The notes under the pieces: generated by a model | What the model saw: only the letters and a program-made list of their open reading frames with translations | The model's database searches: none | Told to the model about the DNA's origin: nothing | NCBI GenBank assembly: GCA_028583605.1 | Contig: CM053333.1 | Coordinates: 8,140,638-8,204,637, forward strand | Origin: Dastarcus helophoroides | Taxonomy: Eukaryota; Arthropoda; Insecta; Coleoptera; Bothrideridae | Length of the DNA: 64,000 bases | Reading direction: 5' to 3' | Translations under genes and position numbers: made by a program | Part shown: positions 1-64,000 of the stretch, in pieces | How the letters are laid out: each line of letters starts with the position of its first letter | How positions within the stretch are numbered: position 1 is the first letter of the stretch

Positions 1-1060
1 CATATTTTTAATAATTTTCACCTTTTTTCACAATTCCCATCTTGTTATTGAACATTTTTGCAACGTTTTTTAATATTTTTACTCAACATTTCAAAACTTT
101 TTTTGCAAAGCAGACTGTTTTTGAATTCGATTTTTATAAAACATTTTCACTCTAAATTCGACTTTTTTTTTCAAAGTTTCAGCTTTTCCTCGTTTCGACT
201 TCTTGAAAGTAATGATGTTTTTTTAATCTGACTTCGATTTTTATTGAAAATGTTGACTTTTTTAATTTTTTAAACATTTCGTCTTTATATTTAGAAAATT
301 TCGAATTTTCACTTTTCCACTTTTTTTTAATTTTCACTTTTCCAAATTTTAACTTAATTTGTAAATTTCAACTCTTTCACAATTTTGACTCTCTTTAAGA
401 TTTTGATTTATTTTCCAATTTTTTGAAAGTTTTCATACAAAATTTTGATTTCTCAAAATTTTGACTTTTTTTATTATGTTTTTTTAAGCCTGATTTTGTT
501 TAAATATTGCTTTATTGCAAATCGCTTATTTGAATTAAATTTCCACGTTTGTTTCAAAATTTCCAAATTTTTTCAAAAGTTTCGACTGTTATGTAGCAAA
601 TGGGTTTTGTTATTTAAAAATTTTAAAAATTCGACTTTTTTTTAAATTTCCTCTTCTTTGAAAAATTGGATTTTACTCAAAATTTCGATTTTTAAAATTT
701 TTGAACTTTTGTTTAGAATATTTACTTTTTTAAAGTGTTAACTGTCATCAAATTTCGGCTTTTTTTAAATATGATTTTTTCCTGAATTTGATCCTTGTTC
801 GAAATGTCGACTTTTATGTAGTTATTTTTATTTCAAAACTAAAAAATTTCGAATTTTTTGAAAACTTTCACTTTTTTTAAAAATTGGATTTTTCTCAAAA
901 ATTGGTTGTTTAGAAGATTTCACTAAAAATTCATCATTTTTTAAAATCTCGACATTTCTACATAAATTCGAATATTTTTTAAATTTCAGACTATTTTTCC
1001 AAATTTTGACTTTTTTAGAAATTTTGACTGTAAGGAGAATTTCCACTTGCTTTTAAAAAA
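1..1060. repeat. T-rich degenerate pseudo-satellite tract
   Basis: The tract is built of imperfect short words such as GACTTTTTTCAAAATTTCG separated by T-runs. It has no exact period and no credible gene; the small ORFs are low-complexity Phe/Lys/Asn-rich peptides. The same vocabulary recurs across the window, in either orientation. It probably comes from decay of an old tandem or microsatellite-like repeat, which is inference. Confidence 0.6.
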
Positions 1061-2185
1061 ACCACGCAATTTAAAAATATCTAAATTTTTAAAAAATAAA
1101 AAACCGGAAAAATTTTGTAAAATAGATGAATTTCTAAAAAAAGCTAAAATTTGAAAAAAAAAGAAATTTTAAAGAAAAATTTTGAAAAATGTTGAAATTT
1201 TTATAAAAAATTAAAATTTTGAAAACAAATCAGTCGAAATTATGAAGAAAATTCTTAGAAATTTGAAAATTCAAAATATTGAAAATGGTCAAAAATTAAA
1301 AAAAAACGATTTTCGAAATAAGTTAAAATTTTAAAAAAACTGAAAACTGGATAAAGCAGAGAATTTCCAAAAGTACTCGAAATTAAAAAAATATTTTGAA
1401 AAAAGTTTCAAATTTTCAAAGAAGTCAAGATTTGGAAACATGAACAAATTTTTAGAAAAAGTCGAAATTTGTAAAAGGCAATTTCAAAACAAAGTCAAAA
1501 TTTTAAAAAATTTCAAAATTTTAATAGAAACATTTAAAACTTTCAAAAAGAATAAAGGTTTTAAAAAAGTAGCAAGAAAAAAATCGAAATTTGCCAAAAA
1601 AGTTGACATTTATTTTAAAGTTTAATCAAAAAATGGAATATTGAAAAATCAAAGAAATTCTAAACTGAAAAAAGTCGGGAACTGAAATAAACAAATAAAA
1701 AAAATGTTGAAATTATCAATAAAATTGACATTTTCAACAACAAAAAAATCGAAATTTTCGCAAAATTTAATTTCTAAAATTTCAAAATGTTCCAAAACGG
1801 TCGAAATTTTGGAAAAAATCGAACCTTTCAAAAATCAAAGTTGACATTTGAAAAAAGTATAAATTTTAAAAAACATCGAATTTTGAGGAAAAGTCAAAAA
1901 TCTTGAAAAAGTGCAAATTTTAGAAAGTCCTAATTATCAAATAAAATCGTAAAATATTTCAGAATTTCAAAAAACAAGACATTTTCAAAAAAATTTAAAG
2001 ATTTAAAACTGCAATTTTTATAAATAGTTTCAATTTTTGAAGCTTCATAAAAATACATCGAAGTTTTAAATAGAAGCAGAAATTTTTTATTAAATGTGGA
2101 ATTTTGATAGTCAAAATTTAAAAAAAGTTCTAAATTTTAAATAAGTAAAAATTTGTTTTAAAAACTAGGAATTTTGAAAAAAGCG
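1061..2185. repeat. A-rich degenerate pseudo-satellite tract (opposite strand bias)
   Basis: This has the same word set as the preceding tract but complementary: AAAAGTCGAAATTTTGAAAA-like words and A-runs. Strand composition flips near 1060, so the two tracts form a very degenerate large-scale inverted arrangement. No gene is seen. Confidence 0.6.
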
Positions 2186-3480
2186 AAATTATGAGAAGAG
2201 CGCCTCGCTGGTTGAGAAGTCCTGCTGTATGGCATTGGATTTATATGATACATAAAGAGTTCTTTACTTTTGAATCAATGGGATTTAAATCCGCACTTAA
2301 GCTGGATCCACTGTTGTGCCTTATTTTTTAACAAAAAGTTAGGTTAATCGACGGTTTTGGCACCTTATTTGAAGAGTTTAGGACGCACGCGAACGGATTC
2401 GATGGTATAACACACGACATATCTATTTACACCACACAATGATTGACCTTGCGTAAAAAATATGTTTTTTAGAATTCAAAATACAACACACAATACAAAT
2501 TTTTATAAATGTGGATTCAGCGTTAGATATTGATTAGTTCGTTATAAGCGAAAATTCGCATAAGCGTGTTAGTTATAAGCGGACATTAACCCATTAGAAA
2601 TCCCCTGGAATTCCCTTTATAAAAAAATATTTACTCGTGTTATTATTTCGTAGCTCGAGAACTTTAAATAGAGTGCCTTTGCCTTCTATCAGAATTGGCT
2701 GGGTTTATTGTAAAAGTCGTCTAACCCCCTTAAAAGGCATTTCATCTTTTAAAACCATTTCTAGGTCTTCATATTTTTCTTCCTATTGTTCGACCTCAGT
2801 TTTGAAATAAATACAATATTAATGCGAAATGTCGACATTGTACTCCTCCGACGTTGAACATATCTTATAACTGTACAATTTATTTAAATTCGAAAATAAG
2901 AAGATTGAAAGTTTAATTCACTGTTATCGACATAAAGGATTCACGCGAATTATAGAATATAAGGGATGAAAATAGTTGCTACGAAACAGCGTGAAAACGG
3001 AAAGATAAGTGTATCATGGAAAGATAAGAATAACCATGATCTTTACTAACTCGTGTTGAACAAAAATTCAGACAAATGCTTTTAGTTAGCAACTTTTAAT
3101 TTAGGTAATAACGAAACTCTCAACAAAATGAGCCTTTTTATCATCTTACAAGAAAAAACCGGAGAATATATTGCAGACGCAAATTTTTACGTAGTTTATG
3201 CATTTCGTTCTTACTAGCTGTTACCCGCGACTTCGTCCGTGGAATTAAATGAATAATTGCCTTTAGTACAGTATCCAGTATCAATAACGAAATCAAATCA
3301 TATGACGCCGATAAATTTATTTATGTTTCTGGATAAAGTATTTGTTTGGAAGTATCTGGAATAATCTTGTAGGATACAATGAGGCCTATTTCGTATCTTG
3401 GGTTTCAAGAAACCCACTGGCGTAGCTAGGAACCAAGGGGCTCTTGTACAAGAACTCCGATGTTGGTATTTTAAACACAT
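2186..3480. other. Lower-repeat intronic sequence, no gene seen
   Basis: This is mixed-composition sequence between two pseudo-satellite tracts. Around 2540-2600 there are words resembling pogo/Tigger element ends (GTTATAAGCG). I found no exon with splice signals and no Ig-like coding. Confidence 0.4.
3214..3246 (+). mobile_element. Fragment resembling a common insect retroposon 3' motif
   Basis: The words TAGCTGTTACCCGCGA and CTTCGTCCGTGG match, from memory, a motif very common in insect RTE/SINE-type retroposons. Only about 30 bp is recognisable and no ends or target duplication are visible. Confidence 0.35.
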
Positions 3481-5401
3481 TACAACTTTTTTTAAAATTT
3501 CGACTTTTTTTCAAAACTTTTTAACTTCTTTGAAAATTTCAACTTATCATTTTTTATATTTGACCTTGGAATTTTCTACTCTTTCTAATTTTCGGTTTTT
3601 TAAATTCTCTTTGAAAATGCCGATTTCATTGAAAAATTTGATGTTTTTTTTTAATAACAATTTTATTTCAAAATTTTGACTTCTTTTCAAAATTGGACTT
3701 TTTTGACTCTTTTTGAAATTTAAACTTTTTGAAGGTGTTGACTTTTTCAAAAATTTCGTTTTAAGAAGTTCAGCATTTTTCAAAATTGGGATTGTTTTTT
3801 AATTTCGGTTTTTTAAACGTTTATTCTTTTTTGATAATTTTGACATTTTTATTTTTCATGGTAGACCCTTACTGACCGGAAATATTATGTTTTTTTCAAT
3901 TTATTTAACATTTCTTCGGCCCAGTTTGGAAATATTTAAATTTTTATGGTTTGTCAACAAACCTTAAAAATTTAAATATTTCCAAACTGGGCCGAAGAAA
4001 TGTTAAATAAATTCGACATTTTTTTCAAATTTTTTTTATTTTGTTTAATAGTGTCGAGTTTTTTTGAAAGTTAACTTTATGAAAATTCCATTTTTTCCAA
4101 AATTCCACCTTTTACCAAAATTTTCCCTTTTTTTGAAAATATTAACTATTTGGCGATTACGATTTTTATAATTTAGATCTTTTTTTTTACATTCTAGAAT
4201 CTTTTTTCCCAAAATTTTAACTTTTTTGAAAATTTCGAGATTATTTTGAAAATTTTTACTTTTTTTGAAACTTTGGCTATTTAGGATGTTGACTTTTTCT
4301 TAAATTACGACCTTTATTGCAAACTTTCAATTATCTATCGACTTTTTTTAAAAATTTGACTTTCTTTTTCAAATTACACCTTTTTGAAATTTTTTTGATC
4401 TGTTTCGACTTTCTTAAAAGTTTCGACCTTTTTAAAATATTGACTTTTTTAAACTCTTTCTTGTGAAAATTTCAATTTTTCCTATAAATATCACCTTTTT
4501 TGAATTTGGATTTGAAAATATCGAATATTTTAAAATTTCGTTTTTTTTAACTTTATTTTTTTTAATGTCGAGTTTTTTGGAACATTGAATTTATTTTAAA
4601 TATTGATTTTACTTCAAATTTGGACTTTTTAAGATTTTTTGGAAGTTACGACTTTTTCGGAAATGTTAAATTGTTTTTTAAAAGTTTTGATTATCTTGAA
4701 TTCCTACTTTTTTAAAAATTTAATTTTTTCGATTTATTTTTTTAAGTTTGACTTTATTTACAAATTTTCAAAAACAGTCGAAATTTTGCAAGAAGTAAAA
4801 ATTCATGAAAAAAAGTCGACATTTTTATAAAACATTAAAATTTTGAAAAAAATTTAAATTCTGGAAAAAATCCTATCCTAAAAAAAATTCCAAATTTGAT
4901 GACAGAAGTTTAAAATTTTTAAGACAAGTAAACTTTCTAAAAAGAAGAAAGAAAATTTTTAAAATCGGAATTGTGAGAAAAATTCAATATTTCAAAAAGG
5001 TGAAAATTTTGGAAAAAAAAAGTCGAATTCTTAAAATTTCCAAATAAAAAACCAATTTGCTACGAAAAAGTCGAAACTTCCAAAGAGTTGAAATTTTTAT
5101 TAGGTCGAAAATCTTAAAAAGTTCAAATTTTGAAGTAAAATCAACATTTAAAATAAATTCAATGTTCTCTAATTATTTGCAAAATCTTGATCACTTTTGA
5201 ATATTTCGACTTTCTTTGAAAATGTATACTTTTTTGAAAATACTGACTTCTATTAAAAATTCCGATTTATATTTCATATTTCAAAACATTGACGTTTTGA
5301 AAATTCTTACTGTTTTTGGAGAAGTCGATTTTTATTGTAGAATTGCACTTTTTTTAATTTATTCTTATATTGAAAATTTAGACTTTTTTTGAAATTTTCG
5401 A
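3481..5401. repeat. Pseudo-satellite tract, T-rich then A-rich then T-rich
   Basis: The degenerate word set is the same as at 1-2185. It is T-rich to about 4770, A-rich to about 5160, then T-rich again up to the mariner insertion. The palindrome at 3858-4013 is embedded in it. No gene is seen. Confidence 0.55.
3858..4013. repeat. Near-perfect long palindrome (about 55-bp arms)
   Basis: The left arm (3899-3953) is the reverse complement of the right arm (3958-4013), with a 4-base TCAA spacer. The core word in the right arm is CAAACTGGGCCGAAGAAATG. The left half extends outward to 3858 with ATGGTAGACCCTTA. That outer part plus the arm matches, in reverse, the 75-bp insertion at 23189-23263. 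It therefore looks like a head-to-head dimer of a short mobile sequence. Confidence 0.8.
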
Positions 5402-5854
5402 TACGAGGTATGTTCAAAAAGTAAGGTAACTATATTTTTATGAAAAAATATTTATTTGTTCATCAACATTTATACTGTCCCGTTAAAATAATGTCCTTCA
5501 GATGCAACTTGTGCCAACGCTTTTTCCAATCTTCAAAGCACTTCTCATGAGCACTTTTTAGCTAGCCTTGAGTTCTTTTAGCGATGCAGTTTTTATTTCA
5601 TCAATCGTTGCAAATCTTCGTCTTTTCATAGAAGTTTTGGGAACAGGAAAAAGTGGCAGGGGGCCAAATCCGGTGCATATGGTAGCTGAGGCATGATGGT
5701 CGTGTTGTTTTTGGCCAAAAAACCTCTCACAAGCAACGATGAATGAACAGGTGCGTTATCGTGATGCAAAAGCCATGAATTATTTTTCCACAATTCCGGA
5801 CGTTTTTTTTTTTCGTATTGCTTCTCGTCAATGGCGCATAACTTTAAGGTAATT

Positions 5855-6191
5855 CAGTAGACTCCCGCTAAAGTTGCGCTCACCGTACTGGATCGATCGT
5901 TAAAGTTGCTACTCCTACCACTGTCCCCGAAAAGGATGGCCTAAGTGCTGGCCTAAACTTTAGGCAACCCACAACGAATCCAGAATCCCTACCACTGTCG
6001 AAAAATATATACGTTTTATTGCTCCTAGCGCAGTTGAGTGGATTATTCAAAAGTGGCGCTAAAACTCGAAAGTCCAATTCGTTGTTCGAAAATTAGAGTG
6101 AGGGAATATCCGCGCAACTTTAACGATCGTATCCTGACAACTTTAATGAGCGGACAACTTTAACGGGCGCAACTTTAGTGAGAGTTGACTG
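5855..6191. mobile_element. Pogo/Tigger-like MITE inside the mariner
   Basis: The left end CAGTAGACTCCCGCTAAAG matches the reverse complement of the right end (CAGTCAACTCTCACTAAAG). CAG...CTG ends with a possible TA flank on the right are typical of pogo-like elements. There is no transposase inside. A 62-bp LINE tail is inserted at 5926-5987. Confidence 0.7.
5926..5987 (+). mobile_element. 62-bp 3' tail of LINE family A
   Basis: It matches the 3' end of the LINE copies at 36764-37342 and 62461-62871 (AAGGATGGCCTAAGTGCTGG, then GCAACCCACAACGAATCCAG). It is flanked by an exact 12-bp target duplication CCTACCACTGTC (5914-5925 and 5988-5999). This is a very short, severely 5'-truncated retroposition with no poly(A). 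Confidence 0.85.
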
Positions 6192-6970
6192 TACTCCTTA
6201 TTGACCGTACGAGCTTGAGAGGTAAAAATCCCTGATGCACTACGTCATGGTAGACGAAAAAAAAAGTGAGCAAAACTTTAACATTTGATCGGACTTAACG
6301 TGCTTTTTTCGGTCTTGGTTCTCCTGGGTGCTTCCATTGGGACGATTGGGGTTTGGTTTCGACGTCATAACCATATACCCATGATTCGTCACCAGTTATG
6401 ACCCTTTTGAGCAAATAAGGATCATCACTGACGTCATTCAAGAGCTCCTTAGCGATGCTCATGCGACGGTTCTTCTGATCAAAATTCGCTTCGGAACAAC
6501 TTCGCTCAGACCGTCTCATGCCCAAAACATCCGAAAAAATTTCATGACAAGAGCCGAGTGATATGCCAACATCCTTAGCAACTTCTCTTATGGTAATTCG
6601 ACGATTTTCAAAAACAATTTTCTTCACAGCTTCGACGATATCTTCTGTTGTTGATATGCTGGGGCGTCCAGAGCGAGGTTCGTCGTCGGCTTCTTCTCAG
6701 CCATCTTGAAAGAGTTTGTACCACTTGTAAACATTTTTTTTTTACTTAGACCATACTCACCGTATGCCACTGTCAACATTTCAAGTGTTTTAGAGCACTT
6801 AATTCCATTTTTCACACAAAATTTGATGCAAATTCTTTGCTCCATTTTTTATAATAATAGAAAATTACCGAGCACAACAAAATACGTCTAAGCTCTTTAT
6901 CTGTCAAAAACAAAGGTTTACTCTCTTGGATACTTATACGACTGACTAACGGCTTTAAGTTGGAAGTGAA

Positions 6971-7035
6971 TACAATCACCGTACCATGCTGATGAGGCCA
7001 AGGAAGGCCGAAACTAGTCTATGGTTGCGATTGTA
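6971..7035 (+). ncRNA. Hammerhead ribozyme, 5' repeat
   Basis: The conserved core CTGATGA is at 6989-6995. Stem II is GGCC (6996-6999) with loop AAGGAA and GGCC (7006-7009). GAAA is at 7010-7013, and stem III collapses into the palindrome ACTAGT ending in the GTC cleavage triplet (after 7019). Stem I pairs ACCATG (6983-6988) with TATGGT (7020-7025) with one wobble. After an internal loop, TACAATC (6971-6977) pairs with GATTGTA (7029-7035). A loop-less palindromic stem III implies action as a dimer or in a multimeric transcript, as known for Penelope-like and retrozyme hammerheads. Confidence 0.9.
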
Positions 7036-7436
7036 CATATTTTCAATTTTAAGCACGTTTAACTGTTTAATTACAGAAGATTTAATTGGTCGTTTGTCAA
7101 AACTAGATGAAAGTAAAGTCACGCCGAGGACGTTTGTATCTATGGATGTTGCGATGCAACCCGTGATACAAGCTTTGCCTCATCTACGTGAACTTTGCAA
7201 TTGCAGTCTGGTTTTCATTAGATTCTAACAGAATTAGATTTCAATTGCATCGTAATAAATTTGTATATATTCGTATATACAAGGCTTATTATCTCAGCAG
7301 AGAAGAATGCTTCAATTAGCATGTAGCGAAAATGTTTGCGTAATAAACAGTTAAAAGTCAGTTACCAGTCACTTGATAGAGGTTTACTCTCTTGGATACT
7401 TATACGACTGACTGGCGGCTTTAAGTTGGAAGTGTA

Positions 7437-7501
7437 TACAATCACCGTACCATGCTGATGAGGCCAAGGAAGGCCGAAACTAGTCTATGGTTGCGATTGT
7501 A
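7437..7501 (+). ncRNA. Hammerhead ribozyme, 3' repeat
   Basis: Copy of the 6971-7035 ribozyme with all core bases kept: CTGATGA at 7455-7461, GGCC/GGCC stem II, GAAA at 7476-7479 and the GTC cleavage triplet ending at 7485. Both stem I helices are intact. Confidence 0.9.
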
Positions 7502-7714
7502 CATATTTTCAATTTTAAGCACGTTTAACTGTTTAATTACAGAACATTTAATTGGTCGTTTGTAAAAACAAAGCATGCTATGTACTTGAAACTGTGAATA
7601 TATTTTCCGGACATGTGTACCAACACAACAACAATAAAAAATCGATAATCGAATGTACGTTGTCCGCGAAACTTGAAAAATCACCTTACTTTTTGAACAC
7701 ATCTCGTATTTTAA

Positions 7715-8175
7715 AACCCACTTTTATTATAATTTAGACTTTTCTAGAAATTTTTACTCATGTTTGAGAACCTTCACTGCCAAAATTTTAACTTTTTCTC
7801 GAAATGTAAACTTAATTTTGAAAATTTTGAGCTTTTTTCGCTTTTTTCGAAAGTTCAACTTTTTCAAAATTTATATTAGTTTTTAAATATATTGGCTTTA
7901 CCTTGAATATTCGAATTTTATGAAAAATTTCGACTTTTTACAATTTTTGGCTTATTTTATAAAATTTCACCTTTTTTTGACTTCTTTTGTTTAATTTCCT
8001 TTCTTGTCGAAAATTTATAGCTTTTTAAAAATTTTCCCAAGTTTGACTTTTTTAAAAGAATTGAATATTTGAGAATTTTGAAGGATTTAGAGTTTTTCTC
8101 AAGATTTATGTATTTCCTAAAAATGATATTTTTGAAAAATCTTACTATTTCTTATTCAAAATTTTCGACATATCT
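7715..8175. repeat. T-rich pseudo-satellite tract
   Basis: Same degenerate word set as at 1-1060 (TTTCGACTTTTT, AAAATTTTGAC). No gene seen. Confidence 0.5.
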
Positions 8176-8269
8176 TGAGAAACCCAAAATAAGTTGCTCG
8201 TTTCCTATTCAGCACCGGATCTAGGATTTTACAGAGCAGGGGCAAAGTCTCGATATTGGCAGCCAACAC

Positions 8270-8632
8270 CTTTGACAACTGAGAAAGGTCCTTCGCCTAA
8301 CAGTAGCGGTCTAACCGTTTACGAATTTGACGTCCTTTTCAACTGGAGCCCGGGGTGTATGCCCCCTGGATCCAGGACTGTTCCTATCGCCTTTGATGAC
8401 TAAAAAAGGTCCTTGGCCTAACAGTAGCGCTCTAACTGTTTGAGAATTTGACTCCCTCTTCAACTGGAGCCCGGGGTACATGACCCCTAGATCTAGGGCT
8501 GTTCCTATCGCCTTTGATGACTAAAAAAGATCCTTTGCCTAACAGTAGCCTTCTAACCGTTTACGAATTTGACTCCCTCTTCAACTGGAGCCCGGGGTAC
8601 ATGCCCCCTGTATCCGGGGCTGATCCTATTGC
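8270..8632 (+). repeat. 121-bp minisatellite, three copies
   Basis: CTTTGAYRACT..AAAAAGGTCC recurs at 8270, 8391 and 8512, an exact 121-bp step; partial homology extends left to about 8200. Each unit contains CCTAACAGTAGC and AACTGGAGCCCGGGGT, with a small GGGGTACATGCCCC hairpin. It is more GC-rich than its surroundings. The array ends about 110 bp from the splice donor of the Ig2b exon. Confidence 0.88.
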
Positions 8633-8745
8633 CAGTTAATTTGGTGCGAGAGCTTAATTAGGTGTTTTGTTGTTAATGATGATGTTATAATGACAGTAAT
8701 CTTCGGGAATGGTGTTATATAAAAATAAATTGAAATTATACTTAC

Positions 8746-8874
8746 ACTCTACGTCGACGATAATTCTTTTACTGACTGACGGTGGTACGCCGTTTGTAGC
8801 AATACAAAGATATGCTCCCATTTCGGTTCGGCTAATGCGAGTGATGTTTAATGTTTCTCCGTCGTATACATTTA
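8746..8874 (-). CDS. DIP/lachesin-like exon: second half of Ig domain 2
   Basis: This 129-bp exon is preceded by acceptor TTTCAG (minus strand, AG at 8876-8875) and followed by donor GTAAGT at 8745-8740. It enters and leaves in phase 1. The product starts VNVYDGETLNITRISR, continues EMGAYLCIATNGVPPS and ends KRIIVDVE. The F-strand Y-x-C cysteine that closes the Ig2 disulfide is present, and N-I-T is a possible N-glycosylation site. The motif ATNGVPPSVSKRI is characteristic of the DIP/lachesin branch of the insect Ig superfamily: GPI- or membrane-anchored neuronal adhesion proteins, with DIPs pairing with Dpr partners at synapses. The next exon should complete a Phe codon and begin Ig3; it is not visible in 1-8745. 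Confidence 0.93.
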
Positions 8875-10100
8875 CTGAAATTGAAATAAATGTTACATAT
8901 TCTATATTCGTCTTATTAAGTTAGACATTTAAAATGCCGAGAAGACGTCATAAGTGACGCTAACGAAATATACAGCATAATAAAAAGAGATGTTTAGATT
9001 TAGGAATTTGATAAATCAACTGTATATTTTATATAATAATAATATAAATTTTATCAGGGCCCTGGGGTAATTTTTTTCAGTATAATGCAACTCAACTGTA
9101 GGCTCAAAGCAAAACTATCAGAACATAGGTGGCAAAATGATCAATTTTTGTCATTTCGTATACATGTCTATGTATGACCTCCTTCTGGTAATTTCAAATT
9201 TGATTTTTATCTCAAATTCTGTCTTCCATTTTGCAATTTTGACTTTTTCTCAAAGATTTGAAAATAGTTTTTAAATTTAGGTTTTTTTTTCGAAACAACA
9301 CACAAGAAATATTTTTTAATTTAATTCTACTAATCATTTACAAAAATTTAAAATTTTTATCCAAAATTCAACTTTTCCTCGAAATAAAAATTAGCACCTT
9401 TGGTTGTTAAATGTTTATTTAAAATTTTGACTTTAATATCAACATGTAGACTTCTTTCTCGAAATTTCGAAAATAGTCTATTATAATTAATGCAATTTAT
9501 TCTTCAATTTCGATATTATTTTGGAAATGTTAGCATTTTTTCTTATATATTACGTAAATTATTATTTTTTTCTCAATTTTGTCTTTTTCAGTTTCAATTT
9601 TCACGTGAAAAAAATTAAATTTAAAAATTTCAAAATATATACAATGTATTCAAAACTTTGCTTATATGCCAAATATCTGTCAAATCTGACTATTCTAATT
9701 AATTTTATGTCACAGATATTCAATGTATCATTTTTTCTTATACGCATCTGGTGAAATAACCAACAAGAAGGAAGAGGTAAAAAGGATTTCCTTTTAAAAA
9801 TCAGGAATAATTATACATTTGTTTCTTTATTTGCTGCATGTGTGCAAACTTATCTAGTTATTTATCGCTGATAGCCAAATTGATCCCATTTTAACAATAA
9901 GTACGGTTACCCAAAGAAATGAAACTTTGATTTTATTACGATGTGGTAATAAAACAAGGACCCGAAGCAGGCAGTTCATTGCCATTGCCTCGGAAACAAC
10001 ACAAAATGGATTAGAAAAATGTTAGCATTATTGTCAAGAAGCAACGCCCAATTTGAACATTTGATTGATGTCTCAGGTTTATTTCGCAACATTAAAAAAG
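8875..10100. other. Intron, T-rich, no gene seen
   Basis: The intron follows the Ig2b acceptor. It holds ordinary AT-rich sequence, with T-rich pseudo-satellite words at about 9180-9740. The only longer ORFs are low complexity. Confidence 0.5.
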
Positions 10101-13100
10101 TAATAGGGAAAAGGGGGGCAGAATCAACCATTTTTTATTTAATGTGCCATTTTTAAAGTCGTATTAGAAAAATCTGGTAACTATGGGCTGGATAGTATTC
10201 TATAAACCTTTATTTACAAGGCTGACTAACTTTCAGCGATTTAAAAGTAATTTTGGTACCAGTAATCAGCGTTTAAAAAAACCTTAGAAATGGTTCAAAC
10301 TGCCCCACTAGCGAAGTACATTCAACCAAATGATGGGGTAATTTCAACCATGTGATATAAATACATATTTTTTTATGCAGTCAAACAAAAATGGTTTTTC
10401 TATTTAAATAAGTTCATTATGTATTTTGCAAGTGATATAAAAAATTGGCGAAACATGTTTGACGTAAGATTCAAAACAATACGCAAAGATAATAACGTTG
10501 TTGTTAGTAAACATTGTAATATGTGCGGTTAATCTGAAATAAAAATGACATTTTCTGCAGAATTTGGACTTGAGAACTTTAAAACTATGTTACCTTGATC
10601 AGCTGGTGATATATCACTGACCAACGGATATATGTAACCAGGTCTGTAACAAGGGGGGGGGGGATTGGGGGCTGCAGCCCCATCCGAAATTTTTTGGCTT
10701 CACACAAGATAGAACTGAATTTTCCAGATGTGCGACCTTTTTAAAAACCATTTTTAATGGATCATTTTGTTTTCGTACTGAAATGTAAGGATGTTCTTTT
10801 TTTTTAAATTTGGCGCCAATTCTTTTTATTAGAGACCGGATTTTAAGCACAATCAAGCAAGGTAAAAAGGTGAGCAAAATATTGAATTAGGCAAAAACGA
10901 AAAGCTAAAGAAGGCACCAAAAAGGTAAAATAATCTTTAAAAAAGGCATTAACAGGCCAGAACTCACAATTAACAAAAAACATTTTAATATCTCGCTCGA
11001 AATTAAAAAAATAATAGATTTTAGGTTATACTCAGGATATTCAGAAGGAGTATAACATTTTCAAATGAAGAAGTTCTTAAAATTTCGAGTTCATTCTCGA
11101 ATTTTCGCCCTAAATTTTAAAATTTTTACCTTTTAAACTCGTCCGAATATTTTTTTCAAAATTTTGACATTTAAATCTGAGATTTCGTTTCTAGAAAAAT
11201 TTAAACTTTTCTTGAAATTTCTTTTGTTTTTATTTGAAATTTCAATCTTACGTTTTGAATTTTATTAAAATAATGTTGAATTTGCAAGTTTTTCAAGCTT
11301 TAACTCCCCATTTTAAAAAAAAATTCAAACTTTAAGAAGAACTGGAAATTTCTACAAGCGATTTTTCGAGATTTAATACCAAATTTTGAGAAACACTTGG
11401 ATTTTTTAATAATAGTTTTACAGTTTTGGAATCTAAAAATTTAAATTTTAAATTCGGTTTTTGAATAAAATTTTGAATGTTAGGCCCTTTACTAAAACAT
11501 TAAAATATCTTATAAGCCACTGTTTTCAAAAGACATTTTTTAATGAGTTATTTTTATAAATTTCTTCTTTAATTTTTTTAGCATGGCGATTGAACTTTAA
11601 AAAAAAATGTTTAAAATGTCGATTCTTTTATAAATTTCGAGTTTTACACAAAACTTGAGCATTTTTAAGTTGAAAAATTCAGGATTTTTTTAATAACTTT
11701 AACCCATCAGCTTAATTCAAAATTTTTAATTTTTTCAAAAAGTTTTAAATTAATAATAAAAAATTTCAAAATTTTTTGTTATGAAATTAATTTGTTTATA
11801 TTTTGATTACGATTTGGAAAATTCGACTTTTTTCTCCAAAATTCGAATTCCAAGTGAAAATTTCCAAAAAAATATTAAAATTTCTATCTTAATTATCAAA
11901 TTTCAACTTTAATTAAGAATTTATTGTACTTTTAATCACGACATTTCAACTCTAAATTCATATTTTAAGAAAAACTTGATTTATAAAATTTTTACAACTT
12001 TTTACGATGAGTTTAAAAATGTCAAGATCAAAGTCGAAATTATGAAAAAAAAAGAGCTTAATGACTTAAGTTTATTTTTCAAAATTTTTACATTAGCACT
12101 GGTTAAAAATTAAGACTTCTTCAAAATATTTTGACTTTCTGTCTAGACATTTCATTTATAAAAAATCCCCTGGCCACTTTGAGAAAACACTAAAAGTTTC
12201 CGGAAATATCAAAGTTTATTTTTTGAATTCTGTTTCAAGACAAAATGTCGAGTGTTATTGGTTTTTGTTAATAGATTTTATCTTTTGGAAATGAGAGATT
12301 TTTTTTAGAAAATTTTGACCTTTTCTTTTCAAAAATTATAGCTGCTTTTTTCTTCGGATTTAGAGAGAAATTCCAAATGTCAACTTATTTCTAAAATTTC
12401 GAACTTAAAAAACTAATAATTTCGAGTTCGAACAGGTCACACTAAGAATTAACATATCCTAATTTTGTTCGAAAATTCAAAATTTTTAGGAAAGTTAATA
12501 TTTTCAGAAATGTTTAATAATGAATTTCGGTTATTTTTAAGTATAAACACGGTCGCAATTTTTCTGTCCACTCTGAAGGTAGACTTCTCTAGACATTTCG
12601 AATTAAAATTCCAAGTTCAAGAAACTCAAGATTAAGTTCAGAAGTTCGATATCTGACATTTTTCACAAAAATGTTCCCGAAATTTTTATGTTTCCAGAAA
12701 GAATCAAAGTTTAAAAAAATATTTGTCTGTTTGAAGTAAATACCAAGATTTGAAACTTTGAAGTTTGAGAAAAAAAGTAAATGTATTAACATACTTCGCA
12801 TTTAGCAAAAAATCTAATTCAAATTGAAAATATCCAAAAAAGATCGAAATTTTGAGATTAAAGGTAAAACTTACAAAAAATCGATAAATAACTTTATAGC
12901 AAAAACTTTTTTTCGAAATTTGGAAGAATCAAATGCATTTCGACATTGTAAATTCAGATAGCAACGATGATTTCCAAAATTGCCCAAAATAAAAAACGTA
13001 GGAATTGAAGGTGTTGCCCGTTGGACCCTAAGAAGAAACTTGAACTTAAAAAAATATAATCTTCCAGAATTTAGAAAAAATATCCAAATTCTAAATGTTC

Positions 13101-14268
13101 GGGTGCAAACTTTAAATTTGAGATAAAAGTTAAAATTATGAATTTAATCGAAATTTAAAAAAAATAAAAAAAAAGATTTTTCTCCAGCTGACTTCAAACT
13201 ATGTCTTTAAATAGAGCACTTTCTATAGGCATTTTTCTTACAGCAGCAGGTTATAGAAGGCAGTTCAAAGATAAATTTTAGAGAAGGAATATTTTTCGAG
13301 TAATTTTATCATCTTACCCACACATCTGTTTTTATTTAGAAATTAAATTAAGATAAATAGGCAACGCAGTTGTTAAATTACTTTGTTAGAATGTTAGAAC
13401 AGTTAGACTCTAGAAATGGTTTTAGTGTATTTTTTTTATATTTTAGTAAACTTGTATACAATAATAATATTAAGAGTAAAGTAGTATTGCACCGTGGCTT
13501 CTTAGCTTTAACCTAAACGCAAACAAAGACTAGGTAGTTTTAGCAGAAGGATCTCAACGCCCCTGGTTACGGGCCTGTATTTAACTTAGTGTTTTTTGGC
13601 ACAAAAATTTAATTTGACATTTGAATTAATTTTGTTTAATTCTTTTCCTACACAGTATTTTATATGTTTTTAACGGAAATGTCATCAGCTGGAAATCACA
13701 TTCTATTATGGAGCAAAACATCTTTAACCGGATTTTAAAACGTACACTCATCAAACTTCAAAATCAATTTTTTTTCCATAATTTATAATGATCGTAAATA
13801 ATACAATATTCCGGTAAAAAAAAGTTACATCATGGGACAGAAACCACGCTAACATTGTCAGAACACACTAAACCAGTGGTTCAAATTGTCCCATCCAACG
13901 CTGGTCGAATCTGCCCCATGTTAAATTTTTGAAAAACTATTTTTTTTCACTGTCTGTAATTTTACGCTTGGGGTACTATAAATATTAACAATCTACCATT
14001 TAACATATATCGAATGCAGCCCGTTACAAATCAAATTTAGAAAATTCGCCTGAAAAAATTAAAAATCAAAAAATTAAAATCTAATTTTTGTTCAATTTTG
14101 TTTAAACACTAAAAAATGAATATGTAGAGTAATGTAACTTCCCTGGTGAGTGTTTTGACGTATGAAAAGCTACATAGGAGCCTTACGAAGCTAAATTTAA
14201 ATCAGGGTGCCCTTTAAAAGGGCTTGGTTGAATGTGCCCCAAGGTTGAATCTGCCGCCCTTTTCCTTA
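10101..14268. mobile_element. Sequence bounded by matching inverted ends (large TIR element or two solo ends)
   Basis: The left end TAATAGGGAAAAGGGGGG runs into CAGAATCAACC (10101-10129). It matches the reverse complement of the right end, GGTTGAATCTGCCGCCCT to TTCCTTA (14243-14268). Related words (GTTCAAACTGCCCCA, GGTCGAATCTGCCCCAT) occur just inside at about 10290 and 13905, as subterminal repeats. The interior is AT-rich with no transposase. I could not confirm a target duplication, so two separate insertions remain possible. Confidence 0.45.
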
Positions 14269-15206
14269 CATCGAAATTTTAAGAAATAACTGAAGTTTAT
14301 TAAAAACAAAATCAGACAGAAGCTGAATCCAAGAGTAGTGTAATGTTAGGTATACATTTTAGAAAAAAATCATGCATATAAATCTAAAGTGGCAATTTCC
14401 AGAAAAAGTAAATATTTTACTAAAGTTTTCGATTCAAATTTCAAATGTAAGCTCGGATTTTTTTAAATATCAACACTTTGATTGACTCGTAATTCATAAC
14501 CGAATGTTTCTTCAAATTTTGAAATTTCTGATGAACGATCTAAGATAAATTTTCAAATTAAATTTAAAACGTTTAACTTGCCTGAATTCTCTCAAAAAAA
14601 ATCTGGATTTCAAATTTGAAATTTTAAGAGAAAAAGCAACAAAATTCAAGTCCAACCGGACATCGAGGAAGAATTTTAAGACTTTCGATATTGGAAAAAA
14701 ATATGGATTTTGGCACAAATAAAATAATTTCTAGTTTGAACTTATAATTGAAGTGAACTTGAACTCGAAATTTGGGCAATAAAGCAGAAAATTTGAAGTT
14801 AAAGTTTGAGAAAATCAAAATTCTTTAGGGACCTACGATTTGAGTTTTATCTCGAAGGTTTAGAAACAAGTATTAAAAGTTGTAACTGTAACTTTAGTAT
14901 TTCGAGAAATTTCAGAACTGAAAATGTAAGAAAATAGATATTCTCTGTATCTTCTTTGCGAAGTATTGGTATTTTTATTCATGTTTTATTGGCTTTTTTG
15001 TCGCCAGTTACTCCTTTAACAGTTTTAAATGTTCAGTAACTCTTTACCAGTTATTCCTTTCATAGTTCTAAATTTTCAGTAATCTGTTAAGGATTGGCAA
15101 TCTATCGAAAAAAGAATTATAAACTGCTTTTTTTCTTAAAATTTTGACTATTTTCTTACATGTTTTATTGGCTTTTTTTCGTCAGTTGCTCCTTTGACAA
15201 TTCTGT

Positions 15207-15266
15207 GTGTCCTTTAAAAGGGCTTGATTGAATGTGCCCCAAGGTTGAATCTGCCCCCTTTCCCCT
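15207..15266. mobile_element. Second copy of the 14.2-kb right end
   Basis: CCTTTAAAAGGGCTTGATTG and AATGTGCCCCAAGGTTGAAT repeat the sequence at 14207-14266 almost exactly. This is a solo end or a rearranged element. Confidence 0.6.
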
Positions 15267-15559
15267 ATGTTTCATAAAAAAAATGAATGAAATTCTGAAA
15301 ACCTTATATTGCTAGATAAAGAATTAAAAACCCTTTCAAATGAGCTATCGCACGCACCCTCGTCCTATTTAAAAAATTTAAAGGGGTAGCTGCCACTCCT
15401 AAGGGGTTAGATGGAAAATTATGCTTTAAAAAATGTCATTTTAGAATTAAAAATCGATATCATTCAGAATTTTACTCGTAAATTGTAAATTACGTGGATT
15501 ATTTATGCGTTACTTTTGGCCCTAACTGTATAATCCGCCACTGATATGTTACCACTAAC

Positions 15560-15721
15560 CTTTCTTGCGGCGTACGACAGATATATCTTGACCGTCTTCC
15601 CTCCTCCACATTATTTTAGGGGTCGGAAACCCGTCTGCCTTACAGATTAAGCTTATATTCTGGTTTTCACGAACGGCTACATTAGATTGAGTACTCTCTG
15701 AATCGATGATGCTAGGAGGAA
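15560..15721 (-). CDS. DIP/lachesin-like exon: first half of Ig domain 2
   Basis: This 162-bp exon lies between a long pyrimidine tract plus acceptor CAG (AG at 15723-15722) and donor GTTAGT (15559-15554). Phase is 1 in and 1 out, so it joins the 60401 exon upstream (creating the V in VVPPSII) and the 8874 exon downstream. The product begins VPPSIIDSESTQSNVAVREN, then has ISLICKADGFPTPKIMWRRE with the first Ig2 cysteine and the core Trp, and ends in RRKK. N-I-S is a possible N-glycosylation site. Order and spacing are as expected for the C2-type second domain of DIP/lachesin proteins. The two exons together give one full Ig2. Confidence 0.94.
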
Positions 15722-15723
15722 CT

Positions 15724-16853
15724 GAAAAAAAAAAATAAGAAATCATTTCGAATGAAATATAAAAAATGACAGAATTCAATTTTCAGCTTGAAGTGATTTA
15801 CTTCTGTAAGATCAATTTTACAATGAAATTGGAAAGACTAAATGTTGTTTTACGTGTGCGCAGTAGGGAATTGTCTAATTTTATGTATGCGTCTTTATTA
15901 AAATCCTTTCGCATTACATCAATTTTACGAGGTTACTTTAACAACACACTTGATCTTTTTAGAAGGGATTTTTAGAATAAACACTCTCGTTCAGTTTTAA
16001 TTTATGAAATATTGACAATGCGAAAGGAAGGGCGTTTAGTAACCATATCTCAAATGAAATTTTATTCGGGGCAACGCAAACATGTATTTTATTATTTAAT
16101 AAAGTAAATTTCTCCCATGCATGAATTTTTTATGAAGTTATATGTTTTCCTTAAACGAACAGGAAAAATATGTAAATTTCAGATAACGTTATGTCACTTC
16201 TTATAAACACGTGTTTAGAGACGCAAAAAAAGATATATATTTCAGACATTTAGTCGAAACAAAAACTATAAAATGTATATTAGGGCCGTATAACGCTGAA
16301 ATGGTTGCGTACGCGAAATTTAAATGGATCAATCGACATTTGTATAAAAGTAATGTAAGTACACTGTAGATATCCCTTTAGAGTTCATCTTTATTAGGTA
16401 GAAAAGGGTAATTCCGTAATATAAACATTATTATTTGGTGGAATTTAAACTATCTGCGCGACCCGGCGCCTCCGCCACGTTTAGTTTGCTTAAATTATGA
16501 GTTAAAAAGAGAGAGTTAAGATCTCCGAGCTGCTAATACATAATTTAACACAATAGGAAAAATCAATAAATAAATTCGGTCGTGTTTTATCGTTCTGTGA
16601 TGCCTCGACCTCTTGCAATCTGCTTAAATAAAACTCTAAACACTGGCTGACAGACAACACACAGCCTAAACTGATGAATCCAGAAACTTGATGACACACA
16701 AGTTCCACGTATAACGAAAGTGAGCACTAAGAAGAGATTTTTCATAATTCAGCGTTTAAGAGGGATGAAAATGGGGTGTCAAATTGATGAATTATTCTCT
16801 CAACAATTAAAACAAATTATTGTATTTAAAGTTGCCTATACAATATACATTGC
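15724..16853. other. Intron sequence, no gene seen
   Basis: AT-rich, mostly not obviously repetitive. Contains ACCCGGCGCCTCCGCCACG near 16460. No splice-flanked coding segment is recognisable. Confidence 0.4.
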
Positions 16854-17321
16854 TAGTCTATAACTTGGAATAGATTCAGTAAATCAAAGACAGTTTTTTT
16901 TCGGAAATATGCTCGGACTTGTCGATTAATATTTTAATTTGCGCTCTTTTCGATGTAGGAAAATTTTATACAGAATGTCCCAAATTTAAGATATGACGTC
17001 ATAGACAATTTTTTTAAGTGGCAACCCTTTTTTCTCTTGACTATTCTAAAGGGTATATCAAGTTACAAATGCGTACCAAATTTCAATTTTTTATTCCTTG
17101 TCATTTAACATATATTTAAAAATTTAGTAACTAATTCGAAAAATCAAGAAATCTACTTCAATTCAATACAATTTTCATAAAGTTTAAAAATCGCGTATCA
17201 GGAGGTATTCGTTTGACATTTTTTGTCAAACTAGGTTGACGTCTTATCACAGTGTTATAAAAAAAGTCATCATCATCAAACAAAAAAGTTAATAAAAACA
17301 AATAAGAAGAGTAGTGTCGTA

Positions 17322-18907
17322 TTGATCGAAGAGGCTATTAGTTTGTCGTTTAGTGAGAAACACCATTTATTAAAAAATCGACCAAAACACCGTGACAAAA
17401 CACCGACTGAAACCCACAAGATTGAAATTTTAATAATGATTGGCTACGGAGATAGAACAAGAACACCAAATGAAATTATTCGTTTATTCAGCGAGAAGTA
17501 TCCTGATTTACCACCCATATCGCAAAGTACCATAAGCAAGATTAAAAAGCAGTTTCCCGAAAATGGGCATTTAAGAAAAACAAGTAATGCCCGTCAGAAA
17601 GCGCTCAATGAAGTTGTCAAAATTAATCTGTTCGAGAAAATCCTCATGTCGCCACTAGTCTGATAGGTAGGGCACTCGAAATTAGCCAGTCTTCAGTTGC
17701 AAGAATTCTGAAAATGCAATTTCATCATTATAAAATGACAATCCTCTATGGACGCTTGAATGATCCTGATAGAAGACTCCAGATTTCCGAACAAATGATG
17801 GCTCTACTGGCATAAATGTTCTTAACCTAGAAAATATCCTGTTTTCAGATGAATCAACGTTTATGTTAAATTGTGAGCTAAATCGTCACAATTGTCGTTA
17901 CTGGGCAGACAATAACCCACACTGGATGAGTGAAGGCCACACTCAACATCCAGAGAAAGTCAATGTTTGGGCAGGGATTGTTGGTGATCGAGTTATAGAA
18001 CCAATTTTCTTCCAAGGAAATCTCAATTGGGCAGAATATTTAGAACTCTTGCAGGAAGAGCTAATTCCTGATTTAGCTATTTCGTTTCTGATCCGGTCGA
18101 AGCTAATATCCCAAATAGAAACATCTGGTTTCAACAAGACGGTGCCCCCCCTCATTTTGCAAGACTTGTCCGTGAGTATCTGGATGATGTATTTCCAGGC
18201 AGATGGAGAAGAAGAGGACCTTTTGAATGGCCATCCAGGCTTCCGGACTTAACACCTATGGACTATTTCTTATGGGGGTATTTTCAGATGAATCAACGTT
18301 TATTTTAAATGGTGAGCTAAATCACCAAAATTGTCGTTACTGCGCAGACAACAACCCACACTGGATGAGTGAAGGCCACACTCAACATCCAGAGAAAGTC
18401 AATGTTTGGGCAGGGATTGTTGGTGATCGAGTTATAGAACCAATTTTCTTCCAAGGAAATCTCAATTGGGCAGAATATTTAGAACTCTTGCAGGAAGAGC
18501 TAATTCCTGATTTAGCTATTTCCTGATCCGGTCGAAACTGATGTCCCAAATAGAAACATCTGGTTTCAACAAGACGGTGCCCCTCCATATTTTGCAAGAC
18601 TTGTCCGTGAGTATCTGGATAATGTATTTCCACGCAGATCGAGAAGAAAAGGACCTTTTGAATGGCCATTCAGATCCCCGGACTTAACACCTATGGACTA
18701 TTTTTATGGGGGTATTTGAAGCGCAAAGTTTTTAAAACCAAACCTGCAAATATTGGGGAGTTGAGAGGACAAATAAGTGTAGACTAATTGCCCCCGAAGT
18801 AATTAGAAATGTTCAAAACGAGTTTTAATTCCGTTTAGGGTATTCTCAGTTTATAAATGGACAACATTTAATGAAGAAAGATTATTGAGTTGAATCAGAT
18901 TACTTGA
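17322..18907 (+). pseudogene. Transposase of the long-TIR element, frameshifted and partly duplicated
   Basis: The N-terminal part (17322-17663) has a helix-turn-helix of the type seen in insect transposases (KIEILIMIGYGDRTRTPNEI). The catalytic part has DEST (first Asp, about 17850), then the second Asp in NIWFQQDGAPPHFA-like sequence (about 18120), and RSPDLTPMDYF with the third Asp, about 36 residues apart. This places it near the DD36-37D groups rather than classical mariner DD34D or Tc1 DD34E. A 439-bp tandem duplication repeats the catalytic part. Several frameshifts and stops are present, so it is inactive. Confidence 0.82.
17848..18722 (+). repeat. 439-bp tandem duplication inside the transposase
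   Basis: GATGAATCAACGTTTAT recurs at 17848 and 18287, and the following ~430 bp match closely through TTATGGGGGTATTT. The duplicates have since diverged by substitutions and small indels. Confidence 0.9.
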
Positions 18908-19197
18908 TTTTTCAAATTAGTTAATATTTATTAAGCATCTTTTAAATGACAAGAAATAAAAAATTGAAATTTGGTACGCATGGGTAACTTCATATATACT
19001 TTAAGAATGGTCAAGAAAAGAATTGGGTTGCCATTTAAAAGAATTATCGATAACGTCATATCCTAAATTTGGGACATTCTGTATAAAATTTTCCTACATC
19101 AAAAAGAGCGCAAATGAAAATATTAATCAACGTGTTCGAGCATATTTCCGAAAACAACTGTCTTTGATTTACTGAATTTATTCAAAGCTACAGACTA

Positions 19198-19780
19198 CCA
19201 CCATATAATCCTTTAACTAAAAATGGGAAACATATTTAAGTAAAACAAAGAGGTATATTTTACTAGAGTTTTAGAAATAAAGATTATAAACAAAACGTAC
19301 TTTTATTTTTTCTCGCCATGTTTAGGTTATTACATTTCTGAGACACTGATAAATGATGTGACAAGAAATATAATACATTATCGTCGTTATACGCGTTTTA
19401 AAGATAACAGAATATTTTATTGTTTGTGGTTGTTATATTTTAATGGACCCTTGACAGAAACTCGCAGGTGTTCTTTTCCGGCTAGGTGAAGGTCTGGCTT
19501 AAATTCCTTTATCAATTCGTCTTCTAAACATCTTCCCAACTTCATTCTCCATGTCATCTCTTAGATTTAGTTCAGTTGGGCAACTTTTTGAAAAATGGAA
19601 CCAATCCCAAAAAACAGTTATTGAAATATCGATAGTTTGATACTAATTTATAAATTACCCACACAAATAAATGCATATTGAACAATAACAAGTATTTTGA
19701 TGTAAAATATGTAAATGGAATGTATTTATTTATACTTTATCAAAAATAATGTATTTACTTCAGTAGATACTGTAAAGAAA
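19198..19780. other. Intron sequence, no gene seen
   Basis: AT-rich sequence between the long-TIR element and the LTR. A slightly more GC-rich stretch at about 19440-19600 has no convincing coding potential. Confidence 0.35.
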
Positions 19781-20126
19781 TGTAAATTATAGAATTTAGT
19801 ACGTAAGAAAATTTTCTAGAAAGATCTGATAAGGGGAAAGCGGTTGCGATAACGAAGCAAACGGCAGATAAGCGTTACAGAAATTTCAGCAAACGATAAG
19901 ACTTAGCTGTGGGATTTTTCTAGAACCTGGGAGCCAAAACTATATAAGGCGGTCGTTTTTCCCTCGAATTAGTTAGAGTTAGTCAGTTAAACAATGTAGT
20001 TAGTGACTTAGTAGTTAGAAGTGAATTAAACAGTGTTAGTTGCAGTTGTAGTGTTCCGAGTTTGACTTGGAAATAGAGTGGTATATTTCACACGTGGTAA
20101 TCAACTCGAACCGATAGCCCGCAACA
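19781..20126 (+). mobile_element. Solo LTR, copy 1
   Basis: A 346-bp sequence begins TGTAAATTATAGAATTTAG and ends CCCGCAACA (TG...CA). It matches a second, interrupted copy at 51897-53562. It contains a TATA box and initiator-like sequence as expected of a retrotransposon LTR promoter. No internal retroviral-type region adjoins it, so it is probably a solo LTR. No clear target duplication flanks it. Confidence 0.65.
19814..19966 (+). promoter_or_regulatory. LTR promoter with heat-shock-element-like palindromes
   Basis: TTCTAGAA occurs at 19814-19821 and 19918-19925, with a decayed TTACAGAA at 19875-19882. TATATAAG lies at 19941-19948. TTCnnGAA is the core of heat-shock-factor binding sites. 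The better-preserved copy is at 51931-52092. Confidence 0.55.
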
Positions 20127-20199
20127 ATACATTATACCAAAATGTAAAATTTCAATTTTACCTTTTTGTGGGTTGATCCCTTCTTGCAAAATAAAACTT

Positions 20200-22150
20200 T
20201 GTACATTAATGTATAAAAAGAAAAACCAGTTTTGAGGAAAAGTCAACATTTCCAAAAACATTAAAAATTTTGAGAGAAGCATCGAATTTTCGAAAATAAG
20301 GCGAGTTTGGAGACAAGCTATTACCGGAAAGTGAAATTTAAAGACAGAAAAAGCCGTATTTTAATAAAAATGACCAAGTTTCAAAAAAACGGTAGAGAAA
20401 AGTTCAAGAAGTAGAGGGAATCATATTTCTAAAAATATTGAATATCGAATATCGGATGAAATTCAAAATTTCGAGAAAAAGCCAAATTGACAAAATGTTT
20501 GGAAAATCAGATTTGAGAAAATCAAATTTTCAGAGAAAAGTCCAGTGTTGCGAAAAATAACGGAATATAAAAGAAGCCAAAATTTCCAAAAAAAATGCCT
20601 GAAATGTCAGAAGTTGAGAAAAAACTAGAGACCGACCGAAGTTTCGGTTTCGGTTTGTGTTTCGACCCTTTTCGGCCCAAAAAAAGGGTTTCGGTTCCGA
20701 TCCAAAATAGACCGTAAGTTTGGCTCAGCCAAAATTTCAAGTTTAAATTCAGACCTTCAATCCATAAAGTAATATTTTGAGAAAAAACTTGTCATTTATA
20801 AAACCAATTCGAGATTTAACTTGATCCATATTTCGTTCTTAAAGTTGAAATTTTAGAAAAACTTAACTTTCAAGTTTAAATTAAAAAGTTTTATAAAAAG
20901 TAGGAATTTGCAAAAAAACGAGAAATCAAAAATAATAAGTATATTATCAAATTTTCGGGTTGGGGAATGCAATTCAATGAAAAATAATTTAAAGCTATTT
21001 GAATAAAATAAATTTTAAAACGAATTTTAAAATGAAATCTCGAAAATATGTCACATGATTACAAAGGCTTCCACGGCCAGAGTCAGTGCAGGATATACTT
21101 TTTCCGGGATTGGACCGTGTCAAAAGTGTTGAACACTTTTAGTAGTTCTTTGACACGGTCCAATCCCGGAAGAAGTATATCCTGTAAGTATGTCACATAT
21201 TTCCAAAAGTTGAGAAAACCATCCAAGCTTTAGGCGCAAAGTCGAAATTTTGGAAAATAAAATCTAAAAATTTTTGGGAAAAAGGCTACATTTCAAGTTT
21301 TAAATCGAAATTTTTGAGAAAAAATTGAAAAGTTTTAACTCAGAATTTTGGAAATTGTCAATTCTTCGAAAAAGTTAAAATTTACAAGAACTGATAAATT
21401 TTGAAAAAAAGGTCTCGAAATTTTTAAAAACCAAAATTTTCAAAAAAAATTAATATTTTGAAATAGGGGGCGAAAAAAGTAGAAACTTGAAAGTCAAAAT
21501 TTTGAAAAATGTCTTAATTTTATACAAGCTAAAATTTACAAAAAACAAATCAACATTTTCAAAAATATTGAAATTTAGAAAAAATTGTATCTAATAGTCG
21601 AACTTTTCAGAAATTTAAATTTTTGAATTTTTTAAAATGTTGAAAGTAAAAGTTTAGAAAAACATCTAGATTTTGAGAAAAAGTCGAACATTTTAAATAA
21701 ATCTTAATGCAGCACAACGCAGTTCTAATTCTGAAATAAAATCGAGAACAAATTTCAACCCTTTGAGGAAACCCAAATTTTCAAAAAAAAAAACGGAACC
21801 AACCAAATAATTTGTAAAAAGCAATTTTTGGAGTCAAGTTAGAAAAAAAACCGAAGTTCTGAATAGCAGGAGACATGTTTTAATAATGCCGAAATTTTGA
21901 AATGTTAAGATTTTGGAAAAAGTTAAAATTTTGAAAAGTTACAATTTTGAAGTTACCATTTTGAAGTTACGATTTTGAACTTACGATTTTGAAGTTATAA
22001 TTTTGAAAAGTTACAATTTCGAAAAAAGTCGTATTCTTTAACGTCAAAATTTTGAAAAAATCGAAATTTTGAAAAATGTCGAAATTTTGAAAAAGTTCTA
22101 CCCTATGAAAAGCTACATTTTCAAAAAAGTCAAAATGTGCCCGAATACAC
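20200..22150. repeat. A-rich pseudo-satellite tract
   Basis: Degenerate AAAATTTTGAAAAAGTCG-type words dominate, with a local run of GAAGTTACGATTTT-like short tandem steps at 21935-22020. A Penelope-like terminus is inserted at 21057-21188. No gene seen. Confidence 0.55.
21057..21188. mobile_element. Penelope-like terminus (family P1), foldback form
   Basis: The left part runs from GATTACAAAGGCTTCCACGG to GGGATTGGACCGTGTCAAA. The right part reads back through TTTGACACGGTCCAATCCC, making an inverted pair around a GTTGAACACTTTTAGTAG centre. It is flanked by a 10-bp duplication TATGTCACAT (21047-21056, 21189-21198). The same termini bound the GIY-YIG-bearing copy at 52738-53506. Confidence 0.8.
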
Positions 22151-22560
22151 ATTGTGCCCCCCCCCTTCCTTAGGGAGGGGAAGTCCTGTACTAGATGAAC
22201 GTCGCGAGCAACAACTTTAAAATGCTTTGTTTTGAAATTTAATTTTTTTTAATTTTGACTTTTTATTCCGAAATTTTGCTTTTTTTTGGAAATTTTAACT
22301 CAATAATAGAAATGTTAAGTTTTAATTCTGAATTTAAAGAAATTATGAAAAAGGTCGAAATTTTGGAAAAGTCCTATCCTATGAAAAGCTACATTTTCAA
22401 AAAAGTCAAAATGTGCCCGAATACACAATGCCCCCCTTCCCCAGGAAGGGGAAGTCTCGTTGTAGATGAAAGTCGCGAATGTTTAAACAGCGTTAAAATG
22501 CTTTGTTTTGAAATTAAGCTTTTTTTAATTCCGAGTTTATCCCGAAATGTTGGTTTTTGT
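22103..22560 (+). repeat. 276-bp tandem duplication
   Basis: CTATGAAAAGCTACATTTTC starts at 22103 and again at 22379. Both copies continue through AAAATGTGCCCGAATACACA, a C-rich/G-rich hairpin (CCTTCC...GGAAGGGGAAG) and AAAATGCTTTGTTTTGAAAT. Confidence 0.85.
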
Positions 22561-23188
22561 ACCTGAAAATTTTATTTCAAAAAGAGAAATGTCAAGTTTT
22601 AAATCTGAATTTGGAGAAAAATGTAACAAATAATGCTCAAAATTTCCGCATTCATTTCGAAATGTTGATTTTAAAAAATGTTCCATAAAATGTTGCAAGT
22701 GTTTGTTTGGTTTATACAGGGTGTCACCGACAATGCTTGACTGTAGATTCAGGTAAACAAATAAATACGATTTACGAAAAAAAGCTTCATAAAAAGTTTT
22801 TAGTTTTAGAGTTATTGGTGTCAATGTTGTCAAGAAAAAATACTTTAATTATAACTCCATAACTTCGTTACCGATCATGTCAAAATTTTAAACACTAGAA
22901 GACTGCAACATATGCAGTATTAGTCTGTAACTTTGAATAATTTCAGTAAATCAAAGACATTTTTTTTTCGGAAGTATGCTCAGACACGTCGATTAACATT
23001 TTAATTTGCTGTCTTTGTGATGTAGAAAAATTTTATACAGAATGTCCCAAAACTAAGATATGATGTTATGGACAATTTTTTTAAATGGTAATCCCAATTT
23101 TTGACTATTCTTAAAGGATATATCAAGTTACACATGCGTACCAAATTTCAATTTTTTATTTCTTTTCATTTAAAAGATACTTAACAAA

Positions 23189-23263
23189 CTGGGCCGAAGA
23201 AATGTTAAATAAATTGAAAAAAAACATAATATTTCCGGTCAATAAGGGTCTACCATGAAGAAT
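23189..23263 (-). mobile_element. 75-bp retroposed fragment with 12-bp target duplication
   Basis: It is absent from the corresponding position of copy 1 and flanked by ATACTTAACAAA on both sides (23177-23188, 23264-23275). It contains CTGGGCCGAAGAAATG and, in reverse, ATGGTAGACCCTTATTGACC. The long variable-type duplication points to target-primed retroposition of a LINE 3' end. The same sequence forms the palindrome at 3858-4013. Confidence 0.85.
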
Positions 23264-23294
23264 ATACTTAACAAATATTAACTAATTTGAAAAA

Positions 23295-24511
23295 TCAAGG
23301 AATCTGATTCAACTCAATAATTTTTTTCAATAAATGTTCAAAATGTTGTCCATTTACTAACTGACAATACCCTAAACGGAACTGAAACTCGTTTTGAACA
23401 TTTCTAATTATTTCGGAGGAAATTAGTCCACACTCCGGTCTTATTCGTCCTTTCAACTCCTCAATATTTGCAGGTTTGGTCTTAAAAACTTTGCTCTTCA
23501 AATACCCCCATTAGAAATAGTCCATAGGTATTAAGTCCGGAGACCTGGATGGCTTTTCAAAAGGTTCTCTTCTACCAAGCCATCTGCCTGGAAGTACATC
23601 ATCTAGATACTCACAGGCAGGTCTTGCAAAATGCGGAGGGGCGCCGTCTTGTTGAAACCAGATGTTTCCATTTGGGACATCAGCTTTGACTGGATCAAGA
23701 AACAAAATATCTAAATCAGTAATTAGCTCTTCCTGCAAGAATTCTAAATATTCTGCCCCATTGAGATTTCCTTGGAAGAAAATTGGTTCGAGCACCAACA
23801 ATCCCTGTCCAAACATTGACCTTCTCTGGATGTTGAGTGCGGCCTTCCCTCATCTAGTGTGGGTTGTTGTCTGCGCAGTAACGATAATTTTGATGATTTA
23901 GCTCACTATTCAACGTAAACGTTTATTCATCTAAAAACAGGATATTTTCTATGCCTAGAACATTTCTGTCCAGTAGATCTATCCTTTGTTCGCAAAACTG
24001 GAGTCTTCTATCTGGACCATCTAAGAGTCCATGGAGGATTATCATTATACAAGAATGAAATTTTTGCATTTTCAGAATTCTTGCAACTGAAGACTGGCTA
24101 ATTTCGAGTTCCCTACCTATCTGACTAGTGGGGACATGAGGATTTTCTTGGACAGATTAATTTTGACATCTTCATTGAGCGCATTCTGACAGGGATTACT
24201 TGTTTTTTTAAATGCCCATTTTCCCGAAACTGTTTTTCAATCTTGCTTACGGTACTTTGCAATATGGGTGGTAAATCAGGATACTTCTCTCTGAATAAAC
24301 GAATAACTTCATTTTGTGTTCTTGTTCTATTTTCGTAGCCAATCATTATTAAAATATCAATCTTGTTCAGTTCAGTACGGCATTTTGGTCGATTTTTTAA
24401 TAAATGGTGTTCCTCACTAAACGACAAACTAATAGCCTCTTCGATCAATACGATACTACTCTTCTTATTTGTTTTTATTAACCTTTTTATAAGATTGCGA
24501 TAAGACGTCAA
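23295..24511 (-). pseudogene. Transposase of long-TIR element, copy 2
   Basis: On the minus strand an N-terminal helix-turn-helix (24511-24125) is followed by the catalytic region (23816-23511) with NIWFQQDGAPPHFA and SRSPDLIPMDYF, and a C-terminal part (23501-23295) with FRLGYCQLVNGQHF. The parts are in different frames and the first catalytic region is disrupted. The C-terminus is better preserved than in copy 1. Confidence 0.82.
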
Positions 24512-24874
24512 CCCAGTTAGACAAAAAATGTCAAACGAATACCTTCTGATACAAGATTTTTAAACTTTATGAAAATTGTGTATTTTTCGAATTAGTTAAT
24601 AAATTTGTAAATATCTTTTAAATGATACAGAATAAAAAATTGAAATTTGGTACCTATATGTAACTTGATATAACCTTCAAGAATAGTCAAGAAAAAAATA
24701 GGGTTGCTATTTAAAAAAATTGTCAAAGACGTCATCTCTTAAATTTGGGACATTCTCTATAAAATTTTCCTACATTAAAAAGGTGGCAAATTAAAATATT
24801 AATCAACGTGTCCGAGCATATTTCCAAAAAACAACTGTCTTTGATTTACTGAATTTATTCCAAGTTACAGACTA

Positions 24875-25628
24875 GCGCTGTATAAGATACGACTATAACA
24901 AAACAGAACAATTAAAAAAAGTTACAAAGGAGAAGCCTTTTAAAACCAACTAACGAATTTCTTTACAAGTTAACATTGAAAGAAATGTGAAATATGAAAA
25001 TTTGTCGTATTTCTTGCCGTAAAATGCGACAAGCCACAATACTATATTATACACGGCACGATAATCTAATCGTCTCTCAGCGGTTTGGAAGTTTAATCCC
25101 AAATTGCTCTTAATTTTTCCAATACATAAGCGTACAACTTTTGACACCGGAGAATTTCTCGGCACTTACCATTATTAAAATTAATTCTATAGGAAATGGG
25201 ACCTATTTAATATGAAATAATATACCCCTAATTAGGCCTATTGTTGTTACACCATTAATATTCTTTATAGCGAAATTGATACGCTCATTAATAATTAAAA
25301 AAACTCGATGGAACCTCTAATGCGGTTTTGATCACTGGGGGAATATCCTGAACCTATATTAAGAGGTGATCGGTTACAAATAAGATTACAACAAGGAATA
25401 TTATTTATATTCAACATTTAAGTAGGTAGAATGTAGCACATTTTAATTAAATTTTGCAACTACAGTAACCTAGCAGTATGCAGTATGCGCTCATAAAGTT
25501 TTGTAACCTTCTTTTCCTAATGCAATTTTGACGTTTTAATGACAATCTTAAAATATTTGCTGCTTTATCTCGTAAAAGAAATTATACCGTCGGCGTTGGC
25601 CCAAATGTGCGCTTAAGGTTGTACAATC
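24875..25628. other. Intron sequence, no gene seen
   Basis: AT-rich sequence without the pseudo-satellite vocabulary and without a recognisable element or exon. Confidence 0.4.
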
Positions 25629-25906
25629 TGAATTCTAATGCACAGAATAGGTTTAAATAAATATTCATTCAATTTCAATCTGATAAATATCAGCTTGAAT
25701 CTTCTGAAACCAAAGATGAGTTTCAGTGTCGATAGATGTCGTCAATTTGGCATACCCTCTCCGTTCGAAAGTATACACTATAAAATTACAAATGTTCCCA
25801 AATGTATAGCCACTGACGAAATCTAAGATCGAAACCGGTCTTTGCTTCCCAAACTCTGAATCTAATAAACGTTCAAACCTATTACTCTGGACATTAGAAT
25901 TAGTTC
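25629..25906 (+). mobile_element. Ribozyme-core repeat family P3, copy with inverted ends
   Basis: AATTCTAATGCACAGAATAG at the left is mirrored by the reverse complement of the right end (AATTCTAATGTCCAGAGTAA). Inside, CTGACGA at 25814-25820 is followed by a short stem, CGAAACCGGTC, then a CCCAAACTCTGAATCT stretch. The same sequence occurs in tandem on the minus strand at 29885-30640. The core resembles a hammerhead (see 30303-30359). Its assignment to Penelope-like elements is inference. Confidence 0.6.
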
Positions 25907-27533
25907 TTTGGGCTTTCTCAGAGTGATCGTTTCTGCTAAACCTGAGTGAGTTAACTGTGGTGGTTCAGCTATCTATGATCTACTACACATGTTTCATCAC
26001 ATATTGATTCCGTTGCCGTTTTAAGTTAATTGAAATTTAATGTAGAAATTATTACATGTGTAATTTCTACGCATCGCTGTTTGTCATGTATATCCTAAAG
26101 GAAAACATATACCTGCATATTGATTTCACATTCAAATGAAATTTAAATCTACGAACTCTTTGAAATTATTTTGGGATACATTTCGCGAGCAAGTCTGAAT
26201 GTTCAAAACGGAGTGAAGGCATTATCGACGCTTGATGGAGCCGCCCTACATGTGGAAGATCCTCAAATGGAATACATAAAATTATGTTGAATGGTTTAGA
26301 TAACTACCGCTCTCTATTTAAATGGATGCAATAAAGAAATTTTGTGATTATTTAAAAATATTACCCATTCAAATTAGAAAAACATCAAAAATTAAACAAC
26401 TGAAATAAACACCTGAAAATCAAATGAATTCAATTAACGATAAATATTCAGATTATGTTAATAACGGAATGCTTACAATTTAATACATAATTTTTGCCCA
26501 AATTTGCGAGCGTTATTTACATTCGTTCTACCCCTTTAATGATTGAGTATACGGCAAACAAAATTATTTGCCCTAAAGGGATAAAGGCTTTTAAGGTTTA
26601 GTTGCATTAAAAAAAAGCTATTAAGCAGTTTTCTCGTGAAAAATAGCCCTCCTTTTATATCCAAGATAATAGGGGTGTACGCCGGAATCTGCTGAACTTG
26701 TTACATTAAAAATTAAACGCCGAGTATTTTTCATGAATAGAATTGTACACGATTGCCAATCGATAACATTAATACATAAAAATTAAATTATGTGACCTTT
26801 GAAACCGCTATACTGTGATTTGTCATATTATTAACATAAAAATAAAAACATTACTATGTACCGTTTTTATTTTTGAATTATACACAGATAAAATTAAATT
26901 TTCGGAAGAGCGTGACATTTTACAATCGAAAATGTTTAGATAAACTGATTTCGTTCTTATCGAGAAGTTTCTGAAATCATAATCCCCCCAAGATGTAAAA
27001 ATGGGATTTAAATTTCAGAAAACTTCCCGAGGCTTATCTCTTATTTCGAAATATACATTTATGTAGTAATTATGCACCCTCTTTTAACAAGTTGTTTTAT
27101 CCCAAACTACTTACTTAATTCCTCGTTTATTCTGACACATTTCTTTCTTTCATCAACAAGAACTTGGTTTACATTTACAAAAAAATTATTATTTATATAT
27201 TCAGTTAGCGAAAGATCTTATTTGAGTCGTCTTTATTGTTAGGCGAATAACGTTATATTTCAGTTTGTGAAATGTTACGTCGTTTCTTATTTAATGTAAA
27301 CCGTGGTTTATCCGAATTAATTGTAACCAAGGGCAGTTCTCTTCATAAAAATGGAAAATATGCAACCATACCTGCAGAGTTGCATCCATGGTTTTATTTC
27401 ATTGTTCACATAATGTCTTACCAGCAGCTTAGCTAATCAATCAAAGGGCCCGCCGGTGTAAGAAAAAATCTCGGGCCCATCTAAACCGGTTCCATTTAAA
27501 TAAAAGTAATAATAATAACAATAGAAATAATGC
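25907..27533. other. Intron sequence, no gene seen
   Basis: About 1.6 kb of AT-rich, mostly non-repetitive sequence. No exon-like segment found. It is one of the few long stretches lacking transposon signals, so it could hold intronic regulatory DNA, but nothing specific is visible. Confidence 0.4.
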
Positions 27534-28560
27534 ATGGGAATTATAAACGACCCGACTTGAAGGGGTGGTTAGAAGAAGATGAAAGTGTTGAGCACGTGTT
27601 GTGTAGTGACACAAGCAAGTGCCGGCAGTGGCCGGCATTAGCTTCAATCAGAGGATCCACGCTGGGGGACTTCTGGCCTAGTGTGGTCAGTTTAAGAGAG
27701 GCGCATCCAAGGGAGGTTCCTCAGTTTCTCAACAAGGTTGGGTGGCTAAATGACGGAGATTGGCACAATGGGCCCGGAAAGGATGGCCTAAGTGCTGGCC
27801 TAAACTTTAGACAATCCACATCGAATCCACAATCCAGAATAGTAATAATGCCATATATTTTAAAAGCTAATTAAAAATTTCATAAATTCAGCTAAATATC
27901 TGAACATTTTGAATGAAATTTTGATGAAAAAGTTAAAAATTTCAACAACTTCTGCATTTAAGTTTTTACTGAAAATTTAATAATTAAAAGAATATTCATT
28001 AGTTTCAGTAACAATTCGTAAATTAACATGAAAGCTGGAAAAGCTGGAAAGCTGGAAACCTACGAAATTAGGAAAAAACTTTCATATTTCAATAAAATCT
28101 AACTACTTGACTAAAAATTTCAAAGGATCCACGCTGGGCGACTTCTGACCTAATGTGGCCTGTTTGAGAGAGGCGCATCCAAGAAACGTTCTTCAGTTTT
28201 TCAACAAGGTTGGGTGGCTGAATGAATAACCAAGGACACCTTAATTACGAGAATAGCACAATGGGCCTGGAAAGGGTGGCGTAAGTGCTGGCCTAAACTT
28301 TAGACAACCCACATTGAATCCAGAATTCAGAATAGTAATAATCCCATATATTTTAAAAGCTGTTCAAAAATTTCATAAATTCAGCTAAATATCTGAACAT
28401 TTTGAATGAAATTTTGATAAAAACGTTAAAAATTTTGATTGACAACTTCTGCATTCAAGTTTTTACTGAAAATTTAATAATTAAAAGAATATTCAATAGT
28501 TTCAGTAACAATTCGTAAAATTAGCATGAAAGCTGTAAACCTACGAAATTAGAAAAAAAA
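27534..28560 (+). repeat. LINE family A tail with flank, tandemly duplicated (472-bp step)
   Basis: A LINE A 3' fragment begins near GGGAATTATAAACGACCCG (27538). It codes a broken version of EEDESVEHVL...RGSTLGDFWPSV and ends at CCACATCGAATCCACAATCC. The part from GGATCCACGCTGGG (27653), together with about 290 bp of non-LINE flank (ATATCTGAACATTTTGAATG), is repeated starting at 28125. Because the duplicate includes the flank, this is a DNA-level tandem duplication and not a second retroposition. Confidence 0.85.
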
Positions 28561-28934
28561 ACATTTCATATTTCAATAAAAACGTGACAACTTGACTAAA
28601 AATTTTTACCGGAAAATTTACAGCTGTAATTCTGTGAATAACATTCACAGAGTATTCTAAGCTCCAAACTTATTAAAAAATTGACTTTTTAAGTTAGATT
28701 TCAAGGTTAATACAACATTTTTCGGAAGAAAAACTTAAAATTTCGACAATTTTTATAGAAAAAATAGGCTTCGGATAACAAATTTCCAATTGAAATTCAA
28801 AATTAATAGGTTAGGTCAAAATTTTGATAAATGAATGCAATATTTCTAGGATTTTTTTAAATCGACACTAAAAATATTAAGATATTTTTTGAATTTTTGA
28901 TTTAATGTTTATTAATTTTATTTAACATTAATTA
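28561..28934. repeat. AT-rich pseudo-satellite-like sequence
   Basis: Short AAATTTTGA/TTTCGA words, no gene. Confidence 0.4.
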
Positions 28935-28942
28935 ATCTGGTA

Positions 28943-29637
28943 TAGAGATGATTGATATTCATCGATGGTGAATGAACATCGATGTTTAGTGGAAAAACAT
29001 CGATGTTTTAATATCGATGTTAAGTTTTCGATAATATTGACACATCGATGTTATGAGAATAAAATCGGAACATCGATAACGATACACTCTAAGTCTAGGG
29101 CTAGGCCATCTAGCGTGATTAGGTGTAACAAATGTTGCTGATTAATGTTGTTATTAGTATTATTTCACCTTCACCCCATTAACACTAGATGTCGCTGATC
29201 GATTTAACCAAAATAAAACTAACAAAATAAAAAAACTGCCCATTTCAAGCCATGGTCCGTTTTTTTTCTTATCTAAGAATAAAGTGGGAGCGAGTGTTAG
29301 TAGAAGTTAATTTTTTTTTGTAATGAAACTTCGAAAACGATATAACAGGTATAGTAAATGTAATCTATATTGTACTCTATGTCTGTCCAGTAAATTCAAA
29401 CTTTTGCAGTAATGTAACCCAACAATTTACCATGAATTTGCTTACGTAGCTTACTACATGTATAACTTATAACGTTGATCAACGCTTATAATGAAATGGA
29501 TTGTTTTTTTTACCTAAAACATCGATGTTTTCGGGCATCGATTTTTTTCTTCCGATATTCATCGTACATCGATACTTTTGAACCGATGTTAATATTGATG
29601 TCAATATCGATGTTTTTCTAATATCGATCATCCCTAA
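28943..29637. mobile_element. hAT-type MITE with ATCGATGTT-rich subterminal repeats
   Basis: Ends TAGAGATGATTGATATT and, reverse complemented, TAGGGATGATCGATATT are flanked by an exact 8-bp duplication ATCTGGTA (28935-28942, 29638-29645), the hAT signature. Subterminal zones hold many copies of CATCGATGTT in both orientations. It is 695 bp long with no transposase, hence non-autonomous. Confidence 0.9.
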
Positions 29638-29884
29638 TCTGGTATTTTCGACTTTTAAACAAGATTTTCCTCGAGATTTCAATTTTAAAGTCAATATTCT
29701 ATTCTAAATCGATTCAAAATTTAGCTTACAAACTAAAAAATTTGAGGTACATTTTTTATTAGACGATTTTTTTCAAATTTGGACCAGCCTCTCAATCTTG
29801 AAATTTATTATAAAACATTATCGTATTCACCAATTTACTTTCTTTGAATTTGAAGGCAAATTTTAAGAACTCGAAATTCTAATG

Positions 29885-30639
29885 CACATTCCAATAGGTT
29901 TGAACGTTTATCAGTTTCAGAGTTTGAAACTGATTAGTCTGATCAGAGACAAGTTTCGATCTTATCAGATCTCGTCGGTTTAGTATATTCAACCCGAATA
30001 TATACCGACAAATGTTCCGGCAAGTATATACTATAGAATTACAAGAGGTCGTACCTGTGACTCCTAAATACCGCTACCTATTGGTCCATAGAGAAACCGT
30101 GGACAACTCAAGTGTCGTATGCAAGGAGAATGGAACATAGGCTACAGTATGCAAGCCCTCTAAGCATTTATAATGGAATCATAGGTAGCTGAACTACCAA
30201 CAGTTAAAACACAAACGCCTAGCGAAGCGGTTGCTCTCTAGGAAAATCCCAGAAGACAAGATTATGATGTACAGACCAATAGATTTGAACATTTATCAGA
30301 TTTATAGTTTGCAAATCAAGACAAGTTTCGATCTTATTAGATCTCGTCAGTCTACTATATTCAACCCGAATATGTACCGACAAATATTCCGGCAACTAGA
30401 TACTGTAGATTTACAAGACGTCGTCTAAGCGTGTATAGCGAATCCATATAATTTCTAGTCTTCTTGAGTGAATCATAGGTAGCTGAAGTACCAACAGTTG
30501 AAACACAAACGCCTAACAAAACGGTTGCGCTCTATAAAAATCCCAACGGACAAGATTCTAATGTACAAACCAATAAATTTTAACATTTATCAGATGCAGA
30601 GTTTGGAAACCAAAGACTGGTTTCAATCTTATTAGATAT

Positions 30640-30640
<1 letters not shown>
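29885..30640 (-). mobile_element. Ribozyme-core repeat family P3, tandem partial units
   Basis: Three direct units start at 29891, 30276 and 30570 (CCAATAGRTTTGAACRTTTATCAG-like), giving steps of 385 and 294 bp; the third is cut off at the (GA)n tract. On the minus strand, units 1 and 2 contain a hammerhead-like core: unit 2 is intact, unit 1 has C-to-T-type damage (CCGACGA). Unit 3 keeps only the GAAAC half. Tandem units each carrying a ribozyme core fit retrozyme or Penelope-like terminal-repeat arrays. Confidence 0.65.
30303..30359 (-). ncRNA. Candidate hammerhead ribozyme (P3 unit 2)
   Basis: On the minus strand CTGACGA (30350-30344) is followed directly by stem II GATCT (30343-30339), loop AATA, AGATC (30334-30330), then GAAA (30329-30326) and CTTGTC ending at 30320, the predicted cleavage position. 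This core and stem II are canonical. Stem I is weak: only two base pairs next to the core, then a 6-bp outer helix TATAGT/ACTATA. Other P3 copies do not conserve stem I, so activity is uncertain. Confidence 0.55.
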
Positions 30641-30712
<72 letters not shown>

Positions 30713-30723
30713 GAGGGAGAGAG
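30640..30723 (+). repeat. (GA)n microsatellite
   Basis: About 84 bp of nearly pure GA with a few GGA/AAAG interruptions, starting exactly where P3 unit 3 breaks off. Confidence 0.95.
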
Positions 30724-32725
30724 CATTTTTAAAAAAGTTCAAATTTTAAAAAAATAATTAAAATTTTGACGAAGCCCGAAATTTTCAAGGAAAGTAACCA
30801 TTTTGGAAAAGGGTGGAGGTTTCGAAAAAAATCAAAATATCCAAACTTACAAAAAAGGCAACATTTTGAAAATAAGTCAAAATTTTGAGAAAAGTTAGAC
30901 ATTTTATTTTTTTTTAGTAAAACGGACTGGTCCATGACATGTTTTATAAAAGGTGAAATTTTTGAAATTTAAAACTTTCAAAATAAGTCGAAATGATCAA
31001 AGAGAAAATTATCAAAAAAGTTGACATTTTCAGACTGCCAAGTTTGGAAAAAGATCCAGATCTGGTCAAAATTGATCAAATAGATCCTTATTTTAAAAAA
31101 AACCGAAATCATGAGGTTTAAACGTCAGGATTTCGAAAGTGTTAAGTTTTATTAAATTGCCACTTCCAATTTCAAATTGGTAAATTTGAAGTTCAGAACT
31201 TTCGAAATATGTCGGAAATGATGAAAGGGTCCAAATTTTCAAACGCGTTGTCATTTTCACACAGCTAGACTGTCAAAACTTTCAAAATAAGTCGAAATGA
31301 TCAAAAAGAAAATTATCAAAAAAGTTAACATTTTCAGACTGCCAAGTTTGGAAAAGCATCTAAATCTGGTCAAAATTTGACCAACCGATCCTTATTTTGA
31401 AAACAACCAAAATTATGAGGGTTGAACATCAGGCTTTGGAAAAAGTGGCAATTTTATAAAATTACCACTTCCCACTTTAAATTGGAAAATTTAAAATTCA
31501 GAACTTTCAAAATATGTCGGAAATGATGACAAGGTCCCAATTTTTAAACATGTTGTCATTTTCAGACAGTCCAGCTTTGGAAAAAGATCGATATTTAAGG
31601 AAATTTGTCAAATAAGTCATTATTTCAAAAAAAGCAAAATGATGAGAGTTGAAGCTCTCAAAATAAGTCAGTATTTGGGAAAAGTGGCAATTTTTATTAA
31701 AAATTGGACATTTTGAAATTCAAAACTTTCAAAATAAGTCGAAATAATCAAAAAGCCGAAATTTTAAACATGTTGTCATTTTTAGACTATCAAACTTTGA
31801 AAATTCGATCAAAATTTGGCAAATAAGTTGACAAGATTTTCCGAAAACTATCTAAAATTTCTTAGAAAAGTCTAAATATACACAAAAAACCCAAAATTTT
31901 AAAAAGTAGGCATTTTAAAAGTCAACATTTTGTAAAAATTTCATTTTCAAAATCAGGTGAATATTTGGAGAAAGGAGAGCGTGTCAAAATTATTAAAGAT
32001 AAGTGAAAATTTCGAAAAAGGTCGAAATTTTGAAAAAGTGCACATTTTAAAATAACGAAATTTTCAAATTAAGTTAAAATTTTCAAAATAAATCGAAATT
32101 ATTTTAAAAAATCTTCATCTAATATTGATTTCTTCAAAAATAGTCGACTAGTTTATATTTTTAGTCTTAATTTAAAAAAAGCAAAAGGAGACGAACTTGT
32201 CAGAAAAGTTGAAATTTCCAAAAATAAAGACAAGATTTTCCAAAAACTATCTAAAATTTCTTAGAAAAGTCTAAATATATAAAAAAGTCCAAACTTTTAA
32301 AAAGTGGGAATTTTAAAAGTCAACATTTTGTAAAAATTACATTTTCAAAATCAGGTGAAAATTTAAAGAAAGGAAAGCGTGTCGAAATTATTAAAGATAA
32401 GTAAAAATTTCAAAAAAGTTCGAAATTTTGAAAAAGTGGATATTTTAAAATAACGAAATTTTCAAAAGAAGCCAAAATTTTCAAAATAAATCGAAATTAT
32501 TTTAAAAAATTTTCATCTAATATTGATTTCTTTAAAAATAGTCGACTTTTTAAAAAAAATAAATATTCCAAAGGGGTCGAAGTTTTCAAAAAATTTTCAA
32601 CAACACTCCTAATTTTAAAAAAATTCAACAATTCACAAAAATGTCGAAATCTTGAGAGTCATTATTTTCAAAAAGCAAAATGTAAAAAATCTAAATTTTG
32701 AAATTAAGGATTTACAAAAAAATTG
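30724..32725. repeat. A-rich pseudo-satellite with internal duplications
   Basis: Degenerate AAAATTTTGAAAAAGTCG vocabulary. Larger blocks also recur: AAGTCGAAATGATCAAA (30985, 31290) with GACTGCCAAGTTTGGAAAA (31034, 31337), and CAAGATTTTCCGAAAACTAT versus CAAGATTTTCCAAAAACTAT (31829, 32230). Higher-order duplication of about 300-400 bp units is therefore still visible. No gene. Confidence 0.6.
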
Positions 32726-34127
32726 TTTTTTATAATTTTTTAATCGTCAGAACAAAAATCATAAAGTAAACCTTCTATTTTGGGTTTTGTCCATTTGTCA
32801 TTTGCACGAATAGAATAATGTAGGAACATGAGCGCACAATTAAAAAAGGACTTGGTACCCAAATACGTAGAAGGTAAGGGGCCTGGTTCCCTAGGCCTGA
32901 AAATGCTCTGGGCGAGAGTGATTGTTATGATTTACTAAATAACAAAATCGAGGATATTTTACATTACTAAATTTGACACATCAAAACAACGAATGCATAA
33001 TATTATTTATATTATAAATTTAATAATCTGACTGGTGAAATGCGACATGCATTAGATATTAGAGTATTGGACGAAGGATAAATTTGGAACATTTTCGTAA
33101 AATATTTGCACAAACGATGTATCGAAGTAAGAAAAATGACAAGTAAGATTACATGGAAACTTTATTCCCTTTTCCTGCTTAGAAATAGGAACAATTTTAA
33201 AAACCCTAAAAGCATCACCTCGCTTTTCTGTTCGCGTCTTTGTCGAATGTTTATCAATATTTCAAACATACTGCCGAAGTGATACCTTTTCAAAAACACC
33301 CTTGCATAAACTCGCTAAAGTAACATCGGATTTTCAGGGGATCTAATTTTTTTGCTTTGGAGAATAATGCAAACCTAGATCGCTGTGATATTTTTAGTAC
33401 TCAATATGTATTGAAGGAAATCTTTTTTTATTATTATTATTTGCAGAAAGTTCGACATATAATTAATATAAAATGTGATCAGTCAGTGTCTTGATTTAGG
33501 AATATAGAAAATTAAAACAAAGATATCTTCTTTTTTTTATTTTTTGAGTCGTCCTTATTGACTCGCCCTGAATTACATTTTTTTATGTTAGTTTAACGAG
33601 TACAATTTGTAAGATATTTAAATTTAAATATTTAAAAACTGGGCTCGTTTAGCTAAAATGAATAAAATTATGTAAAATTATCCTTATTAAACATAATATT
33701 TGCTTTAGATAATTAATTATTGGGCCAACACTCGAATAATGAGATATAGTAAGGTAATATTACAAACTAGTTGGCTAGATACTCCTCAGCCTTGCATAAA
33801 TATGTTACCACAAACTCTGAAACAGTGAGCACGAGATTTATCGAAGCAAAGTAAGTAACCGCAGAAGCAACAAACTACAACTACTATTGCTTCGTCCTAA
33901 GATTGCCATTACGTCACAAGGATGAAGTAAAATTAAAAATCTGGATCAATTTAGTAACTCCTGACCCACCAAGAAAACTTCTATACTGCGCTAAGAGGTA
34001 AATATAAAACCGAATATTCAAGATTGATTTCGAAGTAATGTTTTAAAATTATGTGTCAATATGTAATTAAAACACAGCAGGATTTGATGTTAATTTCTCA
34101 ATTTCTCAAAAACAACTGTTTTTATGA
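32726..34127. other. Intron sequence, no gene seen
   Basis: AT-rich, largely free of the pseudo-satellite words. Nothing exon-like recognised. Confidence 0.35.
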
Positions 34128-34135
34128 CAAACGTT

Positions 34136-34312
34136 TATGTTGGTGGACTGGTCCTTGGTTATCTTCAAAAATTGACATATAAATCTCGTCAAGAAAGACT
34201 AAAGAGATGTATCTCTCTGAAGATGAGAGCTTGGCTATCGAAACGCGTTAAAGCAACTGTTGTTGTGTTTTTTAATCTTTCTTGGTTACAGAGGGGACAA
34301 GATTTATATATC
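34136..34312 (+). mobile_element. Penelope-like terminus family P2, copy 1
   Basis: The copy contains GGACTGGTCCTTGGTTATCT, CTCTCTGAAGATGAGAGC, TATCGAAACGCGTTAAAGC and the tail TTTAATCTTTCTTGGTTACA to GGGACAAGATTT. An 8-bp duplication CAAACGTT flanks it (34128-34135, 34313-34320). It carries a hammerhead-like core: CTGAAGA, AGC-TTG-GCT stem, GAAAC and GCGTT. Confidence 0.75.
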
Positions 34313-34320
34313 AAACGTTA

Positions 34321-35573
34321 ATAAATATCCTGAGAAAACACTAAATATCACAAAAACGAAATGGCAACAGATGCCAAATATAACTAACAGATTTTCTGTG
34401 TCAAATTCAAATTATACTACACTGATCAAATTAATACAGTTAATTCCAGACAAACGCCTACTAGTCCCTGCATGCTATCTACTTAATTCCTTAATGAAAT
34501 ATCAATGGAAACATTAGTCCGTGATACATTCAGATTCAGATGGTTGAAGGCATCTGAAATTTAATTCATCTCTTTCTATGATCAACTAATATTAATTCAG
34601 TTGCCTGTGATGTCACTACAAATTCGTGACGCAATGGCAATCTTAAAGCGAAACAATAGTACATATGTAAATATGTAAGTAGTAATTTCTTTATTTCATT
34701 AATCATTAACAGCAACAAGCCATCTGAAAAGAGTCCATTATCAAATTATAATTTCGTTTTTATATCCATAAAACGTAGTATTTGTTCTTATACTTTTATA
34801 GGATATTATTAACGTTTATTTTAGATTTCCAACGTGAATAATTACTAAGAGGAAGAAGACGTGTTTAAAAATAAAGTAAAAATCTTTAAAGAGATTATAT
34901 TTAGTTTAGAAGTACATGTAGAGATAATTGCGCTCACCCTAAAGAGAGAAAATTTTAATTTTCGCGGAAAGACTTATATTACGCGAAAGCTTTCTTGAAA
35001 ATATTTTTAGTCCTCTCAATTAATCTTGCAAATTAGCTTTTATTAATTTTATCGGTGTAAAAACGAGGTAAAACACTTTTTTCACGCCACACCCAGTCCT
35101 GAAAAACTTGAAATTGTAACCAGGGCTTCGAACCGGAACTGAACTGAAAACCGAAAACCGAAGAAAAACTTATTTTTCTCTGAACGAAAACCGGAACTCA
35201 AGTGACAAAAATATCGGTTTATTTTGGTTTGGTGCAAGGTCGAAATGTCCACGTTAACAGAATCTTATTCCCCACTTTAATTTTAATTTTACACTAAAAA
35301 TCTTGAATGCAACCTGAAATTTTTACTTCCTTATTATTATAATTATTGTATTTTACACATCTTCCAAGGTTATTTTTTTGAAATTTTAATATTTTTTGTT
35401 AAACTGCGAATTTGAACTTGCCACTATTTTTATTTTGTCTTCCAAAATTTCCGCTTTAAATTTAAATTTAATTGAAAATTAAAATTTGAATTTTGATTTT
35501 TTCTAAAAATGTTGATATTCCTTTTTGGATTTGGACACATTTATTATTAGGATTTAAATCAAAGTTACTGAGA
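34321..35573. other. Intron sequence, no gene seen
   Basis: AT-rich; from about 35280 pseudo-satellite words return. Repetitive AACCGAAAACCGAAGAAAAAC and ACGAAAACCGGAACTC occur at 35130-35195. No exon seen. Confidence 0.35.
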
Positions 35574-35801
35574 AAATGAAATACAAATCTTCTTCCCTGA
35601 AACCAAGAAAGATTAAAAAACACAACAAAGGTTGCTATCATCTTCAGAGAGATAAAGTATTTCTCTGAAGATCGTAGCTTGACTATCGAAACACGTTAGA
35701 GCAACCTTTGTTGTGTCTTTTAATCTTTCTTGGTTTCAGAGGACAAGATTTGTATTTCATTTTTTGAAGATAACCAAGGACCAGTCCATTCCACTAAAAT
35801 G
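35574..35801. mobile_element. Penelope-like terminus family P2, foldback copy
   Basis: GAAATACAAATCTTCTTCCC through ACACAACAAAGGTTGC on the left is mirrored on the right by GCAACCTTTGTTGTGTC to GACAAGATTTGTATTTC. The hammerhead-like core (CTCTGAAGATCG, CTATCGAAACACGTTAGAGC) lies on the right arm. The 7-bp duplication ACTGAGA is at 35567-35573 and 35802-35808. Confidence 0.75.
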
Positions 35802-35808
35802 ACTGAGA

Positions 35809-36490
35809 GTTTTCGTAAAATAAATATCGAATATTTTCTCAATTTTAATTCTTTCTCTAACTTTTGGGTTAACATTTTAAATTTGTTTCTATTATTTTAA
35901 TTACTATAAAATTTTAAATTTTGTCTTTAAATTGAAATTTTTTCTTCTAATAATTTTGAATAATTTTACTTATTTTTTTTAAATTCAATTTTAAAATATC
36001 GACTCTTTTTATAATTCTGAATTTGTATTTAAATCTTTACTTACCTAGTTGAGACTTTTTTAGAAATTTCGACTTCTTTTTCAAAATTTAACACAAATCG
36101 TTGCTCTTATCGAAAAATTCCAAGTTTACACTTTCAGCCTTTACTTTTATCTGATAGATTTAGAAAGTTACAATTTCCAGATTTTTTAAAAAATGTTGGC
36201 TTTATTTAAGTAACTTGACTTCTTTGCAAAATTCTTGGCTTTTTCTTGAAATTTGGATTATAAGGTTGAAATTTCGAAATTGCTCGAAATATTTCTTCCT
36301 TTCTTCTCTTAAAATTGCTTCTTTAAAATAAAAATTTTACACTCTGTTGCAACTTTGCACTAAAGCATGGAAGCTAGGGATTCATTTCTATACCAAATGT
36401 AAATTTTTACAAAGTTCTAGTTTTCTCGAAAATTTCAACTCTTTTCTTAAACTTCCTGAGCATTAATAATTTCATTTTAACATTTCCTTG
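35809..36490. repeat. T-rich pseudo-satellite tract
   Basis: Degenerate TTTCGACTTCTTTTTCAAAA words; no gene. A CCTAGTTTGGAAATACTTG word at 36490 resembles the arm of the 3.9-kb palindrome. Confidence 0.5.
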
Positions 36491-36507
36491 GCCTAGTTTG
36501 GAAATAC

Positions 36508-36628
36508 TTGTTCTTCTTCTTCTTCATCTTCTTCTTCGTCTTCTTCTTCTGCTTCTTCTTCTTCTGCTTCTTCTTCTTCTGCTTCTTCTTCTTCTTCTGC
36601 TTCTTCTTCTTCTTCATCTTTTTCTTCT
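36508..36628 (-). repeat. (GAA)n microsatellite at the 3' end of the RTE-like LINE
   Basis: About 120 bp of imperfect CTT on the plus strand (GAA on minus) directly abuts the C-terminal end of the RTE-like reading frame. RTE-clade LINEs commonly end in short tandem repeats instead of poly(A), so this is probably the expanded element tail. Confidence 0.85.
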
Positions 36629-36763
36629 AGTAGATTTTGCTGATCTGTTCTTTAACCGTATTCTATGGTTGTTCTTGTGATAGCGAGTCCCATTGCCTCG
36701 CCATCTTTTGGGTGGTCTTCCAGGGGGGGGGGCGCTGTCCTTCCGGTTTTCCTTCCAGTGCAA

Positions 36764-37342
36764 GAGGGAAACGAACGCGCTGACAAACTGGCGAGGAAGG
36801 GTTCGGAGGGACAATTCGTTGGACCACAACCAACCCTTCCCCTGGCGAGATCAACGTAAGATCCCTACTTAACGAAGAAATTTATCGTTAACACAAAGCC
36901 ATATGGGCCGGCAAACTCACGCATTCATTAGAATGCCGTGCAGGGAAAGAGCAAAACTATCCCTTGAAATTTCAGGGAATAATCTCAGGAAACTTGTAGG
37001 GATTTGGACAGGTCACTGTCGATTAAACAAACACCTCAACAGAATGGGAATTATAAACGACCCGACTTGTAGAGGCTGTTTAGAAGAAGATGAGAGTGTC
37101 GAGCACGTGATGTGTCACTGCCCGGCACTAGCATCAATCAGAGGATCCACGCTGGAGGACTTTTGGCCTAGTGTGGCCAGTTTGAGCGAGGCGCATCCAA
37201 GGGACGTTCTTCAGTTTCTCAACAAGGTTGGATGGCTGAATGAATGACCAAGGACACCTCGATCACGGGAATAGCACAAAGGGCCCGGAAAGGGTGGCCT
37301 AAGTGCTGGCATAAACTTTAAGCAACCCACAACGAATCCAAA
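36764..37342 (+). mobile_element. LINE family A (RNase H type), 5'-truncated copy in the RTE-like LINE
   Basis: Flanked by an exact 15-bp duplication TTCCTTCCAGTGCAA (36749-36763, 37343-37357). The sequence starts inside the RNase H domain (EGNERADKLARKGSEG). It continues in another frame with the C-terminal zinc-finger-like region (36903-37247): NLRKLVGIWTGHCRLNKHLN, CRGCLEEDESVEHVMCHC and HPRDVLQFLNKVGW. The tail GGCCTAAGTGCTGGCATAAA to ACAACGAATCC carries no poly(A). Confidence 0.9.
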
Positions 37343-37996
37343 TTCCTTCCAGTGCAATGCGGACTAATCTGTTAGGGTCCACTCTTTTTACGTGTTCTTG
37401 CCAAAGTCTTCTTCTCTGTCTTCCCCATTTTACTATGTCTTGGACCGCACATGTTCCTCTATCATCGTTTCTTACTCGATCCCAAAGGGTCTTGCCTGCT
37501 ACTATTCTCAAGGTCTTCATTTCGGACGATCGCATCACATTCTTGGTCTTCCTGATGTCAGCTCTGGCTTCTATATCATAGATTAGCACTGGTCTTACAC
37601 ATGTTTTGTAAATGCGGGTTTTACTTTTCATTCGCATATGTTTGTTCTTCCATATAACGTCACCTAAACAGCCAGAAATTGTGACCACTTTATTGATTTG
37701 ATTTGTTAAGTCCTTTCCTAGGTTCTGGTGCTTGGTATTTGAGTTGCATTACCTGTTGTATAGGTTTGTCTTCAATTACTAGTTTACATCTGATTTGTTC
37801 CTTAGCGAAAATTATGCATTTGATTTTGTCGACGGACATGTTAAATCCTTTTGATATTTTATAAAAAGCAGCTAGTTGTCTTTGTAAGTCATTTTCTGTC
37901 TCGACTACAATAGTAGCGTCGTTCGCATAGCAGATCAAGCTTATAGTCCTGTTACTCAATTTATATCCTATTTTTAAATCTGCTACTTCTTTAATT

Positions 37997-39241
37997 ATCA
38001 TATCCATCATTGTCTGGGCATAATAAGTGCAATGAACATCTGCCCAACAGCAGCAATGGAGGCAATGCTAGGTCTAACTCCTCGCCACCTTTTAGTGAAG
38101 AGGGAGGCGACCAAAGGAGCATCAAGATTACTGCAATTAAAACAATTTAAAGAAGAAGACTTCGCTGGTCACATGGGAATCCTCAAGGAATGTAGCCCGG
38201 TAATTTTAGCAAAATCGGTTGATTACATGCAACCCCGGTACGAATTTGATCATTCCTTTGAGGCGAACTTAGGTAGCCACACTGACGCTCAATCAGTGCC
38301 TGAAGAAAAACACAAATTATATATCTGGTTTACAGATGGATCAAAGACAGCAAATGGGACTGTAGTGGGAATTTATGGCCCTAACTATAGGTTTTCTAAA
38401 GTCTTGGGAAAAGACCCAACTGTCTTTCAAACTGAAATGCATGCAATAGAACTCTGCGCCTAAGAGTGTCTTCGAAGAAGCCCGAAAGGAACAAAGATCT
38501 ACATTAACTTTGACAGCCAAGCGGCAATAAAGGCTCTCAGCAGCTGCCTTGTCAAATCTAAACTAGTTTGGGACTATCAACAAACGTTAAAGCAAATGGC
38601 TAAACACAACAGGATCAGCCTTAAGTGGGTGCCAGGGCACAAAGGAATACAAATGAAGGTGCGGACCAACTCGCTAGAGAAGGATCTGCATCATCATTTC
38701 ATGGACCTGAACCGGCTTTTGGTTTTTCTAAAAGTCAAATTAACAATGAGGTCAAAAAATGGGAAACAAAGTCAAGAATCTCCCACTGGAGATTATATCC
38801 AGGACTACGGCAGGCGAAAAGATTCATATCTGGAACGCTTGAAAAGACAAAGGTCTATTGAGAACTCAGCAAATCCGAATTGAGGATCCTAACCGGCCTC
38901 TTAACAGGACATTGCCCTATGAGGTACCAGAAAATGGGTCAGGCTGAAACAGACCTATGTCGCTTTTGCGCAGAAGCTGCGGAGTCTGCAAAACATGTGC
39001 TATGCAAGTGCGATGCGCTTGCACGCAAAAGGCACGTCCAACTTGGATGGGCGTCCTTACACCCCTCAGATGTGGAAAAACTCAATCCCAGGTCCATAAT
39101 AAACTTCTACAAGAGTTTGAACCTGGAACCTTGGAACTACATAGATCAGGGTATGCACAAAAGATCTCCTTAGGTCGAGGTGCGGGGTGGACGAAGAGAA
39201 ACACGACACGACCCATATATAATCTAATCATATCCATCATT
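37997..39241 (+). mobile_element. LINE family B (RNase H type), 5'-truncated copy in the RTE-like LINE
   Basis: The insert is 38012-39226, flanked by the 15-bp duplication ATCATATCCATCATT (37997-38011, 39227-39241). It splits the RTE-like reading exactly within its LMMDMI codons. It ends CCCATATATAATCTA without poly(A) and differs from family A at the 3' end. Confidence 0.9.
38032..39171 (+). pseudogene. RNase H domain and C-terminus of LINE family B
   Basis: The sequence starts in the region between RT and RNase H (PTAAMEAMLGLTPRHLLVKR). RNase H I follows with catalytic residues visible as FTDGS (Asp), QTEMHAIEL (Glu), NFDSQAAIKAL (Asp) and, after a frameshift, NEGADQLAREG (Asp). The core WVPGHKG is present. 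The C-terminal part has LTGLLTGHCPMRYQKMG and C-x2-C...H-x4-C (CRFCAEAAESAKHVLC). A stop after 38460 and a frameshift near 38650 break it. The domain would degrade the RNA strand during LINE reverse transcription. Confidence 0.87.
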
Positions 39242-39761
39242 AGGTTGAAGAGGAAAGGACTTAAACTGTCGCCTTGTCTGGTGCCCCCAGGTGTTGGTAT
39301 TTCTGAAGATGTTTTATTACCTATTCGTATCTTTGTTGTATTGTTCTTGTTTAGCTGCTTATTATCCTCATCATTTCTGGTGGTGTCTGGAGTTCCTTTA
39401 ATATTTTAATTACGCCATCTAATTGCACTTTATTAAATGCTTTTGGTAAGTCGATAAAGCTGGCGTATGCAGGTTTGTTTAATTCGATGGCTTGTTCTTT
39501 GATTTGTTGGATAATGAAGACATCGTCCGCGGTAGATCTGTTTCTTCTGAACCCCCCCTGTTTACCTCTTAGTTCTATAAAATCTTCAATATTTAGCAAT
39601 GAAAATTGACACTATTCTGAAATATTTTTTGAAATACCACTACGTAATATTTAAATTCTTACAACATCGTCTGCTAATAGGTTAGTAAGTAAATTATAAG
39701 GACATAAAAAAATGTAGAAAAAATAGAAAGTTTAAATTAGAAATTAGAAATTTTGCAAAAT

Positions 39762-41101
39762 GTTTGCTCTTCAAATACTCCCATAAGAAATAGTCCATAG
39801 CTGTTAAGTCTGGAGACCTGGATGGTCATTCAATAGGTCCTCTTCTACCAATCCATTTGCTTGGAAATACATCATCCAGATACTCACGGACAGGTATTGC
39901 AAAATGAGGAGGGGCACCATCTTGTTGAAACCAGATGGACATCAGCTTCGACCGGATCAGGAAACAAAATAGCTAAATCAGGAATTAGCTCTTCCTGCAA
40001 GAATTCTAAATATCCTGCCCAATTGAGATTTCATTGGAAGAAAATTGGTCCTATAACTCGATCACCAACAATCCATGCCCAAACATTGACTTTCTCGCTG
40101 GAGATTGAGTGTGGCGTTCCCTCATCCAGTGTGGGTTGTTGTTTGCCCAGTAACGACAATTTTGACGATTTAGCTTACCATTTAATATAAACGTTGATCT
40201 GAAAACAGGATATTTTCTATGCTTAAAACATTTGTGTCCAGTAGATCCATCATTTGTTCGCTAAGCTGGAGTCTTCTATCCGGATCATCTTCTAAGAGTT
40301 CATGGAGGATTGTCATTTTATAAGGATGAAATTGGATTTTCAGAATTCTTGCAACTGAAGACTGGTAATTTCCAGTTCCCTACCTATTTAACTAGAGGGA
40401 ACATGAGGATTTTCTTGGACAGATTAATTTTGACGTCTTCATTGAGCGCATTTTGACAGGGATTACTTGTTTTTCTTAAATGCCCATTTTCCCGAGACTG
40501 TCTTTCAATCTTGCTTACGGTACTTTGCGATATGGGTGGTAAATCAGGATACTTCTCTCTGAATAAACGAATAGCTTCATTTTATTTTCTTGTTCTATCT
40601 CCGTAGCCAATCATTATTAAAATTTCAATCTTGTGGGTTCAGTTAAATACGGCATTTTGGTCGATTTTTTGATAAATGGTGTTTCTCACTAAACGACAAA
40701 CTAATACCCTCTTCGATCAATACTCTTCTCATTTGTTTTTATTAACTTTTTTTACTAGATTGTGATAAGACGTCTACCCAGTTTGACAAAAAATGTCAAA
40801 TGAATACCTTCTGATAAGAGATTTTTAAAATTTATGAAAATTGTACCAAATTGAATCAGTTTTCCTGATTTTTCGAATTAATTACTAAATTTGTAAATAT
40901 CTAATGATAAAGAAAAAAAAATTGAGATTTGGTACACATGTGAACTTGATATACCCTTTAAGAATAGTCAAGAAAAAAAAAGGATTGCCATTTAAAAAAT
41001 TGTCGATACATCAAAAAAATTAAAATTTTAATAATTAGTCCGAGCATATTTCCGAAAAAAACACTGTCTTTGATTTCCTGAATTTATTCCAAGCTACAGA
41101 C
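39762..41101 (-). mobile_element. Long-TIR element, copy 3, truncated at its 3' end
   Basis: The right end (reverse GTCTGTAGCTTGGAATAAAT, then TA at 41102-41103) is intact, but homology to copies 1 and 2 stops near 39762 without the other TIR. Degenerate transposase sequence on the minus strand includes the helix-turn-helix (about 40700-40450) and SEGTPHSISSE/GGAPPHFAIPVREYLDD-like catalytic pieces (40190-39850). It has several deletions. Confidence 0.82.
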
Positions 41102-41103
41102 TA

Positions 41104-42560
41104 GCACTGATTTGTATATGCTAGGAATTTAAACTGTTTTTATTGGGCAAATTCGTGGACGTTTGAAAGGACGTATTAAAAGATGACGTAGAGCTTACAA
41201 GGATGCGGCATTTAACCACTAAAACATTGAGGGAGGGTGGGTTTCTTGCTCTCCTCCCGGAGAACTAGAACATGAAATTTCACCAAAACGTTGCGGATTA
41301 GGACAGCATTCTATTACGTAAAATAAGGATAAAGGGTTTCTACGATTTATTTATCTTTTTTTCACATCATAAAAATTAAGATATGTATTTAGAAATTTAG
41401 GCCACGCTTGTGTTTGTCCCTCGGTAATGGACTGCCATCACGATACAAGAATAACTTGTATCATGGACTGCCATTGTTAGCGTTATTTCATCTCGGATGT
41501 ATTTATGGGTCTACAGGGCGCCACACGTAAACCTACTTTGATATTACTATTATGTATGTATTTCTTAACTTACCTTATTGGAACGTAAAATAAACTTTAC
41601 TTTGCACGTGCAAATTATGCCAATTAATTAGTGGTTTTTTGTTATTAGAACGAAGCTCAAGAAATAAGATGATTTCTCATATTTACGTCTCGTCATTGGA
41701 ATCTCCTACAGACAGAATCAGTTAAAGAATAAAAAATTTCATTGCAATATTTTTGTAAAACCAAATTTAAAATACAGCCAAACCTCCCTACAGCGAACTT
41801 CCATATACCAGCATATGGTATCTACCCAAGTCCTCTAAATAATGAACTTTTTCACGGAACGCCGCATTATAAGAAAATATACGGGTAAAATTACCTCCAT
41901 TTAACGAACACAATGCCTCCCTTCAGAGAATTTTTGAACCAAGATATTCCAAGGTTAATTAGTTTTAATTGCCTTCCGTTCACAGAAAATTCTTAGTTTT
42001 TGAACGCCTCATGCTCATAACTTTTTTACTCGTAAGCATGAAGAGGATTTTCTTTTTCAGTTGAAGAATAAAGTTGCAAAAATAATTGATACCGGAGCAG
42101 GAATAATTCAAGTTTCCCGCTCTTACTCTCACTCTGACGCCGCTAGATGGATCCAAGCACTAGGCATTGACCAATACATTTCCATCCCCGACGATTCACG
42201 ATCGACCAACGGAAAACACCACGAGGAGGGTTGGTCATTAAGCACCCTTGCTTGACTCACTCTCTCCGAGTTCCACCACCGAACGAAGAACACCTATCCG
42301 AGAATTCTGAACACGTGCCTAGTGCTTCGACCGTTAATTTGCTTTAAGATTATTTACCCGATTAATCTAATAGTGCCACGGCGAAAACTCCAGCTAAAAC
42401 TCGAGTTTTAGCTGTGGTTATCTTCGTATACCCGCTTGTTCCTTTCCTTATCTTCCCTTCACTCACCACGCTTTATTTACGCGTTTTATTTTATTTTATT
42501 TTTAATAATTTATACCGAGTAAGGTATAATAATGTCATTAACATTCAGCAAAAATGTTCA
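41104..42560. other. Intron sequence with a pogo/Tigger-like end and a palindrome
   Basis: TA followed by CAGCCAAACCTCCCTACAGC at 41773-41794 resembles a pogo/Tigger terminus, but no partner end was found. A 195-bp ORF at 42061-42255 in more balanced composition (ending GWSLSTLA) has no family I recognise. Confidence 0.4.
42391..42414. repeat. Perfect 24-bp palindrome
   Basis: CAGCTAAAACTC is followed directly by its exact reverse complement. Confidence 0.9.
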
Positions 42561-43040
42561 AGTGATCAATAGTATTGAGCAGGCTTTAGAAAAAAAAAAG
42601 ACATCGCCAACAAGTGTATATGTTGCCCATACCTTAAAGATTTTGGTACCTAAATGTCAATAAATTGCAAGTTTGACACTTGTTGGACTTAATGGATAAC
42701 TTTTGGTGGGCATTAATTCACGAGTTAATTTGATTGTGTGATGAAAACTGGTGTTTTAAAGGATTTTATAGTGATACATTTAGTTGTTTTATTGACTTTA
42801 TTGTTTCATATTTTCTGGACATTTTAGAGTGTGTTTTTAGAAAAGTGAGTATAAATTTATATACTTTTTTCGGAAAATTTTTCTGGAGAGCGTTTCTCGA
42901 AGTGAATGTTTTTTTCAGATGGGAAAGACAAAAGATAATCTTCGAACCAAATTTCCGAAAGTTTCGACCCTTCCAAGGAATACTGTCTACTCCCAAAGTA
43001 AAATATCGACTTTACCTACGTTTCTGTTGCCACTCTTAAC

Positions 43041-44142
43041 CAGTGGCGGCTGGTGACTTTTTAACAGGTGATGCGCAGATGCAAAAGTATTAGTAGTTTA
43101 GTTAGAGTTTAAATGACTCCAGTGCCATAGCAAGGTATTAAATTTAAGAGAAACAAAAGTGTTACAAAAGGTGTGATATTTAATAGTATTTTTACGAATT
43201 TAATTTAAATGAATCTTATAACCTCCAAAATATTTCTGGGTTAACATCTCTAAATTATTTTCATTGAGTACAAAAAAAAACATTATCGACATTTCTGAGC
43301 CCCTTTAAAGTACTCTGTACGGTTGGACGTCGTTACGGTTCTGGGTTACTTAATTAAAATTGTTTGCTTTCATAGGAATAAAATTATATTACTTTTTCAT
43401 GAAAACTGCATTTTAAAATAAAATATACTTTATTACAACATTCTAATTAAACTTTACAAAAACACACAAAAAATATTTTTTTTAAACAAAATCCGCTCTA
43501 CGATCTTTTAAAGAAATAAAGTGTTCATTACTTTCCCATCAAAATTGTTTAAATTCAAATTTACAAATTAATAATTATATTCTAGAATGGGTACTGCCAC
43601 GGTCGTCTTAGGTTAGATAAAGTCGGCCGTGGTACTGCGATCTCTTTGTGAATATCGGTACTATTGGCAATTAAGTCTGTAAGCGGCACAATTAACAATC
43701 GCAATCAGATCAGCCGGCACCTACGCATTTAGCATCATAAAGCGTAAGTACATACTTCAAACACTGACTCGTTCACAATTTGGCAATAGCGCATAAGCGC
43801 GGAGCGGCGTTCCCCGGGCTAGCTTTAACGTGGTGTTCTGTAAATTATTTCTCCGTATCCCGTGGAGGCCATTGATAGGCATCGCACGGCAGCCACGCTA
43901 GGTGCATAATTCTGCGCGCACCAACCTATTTAAATTTCCTTATAATATTTGATATAATGGAATCGAAACGTGTGCGTACTTTATTCCAAGTCACTCACAA
44001 GTATTATTTGTTAATTAGTATATCATTATTTTGTGTTTAAAAATGTGATAAATCCAAGTCTTTTATATTAAACCGAAAAAAATAGATCGCTCATTTCACG
44101 AGGACCGCGCGCTCTTGCCCTCTTTAAGACCAGCCGCCACTG
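43041..44142. mobile_element. hAT-type non-autonomous element, copy 1
   Basis: CAGTGGCGGCTGGTGAC at the left and its inverse GACCAGCCGCCACTG at the right are flanked by CTCTTAAC and CTGTTAAC (8 bp, one mismatch), as in hAT elements. No transposase. A second copy is at 60951-61899. Confidence 0.87.
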
Positions 44143-44263
44143 CTGTTAACAGAATTAAAGCAAAAATAATGAAAAAAGAGAGTATTCAAACGAAACGTGT
44201 TGGGAGTTGTGGTCGAAAATATTCAAAAACACCACGAGGTTATAGAAAAATAAGAGTTATTTG

Positions 44264-44543
44264 TTTTTTTTTGGTGGAATGGACTGGCCCTTGGTTATCT
44301 TTAAAAATTGAAATACAAATTTAGTCCCCTAAAACCAAGAAAGATTAAAAAACACAACGAAGGTTGCTTTAACGCGTTTCGACAACCAAGCTATTATCTT
44401 TATAGAGATACTAATAGCGGTATCTCTATTATCCCTTTCAAGATGATAGTTTGTCTGTCGAAACGCGTTAGAGCAACCTTTGTTGTTTTTTAATTTTTCT
44501 TGGTTTCATGGGACAAGATTTGTATTTCAATTTTTTAAAGAGA
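44264..44543. mobile_element. Penelope-like terminus family P2, foldback copy
   Basis: The left arm GAAATACAAATTTAGTCCCC to CGAAGGTTGCTTTAACGCG mirrors the right arm CGCGTTAGAGCAACCTTTG to GACAAGATTTGTATTTC. The 6-bp duplication TATTTG flanks it (44258-44263, 44544-44549). The right arm has a degraded hammerhead-like core (AAGATGATAGTTTG, CTGTCGAAACGCGTT). Confidence 0.75.
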
Positions 44544-45185
44544 TATTTGATTGGAAAACCGAAGCAAAAGCAGTAAAATGCTAAAAAATTGGTCCAAGAC
44601 TCAGGACCAATGATTGGATTTGTTTAAGAGAACCGTTCACAGACTTCTACAAGAGCAAAGTTTCAAGTGTTGCGGGTCAGTAAAAAAACCAAGAGTGACC
44701 AAAACTATAAAGAAAAAGCGGTTGGAATGGATTGGAAGTCATCGCCATGTGCTTTCAGAAGATCGGAAAAAAATAATATTGGTCAAAAATTTAATATACT
44801 GAAATAATAATATGATTTTTGTTGTTGAAGGTTTGTTTTTCTGATGAGTCGACGTTCCAAAATCAGATAGATAAATCGTCATTTGTTCGAGGATGCTCAG
44901 GAGAAAAATATCACAAAAGCTGCATTGTTCAAAGAGTAAAACACCTTCTCAGCGCATAATGGTGTGGTCAATCATTTCAGGACAAAATACTGGCCGACTC
45001 TATGTAGTAGAAGGAACCATGCGCGAGGATAAATACATTAAAATTTTGAGGACAAAAATGCTGCCGCAACTGGGGAAATTGTTTCCATATGATGAATTTT
45101 TGTTTATGTGTGACTCAACCAAGACTTTGCCAGAAGGCAAAATCTGTATCAGTCTTCCTAGAAAGCGAAAATATTGGAGTTTTGC

Positions 45186-46702
45186 CATCTGTAACTCAGC
45201 TATGGAAAAACATGGTGAGGCTAGGATTGTGGCATTAGATATCTCAAAGGCTTTCGACAGAGTCTGGCACCGATCTCTTCTCGCCAAATTAACATCTTAT
45301 AGTCTTCCCCCTGGACTCTGGTTAACAACTATCGCCCTATATCTTTGTTACCCGTTATATCTAAAGTGATGGAAAAGGTTATCAACATCGAGATTCTCAA
45401 ATATCTGGAGAAAAATAGAATCATCTCCAACAGGCAATACGGTTTTAGACAACAACATTCCACTGGCGATCTACTGGCATATGTTACTCATATCTGTACC
45501 TCAGCTATGGAAAAATATGGTGAGGCTAGGATTGCGGCATTAGATATCTCAAAGGCTTTCGACAGAGTCTGGCACCGATCTCTTCTCGCCAAATTAACAT
45601 CTTATAGTCTTCCCTCTGGACTCTGTCATTTGATATCCAATTTTCTCGCTGGCAGATCTCCTCAGGTCGTCGTTGATGGCATCTCATCCGAGACATTTGC
45701 GATTAACGCATGGGTACCTCAGGTGTCTGTTCTGTCTCCTACTCTATTTATGTTACACATAAACGATCTCTTAGCTTCAACTTCCAATTCTACATTCAGC
45801 TGCGCAAATGATAGTAACCTTGTGTCATCTTTTTTCTCCGACAAACCATTATCTATTGCTGCTTTAGATCGACTGAGGAAACAGCAGATGATTAATCGGG
45901 ATCTCGAGATTATTCTGGAGTGGGGAAAGAACAATTTGGACGACTTCAACGCTTCAAAAACTCAGGCCGCGGTTTTCTCTAAGAAATCATCATCAAGGGA
46001 TAATGCAACAAACATACTAATGGACAGTAAAATCCTTCCGATGGGATCTAATCTATCTATCCTAGGAGTGAATGCGAGCACTAACTTCTCTTGGGACGAT
46101 CATGTGCGTGCCATTGCCAAATCCGCCTCTCAGAAGCTAAGCTTTCTTTTTAGAGCAAAGAATTACTTGACATCTCATCAGCTACTTACATTTAACAAAG
46201 CTCAAGTTAGGGTAATACTAGCCAATACTGTTCTCATGTTTGGAGGTCAACTCCAAAGCACATTTTAGCTCTCTTGGATTCAATTGAAAGAAGAGCGATT
46301 CGCCTAATTGATGACGATAGTCTGACCGATTCTCTCGAAACACTAGAGCACAGGCGTATGGTTGGTGACTTGTTTCTTTTCTACAAGTACTATCATGGAA
46401 GATGCTCGCAGGAACCAAAAGGATTGATCCCTCCAGGGGTAAGATTCTTGACGCGTACTAGACAGTCGGAGACAGCAAATTTCTGTGCGGTCCAGCTTGA
46501 CACAGTGAGGACTTCTCTCTAGGAATACTCTTTTTTCTATAGAACTGCCAAACTATGGACTCGCTACCGAAAAGAATTTTCCCCAAAAATTACAACCTAT
46601 CCTTGGATAGATGGCGGTTTATCGCCATCTATTCTTGTTTCCGCATCCTACTCGCAGTGCTTTGAAAGCATAGTGGGGTTACCCTTTGCGAATGGATTAA
46701 AC
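45186..46702 (+). mobile_element. Jockey/CR1-like LINE (family C), 5'-truncated
   Basis: It starts within the RT domain and ends GGATTAAACTTTAAACAAA. It lacks RNase H. The first ~137 bp duplicate a later segment out of order (305-bp step), so the 5' region is a rearranged tandem duplication. A longer copy lies on the minus strand at 57508-59735. Confidence 0.85.
45345..46522 (+). pseudogene. Reverse transcriptase of LINE family C
   Basis: The 45345-46268 ORF holds LPVISKVMEKVINIEIL, YGFRQQHSTGDLLAY, ALDISKAFDRVWH (first catalytic Asp), VPQVSVLSPTLFMLHINDL and SCANDSNLV, where the YADD box has become CAND. The thumb continues to LITFNKAQVRVILANTVLMF-like sequence. A stop near 46266 precedes the C-terminal part (46274-46522) with RRAIRLIDDDSLTDSLETLE. 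The lost YADD Asp and early stops show it is inactive. Confidence 0.85.
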
Positions 46703-47060
46703 TTTAAACAAAATGGCCTCGAAACTCAATAGAAAATCTTTGGGAACTAACAAAGAGGAGAATTTCCATGGAAATTATAGGAAATAAACAATTGATTGAA
46801 AAATGAATTGAAGTTTAGCATTATAGTGAAAAACTTAAAGAAAATATTTTAAAGTGTATAGAAAGTATGCCGCGAAGAATTAAGGTCCTTGTTGCAGCTA
46901 AAGGAGACATTACAAAATATTAAATATTTCTCTGTTTATTAACAAAAGTCATTAAAATTTTATTTAAAAAATAATTAGTTTTTGTGGTTGCTTTGTATAT
47001 AATTTAAACTCAAAAAAGCTTCAAAATTAAAGTGCTTCTAATAATATGGTCACCCACTGT

Positions 47061-49244
47061 ACATATTATACATATTTTTTTCTGACAGTGATACATTAAA
47101 TTTATTTTAAAAGGTTGGGCACCACTTGTTTAGGAGATTCCGATGGCGAGGCTTGAAATAATTCTAACCCTGTATACAAGCTAGCATTTAAAAACGATTC
47201 AGTAAAATACCCCCGCTTTGTTTTCTCGGTGAAATAATTAGAAAGTGTTGAATTTCCCCACAATGTTAAAAATGTGGTCCCCAAAAATTTCCTGATTGAT
47301 AGTTAAAAACTTAAAAACTTTCGATGAGTGAAGCGTTGAGGTGTTTTAGTTTTATTACTTTTTTGCCGGACGAAAATTAACTCTCTCGAGCGTTAGTGGC
47401 ATTATTATCGTGTGTACATGGAGATTTTTTGCCAAAAAGATTAATTAATTATTGTTAGAAAAACTTATGAATACGGAAAATTCTAGTGGTGATTGTTTTT
47501 ACTGAGAAAATTTTCGAAGGAGGCTGGAAAATGCACGCTCTTTTCATGAAATTTATTTCTGTCAGAAGATAAAAGGTTCTTATGTGACGTATTCGTGCAA
47601 TTAGAACCTGTGGTCAAAAAAGTTTATTGATGAGTTCCACGTGCTTTTCAACACCGTGACACGTAGACGACGACTACAATGTCCACTACATATACAAGCT
47701 CTGGAAATAGGATATATTGTGTTATATGATTCATTACTTTTTTATTGATTTTTCAATTTAGAAATGAGGACACTTTGCGAAAATGTATCTCAGTGAACAG
47801 AACATTGCAAACTAAAAATAAATCATAACTACCCTATATTTTTACATTAAAATTCACATTGCATTGTGGTCGCTGTTACACTGATATTTGTGTTTTTGCG
47901 GTGTCATTCATTGATACAACCACATGTACGATGAATAAAATTACTTGTCCGCATAATCAGCTCTGCGGAAAATTATAGGATATGTTTATTAAAACCGCCA
48001 CCGAACAAAACAAAATAAGGACAAATGACCGTTAAAATATTTCATGAAATTAAAGTTTAATATTGTTAATTCGATTTATTTCCTAGGGAATTTGTAATCC
48101 ATACATAAAATATTTTAACAAACTGTAAAATGATCAGTAATCGTGGAGTGTGTGGACCGCTTCATTAGAATTTACCAGACAGTTGTTTGAGAGAGGCACT
48201 TACTGAAGATAGAAGCTGCTTACTATATTTCAGAATTTGAGACATCTCACAGGGTAAGAAAGGTCGATGTCCAAGAAACCGTGGATGATTCGGTCCTCAT
48301 AGGTATTAAAGAACTATTGAAAGCATTCACATGAGACGCATCACGCGTTGACAAACTTAGACACTTCAAGTGGGACTGCAGGTCAGTCCCAACGTGTCAA
48401 TAAGAATCACAACAAGAAAACTAAAATTAGTAAGCGAGAAGGAGCACTCACGAGCTTGTGTCAAGCAACCAACACCCAGAACTCTTTCTGTTTCAACAGC
48501 TGAAAAGAAAGCTGCCATAAATGGAAGGAGAAGTGGACACCGAAGTATAATAATAATCGAAACAAGAAGATGGAAAACATTAAAGGTAAACAGTACGTTC
48601 TGAGATAAGGACACTTGGGAATTCATTTGCAACAATAGCAGGTGATATTCACTACGCATCACCTGCAATGGAACCAGATTCTTCTGCAAAGGTAGGGTCC
48701 TAGAGCAGGAGCGCCAAACCTCCAGATTAGAAAAGTATCAGCATTCCCAGGATTGGAATCCAGATTCACAAAATAGAGACAGATCCAGGAACAAAACGAA
48801 AACAGAAAATACGGACGCTCTAAGAGTCTAAAAATAAAGAAAACACGAGCGTCACCATCACGGATGAACAACAGAATAAAAAAAAAACAAAAACACAACC
48901 TCTCTTGTGATTGACGACAGCTACTTTACAAACGATGCCCGAACACGAGAAAAACAGCTATGAGGATCAGTAGCCGACACGATAATGGCATGGAAATTAA
49001 ACTTTTTATCTCGTATTTTGAAATTTAAATTAATACACTTGTGAAATTAACTTATTTGATTTGTTTCAGTTTTCAGTAACTACCGAGAGAATTTAGCTAA
49101 AAATAGATAACCAGTGGCTCTTTCTTTTTATATGTATATTATTTTGCGAGAGAAACATTGTAAATTTTAGCAAGTTTAAATAAGTTTCGGTTTTTGCTTC
49201 TTCCGAAAACAGAATACAGTTCAAGTTTGAGTCGGTCTCTAATT
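47061..49244. other. Intron sequence, no gene recognised
   Basis: About 2.2 kb. A stretch at 48360-48960 is less AT-biased and purine-rich on the plus strand, with short ORFs on both strands, none with a family I recognise. It may be an old unclassified element. Confidence 0.35.
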
Positions 49245-49257
49245 TTTATTTAAATTT

Positions 49258-49485
49258 GATAACGAAGGCTTTCACGGCCAGAGTCAGTACAGGATATACT
49301 TCTTCCGGGATTGGACCCTGTCAAAGAACTACTAAAAGTGTTCGACGTTTCGCCCACCATCGTAGGGGGCTTCTTCAGGAACAACGAAAAGAAAAAATGA
49401 AAGAAGGAATATGAGGGAATATGCAAAAAACGAGAGAATGAAAAGGCCAATTTAAAAAAAAAACGTCAAACACTTTTAGTAGTTC
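49258..49485 (-). mobile_element. Penelope-like terminus family P1, copy with ribozyme-like core
   Basis: Contains GAAGGCTTTCACGGCCAGAG, GGGATTGGACCCTGTCAAAG, ACGTTTCGCCCACCATCGTA and CTTCTTCAGGAACAACG. It is bounded by a 13-bp duplication TTTATTTAAATTT (49245-49257, 49486-49498). Confidence 0.82.
49334..49386 (-). ncRNA. Hammerhead-like ribozyme, family P1
   Basis: On the minus strand, stem I TGTTC (before) pairs with GAACA (after). The core is CTGAAGA, then one extra A, then stem II GCCC/GGGC, then GAAA, the loop-less stem III ACGT and the cleavage triplet GTC. All parts of a hammerhead are present except for the extra base between CTGANGA and stem II, which is non-canonical. Whether it cuts is unknown. 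Confidence 0.5.
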
Positions 49486-49498
49486 TTTATTTAAATTT

Positions 49499-51896
49499 AC
49501 TAAAATCTTCAGCATAAATTAAACATTTGAAAACGTAATGGAAATTTTGATAATAATATCGATTATTGATAAATCATGAAGTTAAATTTATTATTGTGCC
49601 GAACAATTTGTTGTTTTAAGAGGAATATGATGTAAAGTTTGATGTCGAGCTTTGGGTAATTTTCTAGTAGTTTTGGGTCATCTTCTAGTACATCATACTT
49701 AGTCTTAAATGATTTTTTTTTGGTTTAAAGTTCAAATCTCTAAAAAAGGGCATCGTTTCAAGTGCAAGTTATAAACTCAAATCAAGAGGTGCACAATTTC
49801 GATTTCAAAAATTTTTAATCATTCGATCCGCGCAACGATTGGAAAATTTTATTTGACCGATTGACGAAAAAAGTTGCCCACCCACGCTCTCTTGTGTACA
49901 CACAAAAAAGAAGAGTCTATATCGAATTAATCTCAGACAACTCTAGGTTACCATATTTAGAGAAAAAAATTGCATCGTACACAGCTAGCTAGATTGATCT
50001 TTCTCTTTAATCTAGTTAGATTTTGCTGTACAGTGCACATTTAAATTTATCGTTAGACAAATTATATGAGTGAATTTAACACCTCTAAAATTAATATTTA
50101 TGTAGTTTTATGCACGGCAAAATATTATCTCAGTAAAAATATTACATCCTCTATATTATTTGCAACACGTATTACGTCGTCTCGTGTGATGTGCAAAATA
50201 AGAGGGATGTTCTAAATCATTTCATAAATTGATATTAAACGAGATTTTTTGACAACCGTTCGTATTTTACGTATATTTTCAAAATTAAAAAGGTTAATTG
50301 CGGTCGTCCTGAAATTTAGTACAATACAACTTATCTCGTTTTGGAAATCACAGTCAACGTTGCATTTTACCATACATATGTATTTGCGGCGAAAAGTTAG
50401 CGGAATGGCGTATTTTCACATTCTTAAGCAAGATGCATTACACAAACTTCCTTCCAAAACAGGAATTTTTTTTGTCTTGTTAAGGATTCTCCTGGAAAGT
50501 TAGCGAATCTAATACACGAATTTATTTTTAAGACAATAATTACCGAAATTTATTATTACAAGAAGTAAGCATCGAATAATTTTAATTTCTCCAAAAATTA
50601 CTTTACATTGCTCGGCCTTTGGCAGTTTTCCCTGTTTATTAAACAACTTTGTTGTCTTTGAAAATAAAACGAGTATTTATGAAAGGGCATATTACGAAAT
50701 TACGATCGCAGTCGCTTTGTGTAAATATTTTATCAGACTTTAATTAGCGGGAAAAAAAAGCGACATTCGATTCTTTTTATTTAAATAATTATAATTATCC
50801 GCATGAAAAATTTCACTAACGTTATATGAGAACAATTGTGTAATAAAAACAAAAAGTCTACTCGTTGAAAATATTTGTTTGTTTTTGTGTTTACATTTGC
50901 GGGTTTTATTTATCGTTTGTATTTCATTTGCCGGATGAAACCAATAGTTAAGTTAATATTTGCTCATAATATGTATATATAGAGAGACGTTTTTTTATTA
51001 TTTTATAATTGTTGATAATATCCCATGAATAACAAAAAGTACTTTCGCAAGTTGTATAGCTACAGATAGAGCAAAAGATAAAAACTTTTCGCCTCCAAGG
51101 GCCCTTTTAAAGTAAAAAAGAAAGTAAATATTAGGTTATGTTTGTACCAATGCGTTAAACTTTATTCAGGAGCTGGCCACAAAAGCTTGTGATAAGATTT
51201 AATTTAGAAGTCATGATAAAATAAGTAGGTCCAAATTTTCCTAAGTGAACGTGATTATTATCTGGAGAACGTTTCTAAAGCTGATATAGATTTTGTAAAC
51301 ACTGCACGTAAATTTACTTTCCCTTTTTTTTTGAGTAACGTTATGCTCTAGTTATTTCAGCAAATACACAAATTACTAGTGATGCACAAAGGCAAAGTCT
51401 TGCTATCAAAGTTCTTGTCTTGTGTTGCTGATCAATACAAGTTGTTTTACTTTTTGTCTTGTCAATTTTGTGCTGGTTTGATTCTTGTCAGCAAGTTTTA
51501 CATTTTCTTGTTCTTGCAACAGATTCAGAATTAATTGCAACACGATCGGTTTAAAAAGTACATGCACAAGAGACGTCATAAAACGATAAATTGGAGATGT
51601 AGGCTCTCTAAGCGAAAACCCACTCAAAATGTATTAAAAAATCGAAATTTTTAAATGAAAATCGCAATTCGGGAGCAAATGGAATCAAGAAATAATCTTT
51701 TTTACCTTCAAGTTTTTAATTTAGATAGACAATTTCAAGAAAAAAAGTTGATATTTGGAAAAAACACTCCAATTTCAGTGCTCATTCAATCAAAATTTTG
51801 TTTGGATCTATCGAACGATATTTAAAATGTTCATTTAGAAATTTTTTACGAAATATCATTACGTATAGGACGTAAAGTAAGCATATTTTAGCGAAA
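49499..51896. other. Intron sequence, no gene seen
   Basis: AT-rich, mostly without the pseudo-satellite words. At 51400-51500 short TTGTCTTGT/TTCTTGTC words repeat. No exon found. Confidence 0.35.
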
Positions 51897-51930
51897 TGTA
51901 ACATTATAGAATTTAGTACGTAAGAAAATT

Positions 51931-52092
51931 TTCTAGAAAGATCTGGTAAGGGGAAAGCGGCCGCGCTAACAAAGCAAACGGCAGACAAGCGTTCCAGAAA
52001 TTTTGGCAAACGATAAGCCTTATCTGCGGGATTTTTCTAGAACTTGGGAGCCAAAACTATATAAGGCGGTCCCCTTTCCCTCGAGTCAGTTA
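51931..52092 (+). promoter_or_regulatory. LTR promoter with three heat-shock-element-like sites
   Basis: TTCTAGAA at 51931-51938, TTCCAGAA at 51992-51999 and TTCTAGAA at 52035-52042 precede CTATATAAGG (52057-52066). An initiator-like TCAGTT at 52086 sits about 29 bp after the TATA start, the normal distance. TTCnnGAA is the heat-shock-factor half-site pair. Stress-responsive transcription is inferred. Confidence 0.6.
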
Positions 52093-52133
52093 GTTAAAGT
52101 CAGTCAGTGTAATTAATGAGTTAGTAGTTTGAA

Positions 52134-52656
52134 CAAACGACCAATTAAATGTTCTGTAATTAAACAGTTAAACGTGCTTAAAATTGAAAATATGTACAAT
52201 CGCAACCATAGACTAGTTTCGGCCTTCCTTGGCCTCATCAGCGTGGTACGGTGATTGTATACACTTCCAACTTAAAGCCGTTAGTCAGTCGTATAAGTAT
52301 CCAAGAGAGTAAACCTCTATCGGGTGACTTGTAACTGGCTTTTAACTGTTTATTACGCAAACATTTTCGCTACATGCTAATTGAAGCATTCTTCTTTGCT
52401 GAGATAATAAGCCTTGTATATACGAATATATACAAGTTTATTACGATGCAATTGAAATCCAATTTCATTAGAATCTAATGAAAACTAGACTGCAATTGCA
52501 AAGTTCACGTAGATGAGGCAAAGCTTGTATCACGGGTTGCATCGCAACATCCATAGATACAAACGTCCTCGGCGTGACTTTACTTTCATCTAGTTTTGAC
52601 AAACGACCAATTAAATGTTCTGTAATTAAACAGTTAAACGTGCTTAAAATTGAAAA
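52134..52656 (-). mobile_element. Retrozyme-like element, copy 2
   Basis: Minus-strand copy of 6916-7563. It has one full repeat with the ribozyme (52134-52318), the ~282-bp middle, and only about 57 bp of the other repeat (52600-52656). In element sense its 5' end begins some 19 bases after the predicted ribozyme cleavage position. The exact 11-bp duplication AGTAGTTTGAA is at 52123-52133 and 52657-52667. Confidence 0.85.
52195..52259 (-). ncRNA. Hammerhead ribozyme, copy 2
   Basis: CTGATGA, GGCC/GGCC stem II, GAAA and the ACTAGTC cleavage region are identical to the 6971-7035 ribozyme, with cleavage predicted between 52211 and 52210. One base pair of the inner stem I helix is lost (ACCACG facing TATGGT); the outer helix TACAATC/GATTGTA is intact. 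Confidence 0.87.
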
Positions 52657-52737
52657 AGTAGTTTGAAGTAAATAAGTGAGTTCATTATTCAGTTGTAGTG
52701 TTCCGAGTTTAGTTTGGTAATAAAGTGGGTATTATTC

Positions 52738-53506
52738 GGATATACGTCTTCCGGGATTGGACCGTGTCAAAGAACTACTAAAAGTGCTCGACGTTTCGCC
52801 CACCATCGTAGGGGGTTTCTTCAGGAACAAAGAAAAGAAAAAAAAATGAAAAGAGGAATATGGGGGAATATGCAAAAAACGAAAGAATGAAAAGGCCAAT
52901 TTCAAAACATCAGAGCACGGTACACCATACCAGAGGCGAAACTCTTCTGAATTGAAAATTGGTACAAAGAATAAGAAAGTTTAGACAGAAGAGCACGGTA
53001 ACTCAGTATGTCCACCATACCAGAGGCGAAACTTTTCTGACAGGAAAGAGGGAAAGGGAAACTTTATATACCGTTCGTCTGCGCGATCACTTTCGAAGAT
53101 TTCCGATGGTTGGTTTCCAGATGGAGGAAAGCATGTCACCGTCGTCTCTGTTGATGTTTTTGGGGAATGTTTTTTGGATTTCAATGGCTTCGCGTATCTT
53201 CCTATTATAGTAATTGGTAATACTGGATATAATTGAAATATTATCAAAGAGAATCTTATGTCCGGTCTCATGTTGGTGTTCGGCAATGGCTGACTGTGAA
53301 AATAAACCAGACCTAAGACATCTTTGGTGCTCGGATATTCGCATCTTAAATGATCGCCCCGTTTCTCCGATGTACACTCAACCACAAGAACAAGGAACTA
53401 CGATGTTGGGCGAAACGTCGAACACTTTTAGTAGTTCTTTGACACGGTCCAATCCCTGAAGACGTATATCCTGTGCTGACTCTGGCCGTGGAAGCCTTCG
53501 TAATCA
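52738..53506 (-). mobile_element. Penelope-like element (family P1), internally deleted
   Basis: It is bounded by the 12-bp duplication TGGGTATTATTC (52726-52737, 53507-53518). Both ends carry the P1 terminal sequence in inverted orientation (GATTGGACCGTGTCAAAGAA on the left, TTCTTTGACACGGTCCAATC on the right). It encodes only the C-terminal endonuclease; the reverse transcriptase is missing. The left end holds a second P1 hammerhead-like core on the minus strand (52785-52830; CTGAAGA at 52824-52818). Confidence 0.85.
53087..53411 (-). pseudogene. GIY-YIG endonuclease domain of a Penelope-like element
   Basis: Reading leftward, VPCSCG is followed by a stop where the family has a basic residue, then VYIGETGRSFKMRISEHQ (the GIY-YIG signature in its YIG form, with the catalytic Arg). 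AEHQHETGHKI follows, then NYYNRKIREAIEIQK (catalytic Glu) and NINRDDG. Order and spacing match the C-terminal nuclease of Penelope-like retroelements. The upstream RT is absent and a stop lies in the CCxxH-like linker, so it is a remnant. Confidence 0.87.
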
Positions 53507-53606
53507 TGGGTATTATTCAATGCACGTGTTAATAATCAATTCGAACCGATAAGCCCGTAACAATATTTTTTGAAAGAGAACCTCGCTTTCTTCATATGTT
53601 GAACAT

Positions 53607-53830
53607 AGGGTTGCCAGATGAGAACTATTTTCCGAAAATATATCTTCTCTCCGGTATTTTGAAAAAAATTCCGGAAATCCAAATAATCGATCAGCCAAAA
53701 ATCTGCTACAAATAATCACAAAATAACATTTGATGACTAAAAGAACATCCAAGCTTAAAATGAGACAGGTTCCAGGAAGATTTTTTTATCCCGGGAAAAA
53801 TTCGATCAAGTGCGGCCACCTGGCAACCCT
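53607..53830. mobile_element. Short MITE with AGGGTTGCCAG ends
   Basis: AGGGTTGCCAGATG at the left is inverted as CACCTGGCAACCCT at the right; CAT flanks both sides. It is 224 bp, non-coding. The superfamily is not clear. Confidence 0.7.
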
Positions 53831-56030
53831 CATTCTGAATTATTTGTATATCGGGACATCTATTACTGAATCCTTTCGAACTTATCTTGTTGAACACACA
53901 TTAACTCCAGCAATTGCATAAAACATCCCTATTTAAAATACGAGTCAAAATTTCCAGAATTTCCAGAATAACACAAATTTTGAAAGACATGAAATTTTTG
54001 GAAATTTAAATTAAAAATAAATGCAGAAAAAACCGAATAGTAAAAAAATGAAAGTTCAATGTTGAAAAAAAAAAGTAGAATAAAGTCGAAAGCGACGAAT
54101 TTTGAGCAATAACCCTATTTTGGGAAACGATTTTTTTAAAAAACCAAAACTGAATAAAAACTCAACCTTTCGGAAGAACTCGAAAAATGCTAAAAATTAT
54201 AAAAATGCCAAAATATTTCCAAAGGTCAAATATGTGAAAAAAATTCACAAATTCCAAAAACACTTTTCTCAAAATTTTTACTTTTTCATTCTAATTTTGA
54301 CATAATATTTAAATTTCAATAAAGAACTTAAATGTACAAGAAATCTTTTTCTCGAAATTACCCCCTCAGCATTTTTAATTTTCGATAATACGCCGATTTA
54401 ATTTAGAGAAAACAGACGAATTTCGAGAAAACTGAAATTTAAAGGACAAGCTAATTTCAAAGAAAAAGTCCAGAAAGTCCCAGAAACTAAAACATCGTGT
54501 TTTAAAATAAGAGTCACCATTTCGAAAATAAGGCGAAATATGAAGTTGAAATTTTTTGAGTTGAATTTAAGAAGGTCAAAATTTTAAAAAAGGCAAATAT
54601 TGAGAAAAGTGGCAGAATTTTGATAGAAAAAATGATTTCCGAAAGAAGAGTCCAAAAAGTAAAATTTCGAGAACAAAGTCGAAATTTCGAGAAAGTAAAT
54701 AGATAGATAGATAGATAAATAGAGAAACTAAGTTAAAAAAAAAATCAAAATTTTTAGCAAAGTTGAACATCGAATTTTGATATAAAAATATCGAGAAATG
54801 AACAAATTTTAACAAACCAAACAAATTTTTGAAAAATCAAATTCTAAAAGATCAAAATCTTCAGAAAAAGCTAATGTTAATAAAAACAAAGTAAATAAAA
54901 AAACGACATTTCTAAAAAACAGTCGACATTTCTAGAAAATCTACCAAATGAAGCATCAAAGACCGAAACTTTCTAGAAAAAATTGAAACTTTAAAGTACA
55001 ATTTTGATAATAGCCATTTATGAACAAAATGAAGCTTCAAAAAAAGTCAAAATTTTAAGAAAGATACGAATTTCCAGGAAAAATATTCAGATTACCGGAA
55101 ACATACAGGAATGGATTTTAGAATAAATTTCAAATTTGCGAAAAAAAACGGATTTTGAGAAAAATTTCCAAGTTTCGATTTTTTAAATTCGTTTTTTTCT
55201 GGAAATATCGATTTGTTTTTTCCTTGAAAAACAAAAAATAGATCGAAATTTTGAGAAAAAAGTCTAATTTTAGTAACCACTCGAAATTCCTCAGATGGGG
55301 TCAAATTTTGTCAAATTTTGGAAAAAGAACAAATTTTGAGAAAAATGTTATTTCTAGAATTTTCTCTTGGCCGCTTGAATCATGGGCAGACATGCGCTTT
55401 GACCTGGCCCACCCTAAGTCAGAAAATGTCCAATATTGAGATAAACGTCGAAATTTTGAGAAAAAGACGAATTTCAAGGAAAAAATATACATTTCCAAGA
55501 ACAAATTTTGAAAAGAAATTAAAAATTTTGAGGAAAATATCGAAATTTCGAAAAAAATGCAAATTTTGGAGAACAAGTCGTCTTTTCTAGAAATATTAAA
55601 TACGGAATTTTGAGATAAACATGAAAATTTCCAGAAAAAGTCAAATTTTAAACAAATCGGAAACATCAGTTATAAACCATTTCAGGAAGAATTTTCTCGG
55701 AATTTTTGTCTTTTTAGAAAATTTCAAAAAAGTCATAAAAATTTCCAGATAAATATTTTTATCAAAAAATCGATCAAATTTTGACGAAAAGGGTATATCT
55801 TGATTAACAAGTCAAAATTTTTAGAAAATCATAATTTAAAGAAAAGCCAAAGTTTCCGGAGAAAACGAATTTTGAGAAATGGTAGAATTTCAGAAAATAA
55901 AACGATAAATTTTGAGATAGAAATTCGAAATTTTAACTAAAGTCGGATTCTGATAAAAGAAATCGAAACTTTAGGAATAAATTTGAAATTTCGAAAGAAA
56001 TTTATGAAAAAGGTCGAATTTTGGGAAATA

Positions 56031-56709
56031 CTACCTTGATCAAAGAGTTCCCGGAATAACCACCGTGTAGCGCTCCCATCGTTTCGATTTGAGTTTTGTT
56101 TTTTTTTGTTAAGTTGGTACATCTGTTGTTAATATTCCCTCCAAATCTTAGCGTCATAGCTTGACATTTGCAAAAGTTACATAGCCAAAAGTGCATCTAT
56201 CTCTGTCTGTGTTGGCGAATTTTTACAATTTTAGAATTTTAGAAAAAGTATTATTTGGGCGTTATGAGACGTTTGCGTGAAGCAATTCGCCCAAAGAGAC
56301 CAGAATTGCGGGCAGAAAACTCATGGATTTTGCACCATGATAACGCAGCGTCGCACAACGCCATCATTATACGTAATTTTTTGACGAAAAATGCAACAAA
56401 TACCATCCAACAGCCACCGAATTCACCTGATTTGGCTCCCTCTGACTTCTTTTTGTTCAATGGAATTAAAAAACCATTACGGGGAACGCGTTTCAGCAGT
56501 CGAGAGGAAGTAATGGAAAAATCGCAGGAAGCACTGATGGGCATACCGAAAATCGAATATAAAAAATGTTTCGAGGATTGAATCAAGCGCTGGCATAAGT
56601 GTGTTGCAGTCGATGGGGATTACTTTGAAGGGGACAATATAGATTTAGATGAATAAACTTGGATTTTTAATTTTGTGAATAAATTCCGGGAACTTTTTGA
56701 TCAAGGTAG
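56031..56709 (+). mobile_element. Internally deleted mariner
   Basis: CTACCTTGATCAAAGAGTTC at the left and its inverse GAACTTTTTGATCAAGGTAG at the right are flanked by TA (56029-56030, 56710-56711). At 679 bp it keeps only the 3' half of the transposase. Confidence 0.92.
56246..56656 (+). pseudogene. Mariner transposase, C-terminal half
   Basis: SWILHHDNAASHNA carries the second catalytic Asp and NSPDLAPSDFFLF the third, 34 residues apart as in DD34D mariners. The C-terminus has PLRGTRFSSREEV, KKCFED, a stop in place of Trp, then RWHKCVAVDGDYFEGD. The first Asp and the DNA-binding domains are deleted. It belongs to a different lineage from the 5.4-kb mariner judging by its TIR. Confidence 0.9.
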
Positions 56710-57519
56710 TAAGTCGAAATTTCAAGAAAATGTCAATAATTTAATGAAGGACGAACTTTGTCGAATGGAATTTTTTTAGAAAAGGACTTTTCAGTTGAAC
56801 ATACATTTTCGTTTAACTACAACTCGGGGGTGGAGCGCCCTACCCTGCCCTATTTTAGCTAAACCTATGTTAAAACTAATTCGACAAAGACAAGGGCTTC
56901 GCAAAGATTAGAGAGAATTAGGGTTTAAATTCGAACTTGAACTGAGTTGGTGGGGAAAAATTTTGCCACTAAAAGTCAAAGATCTACCCGCCCGTAGCCT
57001 CGCAATGGCTAAGGCCGCTCTTGCTCTGACAACCCCTAAAAAAATGTGTTCCAAAATTTAGGGTTCAAATTCGAACTTCAACTAGCTTGATGGGGAAAAT
57101 TTTTGCGATTAAAAGTCAAAATGTCTAGAAAAAAAAATCGAATCAAAGTCAAAATTTTGTGTTTAAAATTTAAATTTCGAGAAAAAAATCGAAATATCTA
57201 AATTAAACTGTAGAAAATAACATTAAAAAGTTGAAGAAACTTTCAAAATTTCTGAAAAAAATATTCAAAATTTAGTTGAAAATGCAATTATTTCCTAAAT
57301 TTTGAATACTTAACTGGAATCATTTCGAGAAAAAATTTAACATTGAATCTTTAGGATTTGATGTTTTCGGGATTTTCAATTTTCCCCAGGATGTCGCCAG
57401 AATGTATTACTTGTTAATGGATTGTGTATTCAGAAGGGTTTAAAAACACTGTCCTAGATCCTATTAAAAAAAATTGAAAAAAGCAAGAAATCTGCTTCTT
57501 TTTTTTAAGTTTAATCCAC

Positions 57520-59735
57520 TCGCAAAGGGTAACCCCATTATGTTTTCAAAGCACTGCGAGTAGGATGCGAAAACAAGGATAGAGGGCGATGAACCGCCTT
57601 CTTAAACAAGGATAGGTTGTAATTTTTGGGGAAAATTCTTTTCTGTAACAAGTTCCATAACTTGGAAATTCTATAGAAAAAAAGAGTCTTCGTAGACAGA
57701 AGTGCTCACTGTGTCAAGCTGGACCGCACAGGAATTTGCTGTCTCCGACTGTCTAGTACGCCTCAAGAATCTTGCCCTTGGGGGAATCAATCCTATTAGT
57801 TCCTGCGGGCATCTTCCATGATAGTACTTGTAGAAAAGAGACAAGTCACCAACCATACGCCTGTGCTCTGGTGTTTCCAGAGAATCGGTTAGACTCTCGT
57901 CATCAATTAGGCGAATCGCTCTTCTTTGAATTGAATCCAAGAGAGCTAAAGCGTGTTTTGGAGCTGAACTCCAAACATGAGAACAGTATTGGCTAGTGTT
58001 GGCCTAACTTGAGCTTTGTATATTGTTAATAGCTGATGAGATGTAAAGTATTTTTTAGCTCTAAAAAGAAAGCCTAGCTTCTGAGAGGGGGATTTGGCAA
58101 TGATGTGCACATGATCGTCCCAAGAAAGGTTAGTGCTCGCATTCACTTCTAGGATAGATAGATTAGATCCCATCGGAAGGATTTTACTGTCCATTAGTAT
58201 GTTTGTTGCATTATCCCTTGATGATTCCTTAGAGAAAACCGCGGCCTGAGTTTTTGAAGCGTTGAAGTCGACCAAATTGTTCTTACCCCACTCCAGAATA
58301 ATCTCGAGATCCCGATTAATCATCTGTATCTGCTGTTTCCTTAGTCGATCTGAAGCAGCAATAGATAATGGTTTGTCGGAGAAAAATAATGACACAAGGT
58401 TACTATCATCTGCGTAGCTGTATATAGGGTTGGAAGTTAAAGCTAAGAGATTATTTATGTGTAACAGAAATAGAGTAGGAGATAGAACAGACTCCTGAGG
58501 CATCCCTGCGTTAATTGCAAATGCTTCGGATGAGATGTCATCGACGACGATCTGAAGATATCTGTCAGCGAGAAAATTTGATATCAAATGACAGAGTTTA
58601 GGAGGAAGACCATAAGATGTTAATTTGGCGAGAAGAGATCGGTGCTAGACTCTGCCGAATGCCTTTGAGATATCCAGTGCGACAATTCTATCATCTGTGT
58701 AGCTCTATATATGATTGGAAGTTAACGCTAAGAGATCGTTCATGTGCAACAGAAATAGAGTAGGAGACAGAACAGACCCCTGAGGCACCCCTGCTTAATC
58801 GCAAATGTCTCGGATGAGATGCCATCGACGATGACCTGAAGAGATCTGTCAGCGAGAAAATTTGATATCAAATGACAGAGTCTAGGAGAAAGACCATAAG
58901 ATGTTAATTTGGCGAGAAGAGATCGGTGCTAGACTCTGTCGAAGGCCTTTGAGATATCCAATGCGACAATCCTATCATCTGCGTAGCTGTATATAGGATT
59001 GGAAGTTGAAGCTAAGAGATCATTTATGTGTAACAGAAATAGAGTAGTAGACAGAACAGACCCCTGAGGCACCTCTGCGTTAATCGCAAATGTCTCGGAT
59101 GAGATGCCATCGACGACGATCTGAAGAGATCTGTCAGCGAAAAAATTGGCTATCAAATGACAGAGTCCAGGAGGAAGACCATAAGATGTTAATTTGGCGA
59201 GAAGAGATAGGTGCCAGACTCTGTCGAAAGCCTTTGAGATATCCAATGCCACAATCCCAGCCTCACCACGTTTTTCCATAGCTGAGTTACAGATATGAGT
59301 AACATATACCAGTAGATCGCCAGTGGAACGTTGTTTTCTAAAACCGTATTGCCTGTCGGAGATGATTCTATTTTCCTCCAGATATTTGAGAATCTCGATG
59401 ATGATAACCTTTTCCATTACTTTAGATATAACAGATAACAAAGATATAGGGCGATAGTTGTTAGCCAGATTCCTTTTTCCCTTTTTCGGGTCAGGCTGCA
59501 CTCTAGCAGATTTCCAGATGTTAGTGAATACATCTTTGTTGTAAGAGAGTATGAACAATTTGCTTAGGACAGGAGTCAACTCTGGGGCGCACTTCTTAAG
59601 AACAATTGCGGGAATACAATCAAGGCCAGAAGCTTTCAAGGAGAATCTTCCTGATTGTGCATTGTCTGAAAACAACTTCAGGCATCGAAGTGCCAACCTT
59701 TGGGAGAATAGGAGGTTCTTGCTAATTTTTTGACA
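57520..59735 (-). pseudogene. Reverse transcriptase of LINE family C, copy 2
   Basis: From the right: SGLDCIPAIVLKKCAPELTP, NNYRPISLLSVISKVMEKV, YGFRKQRSTGDLLVY, VALDISKAFDRVWH (first Asp), VPQGSVLSTTLFLLHINDLL and SYADD (intact catalytic box). The frame then re-enters RIVALDISKAFDRV because the segment is duplicated. After two extra copies the thumb resumes (58587-57946) and the C-terminal domain follows (57940-57671: RRAIRLIDDESLTDSLETPE). No RNase H. The endonuclease half is missing. Confidence 0.87.
58406..59256 (-). repeat. Three tandem copies of a 284-285-bp RT segment
   Basis: TCATCTGYGTAGCT starts at 58406, 58691 and 58975, and the copies match through GAGATATCCARTGCGACAAT. Each unit spans the RT core from LDISKAF to YADD (about 95 codons). 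Frames differ between copies because of small indels and stops. Confidence 0.92.
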
Positions 59736-59763
59736 AAAAATTTTGTTGCAAGCAAGAACAAGA

Positions 59764-59869
59764 CATGAAAATCGTGTTGAAACACAAATCTTGTCCCCGG
59801 AAACCAAGAACGATTAGAAAACACAACAAAGGTTGCTCTAACGCTTTTCGATTCGATAGAGAGATCCAT
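59764..59869 (-). mobile_element. Penelope-like terminus family P2, short copy
   Basis: AACACAAATCTTGTCCCCGG, AACCAAGAACGATTAGAAAA and ACAACAAAGGTTGCTCTAAC match the P2 arms. GAACAAGA flanks both sides (59756-59763, 59870-59877). Confidence 0.7.
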
Positions 59870-60400
59870 GAACAAGATCGAGACAAGAATCAGAAATTCC
59901 TGAAATACTCTAAATTATCGATCGATAAGGTTGAAAATAAATTGTAAACAACACCTTAGACTCCCATTGATACGAATTTTAATTACGATGAACTATGTAT
60001 AAATCTTATGAAGCGAGGGGGAAAATTAGGCATTATATTATTTCGTTGGTCGTCGTCGCTGCGCGTCTACCGCATTTACCCTTTTTTTGTTTTCCCTACG
60101 TAACGCGCAACTATTTAATTCATCCGTGATTCATGATCTTTTGTTATGCTTAGATGACAAGAGTGCTCAAATTTACGGAAGTTTACTTTATTCAACCACC
60201 ATTTTTGAATAGAACAAGTAATATTATAAGGAAAATTGGAAGCGTCGAGATGTGGAGAACAATGAATAAACTTTGAGACGAGCTTTAGAACTTCTTTAGA
60301 AATCATCCGGTACGTTACGTACGCAAATTAGAAACATTTTTTGTTGTTGTTGTTAAATTTTCCGTATAGCTACTTCTACAGAATATGTTTTTCCCCTTAC

Positions 60401-60608
60401 CTACAACCTGAAGATATCCTACTTGACTAATCATGGGGTTCGTATTGACTTGGCACATATAATATCCTCTATCTTCCTGCTGAACGCTACTAACGTGGAG
60501 TAACCACGTTTTAGCGTTATCGTGCGATACGCTGTAGCGAGCTACTCGAGAAATGACATGTCTGTGGATGGTAAGGATCATCTGCCGGTCTATATGTATC
60601 CACGCCAC
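60401..60608 (-). CDS. DIP/lachesin-like exon: second half of Ig domain 1
   Basis: This 208-bp exon has acceptor TTACAG before 60608 and donor GTAAGG after 60401. It starts in phase 0 and leaves one base (phase 1), which fits the 15721 exon. The product begins VAWIHIDRQMILTIHRHVIS (the VAWI Trp of the Ig core), continues DNAKTWLLHVSSVQQEDRGY with YMCQVNT (the closing cysteine of Ig1) and ends QVGYLQVV. D-x-G-Y-Y-M-C-Q-V-N-T plus a following VVPP is the classic DIP/lachesin signature. The first Ig1 cysteine and the signal peptide must lie upstream, beyond 60608 and probably beyond the window. Confidence 0.94.
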
Positions 60609-60950
60609 CTGTAACAACGACATTTATGTAGGTTTGTCATCAGAGACTATTTGTCATCAATAATTTCTTTAATTCAATTATTAAATTAAAGAAATCATAT
60701 AAAACAATGTTTTTAGACGTAGAACATTCCGCATTAGTTATTTTCCCATTTTTCACGTTTAAATTGAAAAGCTACTTCGAATCGGTTTCCTTCGAATTAC
60801 TATAAATCTTTTGCAATAGCTCAAACATGGTTTCTTTGTTGACGCGGCGCTAAAACTTCGACTAGATATTTCTTTAGCGTATTAATTCGGTCGCATAAAA
60901 GTTTTTTAAATTGTTTTCAGCAGATATATGTAAATAATTTCACTTATAAC
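60609..60950. other. Intron upstream of the Ig1 exon
   Basis: AT-rich, ends at the hAT insertion. No exon visible between here and 64000. Confidence 0.4.
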
Positions 60951-61899
60951 CAGTGGCGGCTGGTGACTTTTTGACAGGGGGAGTGCAGATGCAAAAATAT
61001 TAGCAGCTAAGAATTTAGGTAACTCCAGTGCCATAGCAAGGTATTAAATTTAAGAGAAACAAAAGTGATACAAAAGGTGTGATATTTAATAGTATTTTTA
61101 CGAATTAAATTTAATTAAAATCTTTTAACCTCCAAAATATTTTTGGGTTATCATCTCTATTTTCATCGAGAATAAAAAAAGACATTATCGACATTTCTGA
61201 GCCCCTTTAAAGTACTTTGTACGGTTAGACATCGTTACGGCTCTGGGTTACTTGATTAAAATTGTTTGCTTTCATAGGAATAAAATTGTATCTTTTTTTC
61301 ATGAAAACTGCATTTGAAAATAAAATATATTTTATTACAAAGTTCTAATTAAACTTGTTCATTGCTTTCTCATTAAAATTGTTTAAATCCAAATTAACAA
61401 ATTAATAATTAGACCCTAGAATCGGTAATGCCATCTCTTTGTGAATAGCGGTACTATTGGCAGTTAGTAAGCGGCACAATTAACAATCGCAATCAGATCA
61501 GCCGACACCTACGCATTTAACATCATAAACCGTAAATACACACTCCAAACTCTGACTCGTGCTCACCATTTGGCAATAGCGCATAAGCGCGGAGCGGCGT
61601 ACCCCGGGCTAGCTTTAATGTGGTGTTTTGTAAATTATTTTTCCGTATCCCGTGGAGGCCATTGATAGACATCGCACGGCAGCCACGCTAGGTGCATAAT
61701 TCTGCGCGCACCAACTTATTTAAATTTCCTTATAATATTTAATATAATGGAATCAAACGTTTGCGTACTTTATTCCAAGTGACTTACAAGTATTATTAGC
61801 TAATTAGTATATCATTATTTTGTGTTTAAAAATGTGGTAAATCCAAGTCTCTGACATTAAACCGAAAAAAATAGATCGCTCATTTCACGAGGAGGGCTG
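60951..61899. mobile_element. hAT-type non-autonomous element, copy 2
   Basis: Starts CAGTGGCGGCTGGTGACTTT and aligns to 43041-44142 to its last part, but the right TIR is missing: it ends CACGAGGAGGGCTG. An exact 8-bp duplication CTTATAAC still flanks it (60943-60950, 61900-61907). It lies 343 bp from the Ig1 exon. Confidence 0.85.
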
Positions 61900-62259
61900 C
61901 TTATAACATACATCATTAGGTTATTTCAGAGAAAAGAGTTATAAAAAAGGAGAACAGCGTGCATACGTATAAATGGGCAATAATGCTTGTTTATCCTTAC
62001 GAGATAAAATTATCTTTATGCCGCGCCGACGATATTGCTTCAATATTTACAAAGAAATTTCTAGAAAACTGAATTTATATCGAAATCACATATCATATTG
62101 GCACACACCTCTCAATTACTGGGAGATGCACCTCAATCTTACGTTGCTTTGCTTCGTACATTGTAAAGGTATGTTTTCCTCGGGGTTAACGGTTATGATG
62201 ATCCTGCAGGGATAATCCTGCAACGATAATCATTAGGCACTATTTCTTACTATTTCTTA

Positions 62260-63154
62260 TGCTGGCTCCACACTCGCGCGCCAATCGCCGCATGAATTCA
62301 CGCTGCGATTCGCGCGCGATTTTTGCACGAAAAACATGTCCCTCCACACTAGCAAGCTTCGCAATGAAGTTCGCGCTTTCAAGAGAAATGGACCCAGAGA
62401 TAACCACTGCTGCTGCCGCTAGGCTTTGCGCTATAGCATATTATAATTATCTCTATATTAGAATGGCGTGCAGGGAAAGGGCAAAACTATGCCTACAGCT
62501 CTCAAGGAATAATCTCAGGAAACTTGTAGGGATATGGACAGATCACTGTCGATTAAACAAACACCTCCACAGAATGGGAATTATAAACGACCCGAGCTGC
62601 AGGGGGTGTTTAGAAGAAGATGAGAGTGTCGAGCACGTGATGTGTCACTGCATGGCACTAGCATCAATCAGAGGATCCACACTGGGGGACCTCTGGCCTA
62701 GTGTGGCCAGTTTGGGAGAGGCGCATCCAAGGGACGTTCTTCAGTTTCTCAACAAGGTTAGGTGGCTGAATGAATGACCAAGGACACCTCAATCGCGGGA
62801 ATAGCACAATGAGCCCGGAAAGGGTGGCCTAAGTGCTGGCCTAAACTTAAGGCAACCCACAACGAATCCAGAATTATCTCTATATTAAAAATAAACACCA
62901 AATACAAAAAAAAAGGAAATCGTTCTCTCTGAAACCACCCAACAATCACCAGAAAATACTTTAAATCTGTGACTGAATTCACGCCGACAGTGTGGATGCA
63001 TTCGCGCTCGCGAACCCGCGAACCCTTTGACGCGGACCAAAAAACCGACTTCGGACGGGGAACTGCGCGAAGCGCAAACGCGAAGACGCGAAAGCGTCCA
63101 CACTCGAGTTCGCGTTATTTCGCGGGCTTTCGCGGCACGAGTGTGGAGCCGGCA
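62260..63154. mobile_element. PIF/Harbinger-type MITE, GC-rich, with nested LINE A tail
   Basis: TGCTGGCTCCACACTCG at the left is inverted as CGAGTGTGGAGCCGGCA at the right, with TTA on both sides (62257-62259, 63155-63157), the Harbinger target duplication. It is strikingly CG-rich (GCGCGCCAATCGCCGC, TTCGCGCTCGCGAACCCGCG) compared with the rest of the window. No transposase. LINE A tail inserted at 62461-62871. Confidence 0.85.
62461..62871 (+). mobile_element. LINE family A, 5'-truncated copy in the Harbinger-type MITE
   Basis: The 16-bp duplication AATTATCTCTATATTA (62445-62460, 62872-62887) flanks it. The reading frame gives MACRERAKLCLQLSRNNLRK, LVGIWTDHCRLNKHLHRMG and CRGCLEEDESVEHVMCHC (zinc-knuckle-like C-terminal region after RNase H), ending LQFLNKVRWLNE at 62777. 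The untranslated tail ends ACAACGAATCCAG, no poly(A). Confidence 0.9.
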
Positions 63155-63157
63155 TTA

Positions 63158-63420
63158 TGGAGTACGCAGGACCGTGCCGCGCTATGATGCAAAGAGACAA
63201 CCGCATCAGGCGGCACCTTAAACAGGCGGCTAAATCAAAATATAATTCGAGCCATTCAATAATTGACAATTTTTGCACATCGCTTTTCTATGCAGCTCTG
63301 AGCGCTGCATACGGCTCTCCGTTAAGTGCGGCTCCCTTTAAAATGAATGTTTTTTTATTAATTCAGAACTTTTTTTATAACTCTTAATTATTTGATGTTC
63401 ATGAAAAAAAAAAAAAAGAA
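63158..63420. other. Intron sequence right of the Harbinger-type MITE
   Basis: Less AT-biased, with an open frame (63157-63387) I cannot assign. Runs into an A-homopolymer at about 63401-63415. Confidence 0.3.
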
Positions 63421-64000
63421 AAACTAAAATTGAAGTTTAATAGTTTGTTCGTAAATGAAGAGTTTTACCCGAAATTTTCAAAATTCCGAGTATACATTTT
63501 AAAATTCTTATTATTTTCGAGACTAACCTAGAAATTTCGAAAAAGGATCGAAATGTGAAAAATATCTTTCAAAATTTTGAGATCAAAGATGAACAAACAA
63601 ATTTCGAGAACATAGTCAATATTTCAAAAAGTCAAAAATACAAGTTAAAAGTCAAAATTTCAGGAGAAACGTGACAATTAAAACTGAAAAATTAGAATCC
63701 AGAAAAAATTAAAATTTGGAAAAAAACAATAATTTACGTAAAATATAAAAAAATGCCACCATATTTAGAATAATATTAAATTGAAAAATAAATTGCATTC
63801 TTTACAAAAGACATGATTTTTTTTATTTTAAGGAAAAATTGAATATTTGTAGAAAAAAATCAAAATCAAAGTTTTAAATCGAAATGTGAAAATTGGAACT
63901 GAAATCCATCGAAATCCATAGAAAAAAGTCAAAATTTATCAAATAAAAGAATTAATAATTTATAAGCTAAAAATAAAATTTTCGAAAACAACACAAGACA
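63421..64000. repeat. A-rich pseudo-satellite tract
   Basis: Same degenerate GTCAAAATTT/GAAAAA vocabulary as elsewhere; no gene to the window end. Confidence 0.5.

Follow-up and report, generated by a model that had tools for sequence, protein, structure and literature searches.

How retrozyme circles and Penelope elements enter chromosomes is an open question: a circle offers no 3' end, and head-to-head copies have previously been ascribed to self-priming. A stretch of 64,000 nucleotides of the beetle Dastarcus helophoroides (contig CM053333.1, positions 8,140,638 to 8,204,637; hereafter the window) harbours an element whose copies seem to record the reaction, in that both inverted halves carry the variants of one template and have two fixed loops as their starting points, each loop belonging to one strand of the target. 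In our reading, to which we give a probability of roughly 0.7, it is a non-autonomous non-LTR retrozyme, of which a probably Penelope-like enzyme would reverse-transcribe one hammerhead-made circle, starting from the two nicked strands of the target with a separate loop for each. Its features in the window are as follows, A and B denoting the two start loops of the 466-nt unit and TSD a target duplication.

6906..6915, no strand: left TSD, AAAAACAAAG, exact 10-bp repeat
6916..7563, plus strand: copy 1 of the retrozyme, a single A-ended block of about 1.4 466-nt units (no head-to-head partner)
6971..7041, plus strand: first hammerhead ribozyme, of type I, core 6989-7019 with the cut predicted after 7019; RF02275 match of 22.6 bits, below gathering
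7437..7507, plus strand: hammerhead ribozyme 2, predicted cut after 7485, core 7455-7485; RF02275 match of 22.6 bits, below gathering
7020..7485, plus strand: predicted self-cleaved, circularisable 466-nt unit RNA, from the spacing of the two predicted cuts and the circular fold
7090..7110, plus strand: A start hairpin (columns 176-196 of the unit) with the AC-rich loop GUCAAAACU; copies have 3' ends at this place, which the circular MFE also shows as a hairpin loop
7292..7303, plus strand: B start hairpin (columns 378-389 of the unit), UCUC[AGCA]GAGA; B-ended blocks of other copies have their 3' ends at this place, again a hairpin loop by the circular MFE
7564..7573, no strand: right TSD, AAAAACAAAG, exact 10-bp repeat
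about 52134..52656, minus strand: copy 2 of the retrozyme, truncated at the 5' side and A-ended, in which one hammerhead is intact (core 52211-52241); flanked by the TSD TTCAAACTACT at 52657-52667 and 52123-52133

The first-pass annotation had described copy 1 as a retrozyme-like element with a complete hammerhead in each of two direct repeats, and this description is supported, with the other genome copies in agreement. The core CTGATGAGGCCAAGGAAGGCCGAAACTAGTC is letter-identical at 6989-7019 and 7455-7485, and the two predicted cleavage sites do lie 466 bp apart. As read from the sequence, the ribozyme has a type I layout with a stem II of GGCC/GGCC, a loop AAGGAA and a two-part stem I, while its stem III is a single A-U pair capped by the palindrome CUAG. 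The covariance-model check that had been proposed came out divided: the best Rfam match, Hammerhead_HH9 (RF02275), is found in both repeats over the full model length (E 0.0053, 801 bases searched), but its 22.6 bits fall short of the gathering score of 52, and at this curated cut-off Rfam lists no match in the window. The core pattern CTGATGA-N(6-18)-GAAACNNGTC occurs three times in the window and not once in 100 shuffles, the third occurrence being that of copy 2, an insertion with an 11-bp TSD that was absent from the earlier list. The window also contains LINE-like remnants at 45345-46265 (plus strand), 58932-59807 (minus strand) and 62259-62774 (plus strand), with RVT_1 found twice and zf-RVT once. 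A LINE protein search listed at least 120 proteins, of which few are named; almost all of these names are arthropod, one entry is a Bacteroidota MAG, and by itself this would only suggest that the host is an arthropod.

The 10-bp target duplication noted earlier is exact and encloses the whole of copy 1, contrary to an origin of the two repeats as independent insertions. Likewise, the statement that the element codes for nothing holds at the 130-aa threshold of the list of open reading frames (ORFs), no ORF of at least this length overlapping the span. The direct repeats (6914-7103 and 7380-7569, each of 190 nt, 466 apart and 97% identical with five differences) are real. They are, however, not LTR-like, because the copy represents about 1.4 turns of the 466-nt unit, other copies comprise more turns, and 5' ends lie all round the unit.

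The exact 31-nt hammerhead is present 1103 times in the genome (539 Mb, 50 contigs), with 557 and 546 occurrences on the two strands, against none for the reversed control. This is more than chance would give, and the further copies that had been anticipated, multi-unit ones included, thus exist; in viral contigs no exact match was found. The first 100 hammerheads listed, all from one contig, form 71 clusters (the last, which may be cut short, was dropped), of which 54 have a single hammerhead and 17 have more. Among these clusters, the spacing between hammerheads on the same strand is 465-470 in 18 of 19 cases, and the eight clusters with both strands are all arranged head to head. The hammerhead core is intact in 113 of 119 units. 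Changes amount to 1.58% in the hammerhead region as a whole and 1.54% in the rest of the unit, compared with 0.47% in the core alone, so that the region is no more conserved than its surroundings and conservation is limited to the core.

Three matches to the hammerhead pattern lay outside the main set. One of them (L048:2319-2588) turned out, by the unit profile, to be a more diverged family member, which has kept the core and carries CCGG in place of CUAG as stem-III palindrome; this single case may reflect selection for dimer pairing. The other two, L049 and L050, were rejected as members, the unit profile giving one weak match at most (L049, E 0.061), and none of their listed reading frames was taken for a Penelope-like element (PLE), as judged from the frames and not by family comparison. 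Arrays of 20-bp units within larger repeats about 410-500 bp apart, at L050:3338-5029, are seemingly unrelated.

The anatomy of the insertions was studied in 39 fetched loci plus the window copy, i.e. 40 insertions aligned to the unit; they are the top-scoring and hence long copies from a genome search that scored 40 of 1989 candidates and listed at least 112 matches. Their blocks consist of whole and partial turns of the 466-nt unit and are truncated at the 5' side, with up to 4.47 units per block and 7.43 units in the longest insertion. Head-to-head inverted pairs, here called composites, make up 24 of the 40 insertions, many of them within a single target duplication. The 3' ends of the blocks fall into two narrow classes. 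In 31 of 37 A rows the end lies at unit columns 181-191; five others cease matching at 172-179, with letters off the majority and the tract continuing, and the last, in L037, at 212. The B rows are even tighter, with 24 of 25 ends at columns 381-385 and one at 389, some 199 nt on the unit from the outer ends of class A. Two ends belong to neither class, namely that of the plus block of L040, whose further flank reads A-like, and that of L041, cut at 360. Older fragments (L036:6-132 and L037:413-592) end at A too, and the aligned rows show no 3' tail at A or B ends.

In 23 of these 24 composites one end is of class A and the other of class B, L040 having been typed by hand; the exception is L037, whose minus block, ending at column 212, is counted by the broad bin as a second A yet is situated outside the A loop. 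The first set had been chosen by score, and 12 more loci were therefore taken from the copy list, five picked for mixed strands and seven others. Seven of them are composites, all seven with one A and one B end and with common flank runs of 9-14 nt, and the five others are A-ended, so that both sets together give A plus B in 30 of 31 composites. Since the 16 non-composites of the first set end at A in 13 cases and at B in two (one is unclassed), A appears to be the usual start and B to serve mainly as its partner. In contrast to the 3' ends, the 5' starts are spread over the unit; their departure from an even spread is not significant (p 0.06, in a biased sample), and we therefore claim no preferred 5' end. 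The element is not bounded by the hammerhead cuts: its 3' ends sit at the loops A and B, and the cut site is read through.

Each insertion, moreover, appears to derive from a single template. At 15 columns that are polymorphic in the family, only 25 of 513 cells with at least two units are mixed, where about 253 would be expected if units were independent. Within an insertion, the A block and the B block disagree at 4 of 233 cells, compared with a mean of 81.1 and a minimum of 47 when blocks were re-paired between insertions (2000 re-pairings). The later set, which has no control of its own, points more weakly in the same direction (6 of 86 cells mixed, A and B differing in 4 of 50). Shared variants in both inverted blocks show that these stem from one RNA sequence. 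This template was not the linear cut unit, since the cut junction (105|106) is crossed unbroken 124 times in 64 blocks and a 5' start within 5 nt of the junction occurs in just one of the 64; a circle is the simplest account of the unbroken junction.

Both end positions coincide with predicted hairpin loops. When 39 units were folded as circles, A and B each lay within a hairpin loop in 37 of the 37 MFE structures that keep the respective motif, the A hairpin being UCAUUU[GUCAAAACU]AGAUGA and the B hairpin UCUC[AGCA]GAGA; A is situated about 81 nt after the hammerhead cut. The circular fold of the window unit has -137.2 kcal/mol (z -6.5, 300 shuffles), with a pair probability of only about 0.3 for its A hairpin. 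For the unit of L047 the value is -169.1 kcal/mol, where 100 shuffles give -99.7 (sd 5.1), and here the predicted structure places the A and B hairpins in one multibranched domain. Among 173 predicted pairs in 41 rows a single one is compensatory (62-116, in stem I), which is not more than label shuffles give (changed cells that still pair number 126, shuffle mean 127.8). Covariation is too thin at this low divergence to prove the fold, and the fold is accordingly a thermodynamic prediction.

Target duplications accompany most of the paired insertions. A TSD of at least 9 nt was found in 20 of 23 composites and in 4 of 15 other insertions examined, compared with 14 of 1406 mismatched flank pairs (L040 and L041 skipped), and also in all seven composites of the later set. 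By a stricter count, TSDs of at least 10 occur in 19 of 40 insertions and in 3 of 1560 mismatched pairs. TSDs of 10-17 bp were read in 23 insertions. With each A block oriented rightward, 13 of these 23 have a C immediately before the TSD (binomial p 1.3e-5 against window composition, noticed post hoc). The preceding bases often read GAC or GTC, which resembles the GUC-AAAAC of the A loop, and target choice may thus partly mirror this loop.

From these observations we propose the following course of events. Transcripts of multi-unit copies would cut themselves at each hammerhead into 466-nt RNAs and be ligated to circles, as others have shown for relatives. Both target strands would be cut about 10-17 bp apart by an enzyme, most likely Penelope-like, that combines reverse transcriptase and endonuclease; one strand would then prime in hairpin loop A of the circle, and often the other would prime too, using hairpin loop B of that circle. 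The cDNAs would round the circle, each up to several times and stopping anywhere, and the two would finally be joined head to head. Two end positions, one-of-each pairing, unbroken passage of the cut site, single-sequence origin and TSDs are all legible in the sequence record of the insertions; the circle in place of a linear multimer, the identity of the enzyme and the order of the strands are what we infer. A more specific version, to which we grant slightly better than even odds, makes the circle a template with two ports: two dedicated hairpin loops, one for each cut target strand, with round-and-round copying, head-to-head joining and the A/B split as a built-in division of labour. If true, such a strand split could account for inverted repeats and tails throughout the Penelope elements.

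Several other routes could lead to similar copies. The template might be a linear multimer that is transcribed from a homogeneous array and left uncleaved, the hammerhead then serving another purpose; such a multimer could likewise yield homogeneous copies, young arrays are themselves homogeneous, five insertions have one majority unit in common, and hammerhead mutants had no effect on insertion in the Anolis PLE assay (PMC11167929). Older arrays are nevertheless heterogeneous, so that linear templates should often transmit mixed units, whereas mixed cells are rare, and 21 of the 25 are confined to insertions that are at most 97.3% identical to others. The retention of the core in nearly all units likewise argues against a template for which cleavage is irrelevant, and we regard this route as unlikely. 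Somewhat less probable still is mobilisation by a LINE, through ordinary target-primed reverse transcription with twin priming. Twin priming, as in the human L1, does produce inverted 5' pieces, and LINE-type reverse transcriptase ORFs are present in the same window. The A and B ends, however, lack any visible 3' tail, and the second priming site falls within the five columns of class B in 24 of 25 B rows instead of being scattered.

Another source of head-to-head copies could be self-priming by snap-back, or an antisense template. Such an origin has been proposed for the Penelope elements of rotifers, where self-priming on an antisense template has been argued from palindromes at inverted junctions (PMC3846280). 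Some junctions do fall in a palindrome at columns 338-378, and for L027, the only one of the 24 composites in which both blocks start at one column (223/223, with a 6-nt gap), snap-back is possible. This mechanism predicts near-equal 5' start columns, however, which agree to within 10 nt in just one of 24 composites, and it leaves the difference between A and B ends unexplained; as a general explanation it is very improbable. Finally, the tandem units might suggest a satellite spread by DNA recombination, with the hammerhead as a relic. The TSDs, the two end positions, the scattered truncated insertions on many contigs and the predominance of single-hammerhead clusters (54 of 71 among the first 100 hammerheads listed) have already largely refuted this idea, which we consider hardly credible. 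Reverse transcription of a circle from both target strands remains our preferred reading, and a Penelope-like type of enzyme is probably the mover, as the internal AC-rich start, the proposed extension on two strands and the asymmetric inverted ends all resemble PLEs.

Among the closest known systems are the metazoan non-LTR retrozymes (Cervera and de la Pena 2020, PMC7229834), with which the element shares a type I hammerhead, short AT-rich non-coding tandem units and multimers. Their G+C content under 50% agrees with the 62.9% A+T of the unit, and their TSDs, given as longer than 4 bp when present, with the 10-17 bp found here; the 466-nt unit is slightly above their range (RNAs of 170-400 nt, repeats of 150-450 bp). 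A circRNA template and a PLE as mover have been proposed for this class, which counts insects among its hosts (PMC7229834). The two-loop, head-to-head anatomy sets the element apart, the words 'inverted' and 'head-to-head' having no occurrence in the main text of PMC7229834, and in a literature search, mostly at title and abstract level, we recognised no description of paired fixed ends or of single-template inverted retrozyme copies. By description, the hammerhead resembles HHR_Amex1 of amphibian satellites, which likewise has a helix III of a single pair and a palindromic tetraloop (here A-U around CUAG), in a repeat of 330-350 bp as against 466 (PMC7229834). Amphibian hammerheads of this type cleave better as dimers (PMC7229834), and by analogy the present one would do so as well. 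Plant LTR retrozymes (PMC4918200, PMC7761336) similarly have hammerheads in direct repeats and a circular RNA, which is predicted here. They differ in their type III hammerhead, LTRs, PBS, PPT and 4-bp TSD, and the TSDs of 10-17 bp, the type I layout (RF02275) and the spread 5' starts rule out this identity.

The mode of insertion, on the other hand, recalls PLEs: these have a hammerhead in their repeats, partial tandems, a head-to-head inverted pLTR and an optional tail at one inverted end (PMC11167929, PMC3846280), the tail being one of 31 bp and the TSDs 8-10 bp in the elements of PMC3846280. The A-plus-B composites likewise combine, within one TSD, inverted halves lying head to head and a single extended end, with an asymmetry of the same kind but of about 199 nt between the ends, compared with a PLE tail of 30-40 bp. 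The purified PLE protein of Anolis cuts and extends both target strands in vitro (PMC11167929), and it begins reverse transcription inside the RNA at two adjacent sites. An AC-rich stem loop at +111 to +118 is used most often, the hammerhead cut being at +26. This start thus lies 85-92 nt after the cut in Anolis, and A about 81 nt after it here; top and bottom strands showed no difference in start site for the Anolis element (PMC11167929), whereas in the present one the start sites are split, one per strand. The hallmark ORF of PLEs, a reverse transcriptase canonically with a GIY-YIG endonuclease, has no counterpart in copy 1, whose span is free of ORFs of at least 130 aa. Judged by its insertions, the element works like a PLE and yet is not classed as one: within the metazoan non-LTR retrozymes, a class already known, it forms a new family, and what is new about it is the anatomy of insertion, with paired A and B ends and head-to-head copies apparently drawn from a single template.
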